Shown here: positions 1-64,000 of the stretch, one piece after another
How the letters are laid out: every line of letters starts with the position of its first letter
Position numbering within the stretch: the stretch's first letter is position 1
NCBI GenBank assembly: GCA_029975165.1
Contig: JARKPR010000039.1
Coordinates: forward strand, 1 to 64,000
Direction: 5' to 3'
DNA from: Selenomonadales bacterium
GTDB taxonomy: Bacteria; Bacillota; Negativicutes; Sporomusales; UBA7701
Length of the DNA: 64,000 bases
The notes under the pieces: model-generated
What the model was told of the DNA's origin: nothing
The model's input: the letters and a program-made list of their open reading frames with translations, nothing else
Database searches by the model: none
Translations under genes and position numbers: made by a program

Positions 1-269
1 CCTACTATAATTAGTTTTGGTTATAAGGCGTATATCGCCGGTCAATTGACCGTGAGATATAATAAGCTCGTATGGGGTGAGGATTCCTATCCCTCCTTGC
101 GGCAAAGACTGCTTTACTAAGAGTGGAACCTCTCCCTCTGCGGGTATCATTGATGAGCCGGATGTTGCGGCGCTCCAAGCGTTGTCATCTCATTTCGAAG
201 TAGGTTATGATCCGTAGAGAAACGAGGGGCACAGACCCATACGCAACCTAAACCAAGAGGTGGTTCCGA
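1..269 (+). ncRNA. non-coding left end of IS110 element, candidate bridge RNA
   Basis: No reading frame is seen here. The stretch carries GGCG-N5-CGCC at 27-39, the perfect palindrome GGTCAATTGACC at 40-51, a TATAAT at 58-63 and several further short complementary segments. In characterised IS110 elements the non-coding end beside the recombinase encodes a structured bridge RNA that pairs with target and donor DNA. Position and length fit that role; the folding and the binding loops are inferred, not shown. Confidence 0.5.
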
Positions 270-1442
270 ATGTTCATCGTAGGCATTGACATCGCCAAAC
301 GAAATCACGAAGCTACTATAATCGACAACAAGGGTACTGTACTAGGGAAGTCCCTTCGCTTCGCCAATTCCATCGCTGGCTTCAACAAGTTGATGGAACT
401 TATCCGCAAGCATGCGGGAGAAAATACCGTGGTGTTTGGCATGGAGGCCACCGGCCATTACTGGCTGGCGCTATATACTCATTTGCGCCAGAAGGGCTTT
501 ACCGTCTATGTCATTAACCCCGTCCAGTCGGACGCCCTGCGCGGGATGTATATACGCCAGACTAAAAACGACAGTCGGGATTCTTTCATCATAGCGGAGG
601 TTATTCGTTTCGGACATTTTTGCGAGACAGCCGTAGCCCCGCCTGATCTCCATGCGCTGCGTGAACTGTGCCGTCATCGTTTTTTCATCGTGGACACCGT
701 ATCGGATCTCAAGCGCAAAGTCATTGCTCTGCTTGATCAGATTTTTCCCGAATACGAAAAGCTTTTTACTAACACCTTCGGAAAAGCCTCGCTTGTATTG
801 CTTTCCGAATATACCACGCCAGGGGAGTTGCTTGCTGTGGATACAGACAAGTTGGCTGAAATCCTGGACACCGCCAGCCGCGGCAGGCTGGGTCTTGAGA
901 AAGCGGTTGAAATCCAGGATGCCGCGCGCAACTCTTTTGGTATGCTGCTCGCTTCTGATTCCATCGCACTCCTTATCCGCCAATACATTGAGCAGATTCA
1001 GTTTGTCGAAGGCCAAATCGCTGTCATAGAGAAAGAAATCGCACGGCTGCTAGCTGGTTTTGACACCAAGCTCACCACTATTACCGGTATTGGTACTACC
1101 CTTGCCGCCGTCATCTTTAGCGAAATCGCCGATATCAAACGCTTTAATTCTGCCGCCAAGCTAGCCGCCTTTGCAGGTATTGACCCGATAGTTAGACAAT
1201 CCGGCGACTTTACCAGTACCCACTGTCGTATGTCCAAGCGAGGGTCTCCTTATCTGCGCCGCGCCATCTGGCTTGCATCCACCGTCGCCGTTTTTCGCGA
1301 CCCCGCGATTTCCGCTTACTACCAGCGCAAACGATCTCATGGAAAGTCCCACATGACCGCTGTCGGTCATGTCTGCCGCAAAATGACTTCCATCATTTTT
1401 GCTGTTCTTCGGGACAACGCTCCTTATCTCCCGGCCATGTAA
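270..1442 (+). CDS. IS110-family transposase (DEDD recombinase)
   Basis: This 390-residue protein has the two IS110 domains. The N-terminal RuvC-like DEDD domain shows D7 in GIDIAK, E59 in GMEATGHYW and D101/D104 in KNDSRD. The C-terminal Transposase_20 domain carries the TITGIG helix-hairpin-helix-like start and the SKRGSPYLRRAIW block, with a serine in RQSG nearby that is a candidate for the catalytic serine. Length is normal and the frame intact, so the element could be active. AGAGGTGG precedes the ATG. It lies tail-to-tail with the arylsulfotransferase gene without disrupting it. Confidence 0.93.
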   Translation: MFIVGIDIAKRNHEATIIDNKGTVLGKSLRFANSIAGFNKLMELIRKHAGENTVVFGMEATGHYWLALYTHLRQKGFTVYVINPVQSDALRGMYIRQTKNDSRDSFIIAEVIRFGHFCETAVAPPDLHALRELCRHRFFIVDTVSDLKRKVIALLDQIFPEYEKLFTNTFGKASLVLLSEYTTPGELLAVDTDKLAEILDTASRGRLGLEKAVEIQDAARNSFGMLLASDSIALLIRQYIEQIQFVEGQIAVIEKEIARLLAGFDTKLTTITGIGTTLAAVIFSEIADIKRFNSAAKLAAFAGIDPIVRQSGDFTSTHCRMSKRGSPYLRRAIWLASTVAVFRDPAISAYYQRKRSHGKSHMTAVGHVCRKMTSIIFAVLRDNAPYLPAM

Positions 1443-1485
1443 CGTTCCTTCCCACTTGACTTTTTATAGCCGGTCTTCGTACGCC

Positions 1486-2931
1486 TTACTTCTCATCCAC
1501 TTCCTCGGCCGCGGCAATGCAGAGCGCGGTCGAACCCTGATACGGCTTGGTCCCCTCGATCGCCGTCTCCTTCTTGCGGCCGAGCGGCGCGGCCCCGGGC
1601 ACGCGGAACTTCGCGACGTCGATGCGCTCGATCGGCGTTTCCGGCGCGCGTTCGGCCTGCGGCACCCATTCGTACGGCACGCGGTACGCCCGGTACACCA
1701 TGTTCATCTTCATCTGCTTGCCCCAGTACGGGCTGATATACTCCCAGACGATCTCGTGGTCGGGCGTCACTTCGAACGCCCGGCCGCCCGATCCTTCGGT
1801 GATCAGCGTATTGCCGTTGGGCAGGCGCTGGGCGCCGCTGATGAACGGGCTGTAGAACCGGTTCGAATCCGGCGGATGCACGAAGCCGGCTTCCTTCGGC
1901 GTGTACTGCCAGACGATCTGGAGCGTGACGGGATCGAACTCCAGCACCCGCGAATAATCCCGCAGCGCGTTCTTGCTGCCGGTCGGCGAGCCCGGGTTCG
2001 GCACGCCGTAGCCGGCCCAGCCGCCGTTGTCGAACAGCAGGATATTGCCTTCGCCCGGCAGCCCGCGGGAAATCATGTGGGTATGGTGCACGCCGATGAT
2101 CCAGCCCAGCTTTTTCAACGCCGGGCTTGTATCGTATTCGGGACCGACCTGCCAGACGATCTTCCCCGTCTTCTTGTCGATGATGGCGAGAATATTCGTT
2201 TCCCGGCCGTCGATAATGATATTGTCGGGATGGAAGCGCTCGTCGCCCGCGTCGTACCACCGGTTCGGCCCCAGCACCGACATGCAGTTGACATGCATCC
2301 AGTCGCCCATGCCGCCGCCGGCCGTGCGCATATTGGGATCGCGGCACAGGATGTTCTTCGCCGCCTCGCTGAAGCCGAACTCGTCGAAATGGTCGCTGCA
2401 CGTCCATTCCCAGACGATATCCCCGCCCCAGGTCACTTCGATGATGGTATCGTCCAGCAGCCGCTTATCGGAAATCTTCTTGTTGTACAGGTTCTTGTGG
2501 CAGAGGATAAGCGTATTGCCCCCGTCCACCCGCGGGTCCATGCCCGGCACATAGTAGCCGACCGGGTTGCCCTCCCGCTGGAAATCGTGGTGCTGGCGGG
2601 CCATCCACTGGGGTTCCTCGCCCGGATCCTCGATATACTCGTACTGGTTGAACTTCCACACGACATTGCCGTCCCAGTCCACCTGCACCAGATCGGTCTG
2701 GTCCTGCATGCCGAAAGCGTTGTTGCGCAGGCCGAGATGCCCCATCACATAACCGCCGGGCAGAATAGTGTTGGGGAACCCGTGCAGCCCTTTCCACAGC
2801 TGGACTTCCGTCCCGTTCATGTCGATCAGCAGGGCGCCGGCTTCTTTGGCCTGGAAGATGGTGTAGCCGCTCCAACACTTTTTCGGGTCGTAGATCGTCA
2901 CGCCGGTGGGGTAAACACTTGGATAAGCCAT
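1486..2931 (-). CDS. arylsulfotransferase (ASST) family protein
   Basis: The 481-residue protein resembles the beta-propeller aryl-sulfate sulfotransferase family, with repeated blades such as VVWKFNQYEY, IVWEWTCSDHFDEF, IVWQVGPEY and VVWEYISPYW, and a histidine-rich core including GVHHTHMISRGLPGEGNILL. Characterised ASSTs are mostly periplasmic and move sulfate between phenols through a histidine intermediate; this protein has no signal peptide and so looks cytoplasmic. AAGGAGGAG lies six bases before the ATG. It is the last gene of a four-gene minus-strand operon, 46 bases behind the glutaredoxin-like gene. Sulfotransferase activity is not established: a propeller of this type could be a scaffold or act on another substrate. 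Confidence 0.7.
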   Translation of the reverse strand: MAYPSVYPTGVTIYDPKKCWSGYTIFQAKEAGALLIDMNGTEVQLWKGLHGFPNTILPGGYVMGHLGLRNNAFGMQDQTDLVQVDWDGNVVWKFNQYEYIEDPGEEPQWMARQHHDFQREGNPVGYYVPGMDPRVDGGNTLILCHKNLYNKKISDKRLLDDTIIEVTWGGDIVWEWTCSDHFDEFGFSEAAKNILCRDPNMRTAGGGMGDWMHVNCMSVLGPNRWYDAGDERFHPDNIIIDGRETNILAIIDKKTGKIVWQVGPEYDTSPALKKLGWIIGVHHTHMISRGLPGEGNILLFDNGGWAGYGVPNPGSPTGSKNALRDYSRVLEFDPVTLQIVWQYTPKEAGFVHPPDSNRFYSPFISGAQRLPNGNTLITEGSGGRAFEVTPDHEIVWEYISPYWGKQMKMNMVYRAYRVPYEWVPQAERAPETPIERIDVAKFRVPGAAPLGRKKETAIEGTKPYQGSTALCIAAAEEVDEK

Positions 2932-2977
2932 AGAAACTCCTCCTTTTATTGATCACCCTGCCCCGCGGCAAGGCCGC

Positions 2978-3817
2978 CTACTCCTTCTCCGCTTCCGCCA
3001 GCACCTGGTAAGCCCTGGCCTGCGACCGGTAGGCGAGCAGGGCTGCGGCCGGCAGCGGCGCCAGCTCGCCGAGCCGCTCGTCCTTGGGCTGTACCGGCCG
3101 GTAAAGCTTGATGAGGTAAGGGTTCTTCTTGCTCCGCGTCACGGTCGCCAGCAGCTTGGCCGCCGCCACCACCTCCTGCGGCGTCAGGTACCTCGCCTGG
3201 CCGCCCTCCGCCACCGGAACCACCGTCGTCTGGAAGCGGTATTCCGGCGCCGTGGCGACAAGGGCGACGCTCCGCTCGATATCCTCCTGCGCCAGCGGCT
3301 GGCCGAAAATCGCCCCCGCCAGCCCGGCGGACGCCATAACCTCCATCACCGCCACATCGACCAGGTTCTCCGCCAGCAGTTTTTCCAGCAGCGCCGGGTT
3401 GCGGCCGTACGTATCCACCACCAGCTTGAAATTGTTGCCCTTCAGCAGCCGCACCACGGCCAGAAACTTCTCGCCGGCCGCGGGGTTGCCGCCGGCGGCA
3501 TGGATGCCGTCCACCCATTCTTTATGCAGCGTGCCGGCGCTGAAAAAGCCGTCCAGCTCCCTCCCGGCATACAGATAAGCCAAACAAGCCCCCACGCCCT
3601 GGCGGATGGCCGTCCCGTCGGTCACGATCGGGAACTCCACCCCCTCGGGGCCGCGGAAGATCTGGCGGCGGTTGGCGGCATAAAACTTCTGGAAGTCCTC
3701 CTTCCCCTCGGCCTTCATGTCCTTTTCCACATAGGTCATCCCCTGCGCGTCCATATAGCCCTTGACGATCTTGCAGCGGACGCAGCCTGTGGCCGAATAA
3801 ACGGTAAACCCGCTCAT
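2978..3817 (-). CDS. glutaredoxin-like domain fused to a cluster-less NrdG/PflA-type radical-SAM domain
   Basis: Residues 1 to about 85 look like a glutaredoxin, with C12-V-R-C15 as a CxxC redox pair and TYVEKDMKAEG following. Residues about 95-245 resemble the later half of an anaerobic ribonucleotide reductase activase or pyruvate-formate-lyase activase barrel: KLVVDTYGRNPALLEKLL, then YRFQTTVVP, then LIKLYRP near the end. The CxxxCxxC motif that would hold a radical-SAM cluster is absent, and the glutaredoxin sits where that part should be. The RBS is AGGAGG before ATATT-ATG. The gene is 24 bases after lpd and 46 before the ASST gene. A role as dithiol/disulfide partner of the neighbouring Lpd and lipoyl protein is inferred from position only. 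Confidence 0.6.
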   Translation of the reverse strand: MSGFTVYSATGCVRCKIVKGYMDAQGMTYVEKDMKAEGKEDFQKFYAANRRQIFRGPEGVEFPIVTDGTAIRQGVGACLAYLYAGRELDGFFSAGTLHKEWVDGIHAAGGNPAAGEKFLAVVRLLKGNNFKLVVDTYGRNPALLEKLLAENLVDVAVMEVMASAGLAGAIFGQPLAQEDIERSVALVATAPEYRFQTTVVPVAEGGQARYLTPQEVVAAAKLLATVTRSKKNPYLIKLYRPVQPKDERLGELAPLPAAALLAYRSQARAYQVLAEAEKE

Positions 3818-3841
3818 AATATTCCTCCTTCCGCGCCTGTA

Positions 3842-5224
3842 CTACAGATGAATCGCATGCCCGGCCAGGAGGTGCGCTCCCTCGAGGACGGCCTCGCTCA
3901 AAGTCGGGTGGGCGTATACCTGCCGCGCCATCTGTTCGACCGTGCCGTCGAAAGCCAGCACCGTCGTCGGGACGGCGATCAGCTCGGTGACCTGCGGCCC
4001 GATCATATGGGCGCCCAAAAGCTTCCCGGTCGCCCTGTCGGCGACCAGCTTCACGAAACCGGCGTTCTCGCCCAGAGCCACCGCCTTGCCGTTGGGCACG
4101 AACGGGCTGACGGCGACAGCCGCATCATGGCCGCGCTCTTTCGCCTGGCTTTCCGTCAGGCCGACCGACGCCACCTCGATCCAGCCGAAAATGCAGCGGG
4201 GTATATTCTCGTAAACCAGCGGCTGCGGGCTGCGGCCGGCGATGGTCTCGGCGGCGATCATCCCCTGCGCCGAGGCGACATGGGCCAAACCGAGCTTCCC
4301 GGTCACATCGCCGATGGCGTAGACGCCGGCGGCGCTGGTGCGCATCTGCTCGTCGACGGCGATGCAGCCCCGCTCCGTCGCCACCCCGGCGGCCTCGATT
4401 CCCAGCGCCGCCGTGTCGGGCACAAAGCCTGCCGCGACCAGAACCTTCTCGGTCACAATTACTTCCGTTCCCCCGTCGCCGGCAATCGTCACCTCGACGC
4501 CGGCAACGGTTTTGGCGATGCCCGTCACCTTCGCGGCCGTCTTCACCCGGATGCCGGCCTTTTTGTAATGCCCTTCCGCCTCGCGGCTGATATCCGCGTC
4601 CTCGGTCGGCATAATGCGGGGCGCGGCCTCGACGACGGTCACCTCCGCCCCGAAGCGTTTCCATATCGTCGCGAACTCCAGGCCGATCGGCCCGGCGCCG
4701 ACGATCACCGCCGCATCCGGCACCCTATCCAGCCGCAGGGCATCCTTGGCCGTCAGCACCGTCTCGCCGTCGAACGCCACCCCCGGCAGTTGGCGCGGCT
4801 GCGCGCCGGTGGCGATAATGATATTCCCGGCGCCGATGGTCTCGCCGCCGTCGATGGCGACAGCGCCGTCCGCCGCCAGGCGGGCGGCCCCCTTATAAAC
4901 GGTCACGCCGCGGTTTTTCAGAAGGATTTCCACCCTTTTGCCCTGACGCTTGGCCACCGTCCGGCTGCGGCTGAACGCGGCCGCGAACTCGGCGCTCCAG
5001 CCCGGCACAGCGACCCCGAACGTCTTACCCTCGTTCAAGCAATGGACCATATCGGCGTTCCGCAGCAACGTCTTCGTGGGAATGCAGCCCCAGTTCACGC
5101 ACGTGCCGCCCAGCTCGGCCTTTTCCACCAAGGCCGTCTTCAGCCCCAGCTGGCTGGCCCGCACCGCCGCCACATAGCCCCCCGGCCCGCCGCCGACGAC
5201 CACCACATCATACACAGCTCCCAT
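3842..5224 (-). CDS. lpdA: dihydrolipoyl dehydrogenase
   Basis: Full-length 460-residue flavoprotein disulfide reductase. It shows the FAD-binding VVVGGGPGGYVAA near the N-terminus, the redox-active pair in GGTCVNWGCIPTK, the NAD-binding VIVGAGPIGLEFA, the second FAD segment VYAIGDVTG, and the C-terminal AHPTLSEAV with the active-site His and Glu. It oxidises dihydrolipoyl groups with NAD+. AGGAAGGGG precedes the ATG. It lies 27 bases after gcvH, so GcvH-lipoate is the obvious substrate. No 2-oxoacid dehydrogenase E1/E2 and no gcvT or gcvP is adjacent, so its pathway role here is open. Confidence 0.93.
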   Translation of the reverse strand: MGAVYDVVVVGGGPGGYVAAVRASQLGLKTALVEKAELGGTCVNWGCIPTKTLLRNADMVHCLNEGKTFGVAVPGWSAEFAAAFSRSRTVAKRQGKRVEILLKNRGVTVYKGAARLAADGAVAIDGGETIGAGNIIIATGAQPRQLPGVAFDGETVLTAKDALRLDRVPDAAVIVGAGPIGLEFATIWKRFGAEVTVVEAAPRIMPTEDADISREAEGHYKKAGIRVKTAAKVTGIAKTVAGVEVTIAGDGGTEVIVTEKVLVAAGFVPDTAALGIEAAGVATERGCIAVDEQMRTSAAGVYAIGDVTGKLGLAHVASAQGMIAAETIAGRSPQPLVYENIPRCIFGWIEVASVGLTESQAKERGHDAAVAVSPFVPNGKAVALGENAGFVKLVADRATGKLLGAHMIGPQVTELIAVPTTVLAFDGTVEQMARQVYAHPTLSEAVLEGAHLLAGHAIHL

Positions 5225-5251
5225 GACAACCCCTTCCTGCCTCGCTCTCCA

Positions 5252-5665
5252 TCAAGCCTGGAGAATGTTTTGATAAGCGTCCGGCGAAAGCAGCTCCGCC
5301 AGCTCCGCCATGTCGTCCGCCTTGACCCGGATCATCCAGCCGGCGCCATAAGGCTCCGCGTTGACCAGCTCCGGCCTGTCGGCAAGGTCGGCATTCAATG
5401 CCACGACCTCCCCGTTCAGCGGCGCGAACAAGGCCGAGACCGTCTTGACCGACTCGGCATTGCCGAACTGTTGCCCCTTTTTGACACTATCGCCGACCTG
5501 CGGCAACTCGATGAAAATTATCTCCCCCAACTGTCCCTGGGCGTAATCGCTGATCCCCACCAGGACGGTATCCCCGTCCGGCCGCGCCCAGGTATGCTCC
5601 CGGTGGAATTTCACCGCCGGCGGGACCGCCTTCCCCACGGCTCCGACCTCTCCCATAACACTCAC
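5252..5665 (-). CDS. gcvH: glycine cleavage H-like lipoyl protein
   Basis: The 137-residue protein keeps nearly every GcvH signature: KFHREHTWARPDGD, VGISDYAQGQLGEIIFIELP, VGDSVKKGQ, the lipoylation lysine in AESVKTVS, then APLNGEVVALN and AEPYGAGWMIRV. In the glycine cleavage system the lipoyl arm shuttles methylamine between P, T and L proteins. No gcvT or gcvP is nearby; its partners are lpd, a glutaredoxin fusion and an arylsulfotransferase. It is the first gene of that minus-strand operon and has a strong GGGGAGGGTGAG ribosome site. It may be a normal GcvH supplied from this locus, or a carrier dedicated to the cluster. Confidence 0.9.
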   Translation of the reverse strand: MSVMGEVGAVGKAVPPAVKFHREHTWARPDGDTVLVGISDYAQGQLGEIIFIELPQVGDSVKKGQQFGNAESVKTVSALFAPLNGEVVALNADLADRPELVNAEPYGAGWMIRVKADDMAELAELLSPDAYQNILQA

Positions 5666-5710
5666 CCTCCCCGAAATGTTCTGTCTGACGGCACCGGTGT
5701 TTCCCAGAGC

Positions 5711-5725
5711 ATAACTTCTCGTTAT
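5711..5725. promoter_or_regulatory. inverted repeat upstream of the gcvH operon, candidate operator
   Basis: ATAAC-N5-GTTAT lies about 50 bases before the gcvH start in an AT-rich spacer between gcvH and the Crp/Fnr gene. Crp/Fnr proteins bind short two-fold sites of this general size, and the regulator gene is next door, but the sequence does not match the FNR consensus and the spacer is five rather than four. It is a candidate only. Confidence 0.35.
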
Positions 5726-5798
5726 ATTCTCATAATAAAAAAACCGCTATGTGAAATCAGTAACCTTTTTTACAATTTCGCAATAATAAAAAAAATAA

Positions 5799-5820
5799 AG
5801 CTGACCTCACTAGGTCAGCT
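5799..5820 (-). terminator. terminator after the Crp/Fnr gene
   Basis: AGCTGACCT-CACT-AGGTCAGCT forms a perfect nine-base-pair stem; on the minus strand it is followed by TTTATTTTTTT. It ends the regulator transcript before the gcvH operon begins. Confidence 0.85.
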
Positions 5821-5839
5821 CATCGTCGCCCTGGAACCG

Positions 5840-6526
5840 TTATTTTGCCGCCAGCGCCAACAACCGGGCGTAGTTGTTTATCACCAGCCTGTTCTTGCTC
5901 ATATGGCCGATGATCCCCTCCTGCTTCAACTGGGCGATGGCGTTGTTGAGCGTCACCCGATGCACGCCGAGGATGCAGGCCAGCTCCTGCTGCGTGATGC
6001 CCTTGGTGCCGACGGCCATCCCCTCGGGTCCGCCGCCGTTGCCGCGGTCCACCAGACAAATCAGCACCTTGCACACCCGGCTGGGCAGCGCCGCCAGATC
6101 GCTGGCATGGAGCGTCACCACCCGGATCTTGTTGGCCATGCTGTACAGCAGGTTCGTCACCAGATCGGGATACTTCGGCAGGATCTCCCCGTTGAAGCAT
6201 TGCCGGGAAAAAGTGTATACCACGCACTTCTCCGTGGCGACGAAAACGTTCTCCGTAACCTTGCCTTCGAAAAACGGCACCTCGCCGAAAATATTGCCTC
6301 TCTCCAGGTACCAGATGATCTTCTCGTTGCCGTCCGGGCTGGCGCCGTAAAACTTGACCGTCCCGGAGTAGAGGTAATACAATTGTTCGACCGCCGGCTG
6401 ATTGCCGCCGAAAATAATATTGCCCTTGTTGTACGAATGCTTCTGTCCCAAATGCAGGACCTTTTCCCACGCAGCGTTCTTGGCGCTGATCCACGGCGAA
6501 CAAAAGTGCTGTATCAAACCGGCCAC
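5840..6526 (-). CDS. Crp/Fnr-family regulator, CprK-like
   Basis: The 228-residue protein has an N-terminal cyclic-nucleotide-binding-type beta-roll (LYYLYSGTVKFYG, GNIFGEVPFFEG) and a C-terminal winged helix with recognition segment ITQQELACILGVHRVTLNNA. The four-cysteine cluster of FNR is missing. Its layout and HTH recall CprK, which senses chlorinated aryl compounds in Desulfitobacterium, so an aromatic or small organic effector is possible (inference). It sits directly upstream of, and in line with, the gcvH-lpd-glutaredoxin-ASST operon, separated by its own terminator, which makes it the likely controller of that operon. Confidence 0.85.
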   Translation of the reverse strand: MAGLIQHFCSPWISAKNAAWEKVLHLGQKHSYNKGNIIFGGNQPAVEQLYYLYSGTVKFYGASPDGNEKIIWYLERGNIFGEVPFFEGKVTENVFVATEKCVVYTFSRQCFNGEILPKYPDLVTNLLYSMANKIRVVTLHASDLAALPSRVCKVLICLVDRGNGGGPEGMAVGTKGITQQELACILGVHRVTLNNAIAQLKQEGIIGHMSKNRLVINNYARLLALAAK

Positions 6527-6636
6527 CTTCCCCGCCCGCAGCCAGGCTATCCTCCCGCCCGGCTGCGCCTTCTTACTTTATGTCCATTTTCGCGCAAAAT
6601 GCCGAATCTCCTTGCCGCCCTCCTCCCCAAACGCAA

Positions 6637-6661
6637 AAACAGCGGCCTTAAGCCGCTGTTT
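6637..6661 (-). terminator. terminator after cotJC
   Basis: AAACAGCGGC and GCCGCTGTTT pair over a five-base CTTAA loop. On the minus strand the stem is followed by a short T run. It lies 12 bases beyond the cotJC stop codon. Confidence 0.85.
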
Positions 6662-6673
6662 CCATCTTCCTCC

Positions 6674-7276
6674 CTACTCCTTCTCCTCCGGCCGGTGACC
6701 CATCCACATATGCGTGCTGCCGTTCATCCACTCCTGTACGTCGTTCAGCATCTCCCCGAACCGCTGGAAATGGACCACCTCCCGCTCCCACAGGAACCTG
6801 AGCGTATCCTTCACACACTCGTCGTCCGTGCAGGCGATGAGATGCTCGTAGGTAGTGCGGGCCTTCTGCTCGGCCGCCATATCCTCCGTCAGGTCGGTGA
6901 TCGGGTCGCCCAGGCAGGCGATATACTTGGCCGACCACGGCACGCCGTTGGCGTCCGTCCAGAACAGCCCGTGGTCGTGCTGCACGAACTGCCCATCCCA
7001 GCCGGCCGCCCTGAAATCCTCGCAGCAAGCCCCGTCCACCAACTTATGCACCAACGCCGCGATCATCTCCATATGGGCCAGCTCCTCCGTGCCGATGTCC
7101 GTCAGCAGGGCCTTGGCCTTATCGAAAGGCATCGAATAGCGCTGGTTCAGGTACCGCAGGGAAGCCGACAGCTCGCCGTCCGGGCCGCCGTACTGGGTAA
7201 TGACCAGCTTGGCGAACCTCAGGTCCGGGCAGCTTACCCGCACGGGATGCTCCAGCTTCTTTTCATATATCCACAT
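6674..7276 (-). CDS. cotJC: spore coat protein CotJC (manganese-catalase family)
   Basis: The 200-residue protein is a manganese-catalase-like four-helix protein of the CotJC type. Metal-ligand-type Glu/His residues appear in TEELAHMEMIAALVH, in AAEQKARTTYEHL and in WEREVVHFQRF. CotJC is made in the mother cell during sporulation and needs CotJA and CotJB for coat assembly; peroxide removal is possible given the fold. It is the third gene of a cotJA-JB-JC operon, 20 bases after cotJB, and marks the organism as a spore former. Confidence 0.93.
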   Translation of the reverse strand: MWIYEKKLEHPVRVSCPDLRFAKLVITQYGGPDGELSASLRYLNQRYSMPFDKAKALLTDIGTEELAHMEMIAALVHKLVDGACCEDFRAAGWDGQFVQHDHGLFWTDANGVPWSAKYIACLGDPITDLTEDMAAEQKARTTYEHLIACTDDECVKDTLRFLWEREVVHFQRFGEMLNDVQEWMNGSTHMWMGHRPEEKE

Positions 7277-7296
7277 CTCGTCATTGCTCCCTCACA

Positions 7297-7599
7297 TCAA
7301 ATTTCCCACGGCCAGGGGCCCTCGACCCACTGCCACGGCGTCCGCGAAAAACCGCCCCAGCCGAAATTGAACAACGGACCGAACGCGGCCTCGTACTCCT
7401 TCCGCATCTGCCTCAGGACTTCCACCGCGCAATTGTAATCGTTCACCGCATCCTCGTCGCAGGGATGGGTATCGAGGTACAGGTTGAGCTCCACCGCCAC
7501 GAACTCCATCTCCTGGATCCTCATCAGCATGGCGGCCTGTTCTTTGCAATCCACGAATCCTTCACCTCCGTCGCCTTTATTTCGGGATGGGATAGGCAC
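7297..7599 (-). CDS. cotJB: spore coat protein CotJB
   Basis: A 100-residue protein with the CotJB pattern: LMRIQEMEFVAVELNLYLDT, then HPCDEDAVNDYN, and a C-terminus rich in W, G and P (FNFGWGGFSRTPWQW). It overlaps the end of cotJA by 23 bases, so translation is probably coupled. A later ATG in the same frame (MLMRIQEME) is a possible start, but the upstream ATG gives the usual length. Its role is structural in the spore coat. Confidence 0.9.
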   Translation of the reverse strand: MPIPSRNKGDGGEGFVDCKEQAAMLMRIQEMEFVAVELNLYLDTHPCDEDAVNDYNCAVEVLRQMRKEYEAAFGPLFNFGWGGFSRTPWQWVEGPWPWEI

Positions 7600-7840
7600 C
7601 CCACAGCTCGGGGAAAAGCGTGCCTCTCATCAAAGCTTCCCGCGGTGAAAACGCCCGCTCGTAACACTGCCAGGGAACATATGCGTGGGCCATCATCCCC
7701 AGGGGAATGGGGAACTGGTCGCCCGTAGCGTGAGTATCAGCCTTCTCCACGCAATCGTCCATCATCTTCGCTGCGTTCATGACCGGCACGTCCGCCATTT
7801 CCGCCTCATCGTACCATTTCGGCCCGGAAGATTTGCTCAA
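7577..7840 (-). CDS. cotJA: spore coat associated protein CotJA
   Basis: An 87-residue protein ending in the CotJA signature AHAYVPWQCYERAFSPREAL followed by GTLFPELWGAYPIP. Translation probably starts at TTG 7840, which has AAGGAGG ten bases upstream. About 50 bases further upstream the minus strand carries CATAAAATA, which fits the -10 form CATANNNTA of mother-cell sigma factors, although no clear -35 was found. First gene of the cotJ operon. Confidence 0.88.
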   Translation of the reverse strand: MSKSSGPKWYDEAEMADVPVMNAAKMMDDCVEKADTHATGDQFPIPLGMMAHAYVPWQCYERAFSPREALMRGTLFPELWGAYPIPK

Positions 7841-7925
7841 AGCGACTCTACCTCCTTCTTTGTAGACCTAATATATTTTATGTGAATTTACTTGTACTGC
7901 GACACCGGCGGCCAAAAAAAATGGC

Positions 7926-7943
7926 GCCGACCATTCGGTCGGC
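7926..7943 (-). terminator. terminator after the PspC-domain gene
   Basis: GCCGACC-ATTC-GGTCGGC forms a seven-base-pair stem; on the minus strand it is followed after five bases by a run of seven to eight T. Confidence 0.75.
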
Positions 7944-7960
7944 CCCGCAGGGACCTCATC

Positions 7961-8233
7961 TTACATCGGCATCAGCAAAAACGCCAGTATATACAGCACG
8001 ATCCCCACGCCGCGGTAAAAGGCGGCCAGCGCCCAGCCGAGGCGGATAAACGTCACATCGAAGCCCGTGAACTTCGCCAGGCCGGCGCACACCCCGAACA
8101 CCAGGCCGTTCTCGGCGTCGAGGGCCAGGCGCCGCCCCTGCAAAAATCCCTCCGGTCCCGCCCCGTTCTGGACAAAATGCCACACGACCGCGCCGCTCAG
8201 CAGATACGCGCCCACGCGGATAAGCCACAGCAT
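7961..8233 (-). CDS. PspC-domain membrane protein
   Basis: The 90-residue protein begins with a hydrophobic segment (residues 1-20), continues with a PspC-like core (ENGLVFGVCAGLAKFTGFDVTFIRLGWAL) and ends in a second membrane segment (GIVLYILAFLLMPM). In the canonical family the PspC core comes first; here an extra N-terminal membrane helix precedes it. PspC proteins take part in envelope stress responses in some bacteria; no other psp gene is near. It stands alone between cotJ and the ftsW-like gene with its own terminator. Confidence 0.8.
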   Translation of the reverse strand: MLWLIRVGAYLLSGAVVWHFVQNGAGPEGFLQGRRLALDAENGLVFGVCAGLAKFTGFDVTFIRLGWALAAFYRGVGIVLYILAFLLMPM

Positions 8234-8329
8234 ACGCCGCCCCCCCTTATACCACCATTATTACCTATCGGTCGGGCGGCTAAACATATAAGGCCGCTCA
8301 GAAGCCCGCGGCGTCAATTCCCTTTTGTA

Positions 8330-9520
8330 TTACTTCTCCGGCCTCCGGATCGTGCGGCGGTCCACCACCCGTATCCGGGCGCCCGCGCCGCTATCCTCGG
8401 CCCGCGTAGTAACGGGCGCGCTGCTGCCGGCGGAATGGCGGCTCACGCTGATCAGTAGCCCGACCGCCAGCAGATTCACGACCAGCGACGTCCCGCCGAA
8501 GCTGATGAACGGCAGCGGGATCCCCGTCACCGGCAGCAGGCCGCACACCATCGCGATATTGCCCACCGCCTGGCCGACGATCAGGAATGTCGCCCCCGTC
8601 GCCGCCATCATGCCGAAGCCGTCGCTTGCCCGCAGGGCCGTCTTGATGCCGTACCACGCCAAAGCGGCGAACAGCGCCAGCACAAGCGCCGCGCCCGCAA
8701 AGCCCATCTCCTGGCACAGCACCGCGAAAGCGAAGTCGGTATGCGCCTCGGGAAGATAATGAAACTTGCTCGCCCCCATGCCCAACCCGGTGCCGAAAAG
8801 GCTCCCCGAGCCTATGGCCAGCAGCGCCTGCACGGTCTGGTAGCCGCTCGTCTGCTCGTACGACCACGGATCGAGCCACGCCAGGATGCGCTCCGCCCGG
8901 TAAGCGGCGGCGTACACCAGATACACCGTCCCCATCGCCGCGCAGAACATCAGGCCGTAAACCTGGCGCCGCGGGATGCCGCTCGGCAGATACAGCAGCA
9001 GGCACACGCCGACCACCACCACCGCCGTCCCCATATCCGGCTGGAGCAGCACGAACGCCCCCATCGCCCCGGTCAAAACCACCGGCCAGGAAAATATCGT
9101 CACCGGCAGGCCCTTATCCAGGCGCGGGCCGATATAAACAGCCGCCATCAGCACCGCCGCCAGCTTCGCGAACTCCGACGGCTGGAACTTGACCCCCAGC
9201 CGCAGCCACCGCCGGGCCCCATTCGCATCCACCCCGCTCACGTGCACGGCCAGCAGCATCGCCAGCACCGCCAGGACGAACAACGGCAGATAATTCCTTA
9301 GCCGGCGATAATCGACGCGTGCCATCACCGCCAACCCTACCATGCCCAGCAGAAAGGCCACCAGGTGCCTCTTCAGGAAAAAATAACTGTCGTTCAGAAT
9401 CTGCCCGGCCAGGACGAAACTGGCGCTGAACACATTGATCGTGCCGATCGCGAACAGCATGAGCACAATATAAAAAACCGCCTCGCCGGGGCTGGCCCAC
9501 GGGACAGGCAACCTGCGCAC
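8330..9520 (-). CDS. FtsW/RodA/SpoVE-family peptidoglycan glycosyltransferase
   Basis: A 396-residue polytopic protein of the SEDS family. Diagnostic parts are NGARRWLRLGVKFQPSEFAK, LLQPDMGTA, GSLFGTGLGMG, LPEAHTDFAFAVLCQEMG and GIPLPFISFGGTSLVVNL. SEDS proteins polymerise lipid II with a partner transpeptidase in division, elongation or spore cortex synthesis. The start is GTG 9520, which has AAGGAGG seven bases upstream; the open frame continues far upstream only because it is antisense to the next gene. No penicillin-binding protein or mur gene is adjacent, so division, elongation and sporulation roles cannot be told apart. Confidence 0.9.
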   Translation of the reverse strand: MRRLPVPWASPGEAVFYIVLMLFAIGTINVFSASFVLAGQILNDSYFFLKRHLVAFLLGMVGLAVMARVDYRRLRNYLPLFVLAVLAMLLAVHVSGVDANGARRWLRLGVKFQPSEFAKLAAVLMAAVYIGPRLDKGLPVTIFSWPVVLTGAMGAFVLLQPDMGTAVVVVGVCLLLYLPSGIPRRQVYGLMFCAAMGTVYLVYAAAYRAERILAWLDPWSYEQTSGYQTVQALLAIGSGSLFGTGLGMGASKFHYLPEAHTDFAFAVLCQEMGFAGAALVLALFAALAWYGIKTALRASDGFGMMAATGATFLIVGQAVGNIAMVCGLLPVTGIPLPFISFGGTSLVVNLLAVGLLISVSRHSAGSSAPVTTRAEDSGAGARIRVVDRRTIRRPEK

Positions 9521-9646
9521 CCCGCCCCCTCCTTCGCCGGGAATATGCCATCTCCTCCCATTATAACAGAAACGGCCTGCCTGCCCAACAGCGCTTTTTG
9601 CCGCCGCCCGAATAATATATACTACCCATTCCCGGAGGTGATCCGC

Positions 9647-10585
9647 ATGCCCTTTCCCCCCTTCGAACTCCTCCTCCTCGACGCCGCCGGCCACGCCCTC
9701 CTCCGCGCCGACGGCCCCAGCGGCAGAATCCTCGCCGAACTGCCCCTGCCGCCCGGCCACGCGGCCCTCGGCCTCATCCTCGGGCCCCGTCCCGGCCAGG
9801 TCCTGCTCTCGCTCGCCGGCCCCGGCGGCACAGGCGCCCTCTGCCTCATCGGCCTCGCCCTGAGGACGGTGGAGACGCTGCCCCTCGCCCTGCCCCATCC
9901 CGTCCACCTGGCCATAGCCGGCGACGGCCTCACCGTCTACCTCGCCGACCCGGCCGGCAACCTGCACGCCGTCGATCTCGCCGCCGCCGCCGTCACCGCC
10001 TGGGGCAAGCCGGCCGGCGCTATGGCCTGCGCCGGCCTCGCCGCCGCCCGCGAAGAAATCTGCGCCGTCTGGGAAAGCGACGGCGGCGGCCTCGCGGCCG
10101 CCTACGCCCAGGCCGGCACCCTCCTGCGCACCTGCCGCCTCGGCTGCGTTCCCACCGGCCTCACCGCCGGCGCCGGCAACCTCATCATCCCCTTTACCGC
10201 CGGCCCCTTCAGCGGCGAGGGCCTCATCATCCTCTCGCCGGACGGCGACGCCCCGCCGGCCGTCATTTCCATCCGCTGCTCCCGTTGCGCCGCCCACCCC
10301 GCCTATCCGGTCCATGCCGCCCTCGCCCCCGACGGACAAACCGTCTACGTAGCCTGCGAAGGCAGCGCCGCCATCGCCGTCGCCGACCTCGCCGCCGGCG
10401 CCTTCACGGACGCCATCGCCGTCGGCCGCTCCCTCTCCCGCCTCGCCCTCACCGCCGACGGCCGTTTCGCCATCGCCACCAGCAACGCCAACGCCGACCT
10501 GTGCCTCGTCGACCTCGTCAACCGCCGGCCGCTCGCCTTCACCGCCAGCCGCCGCGAAATCCTCAGCCCGCTGGCTCTGATCTGA
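9647..10585 (+). CDS. beta-propeller (YncE-like) repeat protein
   Basis: The 312-residue protein is built of repeated blades with the pattern of lactonase/YVTN-type propellers, for example GDGLTVYLADPAGNLHAVDL, PDGQTVYVACEGSAAIAVAD and ADGRFAIATSNANADLCLVDL. It has no signal peptide or membrane segment, so it is probably cytoplasmic, and a CRCxxC-like SIRCSRCA lies near residue 210. The start is ATG 9647 behind GGAGGTG; an upstream extension of the frame lacks an RBS. The function is not recognisable. It is very rich in alanine and in C-ending codons. A terminator lies directly behind it. Confidence 0.75.
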   Translation: MPFPPFELLLLDAAGHALLRADGPSGRILAELPLPPGHAALGLILGPRPGQVLLSLAGPGGTGALCLIGLALRTVETLPLALPHPVHLAIAGDGLTVYLADPAGNLHAVDLAAAAVTAWGKPAGAMACAGLAAAREEICAVWESDGGGLAAAYAQAGTLLRTCRLGCVPTGLTAGAGNLIIPFTAGPFSGEGLIILSPDGDAPPAVISIRCSRCAAHPAYPVHAALAPDGQTVYVACEGSAAIAVADLAAGAFTDAIAVGRSLSRLALTADGRFAIATSNANADLCLVDLVNRRPLAFTASRREILSPLALI

Positions 10586-10597
10586 CGGCAGACACAA

Positions 10598-10625
10598 AAA
10601 ACCCCTCTCGCAAAAGAGGGGTTTT
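10598..10625. terminator. bidirectional terminator
   Basis: AAAACCCCTCT and AGAGGGGTTTT pair over a CGCAAA loop. It sits between convergent genes and has A/T tracts on both sides, so it can serve the propeller gene and the DUF2935 gene. Confidence 0.88.
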
Positions 10626-10628
10626 CGT

Positions 10629-11804
10629 CTATTCCCTGGACCCGAGCGGCCGCGGCCATAGGCCGCCCCACTTATACTTCGCCGGCTTGGCGGCGGGCTC
10701 CGGCGCGGGCGGCGCTACGGGCTCCTGGGGCTCCTGGGGCTCCGGAAGTCCGGGAGGCTCGGGAGGTTCAGGAGGTTCGGGAGGCTTTGCCGGCCGCGGC
10801 GGCCTGTGAGGAGCAGGACAGAAGTCGTCATCCTCGTCATCCTCGTCGTAATATCCCGCGGCCGCGTCCGCCATCTCCTCGGCCGCCACCGCGCCCCCGG
10901 CGGTAACGGGCGCCGCAGGCACGGCAACCGCCGCGGGCACCGCAACCGCAGCGCCCGTCTCCAGGCCGGCGCACTCGAGTTCCCCATCCTGCACGAACGG
11001 CACGAAAGTGCCCTTCTCGAGGATAGCCAGCACCAGCAGGAAATGGTCCGCCTCCCGCACCATGTGGTCGGCCAGTTCGGCCGGGATCAGCCCGATCAGC
11101 CGGCACTCGGCAATCAGCGTCGCGGCCGCCCGGGTGAAATCCCTGAGCCGGATCGTCGACACCCGCGCATCCTTCAGGAAGCGCCGGAACGACGGGACCT
11201 CGTCCGTCGCCCCCCGCAGCATGCTCACGAAATCGCGGCCCTGCAAATAAAGCTCGTCGAACTCGCAGGCGAACTCGTCGGCCGTCGCCTCTAGCGTCCG
11301 CTCCGACGGATCGAGGCGGTGAGAAATGAAATCGCTGTGATCGGCCATCAGCCGCAGCCAGAACGCCACCTCCCGCGCCCCCGCCGTCTGATAAAGCGGC
11401 TGCGCCGTCCCCATCGCAGCCAGCAGCAGGAGGAAATACTCCGCCTCCCGCGACATATGGTCGAGCAGCAAAGCGAAATTGTTGTTCCCCGGCAACTGGC
11501 ACGTCAGGACCATATGCAGCAGCCGGCGGTTATAGCGGTAAAAATCGCTCACCACGGTCTGCGCATCCCCTACGAGCTCGGCAAACTGCCGCTGTCCCTG
11601 CACCCGCTCGGCCCGGTCGCGAAGCGCCGCAAGCTCCTGCTGGAAATTATCGGCTTCCGTGATGAGGGCGAAGTTATCGCAAGGCAAGCCCGCCTTAATG
11701 AACCGGACATGCTCTTCCATTATCCGCAGCCAAAACTTCAGTTCCTCCAGATTCATCGGCGGAATCGGCTGGCGTTTGTCATTCACAACCTTTGGCCGTG
11801 GCAT
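10629..11804 (-). CDS. DUF2935 tandem-domain protein with acidic and proline-rich tail
   Basis: Two DUF2935-type helical units can be read: residues about 15-140 (NLEELKFWLRIMEEHVRFIK, then LLDHMSREAEYFLLLL) and about 150-280 (EVAFWLRLMADHSDFIS, then LADHMVREADHFLLVL). Each has an H-xx-F and an E-A-xxF position typical of the family, which may bind metal. After residue 290 the protein changes to an Ala/Val linker, a DEDDEDDD acidic patch and a proline-rich stretch of PEPPEPP and PEPQEPQ units, coded by short direct DNA repeats near 10720-10790. Start ATG 11804 has GGGGAG seven bases upstream. DUF2935 proteins occur in spore formers; the function is unknown. Confidence 0.8.
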   Translation of the reverse strand: MPRPKVVNDKRQPIPPMNLEELKFWLRIMEEHVRFIKAGLPCDNFALITEADNFQQELAALRDRAERVQGQRQFAELVGDAQTVVSDFYRYNRRLLHMVLTCQLPGNNNFALLLDHMSREAEYFLLLLAAMGTAQPLYQTAGAREVAFWLRLMADHSDFISHRLDPSERTLEATADEFACEFDELYLQGRDFVSMLRGATDEVPSFRRFLKDARVSTIRLRDFTRAAATLIAECRLIGLIPAELADHMVREADHFLLVLAILEKGTFVPFVQDGELECAGLETGAAVAVPAAVAVPAAPVTAGGAVAAEEMADAAAGYYDEDDEDDDFCPAPHRPPRPAKPPEPPEPPEPPGLPEPQEPQEPVAPPAPEPAAKPAKYKWGGLWPRPLGSRE

Positions 11805-11898
11805 AGTAACACTCCCCATTTAGCCAGATTTTTTGCTACTACATTGTATGCCGGCGGCCGCGGTTTTGTTAAGTTTACATAATTATTAGGAAAACTTA

Positions 11899-11930
11899 GC
11901 TCCGCCCCGGCTTTTGAGCCGGGGCGGAGC
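11899..11930 (-). terminator. terminator after trmB
   Basis: A perfect 14-base-pair stem (GCTCCGCCCCGGCT with its complement) closes on a TTTG loop. The following minus-strand sequence TAAGTTTTCC is only moderately T-rich, but the position 29 bases after the trmB stop fits. Confidence 0.7.
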
Positions 11931-11958
11931 CATAGTTGCCCTTATGCCAATAAGAAAG

Positions 11959-12609
11959 TTATGCTTTCTGATTAACTGGAAATACCGCCTCGCAACGGTG
12001 GATCTTCATCCCCATAGTCCGGAACCGGGCCTCGTACTCGGTCATAACATCGTCCTCGCCGCCCGCCGGCAGGTCGAACGTCACGTTCCGCACCGCCAGG
12101 CCGGCCGCCGCGAACTCCTCCAGCGAAGACGCGAACAGCGCCGCGTTATCGGTCTTGAAATGCAGCGCCCCCCCCGGCGCCAGGATCGTCCGGTACTTCG
12201 CCAGGAAGCGCCCGCCCGTCAGGCGGCGCTTGGCATGCCGCTTCTTCGGCCACGGATCGCAGAAATTGATATACAGACGCTCGACCTCGCCGGGGGCGAA
12301 AATGGTATCGATCCCCGCGGCATCGAAATGCAGCAGGCGCACGTTCGCCGCCTCCTGCGCCGCCACCCGCTTCGCCGCCTGGTACAACACCTCGCGCTGC
12401 GCCTCGATACCGACGAAATTCAGCGCCGGCGCCTTGGCCGCCATCGCGCTGATGAACGCTCCCTTGCCAATGCCCAGCTCCACATGGAGCGGCGCCGCCC
12501 GACCGAAAATTACCGGCCACCCGCCACCCGGGGGCGGCGCAACCACGACCCCCTCATACCGCTTGAGCGCCTCCGCAATCCCCGGTTTCCTCCGTAAACG
12601 CACGACCAT
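11959..12609 (-). CDS. trmB: tRNA (guanine-N7-)-methyltransferase
   Basis: A 216-residue SAM-dependent methyltransferase. It shows the SAM motif VELGIGKGAFI, the FVGIEAQREV strand, and the TrmB signature YINFCDPWPKKRHAKRRL, followed by HFKTDNAALF and MTEYEARF. The enzyme makes m7G46 in tRNA variable loops. The GGGWP insertion near residue 28 makes the N-terminal part slightly longer than usual. Single gene with its own terminator. Confidence 0.95.
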   Translation of the reverse strand: MVVRLRRKPGIAEALKRYEGVVVAPPPGGGWPVIFGRAAPLHVELGIGKGAFISAMAAKAPALNFVGIEAQREVLYQAAKRVAAQEAANVRLLHFDAAGIDTIFAPGEVERLYINFCDPWPKKRHAKRRLTGGRFLAKYRTILAPGGALHFKTDNAALFASSLEEFAAAGLAVRNVTFDLPAGGEDDVMTEYEARFRTMGMKIHRCEAVFPVNQKA

Positions 12610-12669
12610 TCCCGCCTTTATTAATTATAACTAGAAATTTTTCCCATTCTTTTTGTTAATTTACAGGAA

Positions 12670-12697
12670 TTGGCAAATGCAACCGCGAATATATACA
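12670..12697 (+). promoter_or_regulatory. sigma-A-type promoter of the sensor kinase gene
   Basis: TTGGCA at 12670-12675 and TATACA at 12692-12697 are 16 bases apart, in an AT-rich gap ahead of the AAAAGGGGGG ribosome site of the kinase gene. Confidence 0.5.
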
Positions 12698-12724
12698 GCC
12701 ATTCTATAAAAGGGGGGTACCTAC

Positions 12725-13753
12725 GTGGCGCAACCGTCACCTTGCCTCCAGGCCGCCCTCGACGCCATCCCGGCCGCGGCCGTCGCCGTGGACGCCGACC
12801 GCCGCGTCGTCCTGGCGAACAAAAACGCCGCCGCCCTGTTCGCCCTCCCCGGCCCGGACGTGCCCGGCCGCCGGCTGAGCGACATCGCCGCCGGGCTGGA
12901 CCCGCTCGGCCCCGTCCTGGCGGACGGCGTCCCCGCCGCCGGCCTGGCGACCGTCATCACCGTCGGCCAACGCGCCATCCCCGTCCTCATCGACGTCACC
13001 CCGCTGCCTGAGCCCGACTGCGGCGGCGCGCTCGTCGTCCTCATGGAGAACCACGACACGGCCGAAACCGCGCGGCGCATCGAACGGCTCGAATGCCTCG
13101 CCGGCATCGGCGAGATCGCCGCCGGCGCCATCCACGAAATCCGCAACCCGCTGACCTCCATCAACGGCTTCATCCATCTCCTGAGAAACCGGGCCACCCG
13201 CCAGACCGATCAGGCCGCCCTCGAATACTGCGCCCTCATCAGCCAGGAAATCGGCCACATCAACAGCATCCTCTCCGACTTCCTCGCCCTCGCCAAACCC
13301 CGCGCCGCCGCCTTCGGCGCCGTCGACATCGGCCGGCTCGTCCGCGACGTACAGGGCCTCATGTACGGCGAAGCCATCCTCTCACGGATCGCCATCGAAG
13401 TCCGCCTGCCCGACGGGCCGCTGCCCGTATACGGCAACGCCGACAAAATCAAAGCCGTGCTCATCAACCTCTGCCGCAACGCCATCGACGCCATGCCCGA
13501 CGGCGGCACCATCGTCATCACGGCCGCAGCCGAAGCCGCCGCCGTGCGCATCGACGTCGCCGACGACGGCGTCGGCATGCCGCCCGCCGTCCTGGCGGAA
13601 ATCTTCAAGCCCTTCTACACCACCAAAGAAAACGGCACCGGCCTCGGCCTGGCCATCTGCCGGCGCATCATGCACGAACACCGCGGCGAAATCACCGTCG
13701 CCAGCCAGGACGGGAAGGGCTCGATATTCACGTTAACCTTCCCGCAAACCTGA
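12725..13753 (+). CDS. PAS-domain sensor histidine kinase (soluble)
   Basis: The 342-residue protein has a PAS domain (about 10-110), a HisKA dimerisation domain with the phospho-accepting H137 in AGAIHEIRNPLTS, and an ATPase domain with N box INLCRNAIDAMP, G1 box DDGVGMPP, and FKPFYTTKENGTGLGLAI. No membrane segment is present. No response regulator gene adjoins it, as is common for kinases feeding the Spo0A phosphorelay in spore formers; that role is inferred. Translation starts at GTG 12725 behind AAAAGGGGGG. It converges with the AAA+ regulator gene. Confidence 0.9.
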   Translation: MAQPSPCLQAALDAIPAAAVAVDADRRVVLANKNAAALFALPGPDVPGRRLSDIAAGLDPLGPVLADGVPAAGLATVITVGQRAIPVLIDVTPLPEPDCGGALVVLMENHDTAETARRIERLECLAGIGEIAAGAIHEIRNPLTSINGFIHLLRNRATRQTDQAALEYCALISQEIGHINSILSDFLALAKPRAAAFGAVDIGRLVRDVQGLMYGEAILSRIAIEVRLPDGPLPVYGNADKIKAVLINLCRNAIDAMPDGGTIVITAAAEAAAVRIDVADDGVGMPPAVLAEIFKPFYTTKENGTGLGLAICRRIMHEHRGEITVASQDGKGSIFTLTFPQT

Positions 13754-13834
13754 AACGATGCCGATAGCGGCGGTTATGAAGCTCATCCGAGGTTTTCCAT
13801 CCCGCCGCGCACACCACACGATTATCGTCTGCCC

Positions 13835-13854
13835 AAGACCGCGGCCGCGGTCTT
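13835..13854. terminator. bidirectional terminator between kinase and AAA+ regulator
   Basis: AAGACCGCGG and CCGCGGTCTT form a 20-base perfect palindrome followed by TTATT on the plus strand. It overlaps the stop codon of the minus-strand regulator. Confidence 0.75.
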
Positions 13855-15737
13855 TATTCCTTCTGCAGCCCGTACTTCTTCAAATACCGGTACAACGTCA
13901 CCCGGCTCACATCCAGCATGCCCGCCAGGCGGCTGATATTGCCGCGGGCCGCCTGCCACGCCGCCACGAAAGCGTCGCGGTCTTCCTTCCAGGCCTCGCT
14001 CGGCGCGCTCTCCCCCGGCAAGTGGATGGCCTCGGCGGTAATCACCTCGCCCGGCGTGCGGAAAAAGGCCTGCTCGACCACCGTCTGCAGCTGCTTGATA
14101 TTGCCCGGCCAGTCGTACTCCTTGAGAAGCGCGGCCGCCTCCGGCGCGATCCTCTTGCCGGCCATGCCGTGCTGCTCGGCCAGCTCGCCGATGATATGCC
14201 CGGCCAGCAGCGGGATATCCTCGCGGCGGGCCCTGAGCGCCGGCACGCGGATAACCGGCTTCGCCAACAGCTCCAGCAGCCGGACGGGGAACCGCCCCTT
14301 CTCGGCCAACCGCCGCAGATCGCCGTCGCAGGCGGCGATAATCCGCACCTCTAAAGCCTGGTCCGGCCGCTGCGGCAGACGGTCGGCGGCCAGCGCGTCC
14401 GCCAGCTGCTCCGCCAGCGCGACCGGCATCTTCTCGATCTCGTCGATAAACAGCGTGCCGCCGCGGGCCAGCGCCAGCTTGCCGGGGCTTTGGCCCCCGG
14501 CGCCGCCTCCCAAAAGCTCGCTTGCCAGCAGGTCGGCGGGCATATCGCCGCACCGCACCGTAATCAGCGGGCCGGCGGCGCGCGGGCCGGCCTGATGGAT
14601 GCCGTGAGCCAGCCGCTGCTTGCCTGTTCCCGACTCGCCCTGGATCAGCAGATGGTGGTCGCTGCGGGCCGCGCGGCCCGCCCGTTCGATCATCGCCCGG
14701 AAAACCGCCGACTCGCCCGTAAGGCTCGCCAGGCTGTAGCGGGCCGCGTAGCCCACCGCATGGGCCTCCAGCACCCGCAAATCCTCGATCGCCTGCGAAA
14801 CAGCCGCAATGCCGCTCACCTCGCCGTTGCGGTACAGCGGCAGCACCGTCGTCAGATCCTCGTATGTCTTGCGGGCCGTTATCCACACCACTTCCTTGTT
14901 ATAGGACGGGATGCCCATCAGCCCCTTGGCCAGCGGCGTATGGCGGTAATTGAGCACCGCCTCCTCCAGATTGGGCAGCTCGTCCGCCTTGGCCGTCCCG
15001 CGGGCCAGGCGGCTGCGTCCCAGCCTGTTGGCGTACGCCACCCGCCCGTCCGGCAGCACATGATACGCGGCCAGCGGCGCGGCGTCAAGGATGGCGTTCT
15101 TCGCCGCCAGCCGCTCCGCCAGCGCCAGGTTATACTCCAGCACATGCTTGACCGTCAGCAGCAGCGTCTCTAAAGCCCCCGACGGCAGATCGGCCTGCTG
15201 GGTCGACACCAGTGTCAATATATACTGCAGCTCGCCGTCGAGAAAAACCGGCGCCGAAGCCGCATCCCCGCTCTGCCCATCCTCCACCCACATCTCCGGC
15301 CCGAAAACCAGGAACGGCGTCTTATGCTCATAGGCGATAGCGATGCTCGACGTGCCGATATCCTCCTCCGTCAGCCGCGCTCCTTCCACCTCGCCCGGCG
15401 ACTTCTGGAAAAAAGGCAGGGCGTAATTCTTCAGCGCGTAACACTCGTCGTCGAGCAGCAGCAGGCTGATGCTGAACATGTTGAAATGGCCCCGCACCTC
15501 GCGGTACAACCCCTCGAGGAAATCCAGCGTCGCGCGGTGCCGCTCGCGGCGGGCCGCAAGCTCCTCCTTGGAAAGCCTCACCGGCGGCCGCAACGAATCG
15601 CGGGGTATGCCCCACGCCCGGCTGCGCCGCCACGACTCGGCCACCCACGGGTGGACATTGGCGTCGATCGTACCGTAATCGACGAACCGCCGATAATACT
15701 GCTGCAATTTTTCTTTGCTCCGCCGCTCACGAATCAT
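13854..15737 (-). CDS. AcoR-like AAA+ transcriptional regulator lacking GAFTGA
   Basis: The 627-residue protein has an N-terminal GAF-type sensor region (about 60-205), a PAS domain (about 215-320), an AAA+ domain with Walker A GESGTGK and Walker B GGTLFIDEIEKM, and a C-terminal Fis-type HTH (ARGNISRLAGMLDVSRVTLY). This is the plan of sigma-54 activators of the AcoR type, but between Walker A and B the sequence is ELLGGGAGGQSPGKLALA: the GAFTGA loop that engages sigma-54 is missing. The usual RxDLYYRL segment is also altered (RFPVRLLELL). It may therefore act without sigma-54, as some TyrR-like members do (inference). Target genes are not evident. Confidence 0.85.
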   Translation of the reverse strand: MIRERRSKEKLQQYYRRFVDYGTIDANVHPWVAESWRRSRAWGIPRDSLRPPVRLSKEELAARRERHRATLDFLEGLYREVRGHFNMFSISLLLLDDECYALKNYALPFFQKSPGEVEGARLTEEDIGTSSIAIAYEHKTPFLVFGPEMWVEDGQSGDAASAPVFLDGELQYILTLVSTQQADLPSGALETLLLTVKHVLEYNLALAERLAAKNAILDAAPLAAYHVLPDGRVAYANRLGRSRLARGTAKADELPNLEEAVLNYRHTPLAKGLMGIPSYNKEVVWITARKTYEDLTTVLPLYRNGEVSGIAAVSQAIEDLRVLEAHAVGYAARYSLASLTGESAVFRAMIERAGRAARSDHHLLIQGESGTGKQRLAHGIHQAGPRAAGPLITVRCGDMPADLLASELLGGGAGGQSPGKLALARGGTLFIDEIEKMPVALAEQLADALAADRLPQRPDQALEVRIIAACDGDLRRLAEKGRFPVRLLELLAKPVIRVPALRARREDIPLLAGHIIGELAEQHGMAGKRIAPEAAALLKEYDWPGNIKQLQTVVEQAFFRTPGEVITAEAIHLPGESAPSEAWKEDRDAFVAAWQAARGNISRLAGMLDVSRVTLYRYLKKYGLQKE

Positions 15738-15840
15738 AATGTTTTTGCCCTTTCCTTTCGATATATATTTTAAGGAAACCGCCGCGAATTATTAACAGAA
15801 AAATAATATCGACTATCTACTAGTATCAATTATTGTTTTT

Positions 15841-15849
15841 TGCTATAAT
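15841..15849 (+). promoter_or_regulatory. extended -10 promoter of the NrdD-tail-like gene
   Basis: TGCTATAAT is a perfect extended -10, placed 25 bases before the start codon of the small plus-strand gene. No good -35 is present, which extended -10 promoters tolerate. Confidence 0.6.
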
Positions 15850-15873
15850 ATTGACCAAAAAGGAGGGTCTTTC

Positions 15874-16149
15874 ATGTTAATCAACGGAGTGCGCATCAAA
15901 GCCGATCCGGCCCTGAGCGACGATGAGGTCGCCGCCCTCGTCGACGACGAAATCAGGCTCTGGCAGCAGCGCGGCAAACCTCTGGGCGCGATCGACCTCA
16001 GCCTGGACGGCGAAAGCGTCATCATCCGCAGCTGCGAAAAATCCCCCATCCGCCGGGTCCGCCGCATCACCGGCTACCTCAGCACCGTCGACCAATTCAA
16101 CGACGCCAAACAGGCCGAGTGCAAGGACCGCAGGATCCACGTCGGCTGA
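15874..16149 (+). CDS. small protein with NrdD C-terminal (glycyl-radical-site) motif
   Basis: This 91-residue protein ends in VRRITGYLSTVDQFNDAKQA-ECKDR (residues 62-86), which resembles the C-terminal glycyl-radical tail of class III ribonucleotide reductase NrdD (RVCGYL, then RFN..K..E..DR). G67 would be the radical glycine position. The catalytic barrel and the CxxC zinc pairs of NrdD are absent; residues 1-55 look like a separate small acidic domain. YfiD/GrcA is a known precedent for a free-standing glycyl-radical tail that repairs pyruvate formate-lyase, but equivalence here is inference. The RBS is AAAGGAGGG. Monocistronic with its own promoter and terminator. Confidence 0.6.
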   Translation: MLINGVRIKADPALSDDEVAALVDDEIRLWQQRGKPLGAIDLSLDGESVIIRSCEKSPIRRVRRITGYLSTVDQFNDAKQAECKDRRIHVG

Positions 16150-16175
16150 CCGGCCATCATACGGCTTACCCAGCG

Positions 16176-16200
16176 GAAAGGACACATCCCGTGTCCTTTC
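16176..16200 (+). terminator. terminator after the NrdD-tail-like gene
   Basis: GAAAGGACAC-ATCCC-GTGTCCTTTC, a ten-base-pair stem followed by TTCCTTT, 26 bases beyond the stop codon. Confidence 0.8.
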
Positions 16201-16285
16201 TTCCTTTGGCATTCTTTAGCAATATTCGCGTTATATTCTCCTTTCTCCTTTTCCCCGGCGGCGCCGGGCAAGGCAAGACACACGC

Positions 16286-16313
16286 AAAACCCGGTCATAT
16301 CTGACCGGGTTTT
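16286..16313 (-). terminator. terminator of the efflux operon
   Basis: AAAACCCGGTCA and TGACCGGGTTTT pair over TATC. The T tract follows on the minus strand, directly after the tolC stop codon. Confidence 0.88.
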
Positions 16314-16319
16314 TGCCGC

Positions 16320-17690
16320 TTATTCATCGTCCGCCCCCATCGCCCTGCCCAGTTGGGCGCGGCTGATGTGGTAATCGTACACCGCCTGGACATAGTTGGT
16401 CTTCGCCTGCGTCTTGGCCAACTCGGCATCCATGACGTCGAGATTCGTGCCCACGCCGTTCTCGTACTTCTCCTGCGCCAGCCCGTAGTCGGTCTCCGCC
16501 TGCTCCACCGCCACCTTGTTGTTGGCGATGCGGCCGACGGCCTCTTCCACGCTTAAGTACGCCTGGCACACCTCGAGCGTCACCCTGTCCTCCGCCTGCC
16601 GCAGCTGCTCCTTGGCGCCGGCCAGCTCGCTCTCGGCCGCCTTTATCTCCGCCCGCGTCAGGCCGTTGTCGAACACGTTGAACTGGACATTGACGCCCAC
16701 CAGCCAAGAAACGTTATTCTTGCTGCTGGCCGGCAGCGTGTCCTGCCGGGTATCGGTTGCCACCAGGGCCACGGTCGGCAGATTGCCGCCGCGGGCGATC
16801 CTCACCTTGTCCTCGGCCATCGCCAGGCGCAGCCTCGCCTGGGCCATCTCCGGCCGCTGGCCGAGGGCGGCGGCAATGCCGTCGTCCATAGACGGCAGGG
16901 CGGGCCGGAAATCGGGGTCGTCGGCCAGGACGGCGGCGTTGTGCAGCGGCAGGCCGACGATCTTGTTGAGCTTGTAGCGGGTCAGCTTATGGGCGTTCTC
17001 CGCCTTGATGAGGTTGTTGCGGGCGTTGGCCAGGCGGACCTCGGTCTGCAGCACGTCCGACAGGGCCACCGTGCCGGCGTCGTAATGGTTCCGGACGTTG
17101 CCGAGATGGGCCTCCAGGTCGTCCACGCCCTGGGCGGCGACATTCGCCAGGTTGCGCGTCTGCAGCACATTGAAATAGGCGGTCGTCACCTCCGCCCTCA
17201 GCTGCTGGCGGGCGGCGGCGGCGGCCTGGCTCACGGCCGCCTCGCCGTGTCTGGCCAGCTTGACCGCGTTCTCGATCCTGCCGCCCGTATAGAGCGGGTA
17301 GGTCAGCTGCAGCTGATGGCGATACACGTCGTAGGTTTTCGGCCAGGCGGGATACGTGATCGGCGCGCCGGTAAACGGGTTATACGCGACAGGGTAATTC
17401 GTCGTCGTATTGTTGTACCAGGTCGGCGGCTCGTCGGTGCGGGCCCGGGCGAAACTATAGTCAAGGTTGAAGCCCTGGCGGGCGCGGGCCTGGTTGACCT
17501 GCCAGAGCGCCTTGTCCTTCTCGGCCTCGGCGAGCTTCATCGCCGGGTTGTTGGCCAGCGCGAGCGCGATGCTGTCCGCGAGCGTCAGCCTCTCCGGCCC
17601 GGGGTCGGCGGCCCGGACCGGCCCCGGCACCGCCAGCGCGGCCAGCGCGACGACCAGTACGGCTATGCGGCGGATACAAAAACGGTGCAT
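16320..17690 (-). CDS. TolC-family outer membrane efflux protein
   Basis: The 456-residue protein starts with a signal peptide (IAVLVVALAALAVPGPVRAA) and carries two repeated TolC-type halves rich in long alpha-helices, with SIALALANNPAMKLAEAE early and AYLSVEEAVGRIANNKVAVE late. TolC proteins form a trimeric outer-membrane barrel joined to a periplasmic tunnel. Its presence shows that the cell has an outer membrane. It is the last gene of the tetR-MFP-permease-permease-tolC operon, 11 bases after the second permease. Confidence 0.92.
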   Translation of the reverse strand: MHRFCIRRIAVLVVALAALAVPGPVRAADPGPERLTLADSIALALANNPAMKLAEAEKDKALWQVNQARARQGFNLDYSFARARTDEPPTWYNNTTTNYPVAYNPFTGAPITYPAWPKTYDVYRHQLQLTYPLYTGGRIENAVKLARHGEAAVSQAAAAARQQLRAEVTTAYFNVLQTRNLANVAAQGVDDLEAHLGNVRNHYDAGTVALSDVLQTEVRLANARNNLIKAENAHKLTRYKLNKIVGLPLHNAAVLADDPDFRPALPSMDDGIAAALGQRPEMAQARLRLAMAEDKVRIARGGNLPTVALVATDTRQDTLPASSKNNVSWLVGVNVQFNVFDNGLTRAEIKAAESELAGAKEQLRQAEDRVTLEVCQAYLSVEEAVGRIANNKVAVEQAETDYGLAQEKYENGVGTNLDVMDAELAKTQAKTNYVQAVYDYHISRAQLGRAMGADDE

Positions 17691-17701
17691 ACTGTTACCT
17701 C

Positions 17702-18874
17702 CTATGTCCTGGTCCGCGGCAGGCCTTCGCCGGGCATTGCCGGCCGCTCCCCGCGAGCGTCACGCCGGCGGGCGAAGACCAGGACCGTCAGGCCGATGAG
17801 GGCGGCGCCCACGCCATACAGTACGAGGACGTTGCGCGCCAACTGCGGCGAATAGCCGCCGAGCAGCAGGTCGCGCAGCGCGTCGGCGAAATAGAACAGC
17901 GGAAAAATATAAGCGATCGTGCCGCTGAAAGTATCCATGGCCGCGAGCGGCCAGATGTAGCCGGACAGCGTGAAGGCCGGGACGGCGTAAATCAGGCACA
18001 GCTTGGTGAACGTGAGCTCGTCGCGGCAGAACGAGGCCGCCAGGCTGCTGAAGCCGATAGCGGTGAAAACGAACGCGGTCGCGAGGACGAACAGGCTCGC
18101 CAGATCGCCCTTGCACGGGATGGCGAAAACCTTCACCGAAATCAGCAGGGTGACGAAAAACGACAGCGTCTCCAGCACGAAGTACGGCAGCAGCTTCAGG
18201 CCGATCACCGCATACGCCGGATAAGCCGCCAGCTCGGCCACCTTCCCGTACTCGCCGATGATGCTCGCCCCGACCGGCAGGAAGATCCCCTGCTGGAAGG
18301 CGGCCATCGCCAGGCCGATGACGAAGAAATTCAGGTAGCTGAGCGTCGGGTTGTTGTGCACCCGCAGCACGACCTGTGCCGGGGCCGTCTTCCCGGCCGC
18401 CAGGGCGGGCGGCAGGCCGGCCCGCTCCGCCAGCCGCGCGCCGGCGTCCTGGCCGAAGGCGGCCGTTATCTCCTGGGCGGCGACCGTCGCTGCGTTCGTG
18501 ACGACCAGATTGTTGCCGCCGGCGACAAACAGCAGCGGCGACGATCGGCCGGCGGCAAGCTCGCGGCCGAAGCCGCGGTGGATGTGCACCGCCGCGGAGA
18601 CGGCCTGCTCGCGGAGCAGCGCCTCCATCTCCTCCGCGGCGGCCGGCTGGGCCACGACGCGGAACTTCTCGGAATCGGCGAACGCCCGGATAAGGGCGCG
18701 GCTCGCCTGGCTCTGGTCCTCGTCATAGATGGCCAGCGGCACGCCGTTCACCACGTGCGTCCCGTACAGCAGGGAAAATATCACCAGATAAGCGATCGAG
18801 GCGGCAAACATTATGCCGGCGATGCGCCGGTCCCGAATGAAGATCTGCCGTAGCTCGCGCATCACGATCCTCAT
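17702..18874 (-). CDS. ABC-2 type permease, efflux operon (second)
   Basis: The 390-residue protein has the YhhJ/YbhR layout: one membrane segment near residues 18-40, a large external domain with VPLAIYDEDQSQASRALI and AFADSEKFRVV, then five or six membrane segments with SGYIWPLAAMD and IFPLFYFADALRDLLL. The start is ATG 18874, which overlaps the stop of the upstream permease by four bases; the longer open frame upstream is antisense. Such permeases normally need an ABC ATPase, and none is encoded in this operon. It pairs with the upstream paralogue. Confidence 0.88.
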   Translation of the reverse strand: MRIVMRELRQIFIRDRRIAGIMFAASIAYLVIFSLLYGTHVVNGVPLAIYDEDQSQASRALIRAFADSEKFRVVAQPAAAEEMEALLREQAVSAAVHIHRGFGRELAAGRSSPLLFVAGGNNLVVTNAATVAAQEITAAFGQDAGARLAERAGLPPALAAGKTAPAQVVLRVHNNPTLSYLNFFVIGLAMAAFQQGIFLPVGASIIGEYGKVAELAAYPAYAVIGLKLLPYFVLETLSFFVTLLISVKVFAIPCKGDLASLFVLATAFVFTAIGFSSLAASFCRDELTFTKLCLIYAVPAFTLSGYIWPLAAMDTFSGTIAYIFPLFYFADALRDLLLGGYSPQLARNVLVLYGVGAALIGLTVLVFARRRDARGERPAMPGEGLPRTRT

Positions 18875-20019
18875 CGCGCGCCCTCCTCCACCCCGGCCGC
18901 CATCCTCCTGCGCCGCAGCGTCAAGGCGGCCGCGGCCGCCGCGCAGCACACGCCGCCGTACAGGAGGAGGATGAAAATATTCCTCGCCAGGGTGGGGGCG
19001 GCGGCGGCCAGCATAAGGTCGCGGACGGTCGCGGCGGCGTAAGTGATCGGCAGGATGGCGGCGTAGGCCCGGCTGATGTCGTTCATCGCGAACAGCGGCC
19101 AGCTGTAGCCGCTGCACAGGAAGGACGACATGACGTACACGGCCGAGTACTGCACGGCCGTCAGGACGTTGGGCGTCAACGACGACACCAGCAGGCCGAA
19201 GGCGGTCACCGCGAACGAAAAGGCGCCGCCGATGGCCAATAGCTGCAGCAGGCTGCCGCGCAGCGGGATGTGGAAGCAGACCGCCATCAGCCCCACCGCC
19301 AGGACGAAGGCGGCCACGGACAACAGCCAGCAGGGCGCCAGCTTGGCGGCGATTATCGCCCACGCCGGCAGCCGCCGCCGCGCCAGGGCGGCGTACTCCG
19401 CGGTCAGCAGCGTGCAGGATACGAGGAAGGTGGCGACCAGCACGCCGTTCACCGCCAGCCCCGGCAGGATAAAATTGTTGTACGCCGCCGTCGGGTTAGC
19501 GGTGATGCGGACGCTCAATCTCACCGGCGCCGCCGTCGCCAGCGCCTGGGCCGGCGGCTGGTTCACGCCCTCCATCAGCTTCTGGCCGGCGGCGGCCGCA
19601 AAGGTCTGGGTTATTTCCCCGTAGGTCGACAGCACGTTATTGGCAAACATCAGGTTGCTGGCGTTGAGCTCGAGCGCGACGTGCGCCGCCCGGCTGTGCT
19701 TGACGTCGCGGGAAAACTGCGGCGGAATGGCGAGCGCGGCCATCGCCCGGTTGGCGCGCAGGTATGCCGCCATCTCCTCCTGGGTGGCGACCTGGCCCAC
19801 GATCTCGTACCGCTCCGAATCGGCGAACGCCTGCACCAGCGCGCGGCTGGTGGCGGTCTGGTCCTCGTCGTACACCACCAGGGGGATGTTCTTGATGACG
19901 TTCGCGCTGTAAAGCAGCCCGAACAGCAGGGTATAAACCAGCGGCACGCCGAACAGGATGGCTAGCGCCGCCCGCCGTCCCCGCCAGGCCTTGAACTCCT
20001 GGGCCATCAGCGCCAGCAT
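18871..20019 (-). CDS. ABC-2 type permease, efflux operon (first)
   Basis: A 382-residue paralogue of the following gene with the same plan: a membrane segment at about 18-38, an external domain with PLVVYDEDQTATSRALVQAF, and a C-terminal membrane region with CSGYSWPLFAMNDISRAYAA and ILPITYAAATVRDL. The two permeases probably form a heterodimer in the inner membrane, joined to TolC through the fusion protein. It starts one base after the MFP stop codon and overlaps the next gene by four bases. The substrate is unknown. Confidence 0.88.
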   Translation of the reverse strand: MLALMAQEFKAWRGRRAALAILFGVPLVYTLLFGLLYSANVIKNIPLVVYDEDQTATSRALVQAFADSERYEIVGQVATQEEMAAYLRANRAMAALAIPPQFSRDVKHSRAAHVALELNASNLMFANNVLSTYGEITQTFAAAAGQKLMEGVNQPPAQALATAAPVRLSVRITANPTAAYNNFILPGLAVNGVLVATFLVSCTLLTAEYAALARRRLPAWAIIAAKLAPCWLLSVAAFVLAVGLMAVCFHIPLRGSLLQLLAIGGAFSFAVTAFGLLVSSLTPNVLTAVQYSAVYVMSSFLCSGYSWPLFAMNDISRAYAAILPITYAAATVRDLMLAAAAPTLARNIFILLLYGGVCCAAAAAALTLRRRRMAAGVEEGAR

Positions 20020-20020
20020 G

Positions 20021-21043
20021 TCACTTGTCCTCGCCGATTATCTTGAATCTCATCCCCGGCCGCAGCTTGTCGGAATTCACGCGGATCTTGACGTTGAAGG
20101 TTATTATATCGCTGTCGTCGCGTTCGCTCGTCGCCCGGTAGGTGGCGAACTCCGGCTTCTTGCTGATATCGGCGATCATCCCCTCGACGGTCAGGGCGCC
20201 GTCGCGGCCCTGCAGCTTCAGGGCCTGGCCGACCCGGTACCGGCCCAGCTCCGTCTCCTTCACCTTCACGTTTACCCAGTTGTCGAGCGGGTCCTGGATG
20301 GCCACCAGCGGCATGCCCGTCGAGACCATCGCCCCCTCCTCCACATACTTGGCGGTGATGATCCCCGCGAACGGCGCCTTGATCTCCGTCTCATCCAGCG
20401 CGACCTCGACCTGCTGCAGGGCGGCCTGCGACTGCTGCAGCCTCCCCAGCGCCGTCTGCTCGTTGTTCCTGCTCATCGACACCTGCAGCAGTCCGGCCTG
20501 GGCCTTGGCCAGGCTGGACTCCGCCTGGGCGTAGGTCGCCTGCGCCGCCTCGTAGCGGGTCTGGTACGTCTCGAACAGCTGGCGGGAAACCGAGCCTGAT
20601 TTCACCAGCTTGCTGAACCGCTTGTAATCGGCCTCGGCCAGCCGCAGATCGGCGGCGGCCTTGGTAAGCTGGGCCTGGGCGGTGTCGACCGTGGCCTCGG
20701 CGGTCTGCTCCTGGAGGGAGGTGGCCGTCGCAGCCTGGAAAATCTGCGCCTCGAGGGCCTTGACCGCCGCCTTGGCCTGGTTGGCCTGGGCGACGATATC
20801 GCGGTTGTCGATGCGGGCCAGCACCTGGCCCTTATCCACGCGGTCGCCCTCCTTGACCGTCAGGGCCAGCACCCGTCCCGGTATCTTCGAATTCACGTCC
20901 ACCTCTTTGGCCTCCGCGCGGCCCCAGACCTCCTTCTCCCCGCCGGCGGAGCAGCCGCCGAGCAAGGCGGCGGCCATGGCCGCCACCAGGAAATACGCCG
21001 TTATCCGGTTAGCCGAAGCGATGCGGCCGTTCATCTTCATCAT
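20021..21043 (-). CDS. HlyD-family periplasmic adaptor lipoprotein (MFP)
   Basis: The 340-residue protein has a lipoprotein signal with lipobox LLGGC near residue 30. It continues with a barrel-sandwich hybrid domain split by a long coiled-coil (about 80-215, rich in Ala, Gln and Lys) and a beta-barrel region (APFAGIITAKYVEEGAMVST). It matches the YbhG type that bridges ABC-2 exporters and TolC. Its start overlaps the tetR stop by four bases, so the two genes are co-translated. Two further ATGs lie within the first four codons, so the exact start is uncertain by a few residues. Confidence 0.9.
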   Translation of the reverse strand: MMKMNGRIASANRITAYFLVAAMAAALLGGCSAGGEKEVWGRAEAKEVDVNSKIPGRVLALTVKEGDRVDKGQVLARIDNRDIVAQANQAKAAVKALEAQIFQAATATSLQEQTAEATVDTAQAQLTKAAADLRLAEADYKRFSKLVKSGSVSRQLFETYQTRYEAAQATYAQAESSLAKAQAGLLQVSMSRNNEQTALGRLQQSQAALQQVEVALDETEIKAPFAGIITAKYVEEGAMVSTGMPLVAIQDPLDNWVNVKVKETELGRYRVGQALKLQGRDGALTVEGMIADISKKPEFATYRATSERDDSDIITFNVKIRVNSDKLRPGMRFKIIGEDK

Positions 21044-21663
21044 CGTCCACCCTCCGCTGTCTGCTCTGTAGCCGCGGTCCTTGCGCCGCCCAGCAGCCCG
21101 TGCATTATCAGATCGATCAGCACCGCCACGGAATAGCCAGGCTGGTCCCTGTCCCGCGCGAACTCGCGGGTCCGCATATAGCTGAAAGACTGGAACAGCT
21201 TCAGGCCGGCATAAGCGACGACATTGACGTCCACGTCGCGGATCGCGCCGCTCCTCTGCCCCTGGAGCAGGATCTCCGTGATCGCGGGGATCAGGGCCTC
21301 CTCCACTTCCTGGCGGTATTTCTTCTGCAGAACGGGGGAATACAGCGCCTCCTCGTCTTTCAGGATCCTGGTGAAGAAATGATCCTGATTGAAATATTCC
21401 ACCGCCGTTGTCAGCAGCGTCTTCAGCTTCTCGACCGGGTCGGCGATGCCCCGGGTCTGCGCGAATATGTATTCCTGGGCCAGGCGGCTTTCGTGCAGCA
21501 GCAGCGAGAGGAACAGGTGTTCCTTGTCCTGGAAGCAGGCGTAGACCGTCTTCTTAGAGATGCGGCAATCCCTGCTTATCTCGTCCATCGTCGTCTTCTT
21601 GTAGCCGAAGCGGTCGAACCTGTTCCTGGCGCGGTCGATAATCAGCCGTTCGGTATCGTTCAT
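21040..21663 (-). CDS. TetR/AcrR-family regulator of the efflux operon
   Basis: The 207-residue protein has an N-terminal TetR HTH (ARNRFDRFGYKKTTMDEISR, then ISKKTVYACFQDKEHLF) and a ligand domain with YFNQDHFFTRILKDEEALY. ATG 21663 is chosen because it begins right before the HTH as is usual, although its ribosome site is weak; a TTG at 21771 would add 36 residues without family support. It is the first gene of the efflux operon and overlaps the MFP gene, so autoregulation in response to an exported compound is likely. Confidence 0.88.
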   Translation of the reverse strand: MNDTERLIIDRARNRFDRFGYKKTTMDEISRDCRISKKTVYACFQDKEHLFLSLLLHESRLAQEYIFAQTRGIADPVEKLKTLLTTAVEYFNQDHFFTRILKDEEALYSPVLQKKYRQEVEEALIPAITEILLQGQRSGAIRDVDVNVVAYAGLKLFQSFSYMRTREFARDRDQPGYSVAVLIDLIMHGLLGGARTAATEQTAEGGR

Positions 21664-21884
21664 GCCTGCGATCAGCCTGCCCTTTTTAAAATACCCTTTG
21701 AAACTATTATAGTCTTTCAGTTTCTGAAAAGCAATTGCTGTTGATAATTTATTCCCGCCTGCGGACAACATATGTTAATGAACCAGCCCGAAAAAAATAA
21801 TCCCTGGCGCCGGCAGGGGGTTTTCTTATCCGGCCATATGTGGTAAACTCTATGCAGAACCGTTGGTAGCAGGAGATGTCACAG

Positions 21885-22151
21885 GTGCAGGAACAGGTCT
21901 TCACGATTACGCTCGCATATGACGACGAACTCAGCATCCAGGTCATCAAGGACTGGCTCAAGGACGCGCTGACAGGCAAGGTCGCCCGCTACATCGGCAT
22001 GGTTGTCGACAGCTACGGGGGCACGACCTCCGGCCGCAGCATCCGCGGCAGCCTGCGGGTCATCCATAACGAAACCTTATCAGCCGCCACCCTGAAAAGT
22101 TATCTCACCGACCCGCCGGCGGCCTTCAGTTTGGAAATAGAAAAACGTTAG
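21885..22151 (+). CDS. small hypothetical protein
   Basis: An 88-residue protein, not recognised. It begins QEQVFTITLAYDDELSIQVI and continues with a helix, IGMVVDSYGG and LRVIHNETLSAATLKSYLTD, suggesting a compact alpha/beta fold without membrane segments. GTG 21885 is the better start because AGGAG lies nine bases upstream; ATG 21876 directly abuts that same AGGAG. It is monocistronic, followed by a strong terminator. Confidence 0.6.
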   Translation: MQEQVFTITLAYDDELSIQVIKDWLKDALTGKVARYIGMVVDSYGGTTSGRSIRGSLRVIHNETLSAATLKSYLTDPPAAFSLEIEKR

Positions 22152-22158
22152 CAGCTAA

Positions 22159-22184
22159 GACCCCCTGGCAATAGCCAGGGGGTC
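22159..22184 (+). terminator. terminator
   Basis: GACCCCCTGGC-AATA-GCCAGGGGGTC, an 11-base-pair stem followed by AATTTTTTA; ends the small plus-strand gene and may also stop the minus-strand Fe-S remnant. Confidence 0.9.
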
Positions 22185-22190
22185 AATTTT

Positions 22191-22495
22191 TTATGCGTTC
22201 CGCGGCTTGGTCATCCTCTTGGCCAGCTCCGCCACCGGGCCGTGCTCGAAGCCGGCCGCCATGCACGACTGGGCGCAGGCCGGCTTCTTGCCCTGCTTGA
22301 CCCGCCCGGTGCACAGCACGCACAGCTCGGTCGGGAAGGGCAGATACGCCAGGTACGCCTTATCGCCCGGCAGCGGCTGGACGGCTTCGATTACCCGCAT
22401 GCCGCCCATCCCCGCCGGCCAGCCGTACTCCTGGGCGCAGGCGATCTCGCACGTATGGCAGCCGGTGCAGTGCTCGTAATCAATCAGCAGCCCAT
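22191..22495 (-). pseudogene. 4Fe-4S dicluster subunit of a molybdopterin oxidoreductase, frameshifted at its start
   Basis: Reading back from the stop gives LLIDYEHCTGCHTCEIACAQ, then GWPAGMGGMRVIEA, then ELCVLCTGRVKQGKKPACAQ-SCMAAGFEHG. These two four-cysteine groups are typical of the electron-transfer subunit of DMSO-reductase-type enzymes. The frame has no start codon. ATG 22495 is out of frame by one base at ATG-GGC-TGC-TGA; one more G in the GGG run would restore M-G-L-L-I-D-Y. It is either a real one-base loss or a sequence error. About 100 residues is short for the family. It lies directly behind a truncated catalytic-subunit remnant. Confidence 0.7.
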
Positions 22496-22815
22496 GCCTT
22501 ATAAGCGACCGCCGTGGTATCCCATACCACCGGCCGCCCGGTCGCCGTGTCCCAGACGACGAAATCGGCGGCCGCCTCGCCCTCGCCCCGCTCGCCGGCC
22601 CGCAGCAGCGGCTTGGTCAGCCGGTCGGGGTGGTAGACGTACTTGGTCATCGCCAGGCAGCGGGCGCAGATCCGTCCCTGGTTCCAGGGATGGTCCGGGT
22701 CGCCCTCGATCTTCACCAGCCGGCCGTCCTCCATGTGGGCCGGCACCCCGCAGCCGCCGTGGCAGCTCGCCCCCGCCGACCAGGCGGTGGTGCGGGCGAT
22801 TTTGCGTTCGCCCAT
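22480..22815 (-). pseudogene. N-terminal remnant of a molybdopterin oxidoreductase catalytic subunit
   Basis: From ATG 22815 the frame encodes about 111 residues. SCHGGCGVPAHMEDGRLVKI, then EGDPDHPWNQGRICARC and YHPDRLTKPLLRAGERG are the Molybdop_Fe4S4 domain with its cysteine ligands. After residue 80 the sequence jumps to DFVVWDTATGRPVVWDTT, which looks like an internal part of the same enzyme class, and then stops. The normal length is above 650 residues, so most of the catalytic domain is missing through deletion. It is the first reading frame behind a T-box leader and overlaps the Fe-S remnant. Confidence 0.75.
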
Positions 22816-22837
22816 GCAGGCATTCAGCTCCTTTCCT

Positions 22838-23115
22838 GATAAACAAAAAATCCCGTCCCTGACAAAGGGACGGGATTTTTGCTCCCGCGGTACCATCCAG
22901 CTTGTATCTCTACCTCTTCAGGCACGGAAGCGTGCGCCTCGATGCCCTATCCGTTAACGGCGGCCGCCGGCACCGCCTACTGGCGCGGACTCCGCGACGT
23001 TCGGCCGGCAACTCGGGGGCATATTCGCTGTACGCGGCCGTCCGGTTTCCACCACCCGCCGGTTCTTTGCGCGGCCCGCCGTCCGCCTGCTCTTCCCCGT
23101 CATCGTCTTTAAAAT
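22838..23115 (-). ncRNA. T-box riboswitch leader
   Basis: On the minus strand the leader opens with GACGATGACGGGGAAGAGCA (the 5' arm of stem I with its AG-bulge-type segment), has a GGGTGGTGGAAACC apical part, and ends with the T-box core TGGATGGTACCGCGGGAGC at 22899-22881. It is followed by a 15-base-pair terminator, AAAAATCCCGTCCCT with its complement (22880-22846), and a T run. T-boxes read uncharged tRNA and permit transcription of amino-acid genes. The specifier codon could not be fixed; UAU after GCGAA is one reading. The only downstream frames are the decayed oxidoreductase genes, so the original target may be lost. Confidence 0.88.
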
Positions 23116-23173
23116 ATCTTTGCCAACATTACAGTTGCCCTGCCTTAATTTGTCAGCGCCCTTCCGGCGCCTG

Positions 23174-24103
23174 TCAGCCGCGATGGTGATTTACCGACAC
23201 CCGCGTCTTGCCCAGCACCTTTCCGTGCTGATCGACGAAGGTCACGGCCACGCCGCCCCACACGTCCACATAGCGGCGGTCGATGGCGACGAAGTCGGCC
23301 GGGGTGGTCGCGATCATCGTCTCCATTTCACCCGGCTTGGCGCTCCTGGTCCGCACATGGACGGTCAACCTGTTGCCGGCCGCCGTCACGCTCTCGATGC
23401 CGATGGCGTCGGCGCCGCCGCCGCTGCCGAGATAAGCGAACAGCACGACCTTCGCGCCGTAGTCGACATCCTTGGCGCGGGCCAGCACGGCTTCCGGGAT
23501 GCGCTTGTCAGCCGCCAGCTGCCGCTCGTAGTCGGTCACGACCGCCATCGCCATGTCGGCGGGGTAAGCGCCCTTATGCCAGTCCCAGCCACGGTATTTG
23601 CCGGTCCGGAAAATCACCTTGCTGGCCGGCGGCTGCGGCGCGGGCGCCTCTTCCTTCCCTTCGACCTTGTAGGTCGTCCAGATGGCGCCGCCGCCGCCGA
23701 ACGGCCGGACGATTATCATCGTATAGACTCTATCGGCGTGCCTTACTTCCACGCCCACCTGGCCGTGGCGGGCGAGCGGGCTGGAATCCCGGGTGCGGAC
23801 GACCGTGAAGGTGTCGGCGGCGGCAAAACCGTAGTAGGCTTGCCCTTCCCGCTTGGCCACCGCCAGCGGGTCGAGGCGCCACTGCTCGCGGCCGGCGTCC
23901 ACCGCCTGCTGCCACTTGATCACGTTAGCATAGTCCAGTCCTTCTACGCCTGGTCCCACATCGGGCTTATGCCCGGCGACCGCCGCCGCGGCCACGCCGA
24001 CGGCGCCGGCCTGCTGGGCCGCAGCTTTGTCGGGCATGGCCTGTAGCGTGCCTGCTAATATCAGCGCGGCGAGAATATAAGTAATCTTGCTGTTTCTTTG
24101 CAT
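23174..24103 (-). CDS. secreted protein with C-terminal PrcB-like domain
   Basis: The 309-residue protein has a signal peptide (ITYILAALILAGTLQAMPDKAAAQ). Residues about 50-160 contain a domain with LDYANVIKWQQAVDAGREQW and VEVRHADRVYTMIIVRPFGG. The C-terminal part (about 195-280) looks like the PrcB domain: VVLFAYLGSGGGADAIGIES, then RLTVHVRTRSAKPGEMETM and ATTPADFVAIDR. PrcB is an accessory of the PrtP dentilisin protease in Treponema; no protease gene lies here. Export past the inner membrane is likely. It lies downstream of the sigma/anti-sigma pair, separated by a terminator. Confidence 0.65.
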   Translation of the reverse strand: MQRNSKITYILAALILAGTLQAMPDKAAAQQAGAVGVAAAAVAGHKPDVGPGVEGLDYANVIKWQQAVDAGREQWRLDPLAVAKREGQAYYGFAAADTFTVVRTRDSSPLARHGQVGVEVRHADRVYTMIIVRPFGGGGAIWTTYKVEGKEEAPAPQPPASKVIFRTGKYRGWDWHKGAYPADMAMAVVTDYERQLAADKRIPEAVLARAKDVDYGAKVVLFAYLGSGGGADAIGIESVTAAGNRLTVHVRTRSAKPGEMETMIATTPADFVAIDRRYVDVWGGVAVTFVDQHGKVLGKTRVSVNHHRG

Positions 24104-24191
24104 CGTCTCGTACTCCTTTCATGGTTGACCGGATAGTCGCCTCATCCTATAAAACGCTCGCGCGCGCCGGAAGTAACGGCCGGACAAAAAA

Positions 24192-24224
24192 ATCGCCTGG
24201 CCGCTATTCGAGCGACCGGGCGAT
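24192..24224 (-). terminator. terminator overlapping the end of the anti-sigma gene
   Basis: ATCGCCTGG and CCGGGCGAT pair with one G-U; on the minus strand a T7 run follows. The upstream arm lies within the last codons of the gene. Confidence 0.75.
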
Positions 24225-25073
24225 CTTTTCCAGTTCTTCCGCCGGCTGGCTGCCTTCCACCGTGACGAGCATGCCCTTGACGACCAATGTCACCCGGTTG
24301 GTTGGCGATTGCGCCTTGCTGGAGGCGGCCGGGGGGGCCGCCTCTGCCGCCCGGGCCGCTTTCGCGTCGCCCGGGGCGGCGGCCGTCTTTGCCGCCGCCT
24401 GCTGGGTGACGACGATCATCTGCCCGCCGCTGCCATAGACCTGGCGCACCGTCGCGGCGGCCTTGTCGACCGTTACGTCGTCGGGCTCGCGGCCGGGCCA
24501 GGCGAGGAAGGCCGGCGGCGTCTTATCCACAGCCGCCTTGTCCGGTACCTTGGCCAGCATCGTCCGCTGCTCGGCCTGGCCGTTGCCGGGCGCCGCCTCG
24601 GCCCGTTGCCGGGCCGCCGGGGTTTTATTCTCGACCACAGGGGTCTTATTTTCGGCCACCGGCGCCTGCCCGTCCGCCTTGGCCGTTTCCGGCGCCGCCA
24701 GGGATGCCGCCGGCGGGATGGGGACGCTTTCGATCACCACGCTGCCGGCGGGCGGGGGCGTTAGCGGCGGCGGCGGCACCGCCGCCGGCCCGGCGTTGAG
24801 GGCGAAGACCAGCATCGCCGCGGCCGCCGTGCCGGCAGCCCCGGACGTCAGCCACAGCCACCGCCGTTTCTTCTTCTTCGCCGCCAGTTCGGCACCCAGC
24901 GTGTCGACCAGCCCTGCCACCACTGCCGGCGGCGGGCCGGCCTGTTTGAGAAGGAGCGCCACGCCGGCCAGTTCCTTCGTCTCCCTGTCCGGGCCGCCGG
25001 GCGGGTCGCCGCGGTTCACCGCGTCGATCGCCGCCGACAGCGCGGCCAATTTTTCTTCCTCCGTCCGCTGCAT
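24204..25073 (-). CDS. membrane-anchored anti-sigma-type protein
   Basis: The 289-residue protein has a cytoplasmic N-terminus (about 1-85, EEEKLAALSAAIDAVNRGD), one membrane segment (WLWLTSGAAGTAAAAMLVFA), a long Pro/Ala-rich periplasmic linker with a near-duplicated APVAENKTPVVENKTPA, and a C-terminal segment ending NRVTLVVKGMLVTVEGS. Position 14 bases behind an ECF sigma gene and the topology suggest an anti-sigma factor that holds the sigma at the membrane. No zinc anti-sigma motif (HxxxCxxC) is visible, so the mechanism may differ. The start is ATG 25073; the frame upstream of it is antisense or sigma-gene sequence. Confidence 0.7.
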   Translation of the reverse strand: MQRTEEEKLAALSAAIDAVNRGDPPGGPDRETKELAGVALLLKQAGPPPAVVAGLVDTLGAELAAKKKKRRWLWLTSGAAGTAAAAMLVFALNAGPAAVPPPPLTPPPAGSVVIESVPIPPAASLAAPETAKADGQAPVAENKTPVVENKTPAARQRAEAAPGNGQAEQRTMLAKVPDKAAVDKTPPAFLAWPGREPDDVTVDKAAATVRQVYGSGGQMIVVTQQAAAKTAAAPGDAKAARAAEAAPPAASSKAQSPTNRVTLVVKGMLVTVEGSQPAEELEKIARSLE

Positions 25074-25087
25074 CGGGCGCTCACCTC

Positions 25088-25645
25088 CTATCTGTCGATG
25101 CCGTGTTCCTGGAACAGCCGGCGCAAATTCTTCAAGGCCCGCTGCTGCAGCATCTTCACGGCCGCTTCCGTCTTGCCCATCAGCCTGGCCGTCTCCTGCA
25201 GCGACAGGGCCGCGTAAATCCTCAGCTCCACCGTTTGCCGCTGTTCGGCCGGCAGCATGGCTACCATGCGGCCGATGCTCTCCCGCCGCTCGCGGGACAG
25301 CGCGCTGTCCTCGGGCAGCGGCGCCGGGTCGGCCAGCGGCTCCGGGAAATCGGCCAGCGCCACGACCTGCGGCGACCGGCCTTTCTTCCGCCAGTAGTCG
25401 GTAACGAGGTTCAGCGTTATCCGCCCGAGATAGGTCTTGAAGGCCGCGCCCGTGTCCCGGTAGCCGGGCAGGGCCCGAAAAACCTTCAGAAAGGTCTCCT
25501 GGGCTATTTCCTGGGCGTCCTCGCTGTTGCCGGTCTTGAGGCACGCCAGGCGGAAAACCGGCTGCCAGTAGCCGGTTATGAGCGCTTCAAGCGCCGCTTT
25601 GTCGCCGTCGCGCGCCTTGGCAATCAGCGCCTGCTCGTCGGACAC
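25088..25645 (-). CDS. ECF-type RNA polymerase sigma factor
   Basis: About 185 residues with region 2 (YWQPVFRLACLKTGNSEDAQ-EIAQETFLKVF, the DxxQETF-type core), a linker, and region 4 (MLPAEQRQTVELRIYAALSL-QETARLMGKTEAAVKML). Four possible starts sit together (25657 GTG, 25654 ATG, 25648 GTG, 25645 GTG). The ribosome site GAGGTGAT overlaps the first two, so GTG 25648 or 25645, six to nine bases downstream, is preferred. The partner anti-sigma gene follows at once. The pair probably senses an envelope condition; the neighbouring PrcB-like secreted protein could be a target, but no matching promoter was identified. Confidence 0.9.
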   Translation of the reverse strand: MSDEQALIAKARDGDKAALEALITGYWQPVFRLACLKTGNSEDAQEIAQETFLKVFRALPGYRDTGAAFKTYLGRITLNLVTDYWRKKGRSPQVVALADFPEPLADPAPLPEDSALSRERRESIGRMVAMLPAEQRQTVELRIYAALSLQETARLMGKTEAAVKMLQQRALKNLRRLFQEHGIDR

Positions 25646-25885
25646 CACGCACATCACCTCGGAGGAAAACTGACCGCGTTCTCAATCTTCCCACCCGGCG
25701 GTGAAATCATGCCTGCCCGAGGCTTTACCGTTTGCTCAATTAAACGCCGGGCAGAAAAAAAAGTAACGCCGGGGGGCAAAAAAAGCAGCTCGGGGGCTGC
25801 GAGGGGCAAACTATAGGCAGGCCGGCGGCCGGGAAATGGCCGCAGAGGCCGGAATATGGCGGCCCGGTGGGCGGGGAGGCGGACG

Positions 25886-26107
25886 ATGGACTACGCGGCG
25901 GCGATCGAGGCGGAGCTGGCGGTGCTGCGGCACCTGGGGTACACGGAGCCGGAAGTGGCGCGGGTTATCGGCATTTACAGCGGCTACGCGAGCTGGGAGG
26001 GGTTGTCGCAAAACCAGCGGCGGCGGCTGGCGGCCGACCTAAAACGGCACGCCGGCATCGCCCGCCGCTGGCATTTCGCGCTGGCCGGGAGCCCTGGCAT
26101 ACTCTGA
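25886..26107 (+). CDS. small hypothetical protein
   Basis: A 73-residue helical protein (YAAAIEAELAVLRHLGYTEP, then VARVIGIYSGYASWEGLSQN, then RRRLAADLKRH). It is not recognised; the spacing of hydrophobic residues suggests three or four short helices, perhaps HTH-like. GGGGAGG lies six bases before ATG 25886; the upstream extension of the frame lacks such a site. It converges with the glucosaminidase gene. Confidence 0.5.
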   Translation: MDYAAAIEAELAVLRHLGYTEPEVARVIGIYSGYASWEGLSQNQRRRLAADLKRHAGIARRWHFALAGSPGIL

Positions 26108-26166
26108 CAAAAGCACTGGCAAATACGAACATTTGCCTCTGGCATGCATCTGGCAGGAGGAAAATT

Positions 26167-26859
26167 TTAGCCGTCGCCTTTTATGTAGGCAATTATTTTG
26201 ACGATTTTTTCGCCGTAGCCGACGCCGGGGATGGCCCACTTGCCGCCGAGGCTCTCCCAGGAGTAGCACTGGGCGAAGGAGTGGGGCAGGGAGCGGACGA
26301 TCTCGTAGCGCGGGTCGACGATCGGTTTTAGCGGCTCGCGGGCGGTGGCGTACGCCAGGAGGTGCTGGATGTGGGCCCGCACGCCGATGCGGGCGGACTC
26401 GAACCAGACGCCGCGGGCGCCACCGGTGGTGCCGAGGCCGGCGAAGTTGTTCTGGGTGGGCAGCACGTCGCCGCCGAACCGGAAATAGCCGGTCTCGAGG
26501 ATGGCCTGGGCCATGGCGAGGTCGGGACGGACGCCTTCGTGGCCCGCTTCTTCCCAGTAGAGGTCGACGAGTTCTTCGAGGTTGCAGGTGAGCTTGGGCA
26601 GCGGGTTGTAGCGGCGGATGAAGTTCACCATTTGCTCCTTGGTGACTTCGGCCGGCCCGAAGATCGGCGTATGGCCCTTGGGAGCCTGCTTTACGGGCGC
26701 CGGTTCGAGTTTGGGCGGTTCCTTGAGGATGGCCATTATGCGGTCGTAGAATCCCTGGCCGGCAGGACGGCCGGCGCCTTCGGGGGAAGCCTGGACGGGG
26801 ACGGCGACGAGGAGGAGGGCCAGGCTGACGAGCAAGGCAATCTGTCGTGCAGGCGGCAT
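26167..26859 (-). CDS. exported glucosaminidase-domain peptidoglycan hydrolase
   Basis: The 230-residue protein has a signal peptide (ALLVSLALLLVAVPVQA) and a glucosaminidase domain (about 75-225). RPDLAMAQAILETGYFRFGG carries the catalytic Glu in the ILETGYF position, followed by NNFAGLGTTGG and the Tyr/His-rich end AQCYSWESLGGKW. The fold is that of FlgJ/LytG-type cell-wall hydrolases that cut N-acetylglucosaminyl bonds. A role in growth or sporulation is possible. It stands alone, with a short Pro-rich linker after the signal. Confidence 0.87.
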   Translation of the reverse strand: MPPARQIALLVSLALLLVAVPVQASPEGAGRPAGQGFYDRIMAILKEPPKLEPAPVKQAPKGHTPIFGPAEVTKEQMVNFIRRYNPLPKLTCNLEELVDLYWEEAGHEGVRPDLAMAQAILETGYFRFGGDVLPTQNNFAGLGTTGGARGVWFESARIGVRAHIQHLLAYATAREPLKPIVDPRYEIVRSLPHSFAQCYSWESLGGKWAIPGVGYGEKIVKIIAYIKGDG

Positions 26860-26960
26860 GGTTCACCTCATTTGCATGTTGGCGGTAACCGGAAAATTCC
26901 CCACGGCCGGCCGATAATCCTGCCGCCGGGCCGATTATCAATTTCTGCTGGACGGAAAAA

Positions 26961-26978
26961 ACCGGGCTGTTGCCCGGT
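26961..26978 (-). terminator. terminator after the PilZ gene
   Basis: ACCGGGC-TGTT-GCCCGGT followed on the minus strand by TTTTT, ten bases beyond the stop codon. Confidence 0.82.
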
Positions 26979-26987
26979 ATGGCCTGC

Positions 26988-27527
26988 TTACATGCGCCGG
27001 CGCAGGTCCTGGCGGCCGGAACGGTACATGCGGCAGTAGCGCTTGCCGCAGTCCGGCTTGTAGCAGGCGCGGCAGGCTTCCTTGTCGCCGCAATCGGCGC
27101 AGCGGCAGTTGGCGCAGGTGATGGGCTGGTTGACGGAGCCGGCGTTGTCCTTGATGCTGTAGAACGAGCTGGGCTGCGTGTCGCGCACCGAGGAGAGGGT
27201 GACGAATTTGATGATGTCTTCCTGGGTGACGGGGTTTATGGATGTGAACTGGCAGCCGATGTCGTAGGTGCCGCTCTTGTTTTTCACCGCGCGGACGACT
27301 TCGACGGTGCCGCGCACCTTGCGGTCGGCGAGCTGGAAGACGAGGTCGAGCTTCGTGCCGACCGGAAAGGCGAATTTGCTGCTATAGCGCAGGCCGCCGG
27401 CGCTGATGTCCTCGAGGGGCAGCTGGTAGCTGCGCCGCAGGTGCACGCCCTGGGGGGTGGTGAACCCGACGGCGGTGATGACTGATTTGAGGTTTACGCG
27501 GCGGAATTTCCTCTGATTCGGGGTCAT
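26988..27527 (-). CDS. PilZ-domain protein with cysteine-rich C-terminal tail
   Basis: The 179-residue protein has a PilZ domain at about 1-115 with the c-di-GMP motif RKFRR (R6, R9, R10) and the second motif DISAGGL. After a short linker (TQPSSFYSIKDN) comes a tail with eight cysteines in about 28 residues (CANCRC, ADCGDKEAC, RACYKPDCGKRYC), suited to binding zinc or Fe-S. ATG 27527 has AAGGAGGG upstream; a GTG/ATG further up lacks support. It should respond to c-di-GMP; the tail's partner is unknown. Confidence 0.85.
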   Translation of the reverse strand: MTPNQRKFRRVNLKSVITAVGFTTPQGVHLRRSYQLPLEDISAGGLRYSSKFAFPVGTKLDLVFQLADRKVRGTVEVVRAVKNKSGTYDIGCQFTSINPVTQEDIIKFVTLSSVRDTQPSSFYSIKDNAGSVNQPITCANCRCADCGDKEACRACYKPDCGKRYCRMYRSGRQDLRRRM

Positions 27528-27696
27528 GGCGCCACCCTCCTTCCCTGGGGTTTTACAGCCCTTCCCTGGTCTGAACAAATTCCTTCTACTTATATTTTCG
27601 TCATTCGCGCCGAAATCTTAAGCGCTTGCCCTTAGGCCGCGGGAGGATACAAGCCGCCGCGGGGCGAAGACTTTGTATACCGAAAGGGGGCAGGAG

Positions 27697-28833
27697 ATGG
27701 AGAAATTGGATGTGGCAATCGTCGGCGCGGGGGTGGTCGGCTTGGCGGTGGCGGCGGAGATCGCCCGCCGGCACGAGGAGCTGGAGACGATCGTGCTGGA
27801 GCGCCACGGCAAGTTCGGCCAGGATACCTCGAGCCGCAACAGCGAGGTTCTGCACGCCGGGATTTATTACCCGGCCGGCAGCCTGAAGGCCAGGCTGTGC
27901 GTGGCCGGCAACGCGATGATGCACGATTTCTGCGCCCGGCACGACGTGCCCCACCAGCGGCTGGGCAAGCTGATCGTCGCCCGCGACGAGACGGAGCTCG
28001 CGGTGATCGAGAGGGCTTACGAACAGGGGACGGCCAACGGGGTTCCTGGGCTGACGCTGCTCGACAAGGCGGCGGCGGCCAGGCTGGAGCCGCATATCAC
28101 GGCGGCGGGAGCGCTGTATTCGGAATCGACCGGCATCGTCGACAGCCACAAGCTGATGGCGCGGCTGGAGCGGCTGGCGACGGCCGGCGGGGCGATGCTG
28201 GCCTACAAGCACGCGGTGACCGGCGTAAAGCCGGTGGCGGACGGCTACGAGGTGACGTTCGTCGGTCCGGACGGGCGCGAGGACGCCATCGGCTGCCGCT
28301 GGCTGATAAACTGCGCCGGGCTGTACGCCGACAGGATCGCCGCGCTGTGCGGCATTGATACGGCGGCGGACGGCTACGAAATCAACCATGTCAAGGGCGA
28401 GTATTTTTCGGTGGCGATGGGCAAGTCGAGACTGGTGACCCACTTGATCTACCCGCCGCCCCTGCCGGGACTGAAGGGGCTGGGGACGCACGTGACGAAG
28501 AGCCTCGACGGCCGGGCCAGGCTGGGCCCGAATGTCGCCGCGACGGCCGGGCCGGAGGACTACGACGTCGACGCCGGCCATCTGGAGGAATTCTACCGGG
28601 CGGCGGCGACCTACCTGCCGTTCATCGAGCGCGACGACCTGGCGCCGGATATGGCGGGGGTGCGGCCGAAGCTGAAGACGAAGGGCGCGGAGGTGGCGGA
28701 TTTCATCATCCGCCACGAGACGGAGCGGGGCCTGCCGGGGCTGATAAGCCTCGTCGGCATGGAGTCGCCGGGGCTGACGTCCTGCCTGGCGATCGCCGCT
28801 TATGTGGCCGATATGGTGGATATGGGACTGTAG
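27697..28833 (+). CDS. FAD-dependent oxidoreductase, L-2-hydroxyglutarate oxidase-like
   Basis: The 378-residue DAO-family protein has the N-terminal dinucleotide motif VAIVGAGVVGLAVA, then SRNSEVLHAGIYYPAGSLKA and VKGEYFS, and ends with GLISLVGMESPGLTSCLAIA. This pattern is typical of LhgO/YgaF, which oxidises L-2-hydroxyglutarate to 2-oxoglutarate and passes electrons to quinone, and also of related glycerol-3-phosphate dehydrogenases. ATG 27697 has AAAGGGGG about eight bases upstream; an in-frame TTG start 24 bases earlier is unlikely. Single gene with terminator. Confidence 0.83.
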   Translation: MEKLDVAIVGAGVVGLAVAAEIARRHEELETIVLERHGKFGQDTSSRNSEVLHAGIYYPAGSLKARLCVAGNAMMHDFCARHDVPHQRLGKLIVARDETELAVIERAYEQGTANGVPGLTLLDKAAAARLEPHITAAGALYSESTGIVDSHKLMARLERLATAGGAMLAYKHAVTGVKPVADGYEVTFVGPDGREDAIGCRWLINCAGLYADRIAALCGIDTAADGYEINHVKGEYFSVAMGKSRLVTHLIYPPPLPGLKGLGTHVTKSLDGRARLGPNVAATAGPEDYDVDAGHLEEFYRAAATYLPFIERDDLAPDMAGVRPKLKTKGAEVADFIIRHETERGLPGLISLVGMESPGLTSCLAIAAYVADMVDMGL

Positions 28834-28836
28834 GGA

Positions 28837-28868
28837 AATGCCCAAGGCTTTCGCCGGCTTTGGGCATT
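28837..28868 (+). terminator. terminator after the oxidoreductase gene
   Basis: AATGCCCAA and TTGGGCATT form the outer stem, followed by GTTTTA, immediately behind the stop codon. Confidence 0.75.
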
Positions 28869-28932
28869 GTTTTATGTCCTCGGCAATACATGGCGACTGC
28901 GGGCGGGAGGGAGTATCAAAGCCGGCTGAATA

Positions 28933-29748
28933 TTACACTTTGGGAATATTTTTGCCGTAGAAAATCTCCGCCATTTCTTTTTTCAAGCGCTGCTTGATTT
29001 TTTTCTTCTCACCCGCCAGCAGCTCTTTTTTGGCCGTACCGAACAGATAGTTATCCAAATCGAATTCTTTGAGCAGCATCTTGGTGTGAAAGATATTCTC
29101 CTGATAGACGTTGACGTCGATCATCTGGTAGATGTCGCGCGTCTCTTTGGCGATATAGTTTTGAATCGAGTTTATTTTATGGTCGATGAAAAACTTTTTG
29201 CCGGCGACATCGCGCGTAAAGCCTCTTACCCGGTAATCGACGATCACGATGTCGGAGCTGAAGCAATTTATCAAATAGTTGAGGGCCTTGAGGGGGGAGA
29301 TTTCCCCGCAGGTCGAAACGTCGATATCGGCGCGGAAGGTGCTGATGCCTTTGTCGGGGTGGCTTTCCGGATAGGTGTGCACGGTGATGTGGCTTTTGTC
29401 GAGATGGGCGACAATCGCATTATCGTTGTCGTTCGGTTCCGGCGCATTTTCCGCCTCGCCGGCGGTTCCCTTATGGCTGCCTTCGGAAATGAGCATGGTG
29501 ACGCTGGCGCCCTGGGGGTCATAATCCTGCCGGGCGATATTTAAAATATTCGCGCCGATAATGTCGGCAACCTCGGTGAGAATACCTGTCAGCCTTTCGG
29601 CGTTATATTCCTCGTCGATGTAGTCGATGTATTCGTTTCGGTGTTGCTGGCTTTTGGCGTAACAAATGTCATACATGTTGAAGCTCAGGGTTTTGGTCAG
29701 GTTGTTGAATCCATACAGCTGCAATTTTTTCAATGCTTTAACTTCCAA
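28933..29748 (-). CDS. speD: S-adenosylmethionine decarboxylase, E. coli-type
   Basis: The 271-residue proenzyme matches the long bacterial SpeD (about 264 residues). S119 in [13 protein letters not shown] is the self-cleavage serine that becomes the pyruvoyl group; [20 protein letters not shown] follows. It makes decarboxylated SAM for spermidine synthesis. No speE is adjacent. Translation probably starts at TTG 29748, six bases after AAGGTGG. GC is clearly lower than in the flanking genes. Confidence 0.94.
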
Positions 29749-29783
29749 ATTTGTCCACCTTCATAATTAAATCTGTTATGTCT

Positions 29784-29789
29784 ATTATA
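29784..29789 (-). promoter_or_regulatory. -10 element of speD
   Basis: A perfect TATAAT on the minus strand lies 36 bases upstream of the speD start in an AT-rich gap. The -35 region is poor. Confidence 0.45.
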
Positions 29790-29877
29790 ATGGAAACTTG
29801 GTAAAAGTAATTGTAAAAAGTGCATTAATAATTGTTTTTGTGAAAAAAAGTGCCAACGGCATGCAATGTAATTTCAG

Positions 29878-29907
29878 AGCACCCGCGAAACCGGCTTCGC
29901 GGGTGCT
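29878..29907. other. hairpin between speD and the TIGR04076 gene
   Basis: AGCACCCGCGAA and TTCGCGGGTGCT form a perfect 12-base-pair stem over ACCGGC. Neither side has a convincing T run, and it lies just upstream of the plus-strand promoter, between divergent genes. It may be a protein-binding or insulator-like palindrome, or a leftover terminator. Confidence 0.5.
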
Positions 29908-29918
29908 TGGCTGCGGCG

Positions 29919-29927
29919 TGCTATAAT
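29919..29927 (+). promoter_or_regulatory. extended -10 promoter of the TIGR04076 gene
   Basis: TGCTATAAT is a perfect extended -10, 35 bases before the start codon. Confidence 0.6.
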
Positions 29928-29961
29928 GGTAGCAGCGGAAAAGATGGGAGGAGGCTGCGAT

Positions 29962-30297
29962 ATGGCTGCTGCCAAGTATGCCGATGTCAGGATAACGGTT
30001 TTGAAAAAGCTGGAGGTCCCGGATATCCACCGGGAATACGCCGCCGAGGGCGTGCATGCCACCTGCGTCAAATGCAGGGAGGGGCACGAATATGTGTGCC
30101 GGAATGTCCAGAAGCCCGACGGGTTTTGCAGTTGGGCGTGGGTAACCGTTCAGGACAAGGTGGTTTTTCTGGCGTTGGGCCATGATTATCCCTGGATCAA
30201 GCCGCAAGGGGTGGAGATTGTCTGCTGTGCCGATGGGCTGCATCCTGTGCTTTATAAGCTGGAAAGGATCGCGCCGGCGGAACAGCGGGCGGTCTAG
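29962..30297 (+). CDS. TIGR04076-family protein
   Basis: The 111-residue protein fits the TIGR04076 family of small anaerobe proteins: DVRITVLKKLEV at the start, TCVKCREGHEYV, then PDGFCSWAWVTVQDKVVFLA and GVEIVCCADGLHPVLYKLER. Conserved cysteines (about residues 37, 40, 48, 59 and the CC pair near 89) could bind metal. The function is unknown. ATG 29962 has GGGAGGAGG at suitable distance; earlier in-frame ATGs lie inside the promoter region. Confidence 0.8.
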   Translation: MAAAKYADVRITVLKKLEVPDIHREYAAEGVHATCVKCREGHEYVCRNVQKPDGFCSWAWVTVQDKVVFLALGHDYPWIKPQGVEIVCCADGLHPVLYKLERIAPAEQRAV

Positions 30298-30378
30298 CGG
30301 CACCGACGACAGGCCAAGGGCGGCGGGAATGCCAAGGGATTAGCGGCGCTGGGGGAGGCACGGACGGGGTCGCCCGGC

Positions 30379-31716
30379 TTAATCGACGGCGAACCGGTTG
30401 CTGCCGATGAGCGTCTCCAGGAGCGACCGGCCGTCGGAAAGCGGCAACGAGACGTCGCTGAGGACGACCCGCATGACGGCCACCTTGCGCTGCGAGCCGG
30501 GGTCGCGGTAGGCGGGCAGGGCGTGGATGACGTAGGCGCGGCTTTGATCCCCGCCGACGTAGAGGACGACATGGTAGGCGGTGAACAGGGCGTCTCCCGG
30601 TTCGAGGGCCCGGATCGCTTTGCTCTTGGCCGCGGGCGTCAGGCCGCGGTAGTCTTCGGCCTGGCCCGCCGCGGCCAGCTGCTGGTCGGCGTTGCGCGGC
30701 AGGAGGATGCCGAAGGTGCGGTAGACGTCCATGACGAAGGCGGAGCAGTCGACGCCTTCGTACAGGCCGCCCCAGCCATAGCGGACGCCTTTCATTTTGA
30801 AGGCCTGGCGGAGGAGGTTTTCCCGGGTGAACGGCAGGTAGCCGCGGACTACGTCGGCACCGGACGGCAGAGTAACCTGCCGGAAAACGACCGTGCCGTC
30901 GCCGCCGCGGGCGGGCAGCTCGACCCGGTACCCGCGGGCAGCGTCGCCGCCGGCGAGCGGCAGCCGCGCGCCCATCGCGAAGAAAAGCGGCCTGGCGTCG
31001 TCACCGACTTGAACCCGTAGGTTTTTGCCGGTGACGACGAGGAAATCGGGCCGGGACGCGTAGGCCAGCCAGACCTCGCGGCCGAGAGCGAGGGCGACGT
31101 CGCCGGCGGCGACCCAGCCGCGGTAGTTGCGCACCTGGACGTAGTACCAGCGGCCATCGCGGCTTTGGTGCAGGACGAGCAGCGGCTCGGCCGGGTCGAC
31201 GATCGTTTCCTGGAAGGTGTCGAATTCGCTGTCGCCGGGGCTGTCGAAGACCCCCTGGGCGGTGGGGAACCGCCTGACGCTGGCCCGCGTGACCGCGAAG
31301 GCATAGCGCACGTCGTTGCTGTCCTTTATGCCGGCGAGATTAACCTGCTCCTGCAGGGCCGTGAAGAAGGAGGCGGGCACGGGACTGCCGCCGCTGTACA
31401 CCGCCCTGGCGGGAAGCTTCGCCTGCCGGAGCATGTAGGTCAGGACCTTTTTGTCCAGCGCCTGCGGGTAGGCCGTCAGGTCGTAGACCAGCGGCGGCAT
31501 ATGCTGGCGGACCGCCGTGTTGAACGCGTCGATGCCGACCTTGTCCAGAATGAGCCGGTTTTTGTCGGCCAATTTATCGGCCCAGTACCGCGCATCCTCC
31601 ATCGCCGGGGCAACATTGGGCAGCCTGTCGTCCGGGCCAGGAGCGGCCAAGGCCGGCAGGACGACGGCCAGGGCGGCGAGTATGGCGGCGAAAATGATCG
31701 TTTGGCGGATGAGCAT
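30379..31716 (-). CDS. exported SH3/NlpC-P60 cell-wall endopeptidase
   Basis: The 445-residue protein has a signal peptide (IIFAAILAALAVVLPALA). A middle region holds SH3b-like domains (about 165-290, WYYVQVRNYRGWVAAGDVAL). The C-terminal NlpC/P60 domain has its cysteine in GVDCSAFVMDVYRTFG, a histidine in LFTAYHVVLYVGG and a third polar residue near VIHALPAY. It should cut peptide stems of peptidoglycan in the envelope. It converges with the TIGR04076 gene with only 81 bases between and no clear terminator. Confidence 0.88.
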   Translation of the reverse strand: MLIRQTIIFAAILAALAVVLPALAAPGPDDRLPNVAPAMEDARYWADKLADKNRLILDKVGIDAFNTAVRQHMPPLVYDLTAYPQALDKKVLTYMLRQAKLPARAVYSGGSPVPASFFTALQEQVNLAGIKDSNDVRYAFAVTRASVRRFPTAQGVFDSPGDSEFDTFQETIVDPAEPLLVLHQSRDGRWYYVQVRNYRGWVAAGDVALALGREVWLAYASRPDFLVVTGKNLRVQVGDDARPLFFAMGARLPLAGGDAARGYRVELPARGGDGTVVFRQVTLPSGADVVRGYLPFTRENLLRQAFKMKGVRYGWGGLYEGVDCSAFVMDVYRTFGILLPRNADQQLAAAGQAEDYRGLTPAAKSKAIRALEPGDALFTAYHVVLYVGGDQSRAYVIHALPAYRDPGSQRKVAVMRVVLSDVSLPLSDGRSLLETLIGSNRFAVD

Positions 31717-31887
31717 GGCCTGTACCTCACTTCCGGCGGCCGGGGATTATTGCCGGGGAATATTTTGTCTGTTTCTCCGCCGGCGTGCCGACTCCCTGCA
31801 AGGGGGGAGGGGGAGGGATGGAGATACACCTCTATATACCAGGATATACTATAAGAACAAAAGGGGCTCATTGGGAGGGTGTACGTT

Positions 31888-31980
31888 TTGAGCATTACCG
31901 AATTTGCCATTAATGATTTGCGAAAGGCCGGTCTGAACAAGCGTGCCTTGATTGGCAACGCAGACCGCCTGCGGCAATAA
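31888..31980 (+). CDS. 30-residue ORF upstream of the CDP-alcohol phosphotransferase
   Basis: TTG 31888, nine bases behind GGGAGGG, opens a 30-codon frame (SITEFAINDLRKAGLNKRAL, then IGNADRLRQ). It ends eight bases before the next gene's ATG. That next gene has only a weak ribosome site, so the short frame may be a translation-coupling leader, or it may be the surviving N-terminus of a lost gene. Not recognised. Confidence 0.4.
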   Translation: MSITEFAINDLRKAGLNKRALIGNADRLRQ

Positions 31981-31988
31981 GCATCAGG

Positions 31989-32549
31989 ATGTTTTCTGAT
32001 TCTTTGAGGCACCTGCCCAATATCCTATCCTGCGCCCGTATCTTCCTGTCATTGGCGCTGCTGCTTGTTCTTGATAAACTGGCTGTGTTTTTAACCCTTT
32101 ATCTGTTATGCGGTCTGACTGATATAGCTGACGGCGTTATTGCCCGCAGGCTTAACGCTGAAACCAGGCTTGGCGCAAAGCTGGACAGCTTGGGGGACTT
32201 GGTGTTTTTCAACGTTGCGCTGTTGATGCTTATACCGCTACTTGGTGGAGAAAATGGCTTATTATTACTCTTTGTCATTGTCTTTGTCATCATTATTCGC
32301 GCTGCAAACTTGATTATTGCGAGGGTAAAATTCAGGCAATGGGGTATGGTACACACTATTTTGAACAAGCTCACAGGATTTGCTCTTTTTATCGCCCTGC
32401 CAGCCTGCGTGTTGACGGCTTCCTTGCCTCTTATAATCATCATCCCGCCGAGCATTATGGCGATTCTTTCGGCAGTGGAAGAAAGCACGATCCTATTAAC
32501 ATCAAAAATATATAACGCCAACAGGAAGAGCATCTTTGTACCGGAGTAG
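31989..32549 (+). CDS. CDP-alcohol phosphatidyltransferase family protein
   Basis: The 186-residue membrane protein carries the full CDP-alcohol motif D-xx-DG-xx-AR-x8-G-xxx-D-xxx-D in LTDIADGVIARRLNAETRLG and AKLDSLGD, plus four to six membrane segments. Such enzymes transfer a phosphatidyl group from CDP-diacylglycerol to glycerol phosphate, serine or inositol-type alcohols; the acceptor here is unknown. The gene is markedly richer in A/T and in Ile/Leu codons such as ATT and CTT than its surroundings, suggesting transfer from another source. No good ribosome site precedes its ATG. Confidence 0.85.
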   Translation: MFSDSLRHLPNILSCARIFLSLALLLVLDKLAVFLTLYLLCGLTDIADGVIARRLNAETRLGAKLDSLGDLVFFNVALLMLIPLLGGENGLLLLFVIVFVIIIRAANLIIARVKFRQWGMVHTILNKLTGFALFIALPACVLTASLPLIIIIPPSIMAILSAVEESTILLTSKIYNANRKSIFVPE

Positions 32550-32660
32550 TTGACGAAGCTTGCCGCCGTCGTTTAATGACACTAGGGGGTGTCCTTGAAC
32601 TTGTAACCCGCCAGGTAAGGGGCGAGTATGGGCACAAAACTTGATAAAGCAAAAGTAAAA

Positions 32661-32678
32661 CCCGGCTTTTCGGCCGGG
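32661..32678 (-). terminator. terminator after the chemoreceptor gene
   Basis: CCCGGC and GCCGGG pair, flanked by AAA and TTT; on the minus strand the sequence continues TTTTACTTTTGC. Confidence 0.78.
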
Positions 32679-32702
32679 TTTGTAGTTGACAATTGCCCGC
32701 CT

Positions 32703-34406
32703 TTATACGCGGAACCTGGTGACTGCCGACTGGAGGTCTTGGGCCAGCTTGGCCAGCGCCTGGCTGGAGGCGGCGATTTCTTCCATTGAGGCCAGTTGCT
32801 CCTCGGTGGCGGCGGAAACGCTCTGGGATTCTCCTGCGGAGGCCTTGCTGAGCGCGTCGATCTTTTTGACCGAGCCGACAATCTGCTGGCTGCCGCTCGC
32901 CATTTGCTGGATGGCTGCCGAAACTTCCCTTACCTGGCTGGAGACCCGCGCTATCAGTTCGACGATTTCCTGAAACGCCTGGCCGGCAGCGTGCACCATT
33001 TCCGTCCCGGTCCGCACTTCCCGCGTACCGTCGTTCATGGCCACGACGGCTTTATCGGTGTCTGCCTGGATTTCTCCGATCATGTCGGCGATCTGCTTGG
33101 CGGCCTCCTGCGACTGTTCGGCCAGCTTGCGGACCTCTTCGGCGACAACCGCGAACCCCCGGCCTTGTTCTCCTGCCCGCGCCGCCTCGATGGCGGCGTT
33201 AAGAGCCAGCAAGTTTGTTTGCCCGGCGATGCCGGAAATAGTATTGACAATCTGGCCGATCTCTTTTGATCGCTCGCCAAGCTTGGCCACGACCGCGGCC
33301 GATTTGTTTACGGTGTCTTCGACATGGGTCATCTGGGCAACGGCGTCCTTAACAGCCTTGCCGCCGTCATTGGCCCTTTCCGTGGCGCGGGCCGATTGCC
33401 CGGCAACCTGGTTGGTGTTGGCAGCCACCTGTTGTATGCCGGCCGACATCTGCTCGACTACGGCGGCAGTCTCATTGGCCGCCGCTAACTGCTCGTTGGC
33501 GCCGTTGGCTACGGTGGTGATCGAAGAGGCAATTTGGTCGGCTGCCTTGGCGGACTGCTCCGAGTTGGTGGTGAGTTCTGCGGACGATGCCGTTAATGTA
33601 TCGGCACTGCTCTTAAGTTGGCCCACAATACCGCGCAGGGCGCGCTTCATGCTTATGATGGCTTCAGCCATATCGCCGATTTCGTCGTTGCGCGTGGCGC
33701 GAAGGTCCGGTCTGGTCAAATCCAGCGACCCGACCGCCGATACTTCGGTTTTCAGGTTGTTGAGGCGGGCAGTCATCCTTCGGCTGTAAATAACGACGAT
33801 TAGTATTACTAAAATCGTTACCGTTACGCCGGCCATCATGCCGATTTTACTTTGTGCCCTGGATTGATCGATGAGGAATTGGCCGTCGGCATTGACGGAA
33901 TCGCCTTGTTTTTTGGCAACGACGACGAATTGGGCATCGATCTGGTCGACCAAGTGTCGCCCCGCAGTCAGCACTTTGTTTATGTCGGGATCATTATTCT
34001 TTTTTGCTGCTATCGCTTTATCGCCGATTACAAGATAGTCGGCCAGCAGTTTTTCCAATCGGCCACTGTCTTCGTCCCTGCTTTGCGCTGTCGCATTGTA
34101 TTTTTTTACCGTTTCATAGCTATTGGTAAAATTATTGCGATACCCCTGCTCATATTGCGCCTCGCCGTCGGCATAAAACAGAAAACCCCGCATGTTAAGC
34201 AGCGCGCGTGTAAAATCGGTGTGGGCGTCTTTTATCATCATCAATCTTGTGGAGGCAGTGTTGACTTTGTCGCTGTATTCTATTGTCGCGGTTGTCGTGT
34301 TCGCGTAGCTATAGAGCGCATATCCCAGGATTACGAGAAATAATATGATGGTCGCCGCAAAAATGGTGGCAAGTTGGGCAATTATCGGGTACCGTCGCGT
34401 CGTCAT
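32703..34406 (-). CDS. methyl-accepting chemotaxis protein
   Basis: The 567-residue receptor has a first membrane segment (about 10-32), a helical periplasmic sensor of the four-helix-bundle type (about 33-188), a second membrane segment ([14 protein letters not shown]), HAMP, and a signalling domain whose tip reads [43 protein letters not shown] 34406 is nine bases after AAGGAG; an ATG nine bases earlier abuts that site and is unlikely. It is an orphan receptor without che genes nearby. A- and T-richer than neighbouring genes. A second, decayed copy of an MCP tail lies at 41.18 kb. Confidence 0.95.
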
Positions 34407-34567
34407 TTTCAACATCTCCTTGGCAGTCAGGACAAATTTTAAAGAGTCATCTTGTTATATTATGGCATAGTAATTTTTTTCACATGTTATGGAAAAATTA
34501 AAATGCGGTTAATTATGCTGGTTTGGGGAGCCATACTGGAACGGTGCGGCGGCCGCTACGCGGCGCA

Positions 34568-36712
34568 TTATTGGCCGCCGGGCCGGAGGAGGTTTTTCCG
34601 GTGCTTGCAGATGGTGGCTTTGATGGCGGCGTAGTCGACCGCGTCGGGGAGGGCGTCTTTGAGCGGCTTGAGCCTTGATGCCCCCAGTTCGTCGATCTTA
34701 GCGAGGATGAGGGCCTCGTAGCGGGCGGGGATGAGCGCGGACCAGTCTATTTCGTGGCCTTCGCGGCTGCAGCGCATGAGGTGGTCCTGGACGGTGAGCA
34801 GCGTGAGGCTGCGCCGGGCGGCGATGGCTGCCAGCGGGTGCCCGGCCTGGTAGAGGCGCAGGGTGGCTACGTGGCTGGGGGTGTCGTCGCCGGCGGCGTC
34901 GCTGGTCGCCGGAGCCGGCGGCGCGGGGCGGGGCGGCGGGTTATGCTCGGAGCAGTATTGGCGGATGATGTGCAGGAAGTCGTCGCCGTAGCGGGCCAGT
35001 TTGCTTTCCCCGACGCCTTTGATGGACCGCAGGGCTTGCCGGTCGGTCGGGCGGTAGGCGCACATTTCCTTGAGGGTGGTGTCGGCGAATATGACGTAGG
35101 GCGGCACGCCCAGGCTGTCGGCGATGGATTTGCGCAAGGCCCGCAGCTGCTGAAAGAGCGCGTCGTCCTGGGCGGCCGGCTGCGGCCTTTTGGGGGTCTT
35201 CTGCCACACTTTAGCTTCATTTTTCAAGACGGCGGCGCCCAGGGCGGTGAGCTTGACGACCGGGTATTCGCTGTCGGTGAGGCCGAGGTAGCCGGTGGCG
35301 ATCAGCCGGTTGATGAGGTCTTTGAGGTCCTGCAGGCCGTACTCTTGGAGGAGGCCGTAGACGGGCAGCCTGTCGGCGCCCAGCTGCAAGACTTTTTTGT
35401 TCCGGGCGCCTTTTAGGACGTCGGCGATGAGGTTTATGCCGTAGCGCTCTTTGAGGCGCACGGTGCAGGAGAGCACTTTTTGCGCTTCGGCGGTTATGTC
35501 GGCCAGGTCGTTGCCGTCGTTGCAGTTGCCGCAGTTGCCGCATTCGCCGGCAGCCGCCTGTTCGCCGAAGTAGTCGAGGATATAGCGCCGCAGGCAGGCG
35601 GGGGTGTGGCAATAGTCGACCATGGCTTTGAGCTTGGCGAATTCGCCGGCTTTGCGTTCGCTGTCGAGCACCGACTGGTCGATGAGGAATTTTTGCAGCT
35701 GGATGTCCTGGGCGCCGAACAGCAGGATGCATTCGCCGGGGTCGCCGTCGCGTCCGGCCCTGCCGGCCTCCTGGTAGTAGGATTCCATGTTTTTGGGCAT
35801 GTTGTAGTGGATGACGTAGCGTACGTCGGGTTTGTCGATGCCCATGCCGAAGGCATTGGTGGCGATCATTATATTTATGTCGTCGCGGATGAACGCTTCC
35901 TGGCTTTGCCGGCGCTCGTCGTCGCCGAGTCCGGCGTGGTATTTGCCGACCGGTTGGCCGGTTTTGCGCAGGACGGCATACAGGTTGTCGACTTCTTTGC
36001 GGGTGGCGGCGTAGATTATGCCTGCTTTGTCCTTATTGGCGGCGACGTATTTCAGGACGAAGTCTTTTTTGTTTTCGCCGCGGCTGACGGCGAAGGAGAG
36101 GTTGGCGCGGTCGACGCCGGTGTAGTAGGTGGCCGGTTTTTTCAGCCCCAGCAGGTCGATGATGTCTTGTTTGACGTGGGCGGTGGCGGTGGCGGTGAAG
36201 GCGCCGATGACCGGGCGGGCGGCCAGGCTGTCGATGAACGGCCCGACGGCCCGGTAGCTGGGACGGAAGTCGTGGCCCCACTGCGAGATGCAGTGGGCTT
36301 CGTCGACGGCCAGCAGCGATATCGCCACCGTTTGGATGGCTTCGCGGAAGTATGCCGATTCCAGCCGCTCGGGGGCGACGTAGAGCAGTTTGTACCGGCC
36401 GGCGCGCGTGTTGTAAAGGCGTTCGTTCACTGCCGCGCCGGTCAGCGAGCTGTTGATGTAGGCGGCGGGAATGCCGGCGCCGCTGAGGGCGTCGAGCTGG
36501 TCTTTCATCAGCGAGATGAGCGGCGAGATGACGATGGCCGTCCCGGGCAGCAGCAGCGCGGGCAGCTGGTAGCACAGGGATTTGCCGGCGCCGGTCGGCA
36601 TGACGGCCAGGGTGTCGGTGCCGTTTATGAGGCTGGCGATTATTTCGGCTTGTCCGGGACGAAAGTCGGCGTAGCCGTAGTATTTCTGCAATAGGTTCCG
36701 GGCGTTTTGCAC
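34568..36712 (-). CDS. recQ: ATP-dependent DNA helicase RecQ
   Basis: The 714-residue helicase shows motif I VMPTGAGKSLCYQ, motif II LAVDEAHCISQWGHDFRPSY, and motif VI QEAGRAGRDG. These are followed by a zinc-binding region with CLRRYILDYFGE and CGNCGNC, a winged-helix RQC part, an HRDC domain (about 530-605) and a further C-terminal HTH domain (HPLAAIAARRSLTLLTVQDH). Translation starts at GTG 36712 behind GGAGGAG. RecQ unwinds DNA in recombination repair. It stands alone. Confidence 0.96.
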   Translation of the reverse strand: MQNARNLLQKYYGYADFRPGQAEIIASLINGTDTLAVMPTGAGKSLCYQLPALLLPGTAIVISPLISLMKDQLDALSGAGIPAAYINSSLTGAAVNERLYNTRAGRYKLLYVAPERLESAYFREAIQTVAISLLAVDEAHCISQWGHDFRPSYRAVGPFIDSLAARPVIGAFTATATAHVKQDIIDLLGLKKPATYYTGVDRANLSFAVSRGENKKDFVLKYVAANKDKAGIIYAATRKEVDNLYAVLRKTGQPVGKYHAGLGDDERRQSQEAFIRDDINIMIATNAFGMGIDKPDVRYVIHYNMPKNMESYYQEAGRAGRDGDPGECILLFGAQDIQLQKFLIDQSVLDSERKAGEFAKLKAMVDYCHTPACLRRYILDYFGEQAAAGECGNCGNCNDGNDLADITAEAQKVLSCTVRLKERYGINLIADVLKGARNKKVLQLGADRLPVYGLLQEYGLQDLKDLINRLIATGYLGLTDSEYPVVKLTALGAAVLKNEAKVWQKTPKRPQPAAQDDALFQQLRALRKSIADSLGVPPYVIFADTTLKEMCAYRPTDRQALRSIKGVGESKLARYGDDFLHIIRQYCSEHNPPPRPAPPAPATSDAAGDDTPSHVATLRLYQAGHPLAAIAARRSLTLLTVQDHLMRCSREGHEIDWSALIPARYEALILAKIDELGASRLKPLKDALPDAVDYAAIKATICKHRKNLLRPGGQ

Positions 36713-36832
36713 GGCGGTTTATCTCCTCCACGGTCTTATGACGGTCACGGTTGTGTTAGTCCGGTTGCTTTTATTATAACACTCCTGCCGCCTTTTGGGG
36801 ATTTTTACCGCCGCCGCCGCGGGGCGTAAATG

Positions 36833-36861
36833 CGAAAACCCGCGTGGTACGCGGGTTTTCG
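36833..36861 (-). terminator. terminator after ridA
   Basis: CGAAAACCCGCG and CGCGGGTTTTCG pair over TGGTA, 18 bases beyond the ridA stop codon. Confidence 0.85.
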
Positions 36862-36878
36862 GTGGAATTGCCGCTGTT

Positions 36879-37256
36879 TTAGGGTTTTTTGGCGATCATT
36901 TCGATTTCGATGCGGACGCCGGGAAGGAGGGCCGCGCCGACGGTCGAGCGCGCGGGGTAGGGGGCGGAGAATTTCTGTTTGTATACGGCGTTCATTGCCG
37001 CGAAGTCGGCGATATCGGCCAGAAAGATGTTGACCTTGACGACGTCGTCCAGGGTCAGGCCGGCGGCCTTGAGGACGGCGGCCAGGTTTTTGAAGCATTG
37101 CTCGGTCTGGACCGCGATGTCTCCTTCGACCAGTTTGCCGGTGGCGGGGTCGATGGGTGTCTGGCCCGACAGGTAAACAAGATCGCCGGCCAGCACCGCA
37201 TGGGAATAGGGACCTACCGTGGCCGCGCCTTCGGCCTGAAAAGCAACTCGCGTCAT
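36879..37256 (-). CDS. ridA: RidA-family enamine/imine deaminase
   Basis: The 125-residue protein has the full RidA pattern: GPYSHAVLAGDLVYLSGQTP, KNLAAVLKAAGLTLDDVVKV, and ARSTVGAALLPGVRIEIEMI with the Arg that binds the substrate carboxylate. RidA hydrolyses reactive 2-aminoacrylate and related imines. ATG 37256 lies behind AAGGGAG; the longer frame upstream lacks support. Single gene. Confidence 0.94.
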   Translation of the reverse strand: MTRVAFQAEGAATVGPYSHAVLAGDLVYLSGQTPIDPATGKLVEGDIAVQTEQCFKNLAAVLKAAGLTLDDVVKVNIFLADIADFAAMNAVYKQKFSAPYPARSTVGAALLPGVRIEIEMIAKKP

Positions 37257-37479
37257 AATACAGTCTCCCTTCTCGACAAAGAATATTTTGCGGGGCGCGG
37301 CCAATTGCCGGCCCCGTAGTTTAATATTGCGGCAAATATTTGTAATTCCCTGCAAAGAATATGATATGTGGCGTTTAAATTTGGCCGGGGGCGGGGCTGG
37401 TATTTTTATCCTCGCATATTAGCCGATTTTTCTTTGCATGCTAAGTGTTGGCAGCACCGATAAAAGGAGGAAGGAAGCC

Positions 37480-37683
37480 ATGAATCTCACTACCCGCGAG
37501 CTTTTGTATCTGGAGGACTTGGCCAAGCTGTTCGAGTCGATCGACAAGAACTGCAGCCGGGGCATGCAAACGACCACCGACCCGCAGGTCAAGTCGGTTT
37601 TGCAGCAGCTTTCCCAGGATCATCAGCAGTGGCTGCAGGCTTCGGCCCGGTTGATCCAGACCAACGGTCAGACTTTACAGTAA
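37480..37683 (+). CDS. small spore-coat-type protein (CotF-related)
   Basis: A 67-residue helical protein (LTTRELLYLEDLAKLFESID, then VKSVLQQLSQDHQQWLQASA). It resembles the short coat proteins found with CotF in spore formers. AGGAGG lies nine bases upstream of ATG 37480. It is 15 bases ahead of the next CotF-like gene with its own AAAGGAGG, so both form an operon. A sporulation promoter is expected in the gap upstream, but no convincing site was identified. Confidence 0.65.
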   Translation: MNLTTRELLYLEDLAKLFESIDKNCSRGMQTTTDPQVKSVLQQLSQDHQQWLQASARLIQTNGQTLQ

Positions 37684-37698
37684 AAGGAGGCTACAGTA

Positions 37699-37998
37699 AT
37701 GGCGCAACAACAGCAGTCCCAAGATATGGAGCTCGTCGGCACGCTGCTTTACCAACTGAAGATGGAGGCTACGTCGCTTTGCACCGCCATCCTGGAAGGC
37801 GCCAATCCGAACGTCCGCACCCAGTTGTCGCAGCTTCTCCAGCAGAGCCTGCAGAATCAGAAGACGGTTTTCGATCTGATGAACCAGAAGGGCTGGTATA
37901 AGGTCGAGCCCGCGCCGCAGGAGCAGTATAACCGCATCCAGCAGAATATGGCGACGATGCAGCAGCAGGCCCAGCAGGGCCAGATGCAGATGCAGTGA
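37699..37998 (+). CDS. spore coat protein, CotF family
   Basis: A 99-residue protein with a CotF-type helical core (ELVGTLLYQLKMEATSLCTA, then QLLQQSLQNQKTVFDLMNQK) followed by GWYKVEPAP and a Gln/Met-rich tail (MQQQAQQGQMQMQ). CotF proteins are coat components made late in sporulation. It follows the smaller relative in the same operon and ends at a strong terminator. Confidence 0.85.
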   Translation: MAQQQQSQDMELVGTLLYQLKMEATSLCTAILEGANPNVRTQLSQLLQQSLQNQKTVFDLMNQKGWYKVEPAPQEQYNRIQQNMATMQQQAQQGQMQMQ

Positions 37999-38030
37999 TT
38001 CCCGGCGCGCCATTTTGATGAGACAAAAAA

Positions 38031-38052
38031 ACCGGCTGGAGTGACAGCCGGT
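38031..38052. terminator. bidirectional terminator between coat genes and the MscS-family channel gene
   Basis: ACCGGCTG-GAGTGA-CAGCCGGT with A6 on the left and T7 on the right serves both convergent genes. Confidence 0.9.
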
Positions 38053-38069
38053 TTTTTTGTTCTTGGCGA

Positions 38070-39134
38070 TTACTCTTGCCGGGGTAGCTGTTCGACGTTG
38101 ACCGTCCGGGTGGGGTAGGGGATGACGACGCCTTCCCTACGGTAGCGGGCATGGAGCCGCTTGATGAATTCGTGGCGGACGAGGTACTGGGCGGTGACGG
38201 ACTGGACGCGCAGGATGACGTTGAAGGTGATGCTGGAGTCGGCGAAGCCGGTGTAGCGGACAAGAGGGGCGACAGCGGCGACGCCGCCGGCGATTTCGCG
38301 CAGCACTTCTATCGCGACTTCGACGGTGACCTGTTCGACGTAGTCGAGGTCGCTCGCGTAGCTGACGCCGACGGGGACGGCGATGGCGCATTCGGCGAAC
38401 GGCTGCGCGTAGTTGGTGATGGTGGTGGAGGCGAATTTCTGGTTGGGGATGACGACCATGTTTTCGGTGCCGGTCTTGATGGTGGTGTTGCGCCAGTTCA
38501 TGTCGACGACCTGGCCTTCTTCGCCGGTGGAGAGTTTGACGAAGTCGCCCATCCTGACCTGCTTGGCGATGAGGATGTTGATGCCGGAGAAGAGGTTGGC
38601 GAGCGTGTCCTGGAGGGCGAGGGCGGCGGCCAGGCCGCCGACGCCCAGGGCGGTGAGCAGCGGCGATATGGCGACGCCGAAGGACTGGAGGAGGAAGAGG
38701 ATGCCGACGGAGTAGACGCCGAGGTCGATGGTGGTGACGAGGATGGAGGTGGAGGCGAAGGCTCCAGAGGTTTTGCCGAACTTCTGCTTGAGGAAGCCGG
38801 CGGCGAGGCGGGCGACGAGGAGGGTGAGGGCGAGGATGACGAGGGAGCTGAATATTTTCTGGAGGAAGAGCAGCGGCCGCGGCGGGATGGTCAGGATCTC
38901 CATGGAGGCGTAGAGGCCGACGAGCATGCCGAGAAGCGTGGGGATGCCTTTGAAGGTCTGCGCCAGCAGGGGGTAGGAGATGTTGGTCCTGGCGGCGACG
39001 ATCCTGAGCAGCCGGTAGAAGAGGAGCTGGATTAGGGCGATGCCCAGGGCGAAACTGATTATGTAGACCGCGAGGTGGGTTTTGAGGCCGCCGCTTAGTA
39101 TCCTGTTTGCTATGGTGGTAAGTAGTTCGATCAT
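38070..39134 (-). CDS. MscS-family mechanosensitive channel
   Basis: The 354-residue protein has four to five N-terminal membrane segments, then the MscS core: LLTALGVGGLAAALALQDTL (the Gly/Ala-rich pore helix), NLFSGINILIAKQVRMGDFV, and the beta domain GQVVDMNWRNTTIKT and VVIPNQKFASTTITNY. It opens under hypo-osmotic membrane tension. ATG 39134 lies five bases behind GGGAGG; the much longer upstream frame is antisense to the amidohydrolase gene. Single gene. Confidence 0.92.
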   Translation of the reverse strand: MIELLTTIANRILSGGLKTHLAVYIISFALGIALIQLLFYRLLRIVAARTNISYPLLAQTFKGIPTLLGMLVGLYASMEILTIPPRPLLFLQKIFSSLVILALTLLVARLAAGFLKQKFGKTSGAFASTSILVTTIDLGVYSVGILFLLQSFGVAISPLLTALGVGGLAAALALQDTLANLFSGINILIAKQVRMGDFVKLSTGEEGQVVDMNWRNTTIKTGTENMVVIPNQKFASTTITNYAQPFAECAIAVPVGVSYASDLDYVEQVTVEVAIEVLREIAGGVAAVAPLVRYTGFADSSITFNVILRVQSVTAQYLVRHEFIKRLHARYRREGVVIPYPTRTVNVEQLPRQE

Positions 39135-39438
39135 TGTGCCTCCCATTGACGGCGAAAAGATAATTTTACATAAATAATATATTTCGTCAACAAGCCGTTT
39201 TTCCCTGCCGGCGGGGAAGGACGCTGCGCCGCAAATCGCGACAAAAAACCCGGGCGGCGCCGACCGGGTCGTTGGCCTTGGAAGCGGATGGTGAATCCGG
39301 TGCCGCGGGCGGCGGAATAAAATTCCCCTGCCGGGACGAACTGCGGGGACAGGTAGTGGCTTTCCGCGCAAATAATGGTAATATGGTATTGTCGGGTGGC
39401 GACGTATGCCATACTTTTTCTGGAGAGGTGCATAGCGG

Positions 39439-40605
39439 ATGGATATCAGGGAGTTGGCCGAGCAGTTGAAAGATGAGATCGTCGCATGGCGAAGGGAGAT
39501 ACATGCGCATCCCGGGATCGGCTGGGATGTGGAGGAGACGGGGAAGCTGGTGGCCGCGGAGCTGACGAAGATGGGCATCGAGGTGACGCGGACGGCCAAG
39601 ACGGGCGTGCTCGGCGTGCTGCGGGGCGGCAGCCCCGGCCGGACGGTGGCGCTGCGGGCGGATATGGACGCGCTGCCGATCAACGAGGCGACGGATGTGC
39701 CGTATAAGTCGCAGAAGCCGGGGGCGATGCACGCTTGCGGCCATGACGGGCATACGGCGATGCTGCTGGGGGCGGCGAAGATCCTGAGCAGGCTGCGCAG
39801 CGATATCCGCGGCACGGTGAGGTTTATTTTCCAGCCGGCGGAGGAGATCGGCGGCGGGGCGCTGGGGTTCATCGAGGCCGGAGCCGTCGAGGGGGTGGAC
39901 GCCATCCTGGCGACCCACCTGTGGCCGGACCTGCCTGCCGGCAAGGTTTCGCTGGTGCCGGGGCCGCGGATGGCGTCGGCGGATAAGGTGTTTATCACGG
40001 TGAAGGGGCGGTCGTGCCACGGGTCGATGCCGCACCTGGGGGTGGACGCCATCCTGGCGGCGGCGGCGATCACGCTGAATTTGCAGTCGATCGTGAGCCG
40101 GGAGGTGGCGCCGCTCGAGCCGGCGGTGATGACGATCGGCCGGTTCACGGGCGGGACGACGTGGAACATTACCTGCGACGAGGTGGAGCTGGAGGGTACG
40201 ACGCGGTGCTTCAACCGCGAGATGAGGAAGAATTTCCCGCTGATGATCGAGCGGATTATCAAGAGCACGGCCGCTTCATACCGGGCCGAGGCCGAATGCC
40301 GCTATGTGCATATTTCGCCGCCGACGATCAACGACCCCGCGGTGACGAAGGTGGCGGCCGCCGGGCTGCAGGCGATGTACGGCGAGGACGTGCTGGGCGA
40401 GATGGAGAAGGTGATGGGCGGGGAGGATTTCGCTTATTATATGGAGCTTATCCCCGGGGCGATGGCGTTCATCGGGGCGAGCAACAAGGCGAAGGGCGCC
40501 GACTACCCGCTGCATACGGAGAAGTTCAATATCGACGAGGATGTGCTGCCGATGGGCACGGCGCTGTACGCGCGGTTCGCGCTGGATTTTCTGCGCGGAC
40601 AGTAG
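39439..40605 (+). CDS. M20-family amidohydrolase (aminoacylase/IAA-amino acid hydrolase type)
   Basis: The 388-residue metallopeptidase has RREIHAHPGIGWDVEETGKL, ALRADMDALPI, the metal site AMHACGHDGHTAML, PAEEIGGGALGFIEAG, and the late VMGGEDFAYYMELIPGAMAF. Members remove acyl groups from N-acylamino acids or peptides. GGAGAGGTG precedes the ATG. It is followed 24 bases later by a GNAT acetyltransferase, probably in the same transcript, so acylation and deacylation of related amines is conceivable (inference). Confidence 0.93.
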   Translation: MDIRELAEQLKDEIVAWRREIHAHPGIGWDVEETGKLVAAELTKMGIEVTRTAKTGVLGVLRGGSPGRTVALRADMDALPINEATDVPYKSQKPGAMHACGHDGHTAMLLGAAKILSRLRSDIRGTVRFIFQPAEEIGGGALGFIEAGAVEGVDAILATHLWPDLPAGKVSLVPGPRMASADKVFITVKGRSCHGSMPHLGVDAILAAAAITLNLQSIVSREVAPLEPAVMTIGRFTGGTTWNITCDEVELEGTTRCFNREMRKNFPLMIERIIKSTAASYRAEAECRYVHISPPTINDPAVTKVAAAGLQAMYGEDVLGEMEKVMGGEDFAYYMELIPGAMAFIGASNKAKGADYPLHTEKFNIDEDVLPMGTALYARFALDFLRGQ

Positions 40606-40629
40606 GCGCCGGGAAGGGGAGTGGGTTTT

Positions 40630-41127
40630 ATGGCGGAGTATGTTTTCCGCGAGATGGAGGAGCGGCATCTTGACGCGGTGCTGCAGATATATAGCCATTA
40701 CGTGCTGAATACGACGGCGACTTTTCATGCCCGCCAGCCGACGCGGGACGAGATGAGGCCGCTGGTGTTCTTCGCCCGCGAACGGCACAGGACGTTCGTG
40801 ATTCTAGCCGGGGACGAGGTGTGCGGGTATGTGCTGGTGGCCCCGCACAAGCCGCGGGAGGCGTATGACGGGACGGCGGAGGTGTCGGTGTATCTGCGGC
40901 CGGCCTATGTCGGCAAGGGGCTGGGCAGCCTGGCGCTGAGGCATATTGAGGTGTTCGCCGGGCAGCAGGGGCTGCATGTGCTGGTGGCGACGATCACGGG
41001 GGAAAACGAGAAGAGCATCAGCCTGTTCACGCGCAACGGCTACGAGAAGTGCGCCCACTATAGGGAGGTGGGGCAGAAGTTTGGCCGGCGGCTCGACGTG
41101 GTGGCTTATCAGAAGATTCTCGGTTGA
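40630..41127 (+). CDS. GNAT acetyltransferase (phosphinothricin-acetyltransferase-like)
   Basis: A 165-residue GNAT protein of the Pat/MddA type: LQIYSHYVLNTTATFHARQP at the substrate side, VSVYLRPAYVGKGLGSLALR as the acetyl-CoA loop, and SLFTRNGYEKCAHYREVGQK-FGRRLDV at the end. The family acetylates phosphinothricin, methionine sulfone or other amino-acid analogues. ATG 40630 is eight bases behind AAGGGGAG. Second gene after the amidohydrolase. Confidence 0.9.
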   Translation: MAEYVFREMEERHLDAVLQIYSHYVLNTTATFHARQPTRDEMRPLVFFARERHRTFVILAGDEVCGYVLVAPHKPREAYDGTAEVSVYLRPAYVGKGLGSLALRHIEVFAGQQGLHVLVATITGENEKSISLFTRNGYEKCAHYREVGQKFGRRLDVVAYQKILG

Positions 41128-41144
41128 AATGGTATAGGGATGGA

Positions 41145-41171
41145 AAACCCGGCCTTGGGGAGGCCGGGTTT
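41145..41171 (+). terminator. terminator after the acetyltransferase gene
   Basis: AAACCCGGCCT and AGGCCGGGTTT pair over five bases, followed by CGTTTTTAA. Confidence 0.85.
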
Positions 41172-41175
41172 CGTT

Positions 41176-41215
41176 TTTAAACGCGGAATCTGCTGCCCGC
41201 CTGAGGTCGATGTCG
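41176..41215 (-). pseudogene. possible remnant of a chemoreceptor C-terminus
   Basis: On the minus strand this reads QAGSRFRV-stop, like the end of the intact receptor (AVTRFRV-stop) at 32.7 kb, and it sits beside a CCCGGC-type hairpin just as the intact gene does. Further upstream the receptor sequence cannot be followed. The rest of the gap up to 41340 holds no gene I can support; a short plus-strand frame reading DNIRLSELFTPVAV is open but has no start or ribosome site. Confidence 0.3.
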
Positions 41216-41357
41216 ACAATATTCGCCTGTCCGAGCTTTTTACTCCTGTCGCCGTAACGAAGTTCGATGGTAATGATTATATAGTACGGGCTTTTTGCCA
41301 GGCAATGGGTAAAATATAAGAGCCGCGCTTTGGCGAGAGCCTGGCGGGCATTGCTGG

Positions 41358-41386
41358 TTGAGCAACCAACAACTCTATGATATAAT
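41358..41386 (+). promoter_or_regulatory. sigma-A promoter of the opuC operon
   Basis: TTGAGC at 41358-41363 and a perfect TATAAT at 41381-41386 are exactly 17 bases apart. This is the strongest promoter in this part of the window. Confidence 0.78.
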
Positions 41387-41401
41387 ATGAGTTGTTAGTT
41401 G
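41363..41401. promoter_or_regulatory. inverted-repeat operator around the opuC -10 element
   Basis: CAACCAACAACTC at 41363-41375 and GAGTTGTTAGTTG at 41389-41401 are inverted repeats matching at 12 of 13 positions, with the TATAAT in the spacer. A dimeric repressor bound here would block the promoter. In Bacillus, osmolyte uptake operons are controlled by GbsR/OpcR-type MarR-like repressors; no such gene is in the window. Confidence 0.72.
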
Positions 41402-41434
41402 CCGAAGGTTGTCCGTGATTAAAGGGGGGAAGCT

Positions 41435-42601
41435 ATGATACGGTTCGAGTCGGTTTCCAAGACGTATGAAAACGGGTATAAGGCTCTGGATGGCGTCAGT
41501 CTGGAGGTGAACCGCGGCGAGCTTCTGGCGATAATCGGGCCGAGCGGCTGCGGGAAAACGACGACGATGAAGATGATCAACCGTCTGGTCAGGCCTTCGC
41601 AAGGGCGGGTTCTTATCCAGGATAAGGATGTCGCCGCCCTCGACCCGGTGGAGCTGCGCCGTAATATCGGTTATGTGATCCAGAGCATCGGCTTGCTGCC
41701 GCATATGACGATCGCCGATAATGTGGCGCTTGTGCCGAAGCTGAAGAGGTGGAACCGGGAGAGGTATGTCGGCCGGGTGGCCGAGCTGCTGCGGATGGTT
41801 AATCTCGATCCGGAGGTGTACGGCAGCCGCTATCCCAACGAGCTGAGCGGCGGACAGCAGCAGCGCATCGGTGTGATCAGGGCGCTGGCCGCCGATCCGG
41901 AGATCGTTCTGATGGACGAGCCGTTCAGCGCGCTCGACCCGATCAGCCGGGAGCAGCTGCAGGACGAGCTGGTGCAGCTTCAGGCGGCGGTGCGGAAAAC
42001 GATCGTGTTCGTGACGCACGATATCGATGAGGCGATAAAGATCGCCGACCGGATCTGCATCATGAAGGACGGCAGGGTGGTGCAGATTGCCGCCCCGGAA
42101 CAGATGCTGCGCCATCCGGCCGATGATTTCGTGCGCAGTTTCATTGGCGAGGAGCGGCTGCAGCGACTGCAGCGCCCGGGTACTCTGCCGGAAATCGGCG
42201 ATGTGATGGCAAGGCCGGTCACGGCCAGGCCGGGCAAGGGTCTGGCGGAGGCGATTCTGCAGATGCGCAAGCAGCGGGTGGATACTCTGCTGGTGGTGGA
42301 CAACGAGAATGTGCTGCTTGGCAAGGTGAGTGTCTGGGATATCCATAGCCATTATCAGGACGAACAGCTCACGCTGGGCGATATGATGAAGCCCGCTGTG
42401 CCGAGGGTGACCGTCGGCCGGCCACTGGCGGAGGCGGTGCAGATAATCAGCCGGGAGGGCGTCGCGTATCTGCCGGTAGTCAGCGGCGAGGGCGAGCTCC
42501 TGGGCGTGATAACGCGGGCGAGCCTGGTGGATGTGATGGCCGAGCAGTGCGGCGATGAGACGCTTTCGCCGGCCCGGGAAGGAGGGACGGCCCAATGCTG
42601 A
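41435..42601 (+). CDS. opuCA: osmoprotectant ABC transporter ATP-binding protein with CBS domains
   Basis: The 388-residue protein has Walker A GPSGCGKTTTMK, the signature ELSGGQQQRIGV, Walker B EIVLMDEPFSALDP and the H-loop VFVTHDIDEA. These are followed by two CBS domains (about 255-370, GLAEAILQMRKQRVDTLLVV, then SREGVAYLPVVSGEGELLGV). CBS domains in OpuA-type transporters sense ionic strength or c-di-AMP. AAAGGGGGG precedes the ATG. It overlaps the permease gene by seven bases. Choline, betaine or carnitine are likely substrates. Confidence 0.92.
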   Translation: MIRFESVSKTYENGYKALDGVSLEVNRGELLAIIGPSGCGKTTTMKMINRLVRPSQGRVLIQDKDVAALDPVELRRNIGYVIQSIGLLPHMTIADNVALVPKLKRWNRERYVGRVAELLRMVNLDPEVYGSRYPNELSGGQQQRIGVIRALAADPEIVLMDEPFSALDPISREQLQDELVQLQAAVRKTIVFVTHDIDEAIKIADRICIMKDGRVVQIAAPEQMLRHPADDFVRSFIGEERLQRLQRPGTLPEIGDVMARPVTARPGKGLAEAILQMRKQRVDTLLVVDNENVLLGKVSVWDIHSHYQDEQLTLGDMMKPAVPRVTVGRPLAEAVQIISREGVAYLPVVSGEGELLGVITRASLVDVMAEQCGDETLSPAREGGTAQC

Positions 42602-43236
42602 TGAAGCTGCTGACGGTTTTTCAGGACCGCTGGCCGGATATTCTGGTCGCTTCGTGGGAGCATCTGGAGCTCACTTTGATTTCCCTGCTGCTGGCCAATC
42701 TGGTCGCCATCCCGGTCGGCATCCTCCTTACGCGGCACCGCCGGCTGGCCGAACCGGTCATCGGGGTGGCCGCGGTGTTTCAGACGGTGCCGAGCCTGGC
42801 GCTGCTGGGCTTCATGATTCCGTTGTTCGGTATCGGCACTATGCCGGCAATCATCGCGCTGACGATTTACGGCTTGCTGCCTATCCTCCGCAACACTTAT
42901 ACCGGCATTATGGGAGTGGCGCCGGCGGCGGTGGAGGCGGGCGTGGGCATGGGCATGACTTCCCGCCAGGTGCTGTTCATGGTGGAGCTGCCGCTGGCGC
43001 TGCCGGTGATTATGGCCGGCATCAGGACGGCGACGGTGCTGATCGTCGGCGTGGCTACGCTGGCGGCCCTGATCGGGGCCGGCGGCCTCGGCGATCTTAT
43101 TTTCCGCGGCATTTCGATGGCCAATTCGCCGCTTATTTTGGCAGGCGCTTTGCCGGCGGCGCTGATGGCGATTTTCTTCGATTATATGCTGAAGAGAATG
43201 GAGGTGCTGGTGCAGCCCAAGGGAACGCAAAGATAA
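42595..43236 (+). CDS. opuCB: osmoprotectant ABC transporter permease
   Basis: The 213-residue permease has about five membrane segments and the conserved EAA-type loop (AAVEAGVGMGMTSRQVLFMV-ELPLALPVIMAGIRTA). It starts within the ATPase gene. Bacillus OpuC has two permeases flanking the binding protein; here only one is present, so the channel may be a homodimer. Confidence 0.9.
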   Translation: MLMKLLTVFQDRWPDILVASWEHLELTLISLLLANLVAIPVGILLTRHRRLAEPVIGVAAVFQTVPSLALLGFMIPLFGIGTMPAIIALTIYGLLPILRNTYTGIMGVAPAAVEAGVGMGMTSRQVLFMVELPLALPVIMAGIRTATVLIVGVATLAALIGAGGLGDLIFRGISMANSPLILAGALPAALMAIFFDYMLKRMEVLVQPKGTQR

Positions 43237-43254
43237 AATAAGGGAGGAAAACGG

Positions 43255-44154
43255 ATGAGAAAAAAACTGTCAGTTCTTTTGCTGGCCGCCTTGGCGGCGG
43301 CGGTGCTGGCCGGCTGCAGCCTTCTGGGCGGCGGCAAGGGGGACCGCGTCGTTATCGGCGGCAAGAATTTCACCGAGCAGGATGTCTTGGTTTATCTTAT
43401 GAAGGATACTATCGAGGCAAAGACAAGTGTCAAGGTCGATACGAAGCCTTTCTTGGGCGGTACGAGCATCGTCGCCCAGGCGCTGGAGCGGGGCGATATC
43501 GATATGTACGCGGAATATACCGGCACAGCATTGATCAATCTGCTCGGCGAGCCGCCGAACAACGATCCGCAGGCCGTCTACGATAAGGTGAAGAAGATTT
43601 ACCAGGAGAAGAAAGGGGTCGTGTGGCTGCAGCCGTTCGGCTTCAATAATACGTATACGATGACGATGCGGGCGGACCGGGCGGCGAGCCTGGGGATCGA
43701 GACGATCTCCGACCTGGCGGCTAAGGCGCCCGAGCTGATGCTGGGCTGCACGCAGGAGTTCCTTGAGCGCCCCGACGGCCTGAAGGGGCTGGAGGCGAAG
43801 TACGGGTTCCAGTTCAAGGCGACGAGCGGGATGGACCCCGGGCTGACTTACGCCGCGGCCCGCGATAAGAAGGTGGACGTTATCGACGGGTTCGCCACCG
43901 ACGGGCGCATCCCGGCATTCAATCTGAAGGTGCTGAAGGATGATAAGCAGTATTTTCCGCCGTACTTCGCCGCCCCGGTGGTGCGGGCCGATGTGTTGAA
44001 GAAGCATCCGGAGATCGAGCAGGCTCTCAATCTGCTGGCCGGCAAGCTGACCGACACGGAGATGGCCAAGCTGAACGCCGAGGTCGACCTGAAGAAGCGG
44101 GATGCGAAGGAGGTGGCCCGCGATTGGCTTAAGGCCCAGGGGATAGTCCAGTAG
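43255..44154 (+). CDS. opuCC: osmoprotectant-binding lipoprotein
   Basis: The 299-residue protein has a lipoprotein signal with lipobox VLAGC near residue 20 and the OpuAC/OsmX-type fold: VVIGGKNFTEQDVLVYLMKD, then GDIDMYAEYTGTAL, and KVDVIDGFATDGRIPAFNLK. It captures betaine-like osmolytes and delivers them to the permease. AGGGAGG lies before the ATG, 18 bases after the permease gene. A terminator follows. Confidence 0.92.
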   Translation: MRKKLSVLLLAALAAAVLAGCSLLGGGKGDRVVIGGKNFTEQDVLVYLMKDTIEAKTSVKVDTKPFLGGTSIVAQALERGDIDMYAEYTGTALINLLGEPPNNDPQAVYDKVKKIYQEKKGVVWLQPFGFNNTYTMTMRADRAASLGIETISDLAAKAPELMLGCTQEFLERPDGLKGLEAKYGFQFKATSGMDPGLTYAAARDKKVDVIDGFATDGRIPAFNLKVLKDDKQYFPPYFAAPVVRADVLKKHPEIEQALNLLAGKLTDTEMAKLNAEVDLKKRDAKEVARDWLKAQGIVQ

Positions 44155-44161
44155 CAATGGG

Positions 44162-44188
44162 AAAGAGCACCGCGCATCGGTGCTCTTT
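44162..44188 (+). terminator. terminator of the opuC operon
   Basis: AAAGAGCACCG-CGCAT-CGGTGCTCTTT followed by T4, eight bases behind the opuCC stop. Confidence 0.9.
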
Positions 44189-44203
44189 TTTTGCGTCCGG
44201 CTG

Positions 44204-45880
44204 TTATTTCTGGATTTTGGCCCAGGAGTCTTTGAGGCCGACGATGCGGTTGAAGACGGGCTTGCCGGGGGTGGAGCCGGGGTCGGCGGCGAAGTAGCCT
44301 TGGCGGATGAACTGGAAGCGTCCGCCGTATTGGGCGGCGCCGAGGGCGGGCTCGGCGAGGGCGGCAAGGGTGACGAGCGAGCCGGGGTTGACGCGGCTGA
44401 GGAAGTCTTCGTCACCTGTCTCGGGGTCTTCGAGGGGGAAGAGGTGGTCGTAGAGGCGGACTTCACAGGGGATGGCGCCGCCGGCGGCGACCCAGTGGAT
44501 GGTGCCTTTGACTTTGCGGGCGCTGCCGGCGCCGCCGCTTTTGGTGTCGGGGTCGTAGGTGCAGCGGAGTTCGACGATGTTGCCGCCGCTGTCTTTGACG
44601 ACTTGTTCGCATTTGATGATGTAGGCGCTTTTGAGGCGGACTTCGCCGCCGGGGGTGAGGCGGAAGTATTTGGGGGGCGGGTTTTCCATGAAGTCGTCTT
44701 GCTCGATGTAGAGTTCGCGGCCGAAGGGCATGGTGCGCGTGCCGAGGGCTTCGTTTTCGGGGTTGAGCTCGGCGGGGAGGTCTTCGCTGCGGCCTTCGGG
44801 GTAGTTGGTGAGGACGATTTTGAGGGGGCGGAGGACGGCCATGAGGCGGGGGGCCTTGGGGCCGAGGTCTTCGCGGACGCAGTGCTCGAGGAGGGCGTAG
44901 TCGACGACGCTGTCGGCCTTGGCGACGCCGATGCGGCCGCAGAAGTCGCGGATGGCTCCGGGGGTGTAGCCGCGGCGGCGCAGGCCGGATATGGTGGGCA
45001 TGCGGGGGTCGTCCCAGCCGGCGACGCGGCCGTTTTCGACGAGGGCCCGCAGTTTGCGCTTGCTCATGACGGTGTAGGTGACGTTGAGGCGGGCGAATTC
45101 GATCTGCACGGGGCGGGGCTTGAATTGGCCGAGGATGTCGAGGCACCAGTCGTACAGGGGGCGATGGGCTTCGAATTCGAGGGTGCAGATGGAGTGGGTG
45201 ATGCCTTCCCAGGCGTCGGAGAGGGGATGGGCGTAGTCGTACATGGGGTAGATGCACCAGGTGTCGCCGGTGCGGTGGTGGTGGGCCCGCATGATGCGGT
45301 AGAGGACGGGGTCGCGCATGTTGAGGTTGGGGGAGGCCATGTCGATTTTGGCGCGCAGGACGCGGGCGCCGTCGGGGAATTCGCCGGCTTTCATGCGGCG
45401 GAAGAGGTCGAGGTTTTCGCCGGCGCTGCGGCTTCTATAGGGGCTGTCTTTGCCGGGTTCGGTGAGGGTGCCGCGGTATCGGCGGATTTCGTCGGCGGTC
45501 AGGTCGCATACGTAGGCGTGGCCGGCTTCGATGAGCTGTTCGGCGTAGTCGTAGAGTTTGCCGAAGTAGTCGGAGGCGTAGAAGAGGCGGTCTTCCCAGT
45601 CGAAGCCCAGCCATTTGACGTCTTCTTGGATGGAGTCGACGTATTCGGTTTCTTCTTTGCTGGGGTTGGTGTCGTCGAAGCGGAGGTTGCATTGGCCGCC
45701 GTATTTGAGGGCGGTGCCGAAGTTGAGGCAGATGGATTTGGCGTGGCCGATGTGGAGGTAGCCGTTGGGCTCTGGGGGGAAGCGGGTGTGGACGCGCCGG
45801 CCGTATTTGCCGCTGGCGTTGTCCTTGTCGATGATGTCGTGGATGAAGTTCTGGCTGATGGGGATTTCGGATGTGGCCAT
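44204..45880 (-). CDS. glnS: glutaminyl-tRNA synthetase
   Basis: The 558-residue class I synthetase has [20 protein letters not shown] (HIGH motif), [19 protein letters not shown], and [11 protein letters not shown] (KMSKS-like), plus the GlnRS anticodon-binding barrel ([20 protein letters not shown]). It charges tRNA-Gln directly. Many Firmicutes lack GlnRS and use the GatCAB route, so the gene is informative about lineage. Single gene. Confidence 0.96.
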
Positions 45881-45970
45881 GGCGAGACGCTCCCTTGCAT
45901 GTATTCGGCGGCAATTGCCGGTTTTATCTTTATATTAGATTATTTTACCACAATGCGGCCGATTAGCAAG

Positions 45971-46441
45971 TCATCGCCTGAGGGTGGCGATGAGCCGGCG
46001 GGAGTCGAGGAGGAGGCCGACGGCGGCCTCGGGGCCGGGAACGACGATGTCGGCGGCAAGGAGGGAGGGGACGCTGGCGCCTTCGGGGCCGACGATGCAG
46101 ACGGCGAGGGCGGCGGCGGCGAACATTTCGGCGTCGTTGACGCCGTTGCCGACCGCGACGACGCCTTCGGCGCCAGCGGCGACGACGTAGGCCGCTTTGT
46201 CGGGGCCGCCCTGGCCGGGCCCCAGGACGACGAGCTCGACGGGGAGACGGCAGAGCTGGGCGCGGGCCAGGCCGAAGGTGTCGGCGGTGACGATGACGAC
46301 GCGCAGCTTCTGGGCGAGGACGGCGAGCAGGCTGCCGACGGCGGCCGAGACGACGCCGTCGACGGCCAGGGTGCCGTTGTAGTCGAAGACGGCGGTGTGG
46401 AAGTTGTATTCGCGGCCGTCGGGCAATTTGACGGTGAGCAT
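45971..46441 (-). CDS. HAD-family protein, soluble P-type-ATPase-like (COG4087 type)
   Basis: The 156-residue protein has HAD motif I as VFDYNGTLAVDG (D20, with Asn instead of the second Asp), motif II VVIVTADTFG and motif IV VVAVGNGVNDAEMF. The Asn form is typical of the small COG4087 proteins that look like the phosphorylation domain of P-type ATPases. The substrate is unknown. It lies between glnS and a small membrane protein on the same strand with wide gaps. Confidence 0.82.
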   Translation of the reverse strand: MLTVKLPDGREYNFHTAVFDYNGTLAVDGVVSAAVGSLLAVLAQKLRVVIVTADTFGLARAQLCRLPVELVVLGPGQGGPDKAAYVVAAGAEGVVAVGNGVNDAEMFAAAALAVCIVGPEGASVPSLLAADIVVPGPEAAVGLLLDSRRLIATLRR

Positions 46442-46510
46442 AGGCGGTACCTCCCGAAGATGGTGTCTATGTTATTATTTGGCAGACGGGGCGAAAAAAT
46501 CCTGCAAAAA

Positions 46511-46534
46511 AACCTCTCCGCAGGGCGGGAGGTT
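46511..46534 (-). terminator. terminator behind the palindromic element
   Basis: AACCTC and GAGGTT close around an inner CCGC/GCGG pair; on the minus strand T7 follows. It ends the transcript of the small membrane gene after passing the palindromic element. Confidence 0.7.
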
Positions 46535-46552
46535 GGCAGAAAGCCGCAGACC

Positions 46553-46607
46553 GTTCAGAAAGCCCCAGATGCAAGGCGCTCTGAGGAGCAACGCCGCAGA
46601 TGGGGCT
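46553..46607. repeat. palindromic repeat element, short copy
   Basis: GTTCAGAA is followed by AGCCCCA, GATGCAA, GGCG, a CTC-TGAG-GAG hairpin, CAA, CGCC, GCAGA and TGGGGCT. The outer AGCCCCA/TGGGGCT and inner GGCG/CGCC pair around an asymmetric loop. The element starts four bases behind the stop codon of the minus-strand gene at 46611. The same borders recur at 52.6 kb with a longer interior. Confidence 0.75.
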
Positions 46608-46610
46608 GCC

Positions 46611-46799
46611 CTATATATCGTTGGGCCGTTCCGGCGTCTTGCCCATCCGCTCCAGGCTGGCGGCGATGCTCTTGAGCGAGCGGGCGATACGGGTGAGCTG
46701 GGCGAGGGCGTAGATGACCACGACGACGTACAGGAGGACGAATACTACTCCGAAGCCGCTCATGAAGCCGAACATGTGACCGCCGTAGCCGTAACCCAT
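46611..46799 (-). CDS. small membrane protein
   Basis: A 62-residue protein: a Gly/Tyr/Phe-rich start (GYGYGGHMFGFMSGFG), one membrane segment (VVFVLLYVVVVIYALAQ) and a basic helical tail (RIARSLKSIAASLERMG). Not recognised; similar single-helix proteins occur widely in anaerobic Firmicutes. GGAGGG lies before ATG 46799. The longer frame upstream has no support. Confidence 0.65.
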   Translation of the reverse strand: MGYGYGGHMFGFMSGFGVVFVLLYVVVVIYALAQLTRIARSLKSIAASLERMGKTPERPNDI

Positions 46800-46892
46800 T
46801 ATGGCAACCCTCCGCGATATATGATGTCGATGTTTTAGTATGCGCCGGGGAGGGGAGGAGTATGTACGGGGGAGGGTGTGGCGTGGTAAAAC

Positions 46893-46918
46893 AAAAAGGA
46901 CCTTATTCGGTCCTTTTT
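46893..46918 (-). terminator. terminator
   Basis: AAAAAGGACC-TTATTC-GGTCCTTTTT, a perfect ten-base-pair stem about 70 bases beyond the stop of the 125-residue gene on the minus strand. Confidence 0.85.
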
Positions 46919-46987
46919 GCCGGTTTTCGGACATAGTAGCATGGATTTTCTTGTCTAATATCATCATAGTTGCAAGTCTTTGTCGAA

Positions 46988-47365
46988 TTATACTTGGTCT
47001 TTGAGGGCTTTTTCGGCGATGGCTTTTACCCCTTCCCACCCTGGGGCGGAGGCGAGGGCGATGATTTTGCGGAGTTTGCCGATGGGCGAGTCGTCGGGGT
47101 CGAGGCTGAGGGCTTTTTCGACGTAGGCGGTGCCGCGGCGGGTGAGGGCGATGCTGTCGGTGGTGAAGGCGACGGGGGCGTCGTCTTCGTCGCCGAATTT
47201 GACGGTGATGCCGCTGATGAGGCCGGCGGCGTAGAGGGCGTTGGCGGCGCGGCCGAGGGCGTCGCCGGCGAGGCCGATGCTCTGGGCGGCGGCGAACATT
47301 TGCGGCGCTTTGCCGTTCCGTTCGGCGTAGAGGGTGTAGAGGAGCTTTTCGGCGTTGGTGTCCAT
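46988..47365 (-). CDS. hypothetical protein, possibly winged-helix
   Basis: The 125-residue protein begins AEKLLYTLYAERNGKAPQM, then GRAANALYAAGLISGITVKF and IALTRRGTAYVEKALSLD. The helix-helix-turn-strand order resembles a small winged-helix domain of the kind seen in YjcQ-like proteins, followed by a C-terminal helical part. No enzyme motif is seen. GGGGG precedes the ATG. Single gene with terminator. Confidence 0.6.
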   Translation of the reverse strand: MDTNAEKLLYTLYAERNGKAPQMFAAAQSIGLAGDALGRAANALYAAGLISGITVKFGDEDDAPVAFTTDSIALTRRGTAYVEKALSLDPDDSPIGKLRKIIALASAPGWEGVKAIAEKALKDQV

Positions 47366-47466
47366 GGCGGTTCCCCCCTTGTTTGCTTGCTATAAGATTA
47401 TATGCGCGCCGGGTACGGTTTGGCAAAGGAGGGCGGGGAATAAGGCGGCGGCGGGAGGTTAAGCTA

Positions 47467-47697
47467 ATGGCAGGCGCGAAAAAAGGGGGCGATGGCGTGG
47501 AGCTGGGGATTCCGGTGACGGTGGAGCTGCCGCAGGAGGTTTATGAGGAGGCGGCGCGGATCGCCCGCTACCGGGGCGAGTCGGTGGGCGAGTTCGTGAC
47601 GGAGGCGGTGCGGGCGGCGGTGGCGGCGATGCGGGAGGAGTACGCGTATGCCGACTGGCCGCTCGGCCCGGCGCCGGGGTGGGAGAACAGGCGGTAA
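47467..47697 (+). CDS. ribbon-helix-helix-type small protein
   Basis: A 76-residue protein with a CopG/Arc-like core: IPVTVELPQEVYEEAARIAR followed by GESVGEFVTEAVRAAVAAM. The strand-helix-helix order and spacing fit an RHH DNA-binding domain. A C-terminal DWPLGPAPGWE tail follows. GGGAGG lies ten bases before ATG 47467. No toxin gene is adjacent, so this is not obviously an antitoxin. Confidence 0.6.
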   Translation: MAGAKKGGDGVELGIPVTVELPQEVYEEAARIARYRGESVGEFVTEAVRAAVAAMREEYAYADWPLGPAPGWENRR

Positions 47698-47728
47698 AAA
47701 AAGGAACCCCCGGCAAGGGGGCGGGAGA

Positions 47729-47775
47729 GGCAAAGATGTCAGCCTTCCGGGCAGCCGGAAGGCTTGTGCTTTGCC
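47729..47775 (+). terminator. long hairpin after the RHH-type gene
   Basis: GGCAAAG and CTTTGCC enclose a second stem, AGCCTTCCGG with CCGGAAGGCT, separated by small internal loops; TTTGTTATT follows. It is read as a terminator, though it also lies 110 bases upstream of the c-di-GMP enzyme gene and could act in its leader. Confidence 0.6.
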
Positions 47776-47885
47776 TTTGTTATTCGGTTATTTTCAGGTT
47801 TATTGCTTTTTTGGCGTTTTCTGGGAGGAGGTGGCGGCGGCTGGCAAGAAGTGTATGGTGATTATGTTGCTGGAGGCTGGGGCTT

Positions 47886-49661
47886 TTGGATCGACGGCTG
47901 GGCGTTGCCGAGTATGCCGAGGTTGTGGAGAATATGGGCCAGGGGCTGCTGGTTTTCGCGATCCCGGAGGAAGGCGGCGCGTGGGTTCCGGTGTATATGA
48001 GCCCCGAGGCGGCGCGGCTGCTGGCGCTGCCGGCCGGGAGGCGGGGATGGGATACGTGCCCGCTCCGGGAGTGCTTGCCGGCGGTGCTGGCGGCGGTGGC
48101 GGCGACGGGGGAGAGGCGGACGACGGAGGAGCGCCTGGGGGCGGACGCGGCGGAACGGTGGCTGCGGCTGCGGTTTTTCCCGCTGCGGGGCGGCAGGCGG
48201 ATCGGCGCGCTGCTGGAGGATGCTACGGAGGCGCGGCAGACGCAGCGACGGCTGGCGGAGAGCGAGGCTTTGTTCCGGATGCTGTCGGAGAGCAGCCGGG
48301 ACTGCTTGTGCCTGCACGCGGACAGGGGCCGCTATGTTTATGTTTCGCCGGCGACCAAGCTGATATTGGGGTATGAGCCGGAGGAGATGGCGGGCAGGAC
48401 GCCGTTCGATTTTGCCCATCCCGACGATCTGCAGGCGATTTTGGAGCCTTTCCGCCGCATGATGGTTACGGGGATGCCGTACGGGAGGGTTACGGCCCGG
48501 TATCGCCACAAGAACGGGGAGTACCGTTGGCTGGAGACGAGCGTGGTGCGGGTGGCGGGCTGCCCGCTGCCGGGGGTGGTGTTTCAGAGTTCGACGCGGG
48601 ATGTGACGGAGCGGAAGCAGTTGGAGGAGCAGTTGACGGAGATGGGGTACCGCGATGCTCTGACGGGGCTTTATAACCGCGGGTATTTCGAGGAGGAGCT
48701 GAAGCGCCTGGACCGCCGGCGAATCGGGTCGGTGGGGCTGATGATCGTGGATGTGGACGGGCTGAAGGTGGTGAACGACGCGCTGGGCCACGACGCGGGG
48801 GACGAGCTGCTGCGGCGGACGGCGCAGACGCTGGCGGAGTGTTTCCGCAAGGAGGACTTGATTGCCCGCATCGGCGGCGACGAGTTTGCGGTGCTTTTGA
48901 ACGATGCGACGATGGACGATCTCCGTATGGCGGGCCGGCGGATCATGGCGAAGGTGGAGTGCGATAATTGCGGGAATCCTCCGGCGCTGAGCCTGTCGCT
49001 GGGGTTCGCGGCGGGAGGCGATCATATGACGCCGATGCGGGAGCTTTTCCGGGCGGCGGATGATAATATGTACCGCGACAGGCTGTACCGGGGCAGGAGC
49101 GCCCGCGGGGCGATCGTGAATATTCTGCGGCGGCTGCTGACGGAGCGGGATGTGGCGACGGAGGAGCACGGCAGCCGCCTGGAGACGCTGGTGCTTAGGT
49201 TCGGCCGGGCGGCGGGGCTGAGCGAGGAGCAGTTGGGGGATCTGGCGCTGCTCGCCCAGTTCCACGATGTGGGGAAGGTGGGGGTGCCGGATGCGATCCT
49301 GAGCAAGGCCGGGCCGCTGACATCGCAGGAACGGGGCGCGGTGGAGCGGCATTGCGATGTGGGTTACCGGATCGCGTCGGCGTCGAGCGAGCTGATGCCG
49401 ATCGCGGAGTGGATTTTGCGGCATCACGAGTGGTGGAACGGCAAGGGGTATCCGCTGGGGCTGGCGGGCGAGGCTATTCCGTTCGAGTGCCGGCTGCTGG
49501 CGATCGCCGATGCTTACGACGCGATGAGGAGTTCCCGGCCGTACCGCAGGGCGCTGGGCCACGGGGAGGCGCTGGCGGAGCTGAGGCGCTACGCGGGCAG
49601 CCAGTTCGACCCGCGGCTGGTGGATATTTTCCTCAGCCTTGATTTCGAGGGCGGCGAATGA
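47886..49661 (+). CDS. PAS-PAS-GGDEF-HD-GYP c-di-GMP signalling protein
   Basis: The 591-residue soluble protein has two PAS domains (about 5-110 and 120-250), a diguanylate cyclase domain with an intact GGDEF in LIARIGGDEFAVLLND, and an HD-GYP-type domain (about 415-585) with FHDVGKVGVP and HHEWWNGKGYPLGL. Both catalytic signatures are close to consensus, so it could both make and break c-di-GMP; the usual HHExxDG is HHEWWNG. Translation probably starts at TTG 47886, behind GGAGG. PilZ proteins such as the one at 27 kb are possible readers. Confidence 0.9.
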   Translation: MDRRLGVAEYAEVVENMGQGLLVFAIPEEGGAWVPVYMSPEAARLLALPAGRRGWDTCPLRECLPAVLAAVAATGERRTTEERLGADAAERWLRLRFFPLRGGRRIGALLEDATEARQTQRRLAESEALFRMLSESSRDCLCLHADRGRYVYVSPATKLILGYEPEEMAGRTPFDFAHPDDLQAILEPFRRMMVTGMPYGRVTARYRHKNGEYRWLETSVVRVAGCPLPGVVFQSSTRDVTERKQLEEQLTEMGYRDALTGLYNRGYFEEELKRLDRRRIGSVGLMIVDVDGLKVVNDALGHDAGDELLRRTAQTLAECFRKEDLIARIGGDEFAVLLNDATMDDLRMAGRRIMAKVECDNCGNPPALSLSLGFAAGGDHMTPMRELFRAADDNMYRDRLYRGRSARGAIVNILRRLLTERDVATEEHGSRLETLVLRFGRAAGLSEEQLGDLALLAQFHDVGKVGVPDAILSKAGPLTSQERGAVERHCDVGYRIASASSELMPIAEWILRHHEWWNGKGYPLGLAGEAIPFECRLLAIADAYDAMRSSRPYRRALGHGEALAELRRYAGSQFDPRLVDIFLSLDFEGGE

Positions 49662-49669
49662 AGAAGTTT

Positions 49670-49688
49670 CCCCCGGTATAGCCGGGGG
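49670..49688 (+). terminator. terminator after the GGDEF/HD-GYP gene
   Basis: CCCCCGG-TATAG-CCGGGGG followed by T5. Confidence 0.85.
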
Positions 49689-49719
49689 TTTTTCTATGCG
49701 GGGATAGTTGCCGGCGGCG

Positions 49720-51102
49720 CTACCGCCAGAGCCACTGGAGGATGAGGAGGGCGGCAAGGCCTTCGAGGAGGAAGATGGCGGCGAACGGCCCGTTCCATTT
49801 TAAGGCGGCTTTGCCGGGGCTGCAGCCGGCCAGGGTGGACAGGGTGAGGATGGTGCCGGCGAAGGGGGAGATGGTGTAGGAGAGCGACCCGCCGAGCAGG
49901 AGGGCGAGGGCCAGCAATACTTCGTGATGGGGCATGGCGACGACGGGGCTGAGGATTTTGCCGATGAGCAGGAGGGAGATGAAGGGGTGGACGCCGGTGA
50001 AGGAGAGCAGGATGAGCAGCGGGGGGACGAGGAGCAGGAGGTAGCCGCCGGGCAGGCCGGCGCCGCCGGTGAGGCCGGCCAGCAATCTGGCCATGAGGCC
50101 GGTCTGGTCGACGATTTCGGAGAAGAGGCCGACGGAGATGAAGAGGGCGGCCAAGCCGGGCATGCCGTTGAGGGCTTTGCCCCAGTATTCCCGCCAGGCG
50201 GGTCCTGTCGCCGGCTGGCGGAGGCAGCACGCTATCCAGAGGATGGCGACGGTGAAGCCGGCGGTGAGGATGCGGGTGGTGCTGGTGAGGATGCGGGCCT
50301 GCTCCATGAGGACGATGAGCAGTATCACGGCGGCGATGACGAGGAGCAGGCCGGCGATTTTCCGCGTCCCGCCGGCGGCGGCGACAGCGGTGTCCGCTCC
50401 GCCGCCGGCGAGGGGCTTGAGGGTGATGGACCTGCTTTCGATGAGGGCGGAGGTGAGGATCCCCAGCAGGGCCATGCCGGCGGCGGGGATGAAGACCTGA
50501 AACCACGGCGCCCCTGTGGCCTGCAGGACGAGCATGACGCTGACCACCCCCGGCGCCCAGAGGGTGGAGAGGCTGAAGCCTCTGGAGACGGCGGTGACCA
50601 GAAACCGGTTGTGGTCGTCGACGATCTGCCTGGCGCCGTCGTGGAAGATGGAGAAGGCCAGCGGGTTGGCGCCGAAACCCAGCAGGGCGCCGAGCAGGTG
50701 GGCGACGAGGCTGACGAACATGTGCAGGGTGCCGCCGGTTTTGAAGTTTTCCAGGAGGTAATTTTTCAGGTACTGGTCGTAGCGGCCGACTTTGAGCGGG
50801 ATGATGAAGAGCTGCAGGACGGCCACGATGGCCACGAGGGGCAGCATGGAGCTTACGCCGGGGACGAGGACGGCGAGCGGCAGCCGGTAGTAGTAGATTG
50901 TCAGGACCGATAGCGCCAAAAAGGCGTAGACCGGCTTTTTGTAGGCGTCGCTCAGGCAGGCGAGGGCGCTGGCGAGGATGACCAGGCCGCAGAGGAAGAT
51001 GATGGTGCCGGCGAAGGGGAGCCGGAACGGGGCGAGCAGGAGCAGGCCGGACATGACGAGTACGGCCGTCTTGCAGATGGTGAGGGGGGTGGGGGTGGTC
51101 AT
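49720..51102 (-). CDS. multi-pass membrane transporter, family not certain
   Basis: The 460-residue protein has about 11-12 membrane segments. It includes GFGANPLAFSIFHDGARQIV, an inverted second half with FTGVHPFISLLLIGKIL and LLLGGSLSYTISPFAGTIL. Polar loops with Gly/Ser/Pro in the membrane (helical-hairpin type) suggest a member of the ion-transporter superfamily of anion or dicarboxylate carriers. The substrate is not identifiable. It stands alone and converges with the c-di-GMP gene. Confidence 0.65.
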   Translation of the reverse strand: MTTPTPLTICKTAVLVMSGLLLLAPFRLPFAGTIIFLCGLVILASALACLSDAYKKPVYAFLALSVLTIYYYRLPLAVLVPGVSSMLPLVAIVAVLQLFIIPLKVGRYDQYLKNYLLENFKTGGTLHMFVSLVAHLLGALLGFGANPLAFSIFHDGARQIVDDHNRFLVTAVSRGFSLSTLWAPGVVSVMLVLQATGAPWFQVFIPAAGMALLGILTSALIESRSITLKPLAGGGADTAVAAAGGTRKIAGLLLVIAAVILLIVLMEQARILTSTTRILTAGFTVAILWIACCLRQPATGPAWREYWGKALNGMPGLAALFISVGLFSEIVDQTGLMARLLAGLTGGAGLPGGYLLLLVPPLLILLSFTGVHPFISLLLIGKILSPVVAMPHHEVLLALALLLGGSLSYTISPFAGTILTLSTLAGCSPGKAALKWNGPFAAIFLLEGLAALLILQWLWR

Positions 51103-51202
51103 CCGTGTGCCTCCGTCGGTGTGGCGATTTAAACGTAATTTTCCCTGTCCGCCGCCGTTATCCTGCCTGGCTGTTATCGGCCGCGGCCGGCGGCAAAAAT
51201 AA

Positions 51203-51225
51203 AAGCCCCGCGTTAAGCGGGGCTT
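51203..51225 (-). terminator. terminator after tRNA-Thr
   Basis: AAGCCCCGC-GTTAA-GCGGGGCTT; on the minus strand TTATTTTTG follows, 11 bases after the CCA end. Confidence 0.88.
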
Positions 51226-51235
51226 GGCTTTTAAC

Positions 51236-51311
51236 TGGAGCCGGTAATAGGACTCGAACCTACGACCCGCGCATTACGAATGCGCTGCTCTACCAACTGA
51301 GCTATACCGGC
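51236..51311 (-). tRNA. tRNA-Thr (anticodon CGT)
   Basis: The minus strand folds as a normal cloverleaf: acceptor GCCGGTA/TACCGGC, D arm GCTCAGTTGGTAGAGC, anticodon stem GCGCA/TGCGC with loop TTCGTAA giving anticodon CGT, and T arm GTAGG-TTCGAGT-CCTAT, with encoded CCA. It reads ACG codons, a sensible need in this high-GC genome. Confidence 0.96.
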
Positions 51312-51326
51312 GATAGTCCGTTAATT

Positions 51327-51355
51327 ATTGTAGCGTCTCCGGCCGGAATTGTCAA
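51327..51355 (-). promoter_or_regulatory. promoter of tRNA-Thr
   Basis: On the minus strand a perfect TTGACA (51355-51350) and TACAAT (51332-51327) are 17 bases apart and point at the tRNA. Confidence 0.88.
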
Positions 51356-51710
51356 CCCGCGCCGCGCAGGGAATGTTTGTCGTGTACGGAGGCAGGGGCC
51401 GGGACAAGCGGCAATGAGGCGGCGCGGGGCGGCGGCCATGGCGAGCATTATTTTTTCGGTTTCGGCGGCCGGGAGGCCGGGCCGGCAGGGGCGGTCTTCA
51501 CGGCGGGCGGCGTAGAGGAGGTTTTGCCGCGGGCCTTGGGCGAGTCCGATGTTATGCTAGTGGGTTCGTTGAAAGATGCCGATTTACCTGCCGTTTACCG
51601 GGGGAGAATAGTTTGCCATTCTGACGCGGCCGTGCGGTGCCAAGTTTTTCAACGAGACAAGACCGGCCGGGTCTGGTAAACTGAAGTTAACATAAGGAGG
51701 TGGGGGGCGG
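51356..51710. other. gap without a supported gene
   Basis: About 350 bases between the tRNA promoter and the 54-residue gene. A 100-codon plus-strand frame at 51377-51679 is open but lacks a ribosome site and recognisable features. GGCCGGGAGGCCGGGCCGG near 51468 is GC-rich and self-complementary. Nothing else is seen. Confidence 0.5.
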
Positions 51711-51875
51711 GTGACTGTATACGACGTACTTAACAGGATCGACAGGGATTTGGTTGTCTGCGACAACGCTATCCGCCGTTCTCGCCGCAAGAAGGCGCTG
51801 TATGTGCTGGTGAAGGCGACGGAGCGCAAGCGGGCGCTGACGGAGATAAAGGAGTATATTTTGGCTAACCATTGA
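51711..51875 (+). CDS. 54-residue basic helical protein
   Basis: GTG 51711 lies behind AAGGAGGTGG, one of the best ribosome sites in the window, and opens a 54-codon frame (TVYDVLNRIDRDLVVCDNAI, then RRSRRKKALYVLVKATERKR). It is highly basic in the middle and predicted helical. Not recognised. It ends just before a terminator shared with the convergent gene. Confidence 0.6.
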   Translation: MTVYDVLNRIDRDLVVCDNAIRRSRRKKALYVLVKATERKRALTEIKEYILANH

Positions 51876-51912
51876 CAGGCGGCCGGCGACGGCCGCTTTT
51901 TCACGCAAAGAA

Positions 51913-51931
51913 CCTCCCGGACGAAGGGAGG
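51913..51931. terminator. shared terminator
   Basis: CCTCCC-GGACGAA-GGGAGG with AA before and T5 after. It serves the 54-residue gene; the minus-strand secreted-protein gene ends seven bases away. Confidence 0.7.
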
Positions 51932-51937
51932 TTTTTG

Positions 51938-52516
51938 CTATTTGGTCTTGGCGGCGGCCCGGGCTTGGCGGTATTGCCGTTCGAGCTGGTCGTCGAAGCA
52001 GGAAATGGCCACGACCTGGCTGTCTTTGTGCTTGTCGTTGTCGATGAAGGCGCCGGTCGTTTTCATGATGGAGATGTAGGCGAAGTCGGGCGCGGGTTTG
52101 TAGGGGCTGCGGAACAGCCAGAAGGGCGCGGGCGCGGCCGAGCTACGCTTGATGATGTCGGGAGGTCCCAATTTGTTGGCGTGAGCGGTATACAGGTTGT
52201 TGAAGGCCGTGCCGTCGGGGTCGGGGATGAGGATGACGCCGCCGGCCAGTTCGCCGGCGACGAAGCAGAAGCTGAAGTCGGCCGGGTAGCCGCCGAATTC
52301 ACCGCGGAAGACGAGCATGTCGCGGTTTTCGCTTTCCAGGACGGCGCTAAACGGTCCTGCGGCGACCGCTTTCTTGGTCGCGGCCGGATCGGCGCCCCAG
52401 GGAGCGCCGCAGAAGCCGTCGAGAAAGCGGGCGGGAGGGGCGGCCAGGGCGACGGGCAGGAGCAGGACGACCGCCAAGATCAGGACGAGAGGCATGGCGA
52501 GGAGCTTGACGCGCAT
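51938..52516 (-). CDS. secreted protein of unknown function
   Basis: The 192-residue protein has a signal peptide (LLAMPLVLILAVVLLLPVALA). The mature part begins FLDGFCGAPWGADPAATKKA and continues with a beta-rich domain (MLVFRGEFGGYPADFSFCFV, YISIMKTTGAFIDNDK). The W-G-xxP start of the mature part recalls small secreted proteins of Proteobacteria and anaerobes with no known role. AAGGAGG lies seven bases upstream of ATG 52516. Confidence 0.7.
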   Translation of the reverse strand: MRVKLLAMPLVLILAVVLLLPVALAAPPARFLDGFCGAPWGADPAATKKAVAAGPFSAVLESENRDMLVFRGEFGGYPADFSFCFVAGELAGGVILIPDPDGTAFNNLYTAHANKLGPPDIIKRSSAAPAPFWLFRSPYKPAPDFAYISIMKTTGAFIDNDKHKDSQVVAISCFDDQLERQYRQARAAAKTK

Positions 52517-52600
52517 CGGGAGCCTCCTTAAACGTTCTCTTTTTGTACGTTCGTCCTGCTGGCACGGTTTTCCTGCCCGTACAGACCTAGTTTGGTCGAC

Positions 52601-52786
52601 GTGAGGATGTTCAGAAGGCCCCAGATGCAAGGCGGTTCCGCCGGGCGCGCCGCGCCGCGTACTTCGGGGCGTACGCAAGCAAGCGTCCGGCGGAACAAGA
52701 GCGCCCCTCTTAGCGCTTTAGCGGTTAGAGGGGCGGCCTACCCCTTTGCGGGTGCAACGCAGATGGGGCCTTATCAACGTCCTCAC
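52601..52786. repeat. palindromic repeat element, long copy
   Basis: Outer arms GTGAGGATGTT (52601-52611) and AACGTCCTCAC (52776-52786) pair with one G-U type change. Inside, GGCCCCA (52617-52623) pairs with TGGGGCC (52764-52770), flanking GATGCAAGGCG on one side and CAACGCAGA on the other. Three more hairpins fill the interior, including CGCCCCTCT with AGAGGGGCG and TTCCGCCGG with CCGGCGGAA. The outer arm includes the azlD stop codon. It shares borders with the short copy at 46.55 kb. Confidence 0.78.
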
Positions 52787-53100
52787 CAGAGGCGGAGGAG
52801 GAGGATGGTGGCCATGCCGATGCCCATCGTCACCGGCACGCTGCCGAAGCGCCAGGCGGCGAGGGCGGCGACGAGGCCGGCCAGGAGGTAGGGGTTGTGC
52901 CAGGTGAGGTCGAGGCGGCCTTGGGGGAGGAGGAGGGAGGGGGCGATGAGGGCGGTGAGGATGCCGGTGGGGACGTGCCTGAGCCAGCGTCCGAGCCAGG
53001 CGGGGATGCCGGTGCCGCGGAAGGCGAGCTGGGCGCCGAAGCGGGTGAGGAAGGTGACGGCGGCCATGCCGAGGATGATGGCGAGGATGTCGCTTCTCAT
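52783..53100 (-). CDS. azlD: AzlD-type branched-chain amino acid exporter subunit
   Basis: The 105-residue protein has four membrane segments with the AzlD pattern (IILGMAAVTFLTRFGAQLAF, then WLRHVPTGILTALIAPSLLL). AzlCD exports branched-chain amino acids or analogues. It overlaps azlC by four bases. Its stop codon lies inside the outer arm of the palindromic element. Confidence 0.92.
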   Translation of the reverse strand: MRSDILAIILGMAAVTFLTRFGAQLAFRGTGIPAWLGRWLRHVPTGILTALIAPSLLLPQGRLDLTWHNPYLLAGLVAALAAWRFGSVPVTMGIGMATILLLRLW

Positions 53101-53801
53101 GCTTTCGCCTCCTTGTCGGGGGAGGGTTCGAGGAGGCCGCCGACGAGGGTGGCGGCGAGGGCGGCGAGGAGGATGTACCATTTGCCGGGGAGAAGGAGGG
53201 CGGCGGCTACGGCGACGACGGCGGCGACGAGGCAGACGGCGAGGCTGGCAGGGGTGGCGAGGCGGGGGACGAGCATGGCAAGGAAGGTGGCGGGCAGGGC
53301 GAAGTCGAGCCCCCAGGCGAGCGGGTCGGGGATGTATTCGCCAAGGAGGACGCCGGCGACGGTGGCGAGGAACCAGGCGACGTAGAGGGCGGCGCTGGCG
53401 CCGAGCTGGTGGCTGTCGCTGTAGCCGTGGCGGGCGATGCGGTCCATGGTGACGGCGTAGCTTTCGTCGACCATGACGAAGGCGAGGAGGGCCTGGCGGG
53501 CGAGGGGCAGGCGGGTGAGGTAGGGGGCGAGGGAGGCGCCCATGAGGAGGTGGCGGAGGTTGATGAGGAGGGTGGTGAGGACGATGAGGGTGAAGTCGGC
53601 GACGCCCATGCCGAGCATGGTGACGCTGATGAATTGGGCGGCGCCGGCGAAGACGGCGAGGGACATGAGGACGGTCTCAAGGGGGGTGAGGCCGACGGTG
53701 AGGCCGACGATGCCGAAGGTAGCGCCGAAGGGGACGACGCCGAGGAGGATGGGCAGGGCGTCGCGGACGCCGCGGTGGAGGTCGGCGGTGTTGACGGTCA
53801 T
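53097..53801 (-). CDS. azlC: AzlC-type branched-chain amino acid exporter subunit
   Basis: The 234-residue protein has the AzlC signature GVRDALPILLGVVPFGATFG, then FAGAAQFISVTMLG and LLINLRHLLMGASLAPYL. It is the large subunit of the AzlCD exporter in the inner membrane. AGGAG lies nine bases upstream of the ATG. The operon diverges from a MocR-type regulator gene, its likely controller. Confidence 0.93.
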   Translation of the reverse strand: MTVNTADLHRGVRDALPILLGVVPFGATFGIVGLTVGLTPLETVLMSLAVFAGAAQFISVTMLGMGVADFTLIVLTTLLINLRHLLMGASLAPYLTRLPLARQALLAFVMVDESYAVTMDRIARHGYSDSHQLGASAALYVAWFLATVAGVLLGEYIPDPLAWGLDFALPATFLAMLVPRLATPASLAVCLVAAVVAVAAALLLPGKWYILLAALAATLVGGLLEPSPDKEAKA

Positions 53802-53811
53802 GGCGGTCAGC

Positions 53812-53863
53812 TCCTGTCGGGTTGGTTATTTTCTATGATACCCGACAGGAAATCCAGGGTAAA
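53812..53863 (-). promoter_or_regulatory. azlCD promoter with inverted-repeat operator
   Basis: On the minus strand TTTACC (53863-53858) and TATCAT (53840-53835) are 17 bases apart. An 11-base inverted repeat, TCCTGTCGGGT (53812-53822) and ACCCGACAGGA (53840-53850), brackets the -10 element and the start region. MocR-type proteins bind such paired sites, and the mocR-like gene starts 72 bases away in the other direction. Confidence 0.62.
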
Positions 53864-53921
53864 TATCCAATTAGGGAAATATAGCAGATATTTGGCTATT
53901 TAGCGAGGGGGTTTCGGCAAA

Positions 53922-55424
53922 ATGGAGATATCCATTGCTCTGAAAGCCGGCGAGGCGGCGGCGACGGTGCCGATGTACGAGCAGATCGCGGCCCAGCTCG
54001 CCGCGCAGATAAAGGGCCAGGTGCTGGCGGCGGGGACGAAGCTGCCGCCGGAGCGCCAGCTGGCCGAGCAGTGCGGGGTGAGCCGGACGACGGCGATCAA
54101 CGCTTACCGCCGGCTGGAGGAGATGGGGCTCGTGCGCACGCGGGTGGGCAGCGGGACGTACGTGGCCGAGGGGGCGGGGGAGGCGGCGCTGCCGATGCCG
54201 TGGCACCAGCTGCTGGTGCCGGCCTGGCAGAGCCCGGTGTCGGGGATCATCCGCGACCTAGTGGCTATGGATGCGCAGGGGACGGGCATTTCGATGGCCA
54301 CGGGGATGCCCGATCCGCGGATGTACCCGTGGGATGCTTTCCGGGAGCTTCTCGGCCGGGAAGAGATGGCGATGGCGGACCTGGGCCATATCGCGACCGA
54401 GGGCTACGGGCCGCTGCGGGAGGCGCTGGCGGCCCGCCACGCGGCCGGCGGCGTGGCTGCCGGGGCGGAGAACGTGGCGGTGGTGGCCGGCTCGCAGCAG
54501 GGCCTGTATCTGTTGGCGAAGGTGTTTTTGAATCCGGGCGATTATGTGGTGGTGGAGTCGCCGACGTATCTGGGGGCGCTGCAGATGTTCCAGGCGGCGG
54601 GGGCGCGGCTGCTGACGCTGCCGGCGGCGGGGCCGCTGCAGCTCGATCTGCTGGAGGATTATCTGATCCGCTACCGGCCGAAGCTGATGTATGTGCTGCC
54701 GACGTTCCAGAACCCGAGCGGCCGGGTGATGCCGCTGGCGGAACGGCAGGCGCTGCTGGCGCTGGCGGCCCGCCACCGGCTGGCGGTGATCGAGGACGAC
54801 CCGTACAGCGACCTGTATTACGACCAGGCGCCGCCGCCGCCGCTGAAGGCGCTCGACCAGCACGGCGGGGTGATTTACCTGCGGACGTTTTCGAAGACGG
54901 TGTTCCCCGGCCTGCGGGTGGGCTGGGTGGTGGCGCCGGAGGCGGTGATCAACCGCCTGGCGCAGGAGAAGCAGTATGTGGATCTGCACAGCAACAATCT
55001 GGCGCAGTGGCTGCTGCACAGGTTCCTGGCCGGCGGGCAGCTCGACGGACACCTGGCTGCCGCCCGCGGCGAGTACCGGCGGCGGCGCGACGCCACGGCC
55101 CATGCGCTGCGGCGCTATGCCGGCGACCGGCTGAGCTACGTTGCGCCGGGCGGGGGGTTTTATTTCTGGTGCCGGCTGACGGGACGGGCGACAACGCGGA
55201 CGCTGCTGGCCGAGGCGGCCCGCGAGGGGGTGAGCTTCGTGCCGGGGGACGCGTTTTACCCCGGGACGGAGGGGGATAAGGAGTTCCGCCTGTGCTACGC
55301 GACGAACGACGCAGCGGGGCTGCAGGAAGGGGTGCGGCGCCTGGCGCGGGCGGTGGCCGCCGCCGAGAAGCAGGGCGGCGCGGCGCGGACGGGTGCGCCC
55401 GGCCCAAGGCCGCCGATAATTTGA
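53922..55424 (+). CDS. MocR/PdxR-type regulator: GntR HTH fused to aminotransferase
   Basis: The 500-residue protein has a GntR winged helix (about 15-85: KLPPERQLAEQCGVSRTTAI, then YRRLEEMGLV) and a type I aminotransferase domain (about 115-480) with VAGSQQGLYLLAKVFLNPGD, YVLPTFQNPSGRVMP, and the PLP lysine in RTFSKTVFPGLRVGW. MocR proteins use PLP or an amino-acid adduct as effector. Divergence from azlCD suggests control of amino-acid export. The residues after about 480 are low-complexity. Confidence 0.92.
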   Translation: MEISIALKAGEAAATVPMYEQIAAQLAAQIKGQVLAAGTKLPPERQLAEQCGVSRTTAINAYRRLEEMGLVRTRVGSGTYVAEGAGEAALPMPWHQLLVPAWQSPVSGIIRDLVAMDAQGTGISMATGMPDPRMYPWDAFRELLGREEMAMADLGHIATEGYGPLREALAARHAAGGVAAGAENVAVVAGSQQGLYLLAKVFLNPGDYVVVESPTYLGALQMFQAAGARLLTLPAAGPLQLDLLEDYLIRYRPKLMYVLPTFQNPSGRVMPLAERQALLALAARHRLAVIEDDPYSDLYYDQAPPPPLKALDQHGGVIYLRTFSKTVFPGLRVGWVVAPEAVINRLAQEKQYVDLHSNNLAQWLLHRFLAGGQLDGHLAAARGEYRRRRDATAHALRRYAGDRLSYVAPGGGFYFWCRLTGRATTRTLLAEAAREGVSFVPGDAFYPGTEGDKEFRLCYATNDAAGLQEGVRRLARAVAAAEKQGGAARTGAPGPRPPII

Positions 55425-55466
55425 GGTTTCCCCGTATTCTTTCTTGAACGGCCGTCAATGCACAAC

Positions 55467-55494
55467 AAACCCGCTGACGCTTGTCAGCGGGTTT
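55467..55494. terminator. terminator between the MocR gene and serC
   Basis: AAACCCGCTGAC-GCTT-GTCAGCGGGTTT, a 12-base-pair perfect stem between convergent genes. Confidence 0.82.
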
Positions 55495-55498
55495 GTAA

Positions 55499-56584
55499 TT
55501 AGCCGTTAGTTTTTTGAAAATCAATCATGAACTGGGCTAATGCCCGGCACGTCTCTTCCGGCACGGCGTTGTACGCCGAGGCGCGGCAGCCGCCGACGGA
55601 GCGGTGGCCGGCGAGGCCGACGAAGCCCGCTTTCTTGGCCTCGTCGAGGAATTTTTTCTCCAGTTCCTCGCTGGCGAGGCGGAAGGTGATGTTCATGAGC
55701 GAGCGGCTGTCGGGGCGGGCGTGGCCGCGGTAGAAGCCGCCGCTGTTGTCGATGGCGCCGTAGATGTGGCCGGCTTTGGCGATGTTGCGCTTGTGGATGG
55801 CGTCGACGCCGCCCTGCTCCTTGATCCAGCCGAGGACGAGGTTCATGATGTAGACGCCGAAGGTGGGCGGGGTGTTGTAGAGGGAGTTATTTTTGGCGTG
55901 GGTGGCGTAGCTGAGCATGGTGGGCACGCCGCTGTTGGCGCGCTCGAGGAAGCCGCGGCGGACGATGACGAGGGTGACGCCGGCCGGGCCGAGGTTCTTC
56001 TGGGCGCCGGCGTAGATGAGGGCGAAGCGGCCGATGTCGACCGGGCGGGCGAGGATGTCACTGGACATGTCGGCGATGAGGGGGACGGCGCCGGTGTCGG
56101 GGAAGGACGGCCACTGGGTGCCGTAGAGGGTGTTGTTGGAGGTGAGATGGATGTAAGCGGCTCCGGGCGGGATGCTGATGTCGCCGGCCGCCGGGATGTG
56201 GCGGTAGCCGTCGTCCTTGGTGCTGGCGGCTTCGAAGGCCTGGCCGAATTGTTTTGCCTCGCTGTATGCCTTCTCGGCCCAGCCGCCGGTGAGGATGTAG
56301 CCGGCCTGGCCGCCGGGCGGGAGAGAATTCATTGGCACCATGGCGAACTGGAGGCTGGCGCCGCCCTGGAGGAAGAGGACGTCGTAGTCGGCGGGGATGG
56401 CCATCAGTTCTTTGAGGAGGGTGATGGTCTCGTTGTGGACGGCGTCGTATTCCTTGCCGCGGTGGCTCATTTCCAGGAGCGACATGCCGGCGCCGCGGAA
56501 GTCGACCAGCTCGGCCTGGGCTTTCTGGAGTACCGGCAGGGGCAGGGCCGACGGGCCGGCGTTGAAGTTGTAGGCGCGCTTCAT
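55499..56584 (-). CDS. serC: phosphoserine aminotransferase
   Basis: The 361-residue class V aminotransferase starts YNFNAGPSALPLPVLQKAQA and shows SHRGKEYDAV, FLQGGASLQFAMVPMN, and the PLP lysine in YAGAQKNLGPAGVTLVIV. It makes 3-phosphoserine in serine synthesis, and can act in vitamin B6 synthesis. GGGGG lies upstream of the ATG. No serA or serB is adjacent. Confidence 0.96.
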   Translation of the reverse strand: MKRAYNFNAGPSALPLPVLQKAQAELVDFRGAGMSLLEMSHRGKEYDAVHNETITLLKELMAIPADYDVLFLQGGASLQFAMVPMNSLPPGGQAGYILTGGWAEKAYSEAKQFGQAFEAASTKDDGYRHIPAAGDISIPPGAAYIHLTSNNTLYGTQWPSFPDTGAVPLIADMSSDILARPVDIGRFALIYAGAQKNLGPAGVTLVIVRRGFLERANSGVPTMLSYATHAKNNSLYNTPPTFGVYIMNLVLGWIKEQGGVDAIHKRNIAKAGHIYGAIDNSGGFYRGHARPDSRSLMNITFRLASEELEKKFLDEAKKAGFVGLAGHRSVGGCRASAYNAVPEETCRALAQFMIDFQKTNG

Positions 56585-56670
56585 GATCGTGGTCCCCCTT
56601 GTGCAACATTCACAGACATTATATTATTGTAGAATATTTTACCTTGCCGGCGGCGCGGCGTCAAATTTGT

Positions 56671-56698
56671 TTGGGCATACTATTATTTTATGTATACA
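56671..56698 (+). promoter_or_regulatory. candidate promoter of the hydrogenase operon
   Basis: TTGGGC at 56671-56676 and TATACA at 56693-56698 are 16 bases apart in an AT-rich stretch. The predicted leader of about 145 bases contains TTGCGC-TG-GCGCAA, CCGGTC-TT-GACCGG and a GGCGT/ACGCC pair, which may be regulatory. Confidence 0.45.
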
Positions 56699-56850
56699 AT
56701 ATTTTTGTAATCGACAGGATTTTACGCGAGGGCGTCGAATTGAATTTACGCCATCAAGCGATTTTGCGCTGGCGCAACTTTCGGGCAGCCCGGTCTTGAC
56801 CGGTACTTGGGTCAGGGCCGGTATTTATTTTTTAGGTGGGGAAGGGAATT

Positions 56851-58869
56851 ATGGAGTTCATTCATTTGTACGCGGCGATGGCCGGGGCTTTCGCGGCGGC
56901 GATGGCCGGGGCGCTTATTTTCCGGGAACGCCCGGCGGTCGCCAACTGGCTGGCCCACGGGTTGTCGGCCGCGGGCTGCTTGCTGGCCGTGGCCGGGGCG
57001 GCCCGGGTGTTCGCCGCCGGACCGCAGGCGTTCGGCCTGCCGGTGGATACGCTGTTCGGGGCGGTGACGGTGCGGGCGGATTATCTGTCCGCCTTTTTCC
57101 TGGCGGTGATCGGGACGGTGGGGGCGGCGGCGAGCGTGTACGCGCTGGCCTACAGCCGCGAGTATTACGGCCGGCGGCTGGGGTCGATGGGGCTGCTGTA
57201 CGCGGCGTTCCTGCTGTCGATGCTGGTGGTGGTGACGGTCAGCCAGGTGGTGGCGTTCGTCGTGGCCTGGGAGCTGATGACGGTGGCGTCGTTCCTGCTG
57301 GTGGCCCACGAGCGGGAAAAGGCGGCGGCGAGCCGGGCGGCCTATGTGTATTTCGTGATGACCCATATCGGCACGGCGTTCATTATCGTGGCGTTTTTGC
57401 TGCTGGTGCCGCCGGGAGGGAGCCTGGATTTCGCCGCTCTGGCGGCGCCGGCGGGCTGGCTGCGGGACGCGGCGTTCGTGTGCGCGCTGATCGGCTTCGG
57501 GACGAAGGCGGGGATAATCCCCTTGCACGTGTGGCTGCCTGAGGCCCATCCGGCGGCGCCGACCCATGTGTCGGCGGTGATGTCGGGGGTGATGATCAAG
57601 ACGGCGATCTACGGGCTGGCGCGGTTTTACCTGGAGTTCCTCGGCCCCGGGCCGCTGTGGTGGGGGGCCGCGGTGCTGGCGGCGGCGGCGCTGTCGTCGG
57701 TGCTGGGGGTGCTGTACGCGCTGATGCAGCATGATGTGAAGCGCCTGCTGGCGTATCACAGCGTGGAGAATATCGGCATCATCTTGCTGGGGGTGGGCGG
57801 CGGCCTGCTGTTCGCGAGCGCGGGCCTGCCGGCGCTGGCCGGCCTGGCGTGGGCGGCGGCGCTATTCCACGTGCTGAATCACGCGCTGTTCAAGTCGCTG
57901 CTGTTCATGGGGGCGGGGGCGGTGCTGCAGGCGGCCCACACCCGCGATATCGAGCATTTGGGCGGGCTGATCCGCTTTATGCCTTATACGGCGTTGTTTT
58001 TCCTGGTGGGGGCGGTGGCGATTTCCGGCCTGCCGCCGCTGAACGGGTTCGCGAGCGAGTGGCTGACGTTCCAGGCGCTGGTGGCGCTGCCGGCGGCGGT
58101 GGCCGGGATGGCCGGCAAGCTGGCGGCGGCGGTGCTGGTGAGCGTGCTCGGCCTGACGGGCGCGCTGGCGGCGGCCTGCTTCGTGAAGGTGTTCGCGATG
58201 ATTTTCCTCGCCAAGCCGCGCAGCGAGCAGGCCGCGGCAGCGCGGGAGGCCTCCTGGCTGATGCTGGCGCCGATGGGCGCGCTGGCGGCGCTGTGCGTGG
58301 CGCTGGGCGTGCTGCCGGTGTGGCTGATAAGCTTGCTGACCGGGACGGTGGCCCCGTTCCTGGGCGAGGGGGCGAAGGCGGCGCTGGCGGAGGGCGCTTG
58401 GCATACGGCGGGCTTTAGGGCGACGGCGGCGGCGGGTGCGATGTCGCCGGCGGCGCTGGTGGCGCTGCTGCTGGCGGGGCTGGCGGCGGCGGCCGTGGCG
58501 TACCGGGCGTTCGGCCGGGTGGAGCGCGCGGCCGGGGAGACCTGGACGTGCGGCATCGTGCCGACGGCGCGGATGGAGTATACGGCGACCGGCTTCGCGG
58601 AGCCCATCCGCCGGGCGTTCGCGGCGGTGCTGCTGCCGAAGCCGGATGTGGTGGTGGAGGAGGACCCGCACCATTATTTTGGCCGGCGGATGGTCTTCCA
58701 TGTGCGGATAACTTACATTTTTACCGAGGCCGTGTACCGGCCGGCGAGCCGGGGAGCCGTGGCCCTGGCGCAGTTCATGAAACGCCTTCAGACCGGCAGC
58801 GTGCAATTATATGTGGGCTATATCCTGGCGGTGACGGTGGCCGTGCTGGTCTGGAGCACAAGGTGGTGA
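56851..58869 (+). CDS. hyfB: group 4 hydrogenase membrane subunit, HyfB-like (antiporter-type)
   Basis: The 672-residue NuoL/MrpA-type protein has about 15 membrane segments. The proton-channel region reads WELMTVASFLLVAHEREKAA with the key Glu, then FGTKAGIIPLHVWLPEAHPA and LAYHSVENIGIILLG. ATG 56851 follows GGGGAAGGG. It probably couples hydrogen turnover to ion movement across the inner membrane. First gene of the hydrogenase operon; its stop overlaps the start of the next gene. Confidence 0.93.
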   Translation: MEFIHLYAAMAGAFAAAMAGALIFRERPAVANWLAHGLSAAGCLLAVAGAARVFAAGPQAFGLPVDTLFGAVTVRADYLSAFFLAVIGTVGAAASVYALAYSREYYGRRLGSMGLLYAAFLLSMLVVVTVSQVVAFVVAWELMTVASFLLVAHEREKAAASRAAYVYFVMTHIGTAFIIVAFLLLVPPGGSLDFAALAAPAGWLRDAAFVCALIGFGTKAGIIPLHVWLPEAHPAAPTHVSAVMSGVMIKTAIYGLARFYLEFLGPGPLWWGAAVLAAAALSSVLGVLYALMQHDVKRLLAYHSVENIGIILLGVGGGLLFASAGLPALAGLAWAAALFHVLNHALFKSLLFMGAGAVLQAAHTRDIEHLGGLIRFMPYTALFFLVGAVAISGLPPLNGFASEWLTFQALVALPAAVAGMAGKLAAAVLVSVLGLTGALAAACFVKVFAMIFLAKPRSEQAAAAREASWLMLAPMGALAALCVALGVLPVWLISLLTGTVAPFLGEGAKAALAEGAWHTAGFRATAAAGAMSPAALVALLLAGLAAAAVAYRAFGRVERAAGETWTCGIVPTARMEYTATGFAEPIRRAFAAVLLPKPDVVVEEDPHHYFGRRMVFHVRITYIFTEAVYRPASRGAVALAQFMKRLQTGSVQLYVGYILAVTVAVLVWSTRW

Positions 58870-59798
58870 GCGCGGTGGAGATGCTGACGCAGCTTGTTTT
58901 CAGCCTGGGGCAGGCGGCCGTGCTGGCCGCGGCCGCGCCGCTGACGGCCGGCGTGATAAAGACGGCCAAGGCCCGCTTGCAGAGCCGGCGGGGGCCCGGC
59001 GTTTTGCAGCCTTACCGCGATCTGGCGAAGTTCCTCCGCAAGGGGAGCGTGGTGTCGCCGACGACGTCGTGGCTGTTTGCGGCCGCGCCGGGCATTTATT
59101 TCGCGGCGGCGGCCGGGGCGGCGGCCCTGACGCCGGTGGCGGCGGCGCTCGTCCCCGGCCGGGGGGCGGGGTTCGCCGATTTGTTCATGCTGCTTTATCT
59201 GTTCGCCCTCGGCCGCTTTTTCCTGGCGTTGGCGTCGCTGGATGCGGGCAGCGCGTTCGGCGGCATGGGCGGCTCGCGGGAGATGTTCATCGCGGTGCTG
59301 GCCGAGCCGGCCATCCTGCTGGCGCTGCTGACAGTGGCGCTGCCGGCCGGAGGGACCGGCCTGGCGGCGATGGCGGCGGCGGCGGCCGGCCGGAGCTGGG
59401 ACCTGGCGGCGATGTTCGCGGCCGGGGCGTTCTTCCTCGTGCTCATCGCCGAGACGGGGCGCATCCCGGTGGATAACCCCGATACCCATCTGGAGCTGAC
59501 GATGGTCCACGAGGGAATGATCCTCGAATATTCCGGCCGCCCGCTGGGCCTCATCCACTGGGCGGTGGCGATAAAGCAGCTGGTGATGATGACGCTGTTC
59601 GCGGCGCTGTTCCTGCCGGGCGGGCCGAGCGACTGGCCCGCGGCGGCGCAGGCGGCGCTGCTGGCGGCGAAGGTGGCGGCCGTGGCACTGGCGCTGGCGC
59701 TGGCGGAGACGCTGACGAATAAGATGCGGCTGTTCAAGGTGCCGGCGTTCATGGCGGTGGCCGGGGTGCTGGCGCTGCTGGCGCTGGTGGCGCAGTAG
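58866..59798 (+). CDS. hyfC: group 4 hydrogenase membrane subunit, HyfC/NuoH-like
   Basis: About 310 residues with the NuoH-type signature ARLQSRRGPGVLQPYRDLAK, then AETGRIPVDNPDTHLELTMV and TLTNKMRLFKVPAFMA. It anchors the peripheral arm and lies at the quinone-site-like junction. Three in-frame starts are close together (GTG 58866, GTG 58875, ATG 58881); the first overlaps the hyfB stop, the last gives the most typical N-terminus (MLTQLVFSLGQAAVL). Confidence 0.92.
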   Translation: MSAVEMLTQLVFSLGQAAVLAAAAPLTAGVIKTAKARLQSRRGPGVLQPYRDLAKFLRKGSVVSPTTSWLFAAAPGIYFAAAAGAAALTPVAAALVPGRGAGFADLFMLLYLFALGRFFLALASLDAGSAFGGMGGSREMFIAVLAEPAILLALLTVALPAGGTGLAAMAAAAAGRSWDLAAMFAAGAFFLVLIAETGRIPVDNPDTHLELTMVHEGMILEYSGRPLGLIHWAVAIKQLVMMTLFAALFLPGGPSDWPAAAQAALLAAKVAAVALALALAETLTNKMRLFKVPAFMAVAGVLALLALVAQ

Positions 59799-59810
59799 GA
59801 GGGGGAGAGT

Positions 59811-60437
59811 ATGGAGACTCTGGCGATTTTGCTGCTGGCGACGGCGTTCCTGCTGACGCGGACGTCGCGCCTGGCGACGGCGGTGCATATCCTGCTGGCG
59901 CAGTCGGCGGTGGTGGCCGCGGCCTGCGCGGTGGCCGGCTGGCAGGCGGGCGAGACGCATATGTTCGTGGCCGCGCTGCTGACGGTGGTGGTGAAGGCCG
60001 GCCTCATCCCCTACGCGCTGCTCCGCCTGGTGCGGCTGCTGCGGCGGGAGCGGGAGGTCAACCCGGTCATCGGCGCCAATATGACGTCGCTGGCGGCGGT
60101 GGGGGCGATGGTGCTGGCGTACGGCCTGATCGAGCATGCGCTGCCGGCGGTGATAAGCCGCGACGCGGTGGCGACGGCGGTGGCGCTGGTGCTGATCGGC
60201 CTGCTGCTGATCATCACCCGCCGGCAGGCGATCATGCAGATCGTGGGCCTGATAACGATGGAGAACGGCCTGTACCTGCTCGGCCTGTCGACGACGCGCG
60301 GTTTGCCGCTGATCATCGAGCTGGGGATTTTCTTCGATGTGCTGGTGGCGGTGACGGTGATGGTCATCCTCGCCTTCCGGCTGAAGCGCTCTTTCCAGAC
60401 GACCGATACGAGCATTTTGAAGAGGTTGAAGGGTTGA
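59811..60437 (+). CDS. hyfE: group 4 hydrogenase membrane subunit, HyfE-like
   Basis: The 208-residue protein has six or seven membrane segments and the HyfE pattern: VAALLTVVVKAGLIPYALLR, then IVGLITMENGLYLLGLSTTR and ELGIFFDVLVAVTVM. Its N-terminal part corresponds to a fused NuoK-like unit. AGGAGGGGG precedes the ATG. It is 12 bases after hyfC. Confidence 0.9.
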   Translation: METLAILLLATAFLLTRTSRLATAVHILLAQSAVVAAACAVAGWQAGETHMFVAALLTVVVKAGLIPYALLRLVRLLRREREVNPVIGANMTSLAAVGAMVLAYGLIEHALPAVISRDAVATAVALVLIGLLLIITRRQAIMQIVGLITMENGLYLLGLSTTRGLPLIIELGIFFDVLVAVTVMVILAFRLKRSFQTTDTSILKRLKG

Positions 60438-60438
60438 G

Positions 60439-61917
60439 ATGATGTACGAACTGACGTTGATTGCCCTCGGCCTGCCGCTGGCGACGGCGGCGGCCAGCCT
60501 GGCCGCGCGCCGGGCGGGGCTTGTGAAGGTGCTGAATATCGCCGGCAGCCTGCTGACGTGCGGCGCGGCTTTCGCGCTGACGGCCGGGGTGCTGCGGGAC
60601 GGGCCTTTCGCCTACAAATGGGTTTACCTGGACGCGCTGAGCGGGCTGCTGCTGGTGGTGGTGGGGCTGCTGACCTTTACGGCGACGCTGTTTTCGCTGT
60701 CGTATATGGACGAGGAGGTGGCCGAGGGCCGGGTGCGGCCGGGGCTGCTGCCCCGCTACTATGCGCTGCTGCAGTTGTTTGCGTTCACGATGCTGGCGGT
60801 GCTGACGGTCGAGAACCTCGGCCTGATGTGGGTGGGGGTGGAGGCGACGACGCTGGCGTCGACGCTGCTGGTGGCCTTCTACTTCAACCGCCCGGCGCTG
60901 GAGGCGGCCTGGAAGTATGTGATGGTGTGCAATGTGGGCATTTTGTTCGCGCTGCTGGGGACCATCCTGCTGTATTACGCCCAGCTGAGCGCGGGCGACG
61001 GCGGGGCGGCGCTGAGCCTGGCGGCGCTGGCCGGGGCGAGCGGCCGGCTCGATCCGTTCCTGGTGAAGCTGGCGTTCGTGTTCATCCTGATCGGCTACGG
61101 CACGAAGGCCGGCCTGGCGCCGATGCATACCTGGCTGCCGGACGCCCACAGCCAGGCGCCGTCGCCGGTGAGCGGCCTGCTGTCCGGGGCGCTTTTGAGC
61201 TGCGCGCTGTATGTGCTGATCCGCAATTTGGGCGTCGTGACGGCGGTGCTGGGCGGCGGCTTCGCGCAGGCGGGGCTGCTGCTGTTCGGGCTGCTGTCGG
61301 TGGCGGTGGCGGTGCCGTTCATGCTGGTGCAGCACGATATAAAGAGGCTGCTGGCGTATTCGAGCGTGGAGCATGTCGGCATCGTGAGCTTCGGCCTCGG
61401 GATCGGCACGCCGCTGGCGCTGTACGGGGCGGCGTTCCATATCCTCAACCACGCGGTGGCCAAGTCGGCGCTGTTCTACCTGGCGGGCATAATCAGCCAG
61501 CGCTACGGCACGAAGCAGGTGATGCGCATCCGCGGGCTGCTGGCGGCCATGCCGGCGACGGGGGCGATGTTTTTGACGGCGGTGCTGGCGATCGTGGGCA
61601 CGCCGCCGCTGAATGTGTTTTTCAGCAAGTTCGCGATCGTGGCCGCGGCGTTCGCGGCCGGCAGGCCGGTGCTGGGGGCGCTGCTGCTGCTGCTGCTGGC
61701 CGGGGTGTTCGCGGGGATGATGTATTATACGACCCGGATGGTGTTCGGGGCGGCACCGGCCGGCGCGGCCGCCGGCCGGACCGGGGCCTGCGGCCTGGCG
61801 GCGGTGGCGCTGTCGCTTTTATGGGTGGCGGGTACGGGCCTGTACCTGCCGCCGTGGCTGGACGGGCTGCTGACCAAGGCGGCGGCGCAAATCTTCGCCG
61901 CGACAGGGGGGCTGTAA
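60439..61917 (+). CDS. hyfF: group 4 hydrogenase membrane subunit, HyfF-like (antiporter-type)
   Basis: The 492-residue NuoN/MrpD-type protein shows LMWVGVEATTLASTLLVAFY, GYGTKAGLAPMHTWLPDAHS and RLLAYSSVEHVGIVSFGLGI, with the conserved Glu and Lys of ion-channel subunits. Together with HyfB it gives the complex two antiporter-type modules; a separate HyfD is absent. Two adjacent ATG codons (60439, 60442) are possible starts, one base after the hyfE stop. Confidence 0.92.
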   Translation: MMYELTLIALGLPLATAAASLAARRAGLVKVLNIAGSLLTCGAAFALTAGVLRDGPFAYKWVYLDALSGLLLVVVGLLTFTATLFSLSYMDEEVAEGRVRPGLLPRYYALLQLFAFTMLAVLTVENLGLMWVGVEATTLASTLLVAFYFNRPALEAAWKYVMVCNVGILFALLGTILLYYAQLSAGDGGAALSLAALAGASGRLDPFLVKLAFVFILIGYGTKAGLAPMHTWLPDAHSQAPSPVSGLLSGALLSCALYVLIRNLGVVTAVLGGGFAQAGLLLFGLLSVAVAVPFMLVQHDIKRLLAYSSVEHVGIVSFGLGIGTPLALYGAAFHILNHAVAKSALFYLAGIISQRYGTKQVMRIRGLLAAMPATGAMFLTAVLAIVGTPPLNVFFSKFAIVAAAFAAGRPVLGALLLLLLAGVFAGMMYYTTRMVFGAAPAGAAAGRTGACGLAAVALSLLWVAGTGLYLPPWLDGLLTKAAAQIFAATGGL

Positions 61918-61918
61918 T

Positions 61919-63436
61919 ATGGACAGGACGTTTGTGGTGAAGGCCGCGAACCTGCGGGCGGCGGCCAACGCGTGCGCGAGCCGGAGCCGGCACGGGCTGC
62001 TGGCGATGTTCGCCTGCGACGAGCGGGCCCAGTCGGGCTGCTACGCGATTTACTGCCTGTTCGACGGGCGGTGGCCGGACGGGCTGACGACGGTGAAGGG
62101 GCTGGTGCCGGCCGACGGGCCGCTGGAGTTCCCGTCGCTGACGCCGGTCATCCCGGCGGCGGCCTGGTACGAGCGGGAAATTTACGATATGTTCGGCGTG
62201 AAGCCGGTGGGCTATCCGGAGCTGCGGCCGCTGGTGCTGCACGAGAACTGGCCGGAGGGGGTGCACCCGCTGCGCAAGGATTTCGATGCGCGCCAGGAGG
62301 TCCCGACGGCGGCCGATAGGCCATTCCTGATGCTGCATGCTCACGGCGAGGGGGTTTTCGAGGTGCCGGTGGGCCCCATCCATGCCGGCATCATCGAGCC
62401 CGGCCATTTTCGCTTCAGCCAGGCGGGGGAGAGCATCATCCGCCTGGACGCCAAGCTGTTTTTCACCCACCGCGGCATCGAGAAGGCGGTGGAGGGGCTG
62501 ACGCCGGACGCCGCCCTGCCGATGGTGGAGCGGATCTGCGGGGTGTGCGCCGTGTCGCACGCGCTGTCGTTCTCCCAGGCGGTGGAGGGCATGACGGGGA
62601 CGGTAATCCCGGAGCGGGCCAGGTGGATAAGGGTGCTGGCGGCCGAGCTGGAGCGGCTGTACAACCATGTGGGCGACATCGGCAACCTCGGGGCCGGCCT
62701 GGGCTTCGCGGTGGCGGTGAGCAACGGCGCGCGCCTGAAGGAGGGCCTGCTGCGCCTGAACGAGGCGGTGACCGGCAACCGCTATCTGCGCGGCATGGTG
62801 GTGCCGGGCGGCGTGGCGATGGACGCGACGGCCGAGCTGCGGCAGGCGATCGACGAGGCGCTGGCGGCCTTCGAGCCGGATTTCGCCGAACTGGTTGGCC
62901 TGTTCAAGGAGAACGACGCTTTCCTGGACCGGGTGAATACGACCGGGGTGCTGCCGTTTACCGCGGCCCGCGAGCTGGGGGTGGTAGGGGTGGCGGCCAG
63001 GGCGTCCGGGGTGGACTGGGACATGCGCCGCGACAAGCCGTACGGCGGTTACGGCGAGCTGGATTTCGCCGTGCCGGTGCGCCGCAGCGGCGACGTGGCC
63101 GCCCGCCTGTGGGTGCGGGTGGACGAGGTGCACCAGACGGTGAGGCTGATCCGCCAGGCGCTGGAGCGCATCGCGGCGTCCGGCCCGGAGCTGGCGGCGA
63201 GCGTGCCGGCGGCGGCGGCGGGAAGCACGGGCGCGGGCTGGAGTGAGTCGGCCCGCGGCGCGAACGTGCACTGGCTGATGATGGGCGAGGATAACCGCAT
63301 ATGGCGTTATTTCGCCCGCTCGGCGTCATACGCGAACTGGCCGGCGCTGACGGTGGCCGCGCCGGGCAACATCATCCCCGATTTCCCGCTGATCAACAAG
63401 AGCTTCGAGCTCTGCTACGCCTGCCTGGACCGTTAG
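61919..63436 (+). CDS. hyfG: group 4 [NiFe]-hydrogenase large subunit with NuoC-like N-terminus
   Basis: The 505-residue protein fuses a NuoC/30-kDa domain (1 to about 125; AAAWYEREIYDMFGV) to a NuoD-type catalytic domain. The two nickel-binding motifs are complete: ERICGVC with C207 and C210, and ELCYACLDR with C499 and C502 at the very end. This separates it from complex I subunits and shows a true hydrogenase. The end at CLDR matches maturation-independent group 4 forms that lack a cleaved tail (family knowledge). Confidence 0.95.
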   Translation: MDRTFVVKAANLRAAANACASRSRHGLLAMFACDERAQSGCYAIYCLFDGRWPDGLTTVKGLVPADGPLEFPSLTPVIPAAAWYEREIYDMFGVKPVGYPELRPLVLHENWPEGVHPLRKDFDARQEVPTAADRPFLMLHAHGEGVFEVPVGPIHAGIIEPGHFRFSQAGESIIRLDAKLFFTHRGIEKAVEGLTPDAALPMVERICGVCAVSHALSFSQAVEGMTGTVIPERARWIRVLAAELERLYNHVGDIGNLGAGLGFAVAVSNGARLKEGLLRLNEAVTGNRYLRGMVVPGGVAMDATAELRQAIDEALAAFEPDFAELVGLFKENDAFLDRVNTTGVLPFTAARELGVVGVAARASGVDWDMRRDKPYGGYGELDFAVPVRRSGDVAARLWVRVDEVHQTVRLIRQALERIAASGPELAASVPAAAAGSTGAGWSESARGANVHWLMMGEDNRIWRYFARSASYANWPALTVAAPGNIIPDFPLINKSFELCYACLDR

Positions 63437-63448
63437 GGGGAACAAGTT

Positions 63449-64000
63449 ATGCTGAAGATTTTGCAGAAGATAATGGCTGTCGGCACGGTGACGGAGAATT
63501 GGGACGCCGCCGTTCCCCCCGCGCGGGCCCGCGGCCGGGTGGCGCCGGCGGGCGGGCCGTGCGCCGCCTGCGGGGCTTGCCTGGCGGTGTGCCCGGTGGG
63601 GGCGATAACGGCGGACGGCGACAGTGTGACGGTCAACCAGCGGGTGTGTATTTTCTGCGGCCGCTGTGTGGAGCGGTGCGAACGGAAGCTGCTGACGCAG
63701 ACGGGCGACTGGAAGCTGGCTGAGCTGGGCGGGCAGCTGCTGGGCGAGGCGGTGCGGGCCGAGATCGCCAAGACATTGGGCCGGTCGCTGCATATCCGCC
63801 ACCTGGATGTGGGGTCGTGCAACGCGTGCGATTTCGAGCTGAGCCAGCTGTTGAGCCCGGTGTACGATTTGCAGCAGTACGGCATCGATTTCGTGGCGTC
63901 GCCCCGCCACGCCGACCTGTTGATGGTGACCGGGGTGGTTACGCGCAACCTGACCCAGGCGCTGCTGATGACGTACGAGGCGACGCCGGCGCCGCGGCTG
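63449..64000 (+). CDS. fused ferredoxin/small subunit of group 4 hydrogenase (runs off the window)
   Basis: The 184 visible residues join a two-cluster ferredoxin domain (C38, C41, C44, C48; then C67, C70, C73, C77) to a NuoB/HycG-type small-subunit start (LDVGSCNACDFELSQLLSPV with C124 and C127). In E. coli these are separate proteins (HyfH and HyfI). The ferredoxin part would feed electrons from a formate dehydrogenase or ferredoxin to the proximal cluster. The gene has no stop before base 64000, so its remaining cysteine ligands are not visible. Confidence 0.9.
   Translation, partial: MLKILQKIMAVGTVTENWDAAVPPARARGRVAPAGGPCAACGACLAVCPVGAITADGDSVTVNQRVCIFCGRCVERCERKLLTQTGDWKLAELGGQLLGEAVRAEIAKTLGRSLHIRHLDVGSCNACDFELSQLLSPVYDLQQYGIDFVASPRHADLLMVTGVVTRNLTQALLMTYEATPAPRL

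Follow-up and report, generated by a model that had tools for sequence, protein, structure and literature searches.

REP and BIME elements are mosaic palindromes of 3' regions and BOX elements are modular; to our knowledge, ERIC, BOX, RUP and SPRITE are all restricted to narrow lineages. From the Geobacter lineage, the element analyzed here can be compared with 24 "short RNA elements" published for Geobacter metallireducens with the centre GRCGTAGCGCTGCTACGCC (Aklujkar, 2009, PMC2700814, Additional file 4 Figure S1) and with the Chunjie MITE of Geobacter uraniireducens, described as having terminal and direct repeats and a variable length of 178-235 bp (PMC10969869). Our literature searches by core strings gave only papers unrelated by title, and those by terms gave no description of the element beyond the Geobacter report. 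When 30 loci were picked from two Geobacteraceae genomes by GRCGTAGCGCTGCTACGCC, with one mismatch allowed, 28 matched our model R1 with E values of 8e-5 or lower, R1 itself containing a version of that centre. As far as the loci were compared, the exact left core CAGATGCAAGGCG is present in two of the 30: L304, which is the L122 copy that went into R1, and L319, a near match to the L084 copy, another source of R1. The others carried another core. On sequence grounds, we regard the Geobacter short RNA elements as a sister branch and not as the same subfamily.

The stretch of DNA under study (the window) comprises 64,000 nucleotides from a Selenomonadales bacterium. Both copies of the palindromic element reported in the initial annotation were recovered with a covariance model, at the positions and with the borders first noted, and there was no third in the window (Table 1). 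An exact 16-mer is found in the window at the two copies alone, with one extra place at 3 mismatches. Copy 1 had been given as 46553-46607, and its match to model R1 spans 46547-46623. The difference in interior length also stands: counted with both CAGATG motifs included, the interior measures 37 nt in copy 1 versus 144 nt in copy 2. Copy 2 is an inverted repeat with arms of 28 nt. Both copies had been said to lie at minus-strand stop codons, and they do: the stop at 46611-46613 begins 8 nt past the CAGATG of copy 1, and that of azlD (52783-52785) is within the arm of copy 2. The order at the copy 1 site is stop, element and then terminator, the latter matched by the terminator scan at 46524-46501 (shuffles average 0.5) and lying with a larger hairpin, AACCTCTCC..GGGAGGTT at 46511-46534, that was found by eye.

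Table 1. Coordinates of the two element copies, their parts and the adjoining genes in the window.
Feature	Position	Strand	Basis
Copy 1, minimal form, without interior module	46547..46623	+	Model R1 match, 50.1 bits, E 8e-14
Left core CAGATGCAAGGCG, copy 1	46566..46578	+	Sequence
Right core AACGCCGCAGATGG, copy 1	46590..46603	+	Sequence
Gene with stop 46611-46613 adjoining copy 1	46611..46799	-	Pfam: no match
Intrinsic-terminator-like hairpin(s) downstream of the 46611..46799 gene, past copy 1	46501..46534	-	Terminator scan and eye
Copy 2, long form: outer stem, core, class II hairpin, module F	52601..52786	+	R1 match, inverted repeat, folding
Left core CAGATGCAAGGCG, copy 2	52622..52634	+	Sequence
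Class II interior hairpin GTTCCGCC..GCGTAC..GTACGC..GGCGGAAC, copy 2	52635..52696	+	Sequence, folding
Module F hairpins (CGCCCCTCTTAGCGC..GGGGCG and ACCCCTTTGCGGGT), copy 2	52697..52755	+	Module F also found in relatives
Right core ACGCAGATGG (shortened), copy 2	52757..52766	+	Sequence
azlD	52783..53100	-	PF05437, E 2e-25; stop codon within copy 2 right arm
azlC	53097..53801	-	PF03591, E 2e-39

The suspicion that the two copies belong to a dispersed repeat family was borne out, and none of the outcomes named in advance as refuting it arose. The covariance model found 116 copies in the genome of the window and 106, at least 150, 135, at least 150 and 20 in five relatives, and the exact core 13-mer occurs 69 times in the genome versus none for the reversed control. 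Within the phylum the distribution is patchy: of 398 genomes sampled, 2 contain the element, and the window's own genome is one of these. The core itself is present in many phyla, the groups with it including Negativicutes, Desulfobacterota, Nitrospirota, Streptomyces and others. No viral contig carried the element, and plasmids and phages gave no match by distant blastn. Rfam contained no match to the element: only tRNA scored above the gathering threshold, and the sole weaker match overlapping a copy was to a human lncRNA model (46400-46570, 11 bits, E 2.6). By a simple scan, the element is not itself an intrinsic terminator, having no hairpin followed by a T-tract. Together with the patchiness, this lack of a T-tract of its own is more in keeping with a mobile element than with a housekeeping RNA. 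The family is a large set of small, protein-free mobile DNA elements with a single conserved core that recurs in bacteria only very distantly related.

Copy 2 folds much better than its shuffles (z -6.8 as RNA and -7.1 as DNA). For copy 1 by itself there is no such excess (z -1.2 on one strand and -0.9 on the other), its right outer arm having degenerated beyond GGGGC. The paired CAGATG motifs had been read as an internal loop instead of a stem, which is correct for the tandem G.A/A.G step, left open, but not for the remainder, where C-G, A-U, U-A and G-C pairs form. Alignment columns 22-111 and 25-108 are paired in 35 of 35 sequences, with columns 23-24 and 109-110 unpaired; the conserved core CAGATGCAAGGCG / CAACGCNGCAGATG forms a helix that contains a tandem G.A step. 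Compensatory changes, on which the idea of a structured family had been made to depend, are found: the outer arms covary, also at orthologous sites. Across the family, paired structure is kept while letters change, and inner parts are swapped. Among the long loci of relatives, modules B and D/E occur 7 and 5 times inside copies and never outside, and module F occurs 5 times inside and twice outside. The idea that the modules are independent mobile units was considered and set aside, but as a looser E-like stretch is present in another repeat, the point is only hinted at. Old copies are still paired, as though selection on the fold persisted.

Mobility, earlier offered only as a possibility, is now shown by filled and empty orthologous sites in the genus and by a CTAG-flanked unit in Peptococcaceae BRH_c4a. 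Orthologous sites in the genus include filled, empty and broken (one-armed) versions, with interiors exchanged at one site, and the site of copy 1 is empty in 3 of the 4 relatives compared there. In BRH_c4a the same core lies inside a 187-bp unit between two CTAG; eight distinct units were examined, all of 187 bp, seven of them identical, at unrelated sites, and removing one unit plus one CTAG in silico at locus L128 restores a 265-aa frame. The element has the short length, non-coding character and many copies of a MITE. Terminal inverted repeats are seen in the Peptococcaceae and Streptomyces units; in the window's genus the stem arms are the only inverted repeats seen. As for target-site duplication, there is the CTAG of BRH_c4a, with its one reopened frame, and a short duplication is plausible at just two sites in the genus. 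Across 103 genus flanks, direct repeats did not exceed controls beyond the five loci with duplicated hairpins discussed below; a 9-bp repeat at L030 equalled the best control and was discounted.

Among the matches listed, BRH_c4a has 25 inverted terminal pairs at a spacing of 164-167, and Streptomyces NBRC 110028 has 42 at 145, 4 at 171-172 and 2 at 34-35, the latter counts coming from 100 of its 111 matches. The listed pairs of both genomes are thus 145-172 bp apart, save the two at 34-35, and no full-length element with a transposase, with ends 1-3 kb apart, is among those listed for the Peptococcaceae and Streptomyces genomes. In a search for a distant inverted end, the two distant hits examined, L178 and L184, are both neighbouring copies. 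Across the 14 Streptomyces units with enough flank, frames of at least 120 codons are closed by the TAG within the junction CTAG at 7 of the right ends and 10 of the left; this holds for 12 of the 14 units versus 3 of 12 other CTAG sites at the same loci (p 0.004).

Counting gave the suspected bias toward stop codons a firm basis. Of 67 copies looked at, 61 could be placed; none lay in a gene, and 40 of the 44 in co-directional positions were nearer the upstream stop, at a median of 5.5 nt. Orientation was biased in the window's genus (31:13 for co-directional copies, and 16:2); the Streptomyces copies had no orientation bias. The right arm adjoins the stop of an opposite-strand gene, at 5-30 nt, in 68 of 106 genus copies, and outside the genus, other phyla included, in 40 of 73 (control 3.4%). 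Adjoining genus stops lie within CTAG more often than those of other genes (12/62 versus 31/643, p 1.3e-4) and are more often TAA or TAG (51/62 versus 383/643, p 3.3e-4); TGA accounts for 11 of 62 in the genus and 13 of 40 outside. In BRH_c4a, the five units with enough flank adjoin stops at no right and two left ends. We had considered that CTAG might occur mostly at stops in G+C-rich genomes and so explain the position. This was dropped, as 403 kb of DNA from the genus has 183 CTAG that do not belong to elements, and these are mostly elsewhere (109 non-coding, 60 in genes and 14 at stops); dropping it made the mobile-element account slightly less likely and an RNA function slightly more so. 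Copies lie behind stops to a greater extent than a CTAG target would lead one to expect, and a further cause, either aim or selection, is therefore needed. For the same reason retained copies may have an RNA role, such as the action in 3' untranslated RNA or on mRNA stability that was first suggested.

Extended to the whole family, such a role would make the element a functional 3' untranslated RNA structure that protects mRNA 3' ends, blocks antisense transcription or aids termination, its mobility being mere spread. The excess at stops, the orientation bias, the paired arm changes and the order of parts at the copy 1 site all speak for it. Nevertheless, we consider it rather unlikely, given the empty copy 1 sites, copies deleted to a single arm, the 2 genomes in 398, the missing T-tract and, by our reading, a tandem G.A step on the strand opposite most adjoining mRNAs. 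Insertion aimed at hairpins is quite improbable: a structure-specific nuclease or priming would cut at the feet of terminator hairpins, and the whole hairpin would be the target duplication. It would suit five genus copies (L042, L063, L103, L035 and L024) that lie between duplicated terminator hairpins of 21-32 bp, whose duplications score 18-27 when none of 306 shuffled flank pairs exceeded 11. Hairpins in the left flank, their feet mostly 29-50 nt ahead of CAGATG, are also enriched (34 of 103 copies versus 33 of 404 shifted windows). However, those five are only 5 of 103 copies and share similar left tails and arms, and ordinary stops have hairpins about as often (137/465), for which reason insertion at hairpin feet as a general rule was set aside.

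Recombination and template switching between hairpins could also have spread ancient palindromes, mainly without any transposase. The exchange of interior modules at fixed sites and the correction of arms to pair would agree with this, but the occurrence at unrelated sites of identical 187-bp units, each bordered by CTAG on either side, would not. For the Peptococcaceae and Streptomyces branches this spread is therefore unlikely, and as a general account it is very improbable. It is extremely improbable that the element is a REP moved by a RAYT (TnpA-REP) HUH transposase. Small, palindromic, intergenic and in many copies, it has the right appearance, but the window's genome (a draft, 96% complete) gave no Y1_Tnp (PF01797) match in a search that was positive in 5 of 14 controls, and it differs from REPs, which are described as 20-40 bp long (PMC3733652), in its length, its CTAG junctions and its modular interior.

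We therefore regard the element as probably, if still provisionally, a palindromic DNA element of a non-autonomous, MITE-like kind. A putative transposase acting in trans would insert it at CTAG- or TA-centred sites, and a second cause, either survival only where the gene was spared or direct aim for gene ends, would act in addition, so that copies are left adjoining stop codons. Ageing copies would change their arms in pairs, lose whole hairpins until one arm remains, and gain, lose or exchange interior hairpin modules; recombination of one copy with another within their identical core is the probable route. The weakest step is that the CAGATGCAAGGCG / CAACGCNGCAGATG core most likely serves as a recognition site, either for the mobility machinery or for a host factor. 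A transposase that duplicates 4 bp does not explain the 21-32 bp hairpin duplications of the five genus copies. Also against this account are the lack of a transposase-bearing element among the pairs listed, the weak link of CTAG to stops, the few plausible short duplications and the TGA stops in the genus, an orientation bias present there but not in Streptomyces, the few stops at the BRH_c4a units, and the lasting pairing of old copies. A bolder version, which we hold to be unlikely, is that one trans-acting system recognizes the folded core, with its tandem G.A helix, in all the groups named above, moves any core-bearing hairpin whatever its terminal repeats, and aims at gene 3' ends, with one branch duplicating whole terminator hairpins as its target.

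If our explanation is true, a palindromic repeat family crosses phyla by one internal core and not by common ends. It would make testable the old question of whether palindromes come to lie behind genes by insertion target, by the death of other insertions or by action on mRNA; the CTAG target alone, as measured here, is too weak for the stop position. Modular interiors exchanged at fixed sites provide a natural set of variants in which effects on expression could be tested.

The Geobacter short RNA elements are intergenic and dispersed, as here; the passages describing them present them as RNA, without analysis of mobility, stop codons or modules (PMC2700814). The Chunjie MITE, compared by description only, is similar in its Geobacter lineage and its MITE features (PMC10969869). 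Unlike REP and BIME, the element has no RAYT gene in the window's genome and differs in size and ends. ERIC, BOX, RUP and SPRITE are also reported as non-coding intergenic palindromes, inserted into one another (PMC10969869). In contrast to them, the element described here keeps one internal core over many phyla while its ends differ.

The two hairpin elements of the window belong to a family that is real, large, mobile, modular and palindromic. Their common borders, claimed in the initial annotation, were borne out by reading the sequence, and a covariance model of the element (R1), built from 35 sequences of relatives, matched these two copies and, at E values up to 1, nothing else in the 64-kb window. 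Copy 2 folds with a z-score of about -7; copy 1 by itself is unremarkable (z -1.2 and -0.9) since nothing of its right outer arm is kept past GGGGC. The facing CAGATG motifs had been described as an internal loop. They do not form a plain loop: only a tandem G.A step is unpaired and the rest is helix (antiparallel C-G, A-U, G.A, A.G, U-A, G-C), an arrangement also present in the consensus fold. The sole Rfam match in the window above the gathering score is a tRNA gene on the minus strand (51239-51311).

Extents of the two hairpin elements in the window
Element	Positions	Basis
Copy 1	46547-46623	covariance model R1
Copy 2 (azlD end)	52601-52786	

Whole-genome searching, set beforehand as a check, found many more copies. 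In the window's genome there are 69 exact occurrences of the 13-mer CAGATGCAAGGCG (reversed control, 0); four genomes of the genus have 52, 122, 92 and 120, and another genus of the same family has nine, the control there occurring once. The covariance model gave 116 matches in the window's own genome, the series for six genomes being 116, 106, at least 150, 135, at least 150 and 20 (150 candidates were scored, so that counts of 150 are lower bounds). Conservation of the core is strong, not absolute. A core-independent search of 26 stretches that had been selected as copy-bearing (403,024 bases, 92,388 non-coding) returned 101 long hairpins, 40 with the exact core and about 12 more, judged by eye, with an altered one. 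On the 4.36-Mb contig C1 of the related genome G001, the exact 13-mer is absent from the first 916 kb and occurs 51 times beyond; elsewhere there are stretches of single orientation.

The suggestion of a mobile hairpin gained support from filled and empty sites and from a reopened frame in Peptococcaceae BRH_c4a. All eight distinct units analysed there measure 187 bp from CTAG to CTAG, and seven are identical. Deleting the unit and one CTAG in silico at locus L128 gives a 265-aa frame; L153 and L251 give shorter joined frames upon unit removal, and the remaining sites with sufficient flank gave none. In Streptomyces NBRC 110028, 42 inverted terminal-repeat pairs at spacing 145 were among the matches listed. 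Their terminal repeat is their own, distinct from that of Peptococcaceae BRH_c4a, and the exact core lies inside 13 of 14 analysed units, the fourteenth having one letter changed and 27 bp more. The mover was not found among the terminal-repeat pairs listed for the two genomes. Within the genus, site 1 (that of copy 1) holds an element in the window's genome and G004 and none in G001, G002 and G003. Site 2, compared without G002, whose stretch lacks azlC and azlD, is filled in the window's genome, G001 and G003, with a tandem double in G004, a partial copy in G005, and interiors of none to three modules. Two further 13-kb blocks compared across the genus (sets A and B) showed additional empty sites. 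The right arm alone remains at set A 7517 (G002, G004) and set B 8667 (G003), and in G004 set B 8667 keeps the left tail plus six letters of the arm; at set B 7460 interiors have been exchanged between nearly alike arms.

Compensatory changes, on which the initial annotation had made its reading depend, are present, and the arms pair far above reassigned controls. Once arms more than 75% alike had been removed, 80.6% of positions were paired in arm pairs from outside the genus (45 kept of 90 distinct). The control, 500 reassignments of right arms among copies, gave 52.3% (sd 1.66, maximum 57.5%); the corresponding values within the genus (48 kept of 119) were 73.6% and 57.2% (sd 1.42, maximum 61.9%). 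Both-sided changes occur in 18 of 28 predicted pairs in an alignment of 35 sequences hand-picked from the matches. It is thus the stem that is conserved, and not its letters. One site, set B 7460, displays a paired arm change, G003 reading AACGCC..GGAGCGTT and G001 AAGGCC..TGCCTT.

Interior length in the 60 own-genome copies with a recognised partner ranges from 37 to 256 (median 87). Hairpin I stands alone in 16 and hairpin II in 12; in the others these hairpins are combined with insert B, C, D/E or F, or the interior fits none of the patterns. The left flanks of three loci near contig ends (L007, L021, L034) are almost identical and probably belong to a repeated operon; the interiors of the two complete copies are quite different, and the third copy is cut. 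Streptomyces loci L266 and L281 (NBRC 110028) are 27 bp longer by an additional G+C-rich interior hairpin, and growth is therefore modular in that genome too. Another palindromic repeat, of larger size (about 200-700 bp), was seen in L230, L231 and L232 (site of G001 element 16924), L207 (11224) and L216 (11208); it has ends like GTTCCCGGCATTGGG..CCCAATGCCGGGAAC and GGCGGAGAACGCAGGC..GCCTGCGTTCTCCGCC and contains module E-like and F-like stretches. L222, at about 10950-11050 (G001, orthologous to G004 element 6176), has the family's outer arms with a different core, AGACTAGCGAGGCG..CAAAGCTAGGCGACG.

Counting revealed both a strand and a stop-codon bias, with copies mostly at upstream stops. 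Under a genus-trained hexamer model for gene calls, 67 own-genome copies comprised 44 co-directional, 17 convergent, none divergent, none in genes and six unplaced (three at locus edges, three without a gene on one side). The upstream stop is the nearer end in 40 of the 44 co-directional copies (median 5.5 nt to the stop versus 114.5 nt to the next start), of which 31 are oriented opposite to the genes and 13 the same way. A G001 subset (15 stretches, 25 copies) held 18 co-directional, six convergent and one divergent copy, with 16 opposite, two same, and the stop nearer in 16 of 18. An opposite-strand gene stops near the right end of 76 of 106 genus copies; 68 of these stops lie 5-30 nt after CAGATG, 48 of them at 17-24 nt, the outer end of the arm. 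Outside the genus, where open frames replaced gene models (73 copies, several of them sharing a genome), 40 copies have an opposite frame of 120 codons or more ending at them (control 3.4%), and 35 abut a stop at a threshold of 180 codons (control 1.7%). A frame ends within 90 nt of the left end in 29 (control 9.2%), and six copies lie within an open frame.

The family is most likely a MITE-like element, a mobile palindrome without its own transposase, whose ageing copies retain the fold; the position behind stops is explained only in part. The right junction is CTAG in 12 of 116 copies (mean 0.7 in shifted, mostly coding windows). CTAG-embedded stops make up 12 of 62 abutting the right arm versus 31 of 643 in other genus genes, and TAA or TAG stops 51 of 62 versus 383 of 643. 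In Streptomyces, 12 of 14 units (seven right and ten left ends) have a junction CTAG whose TAG closes a frame of 120 codons or more, versus three of 12 other CTAG in these loci (p 0.004), small numbers from G+C-rich DNA in which frames can be spurious. A CTAG target is insufficient for the stop position; 403 kb of genus DNA hold 183 CTAG that are not part of an element, 109 of them non-coding, 60 in genes and 14 at stops. Insertion aimed at gene ends, survival of gene-sparing copies, or use at that position would therefore have to contribute. Counted against the MITE-like reading were TGA stops, which abut 11 of 62 genus copies and 13 of 40 outside the genus. At L042, L063, L103, L035 and L024 the element is bordered at both ends by a duplicated terminator hairpin of 21-32 bp (34-37 nt before and 19-22 nt after CAGATG), and duplications of this size are not made by a transposase duplicating four bases. 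Shuffled flanks never reached the scores of these five copies, whose tails and arms are alike; L225 may hold a sixth, diverged pair.

The distribution of the family is patchy. At least 119 stretches of public genomes matched both core halves 35-65 nt apart, and the 80 listed matches include Deltaproteobacteria, Nitrospirae, Methylomirabilota, Selenomonadales, Peptococcaceae, Streptomyces, Guyparkeria, Gallionella, Kuenenia and another Planctomycetota, Bacteroidota, Gemmatimonadetes, Chloroflexi, Omnitrophota, Elusimicrobia and others, some single matches of which may be chance or contamination. Two of 398 genomes sampled from the window's phylum match (the window's own and another with one copy), and viral contigs gave none. 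The core is uniform in the cross-phylum set because it was the search string; the arms were not so selected.

Literature searches, which did not extend to supplements, turned up no account of the core, the rule about stops or the interior modules. Related work includes PMC2996986, PMC3543383, PMC2267715, PMC10969869, PMC3733652 and the account of 24 'short RNA elements' with centre GRCGTAGCGCTGCTACGCC in Geobacter metallireducens (Aklujkar and colleagues, PMC2700814). With one mismatch allowed, this centre gave 33 matches in two Geobacteraceae genomes; 30 of these loci were analysed, and R1 matches 28 of them (worst E 8e-5), L299 and L309 being unmatched. The exact core is present in two of the 28, L304 (the L122 copy in R1) and L319 (similar to the L084 copy, which R1 includes too). 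The other 26 have another core. A sister branch is thus already published as RNA. The Geobacteraceae loci L299, L301, L309 and L317 are related hairpins with other cores around the same GGCGTAGC centre; these cores read AGATCGTCG or AGATTTCGTCG on the left and GGCGAGATGG or GGAAGATGG on the right. A MITE is defined by its ends, whereas here the core is common across phyla under unlike terminal repeats, which is unexpected for a MITE. With the Geobacter short RNA elements the family has the R1-type hairpin in common, but the core is mostly different.
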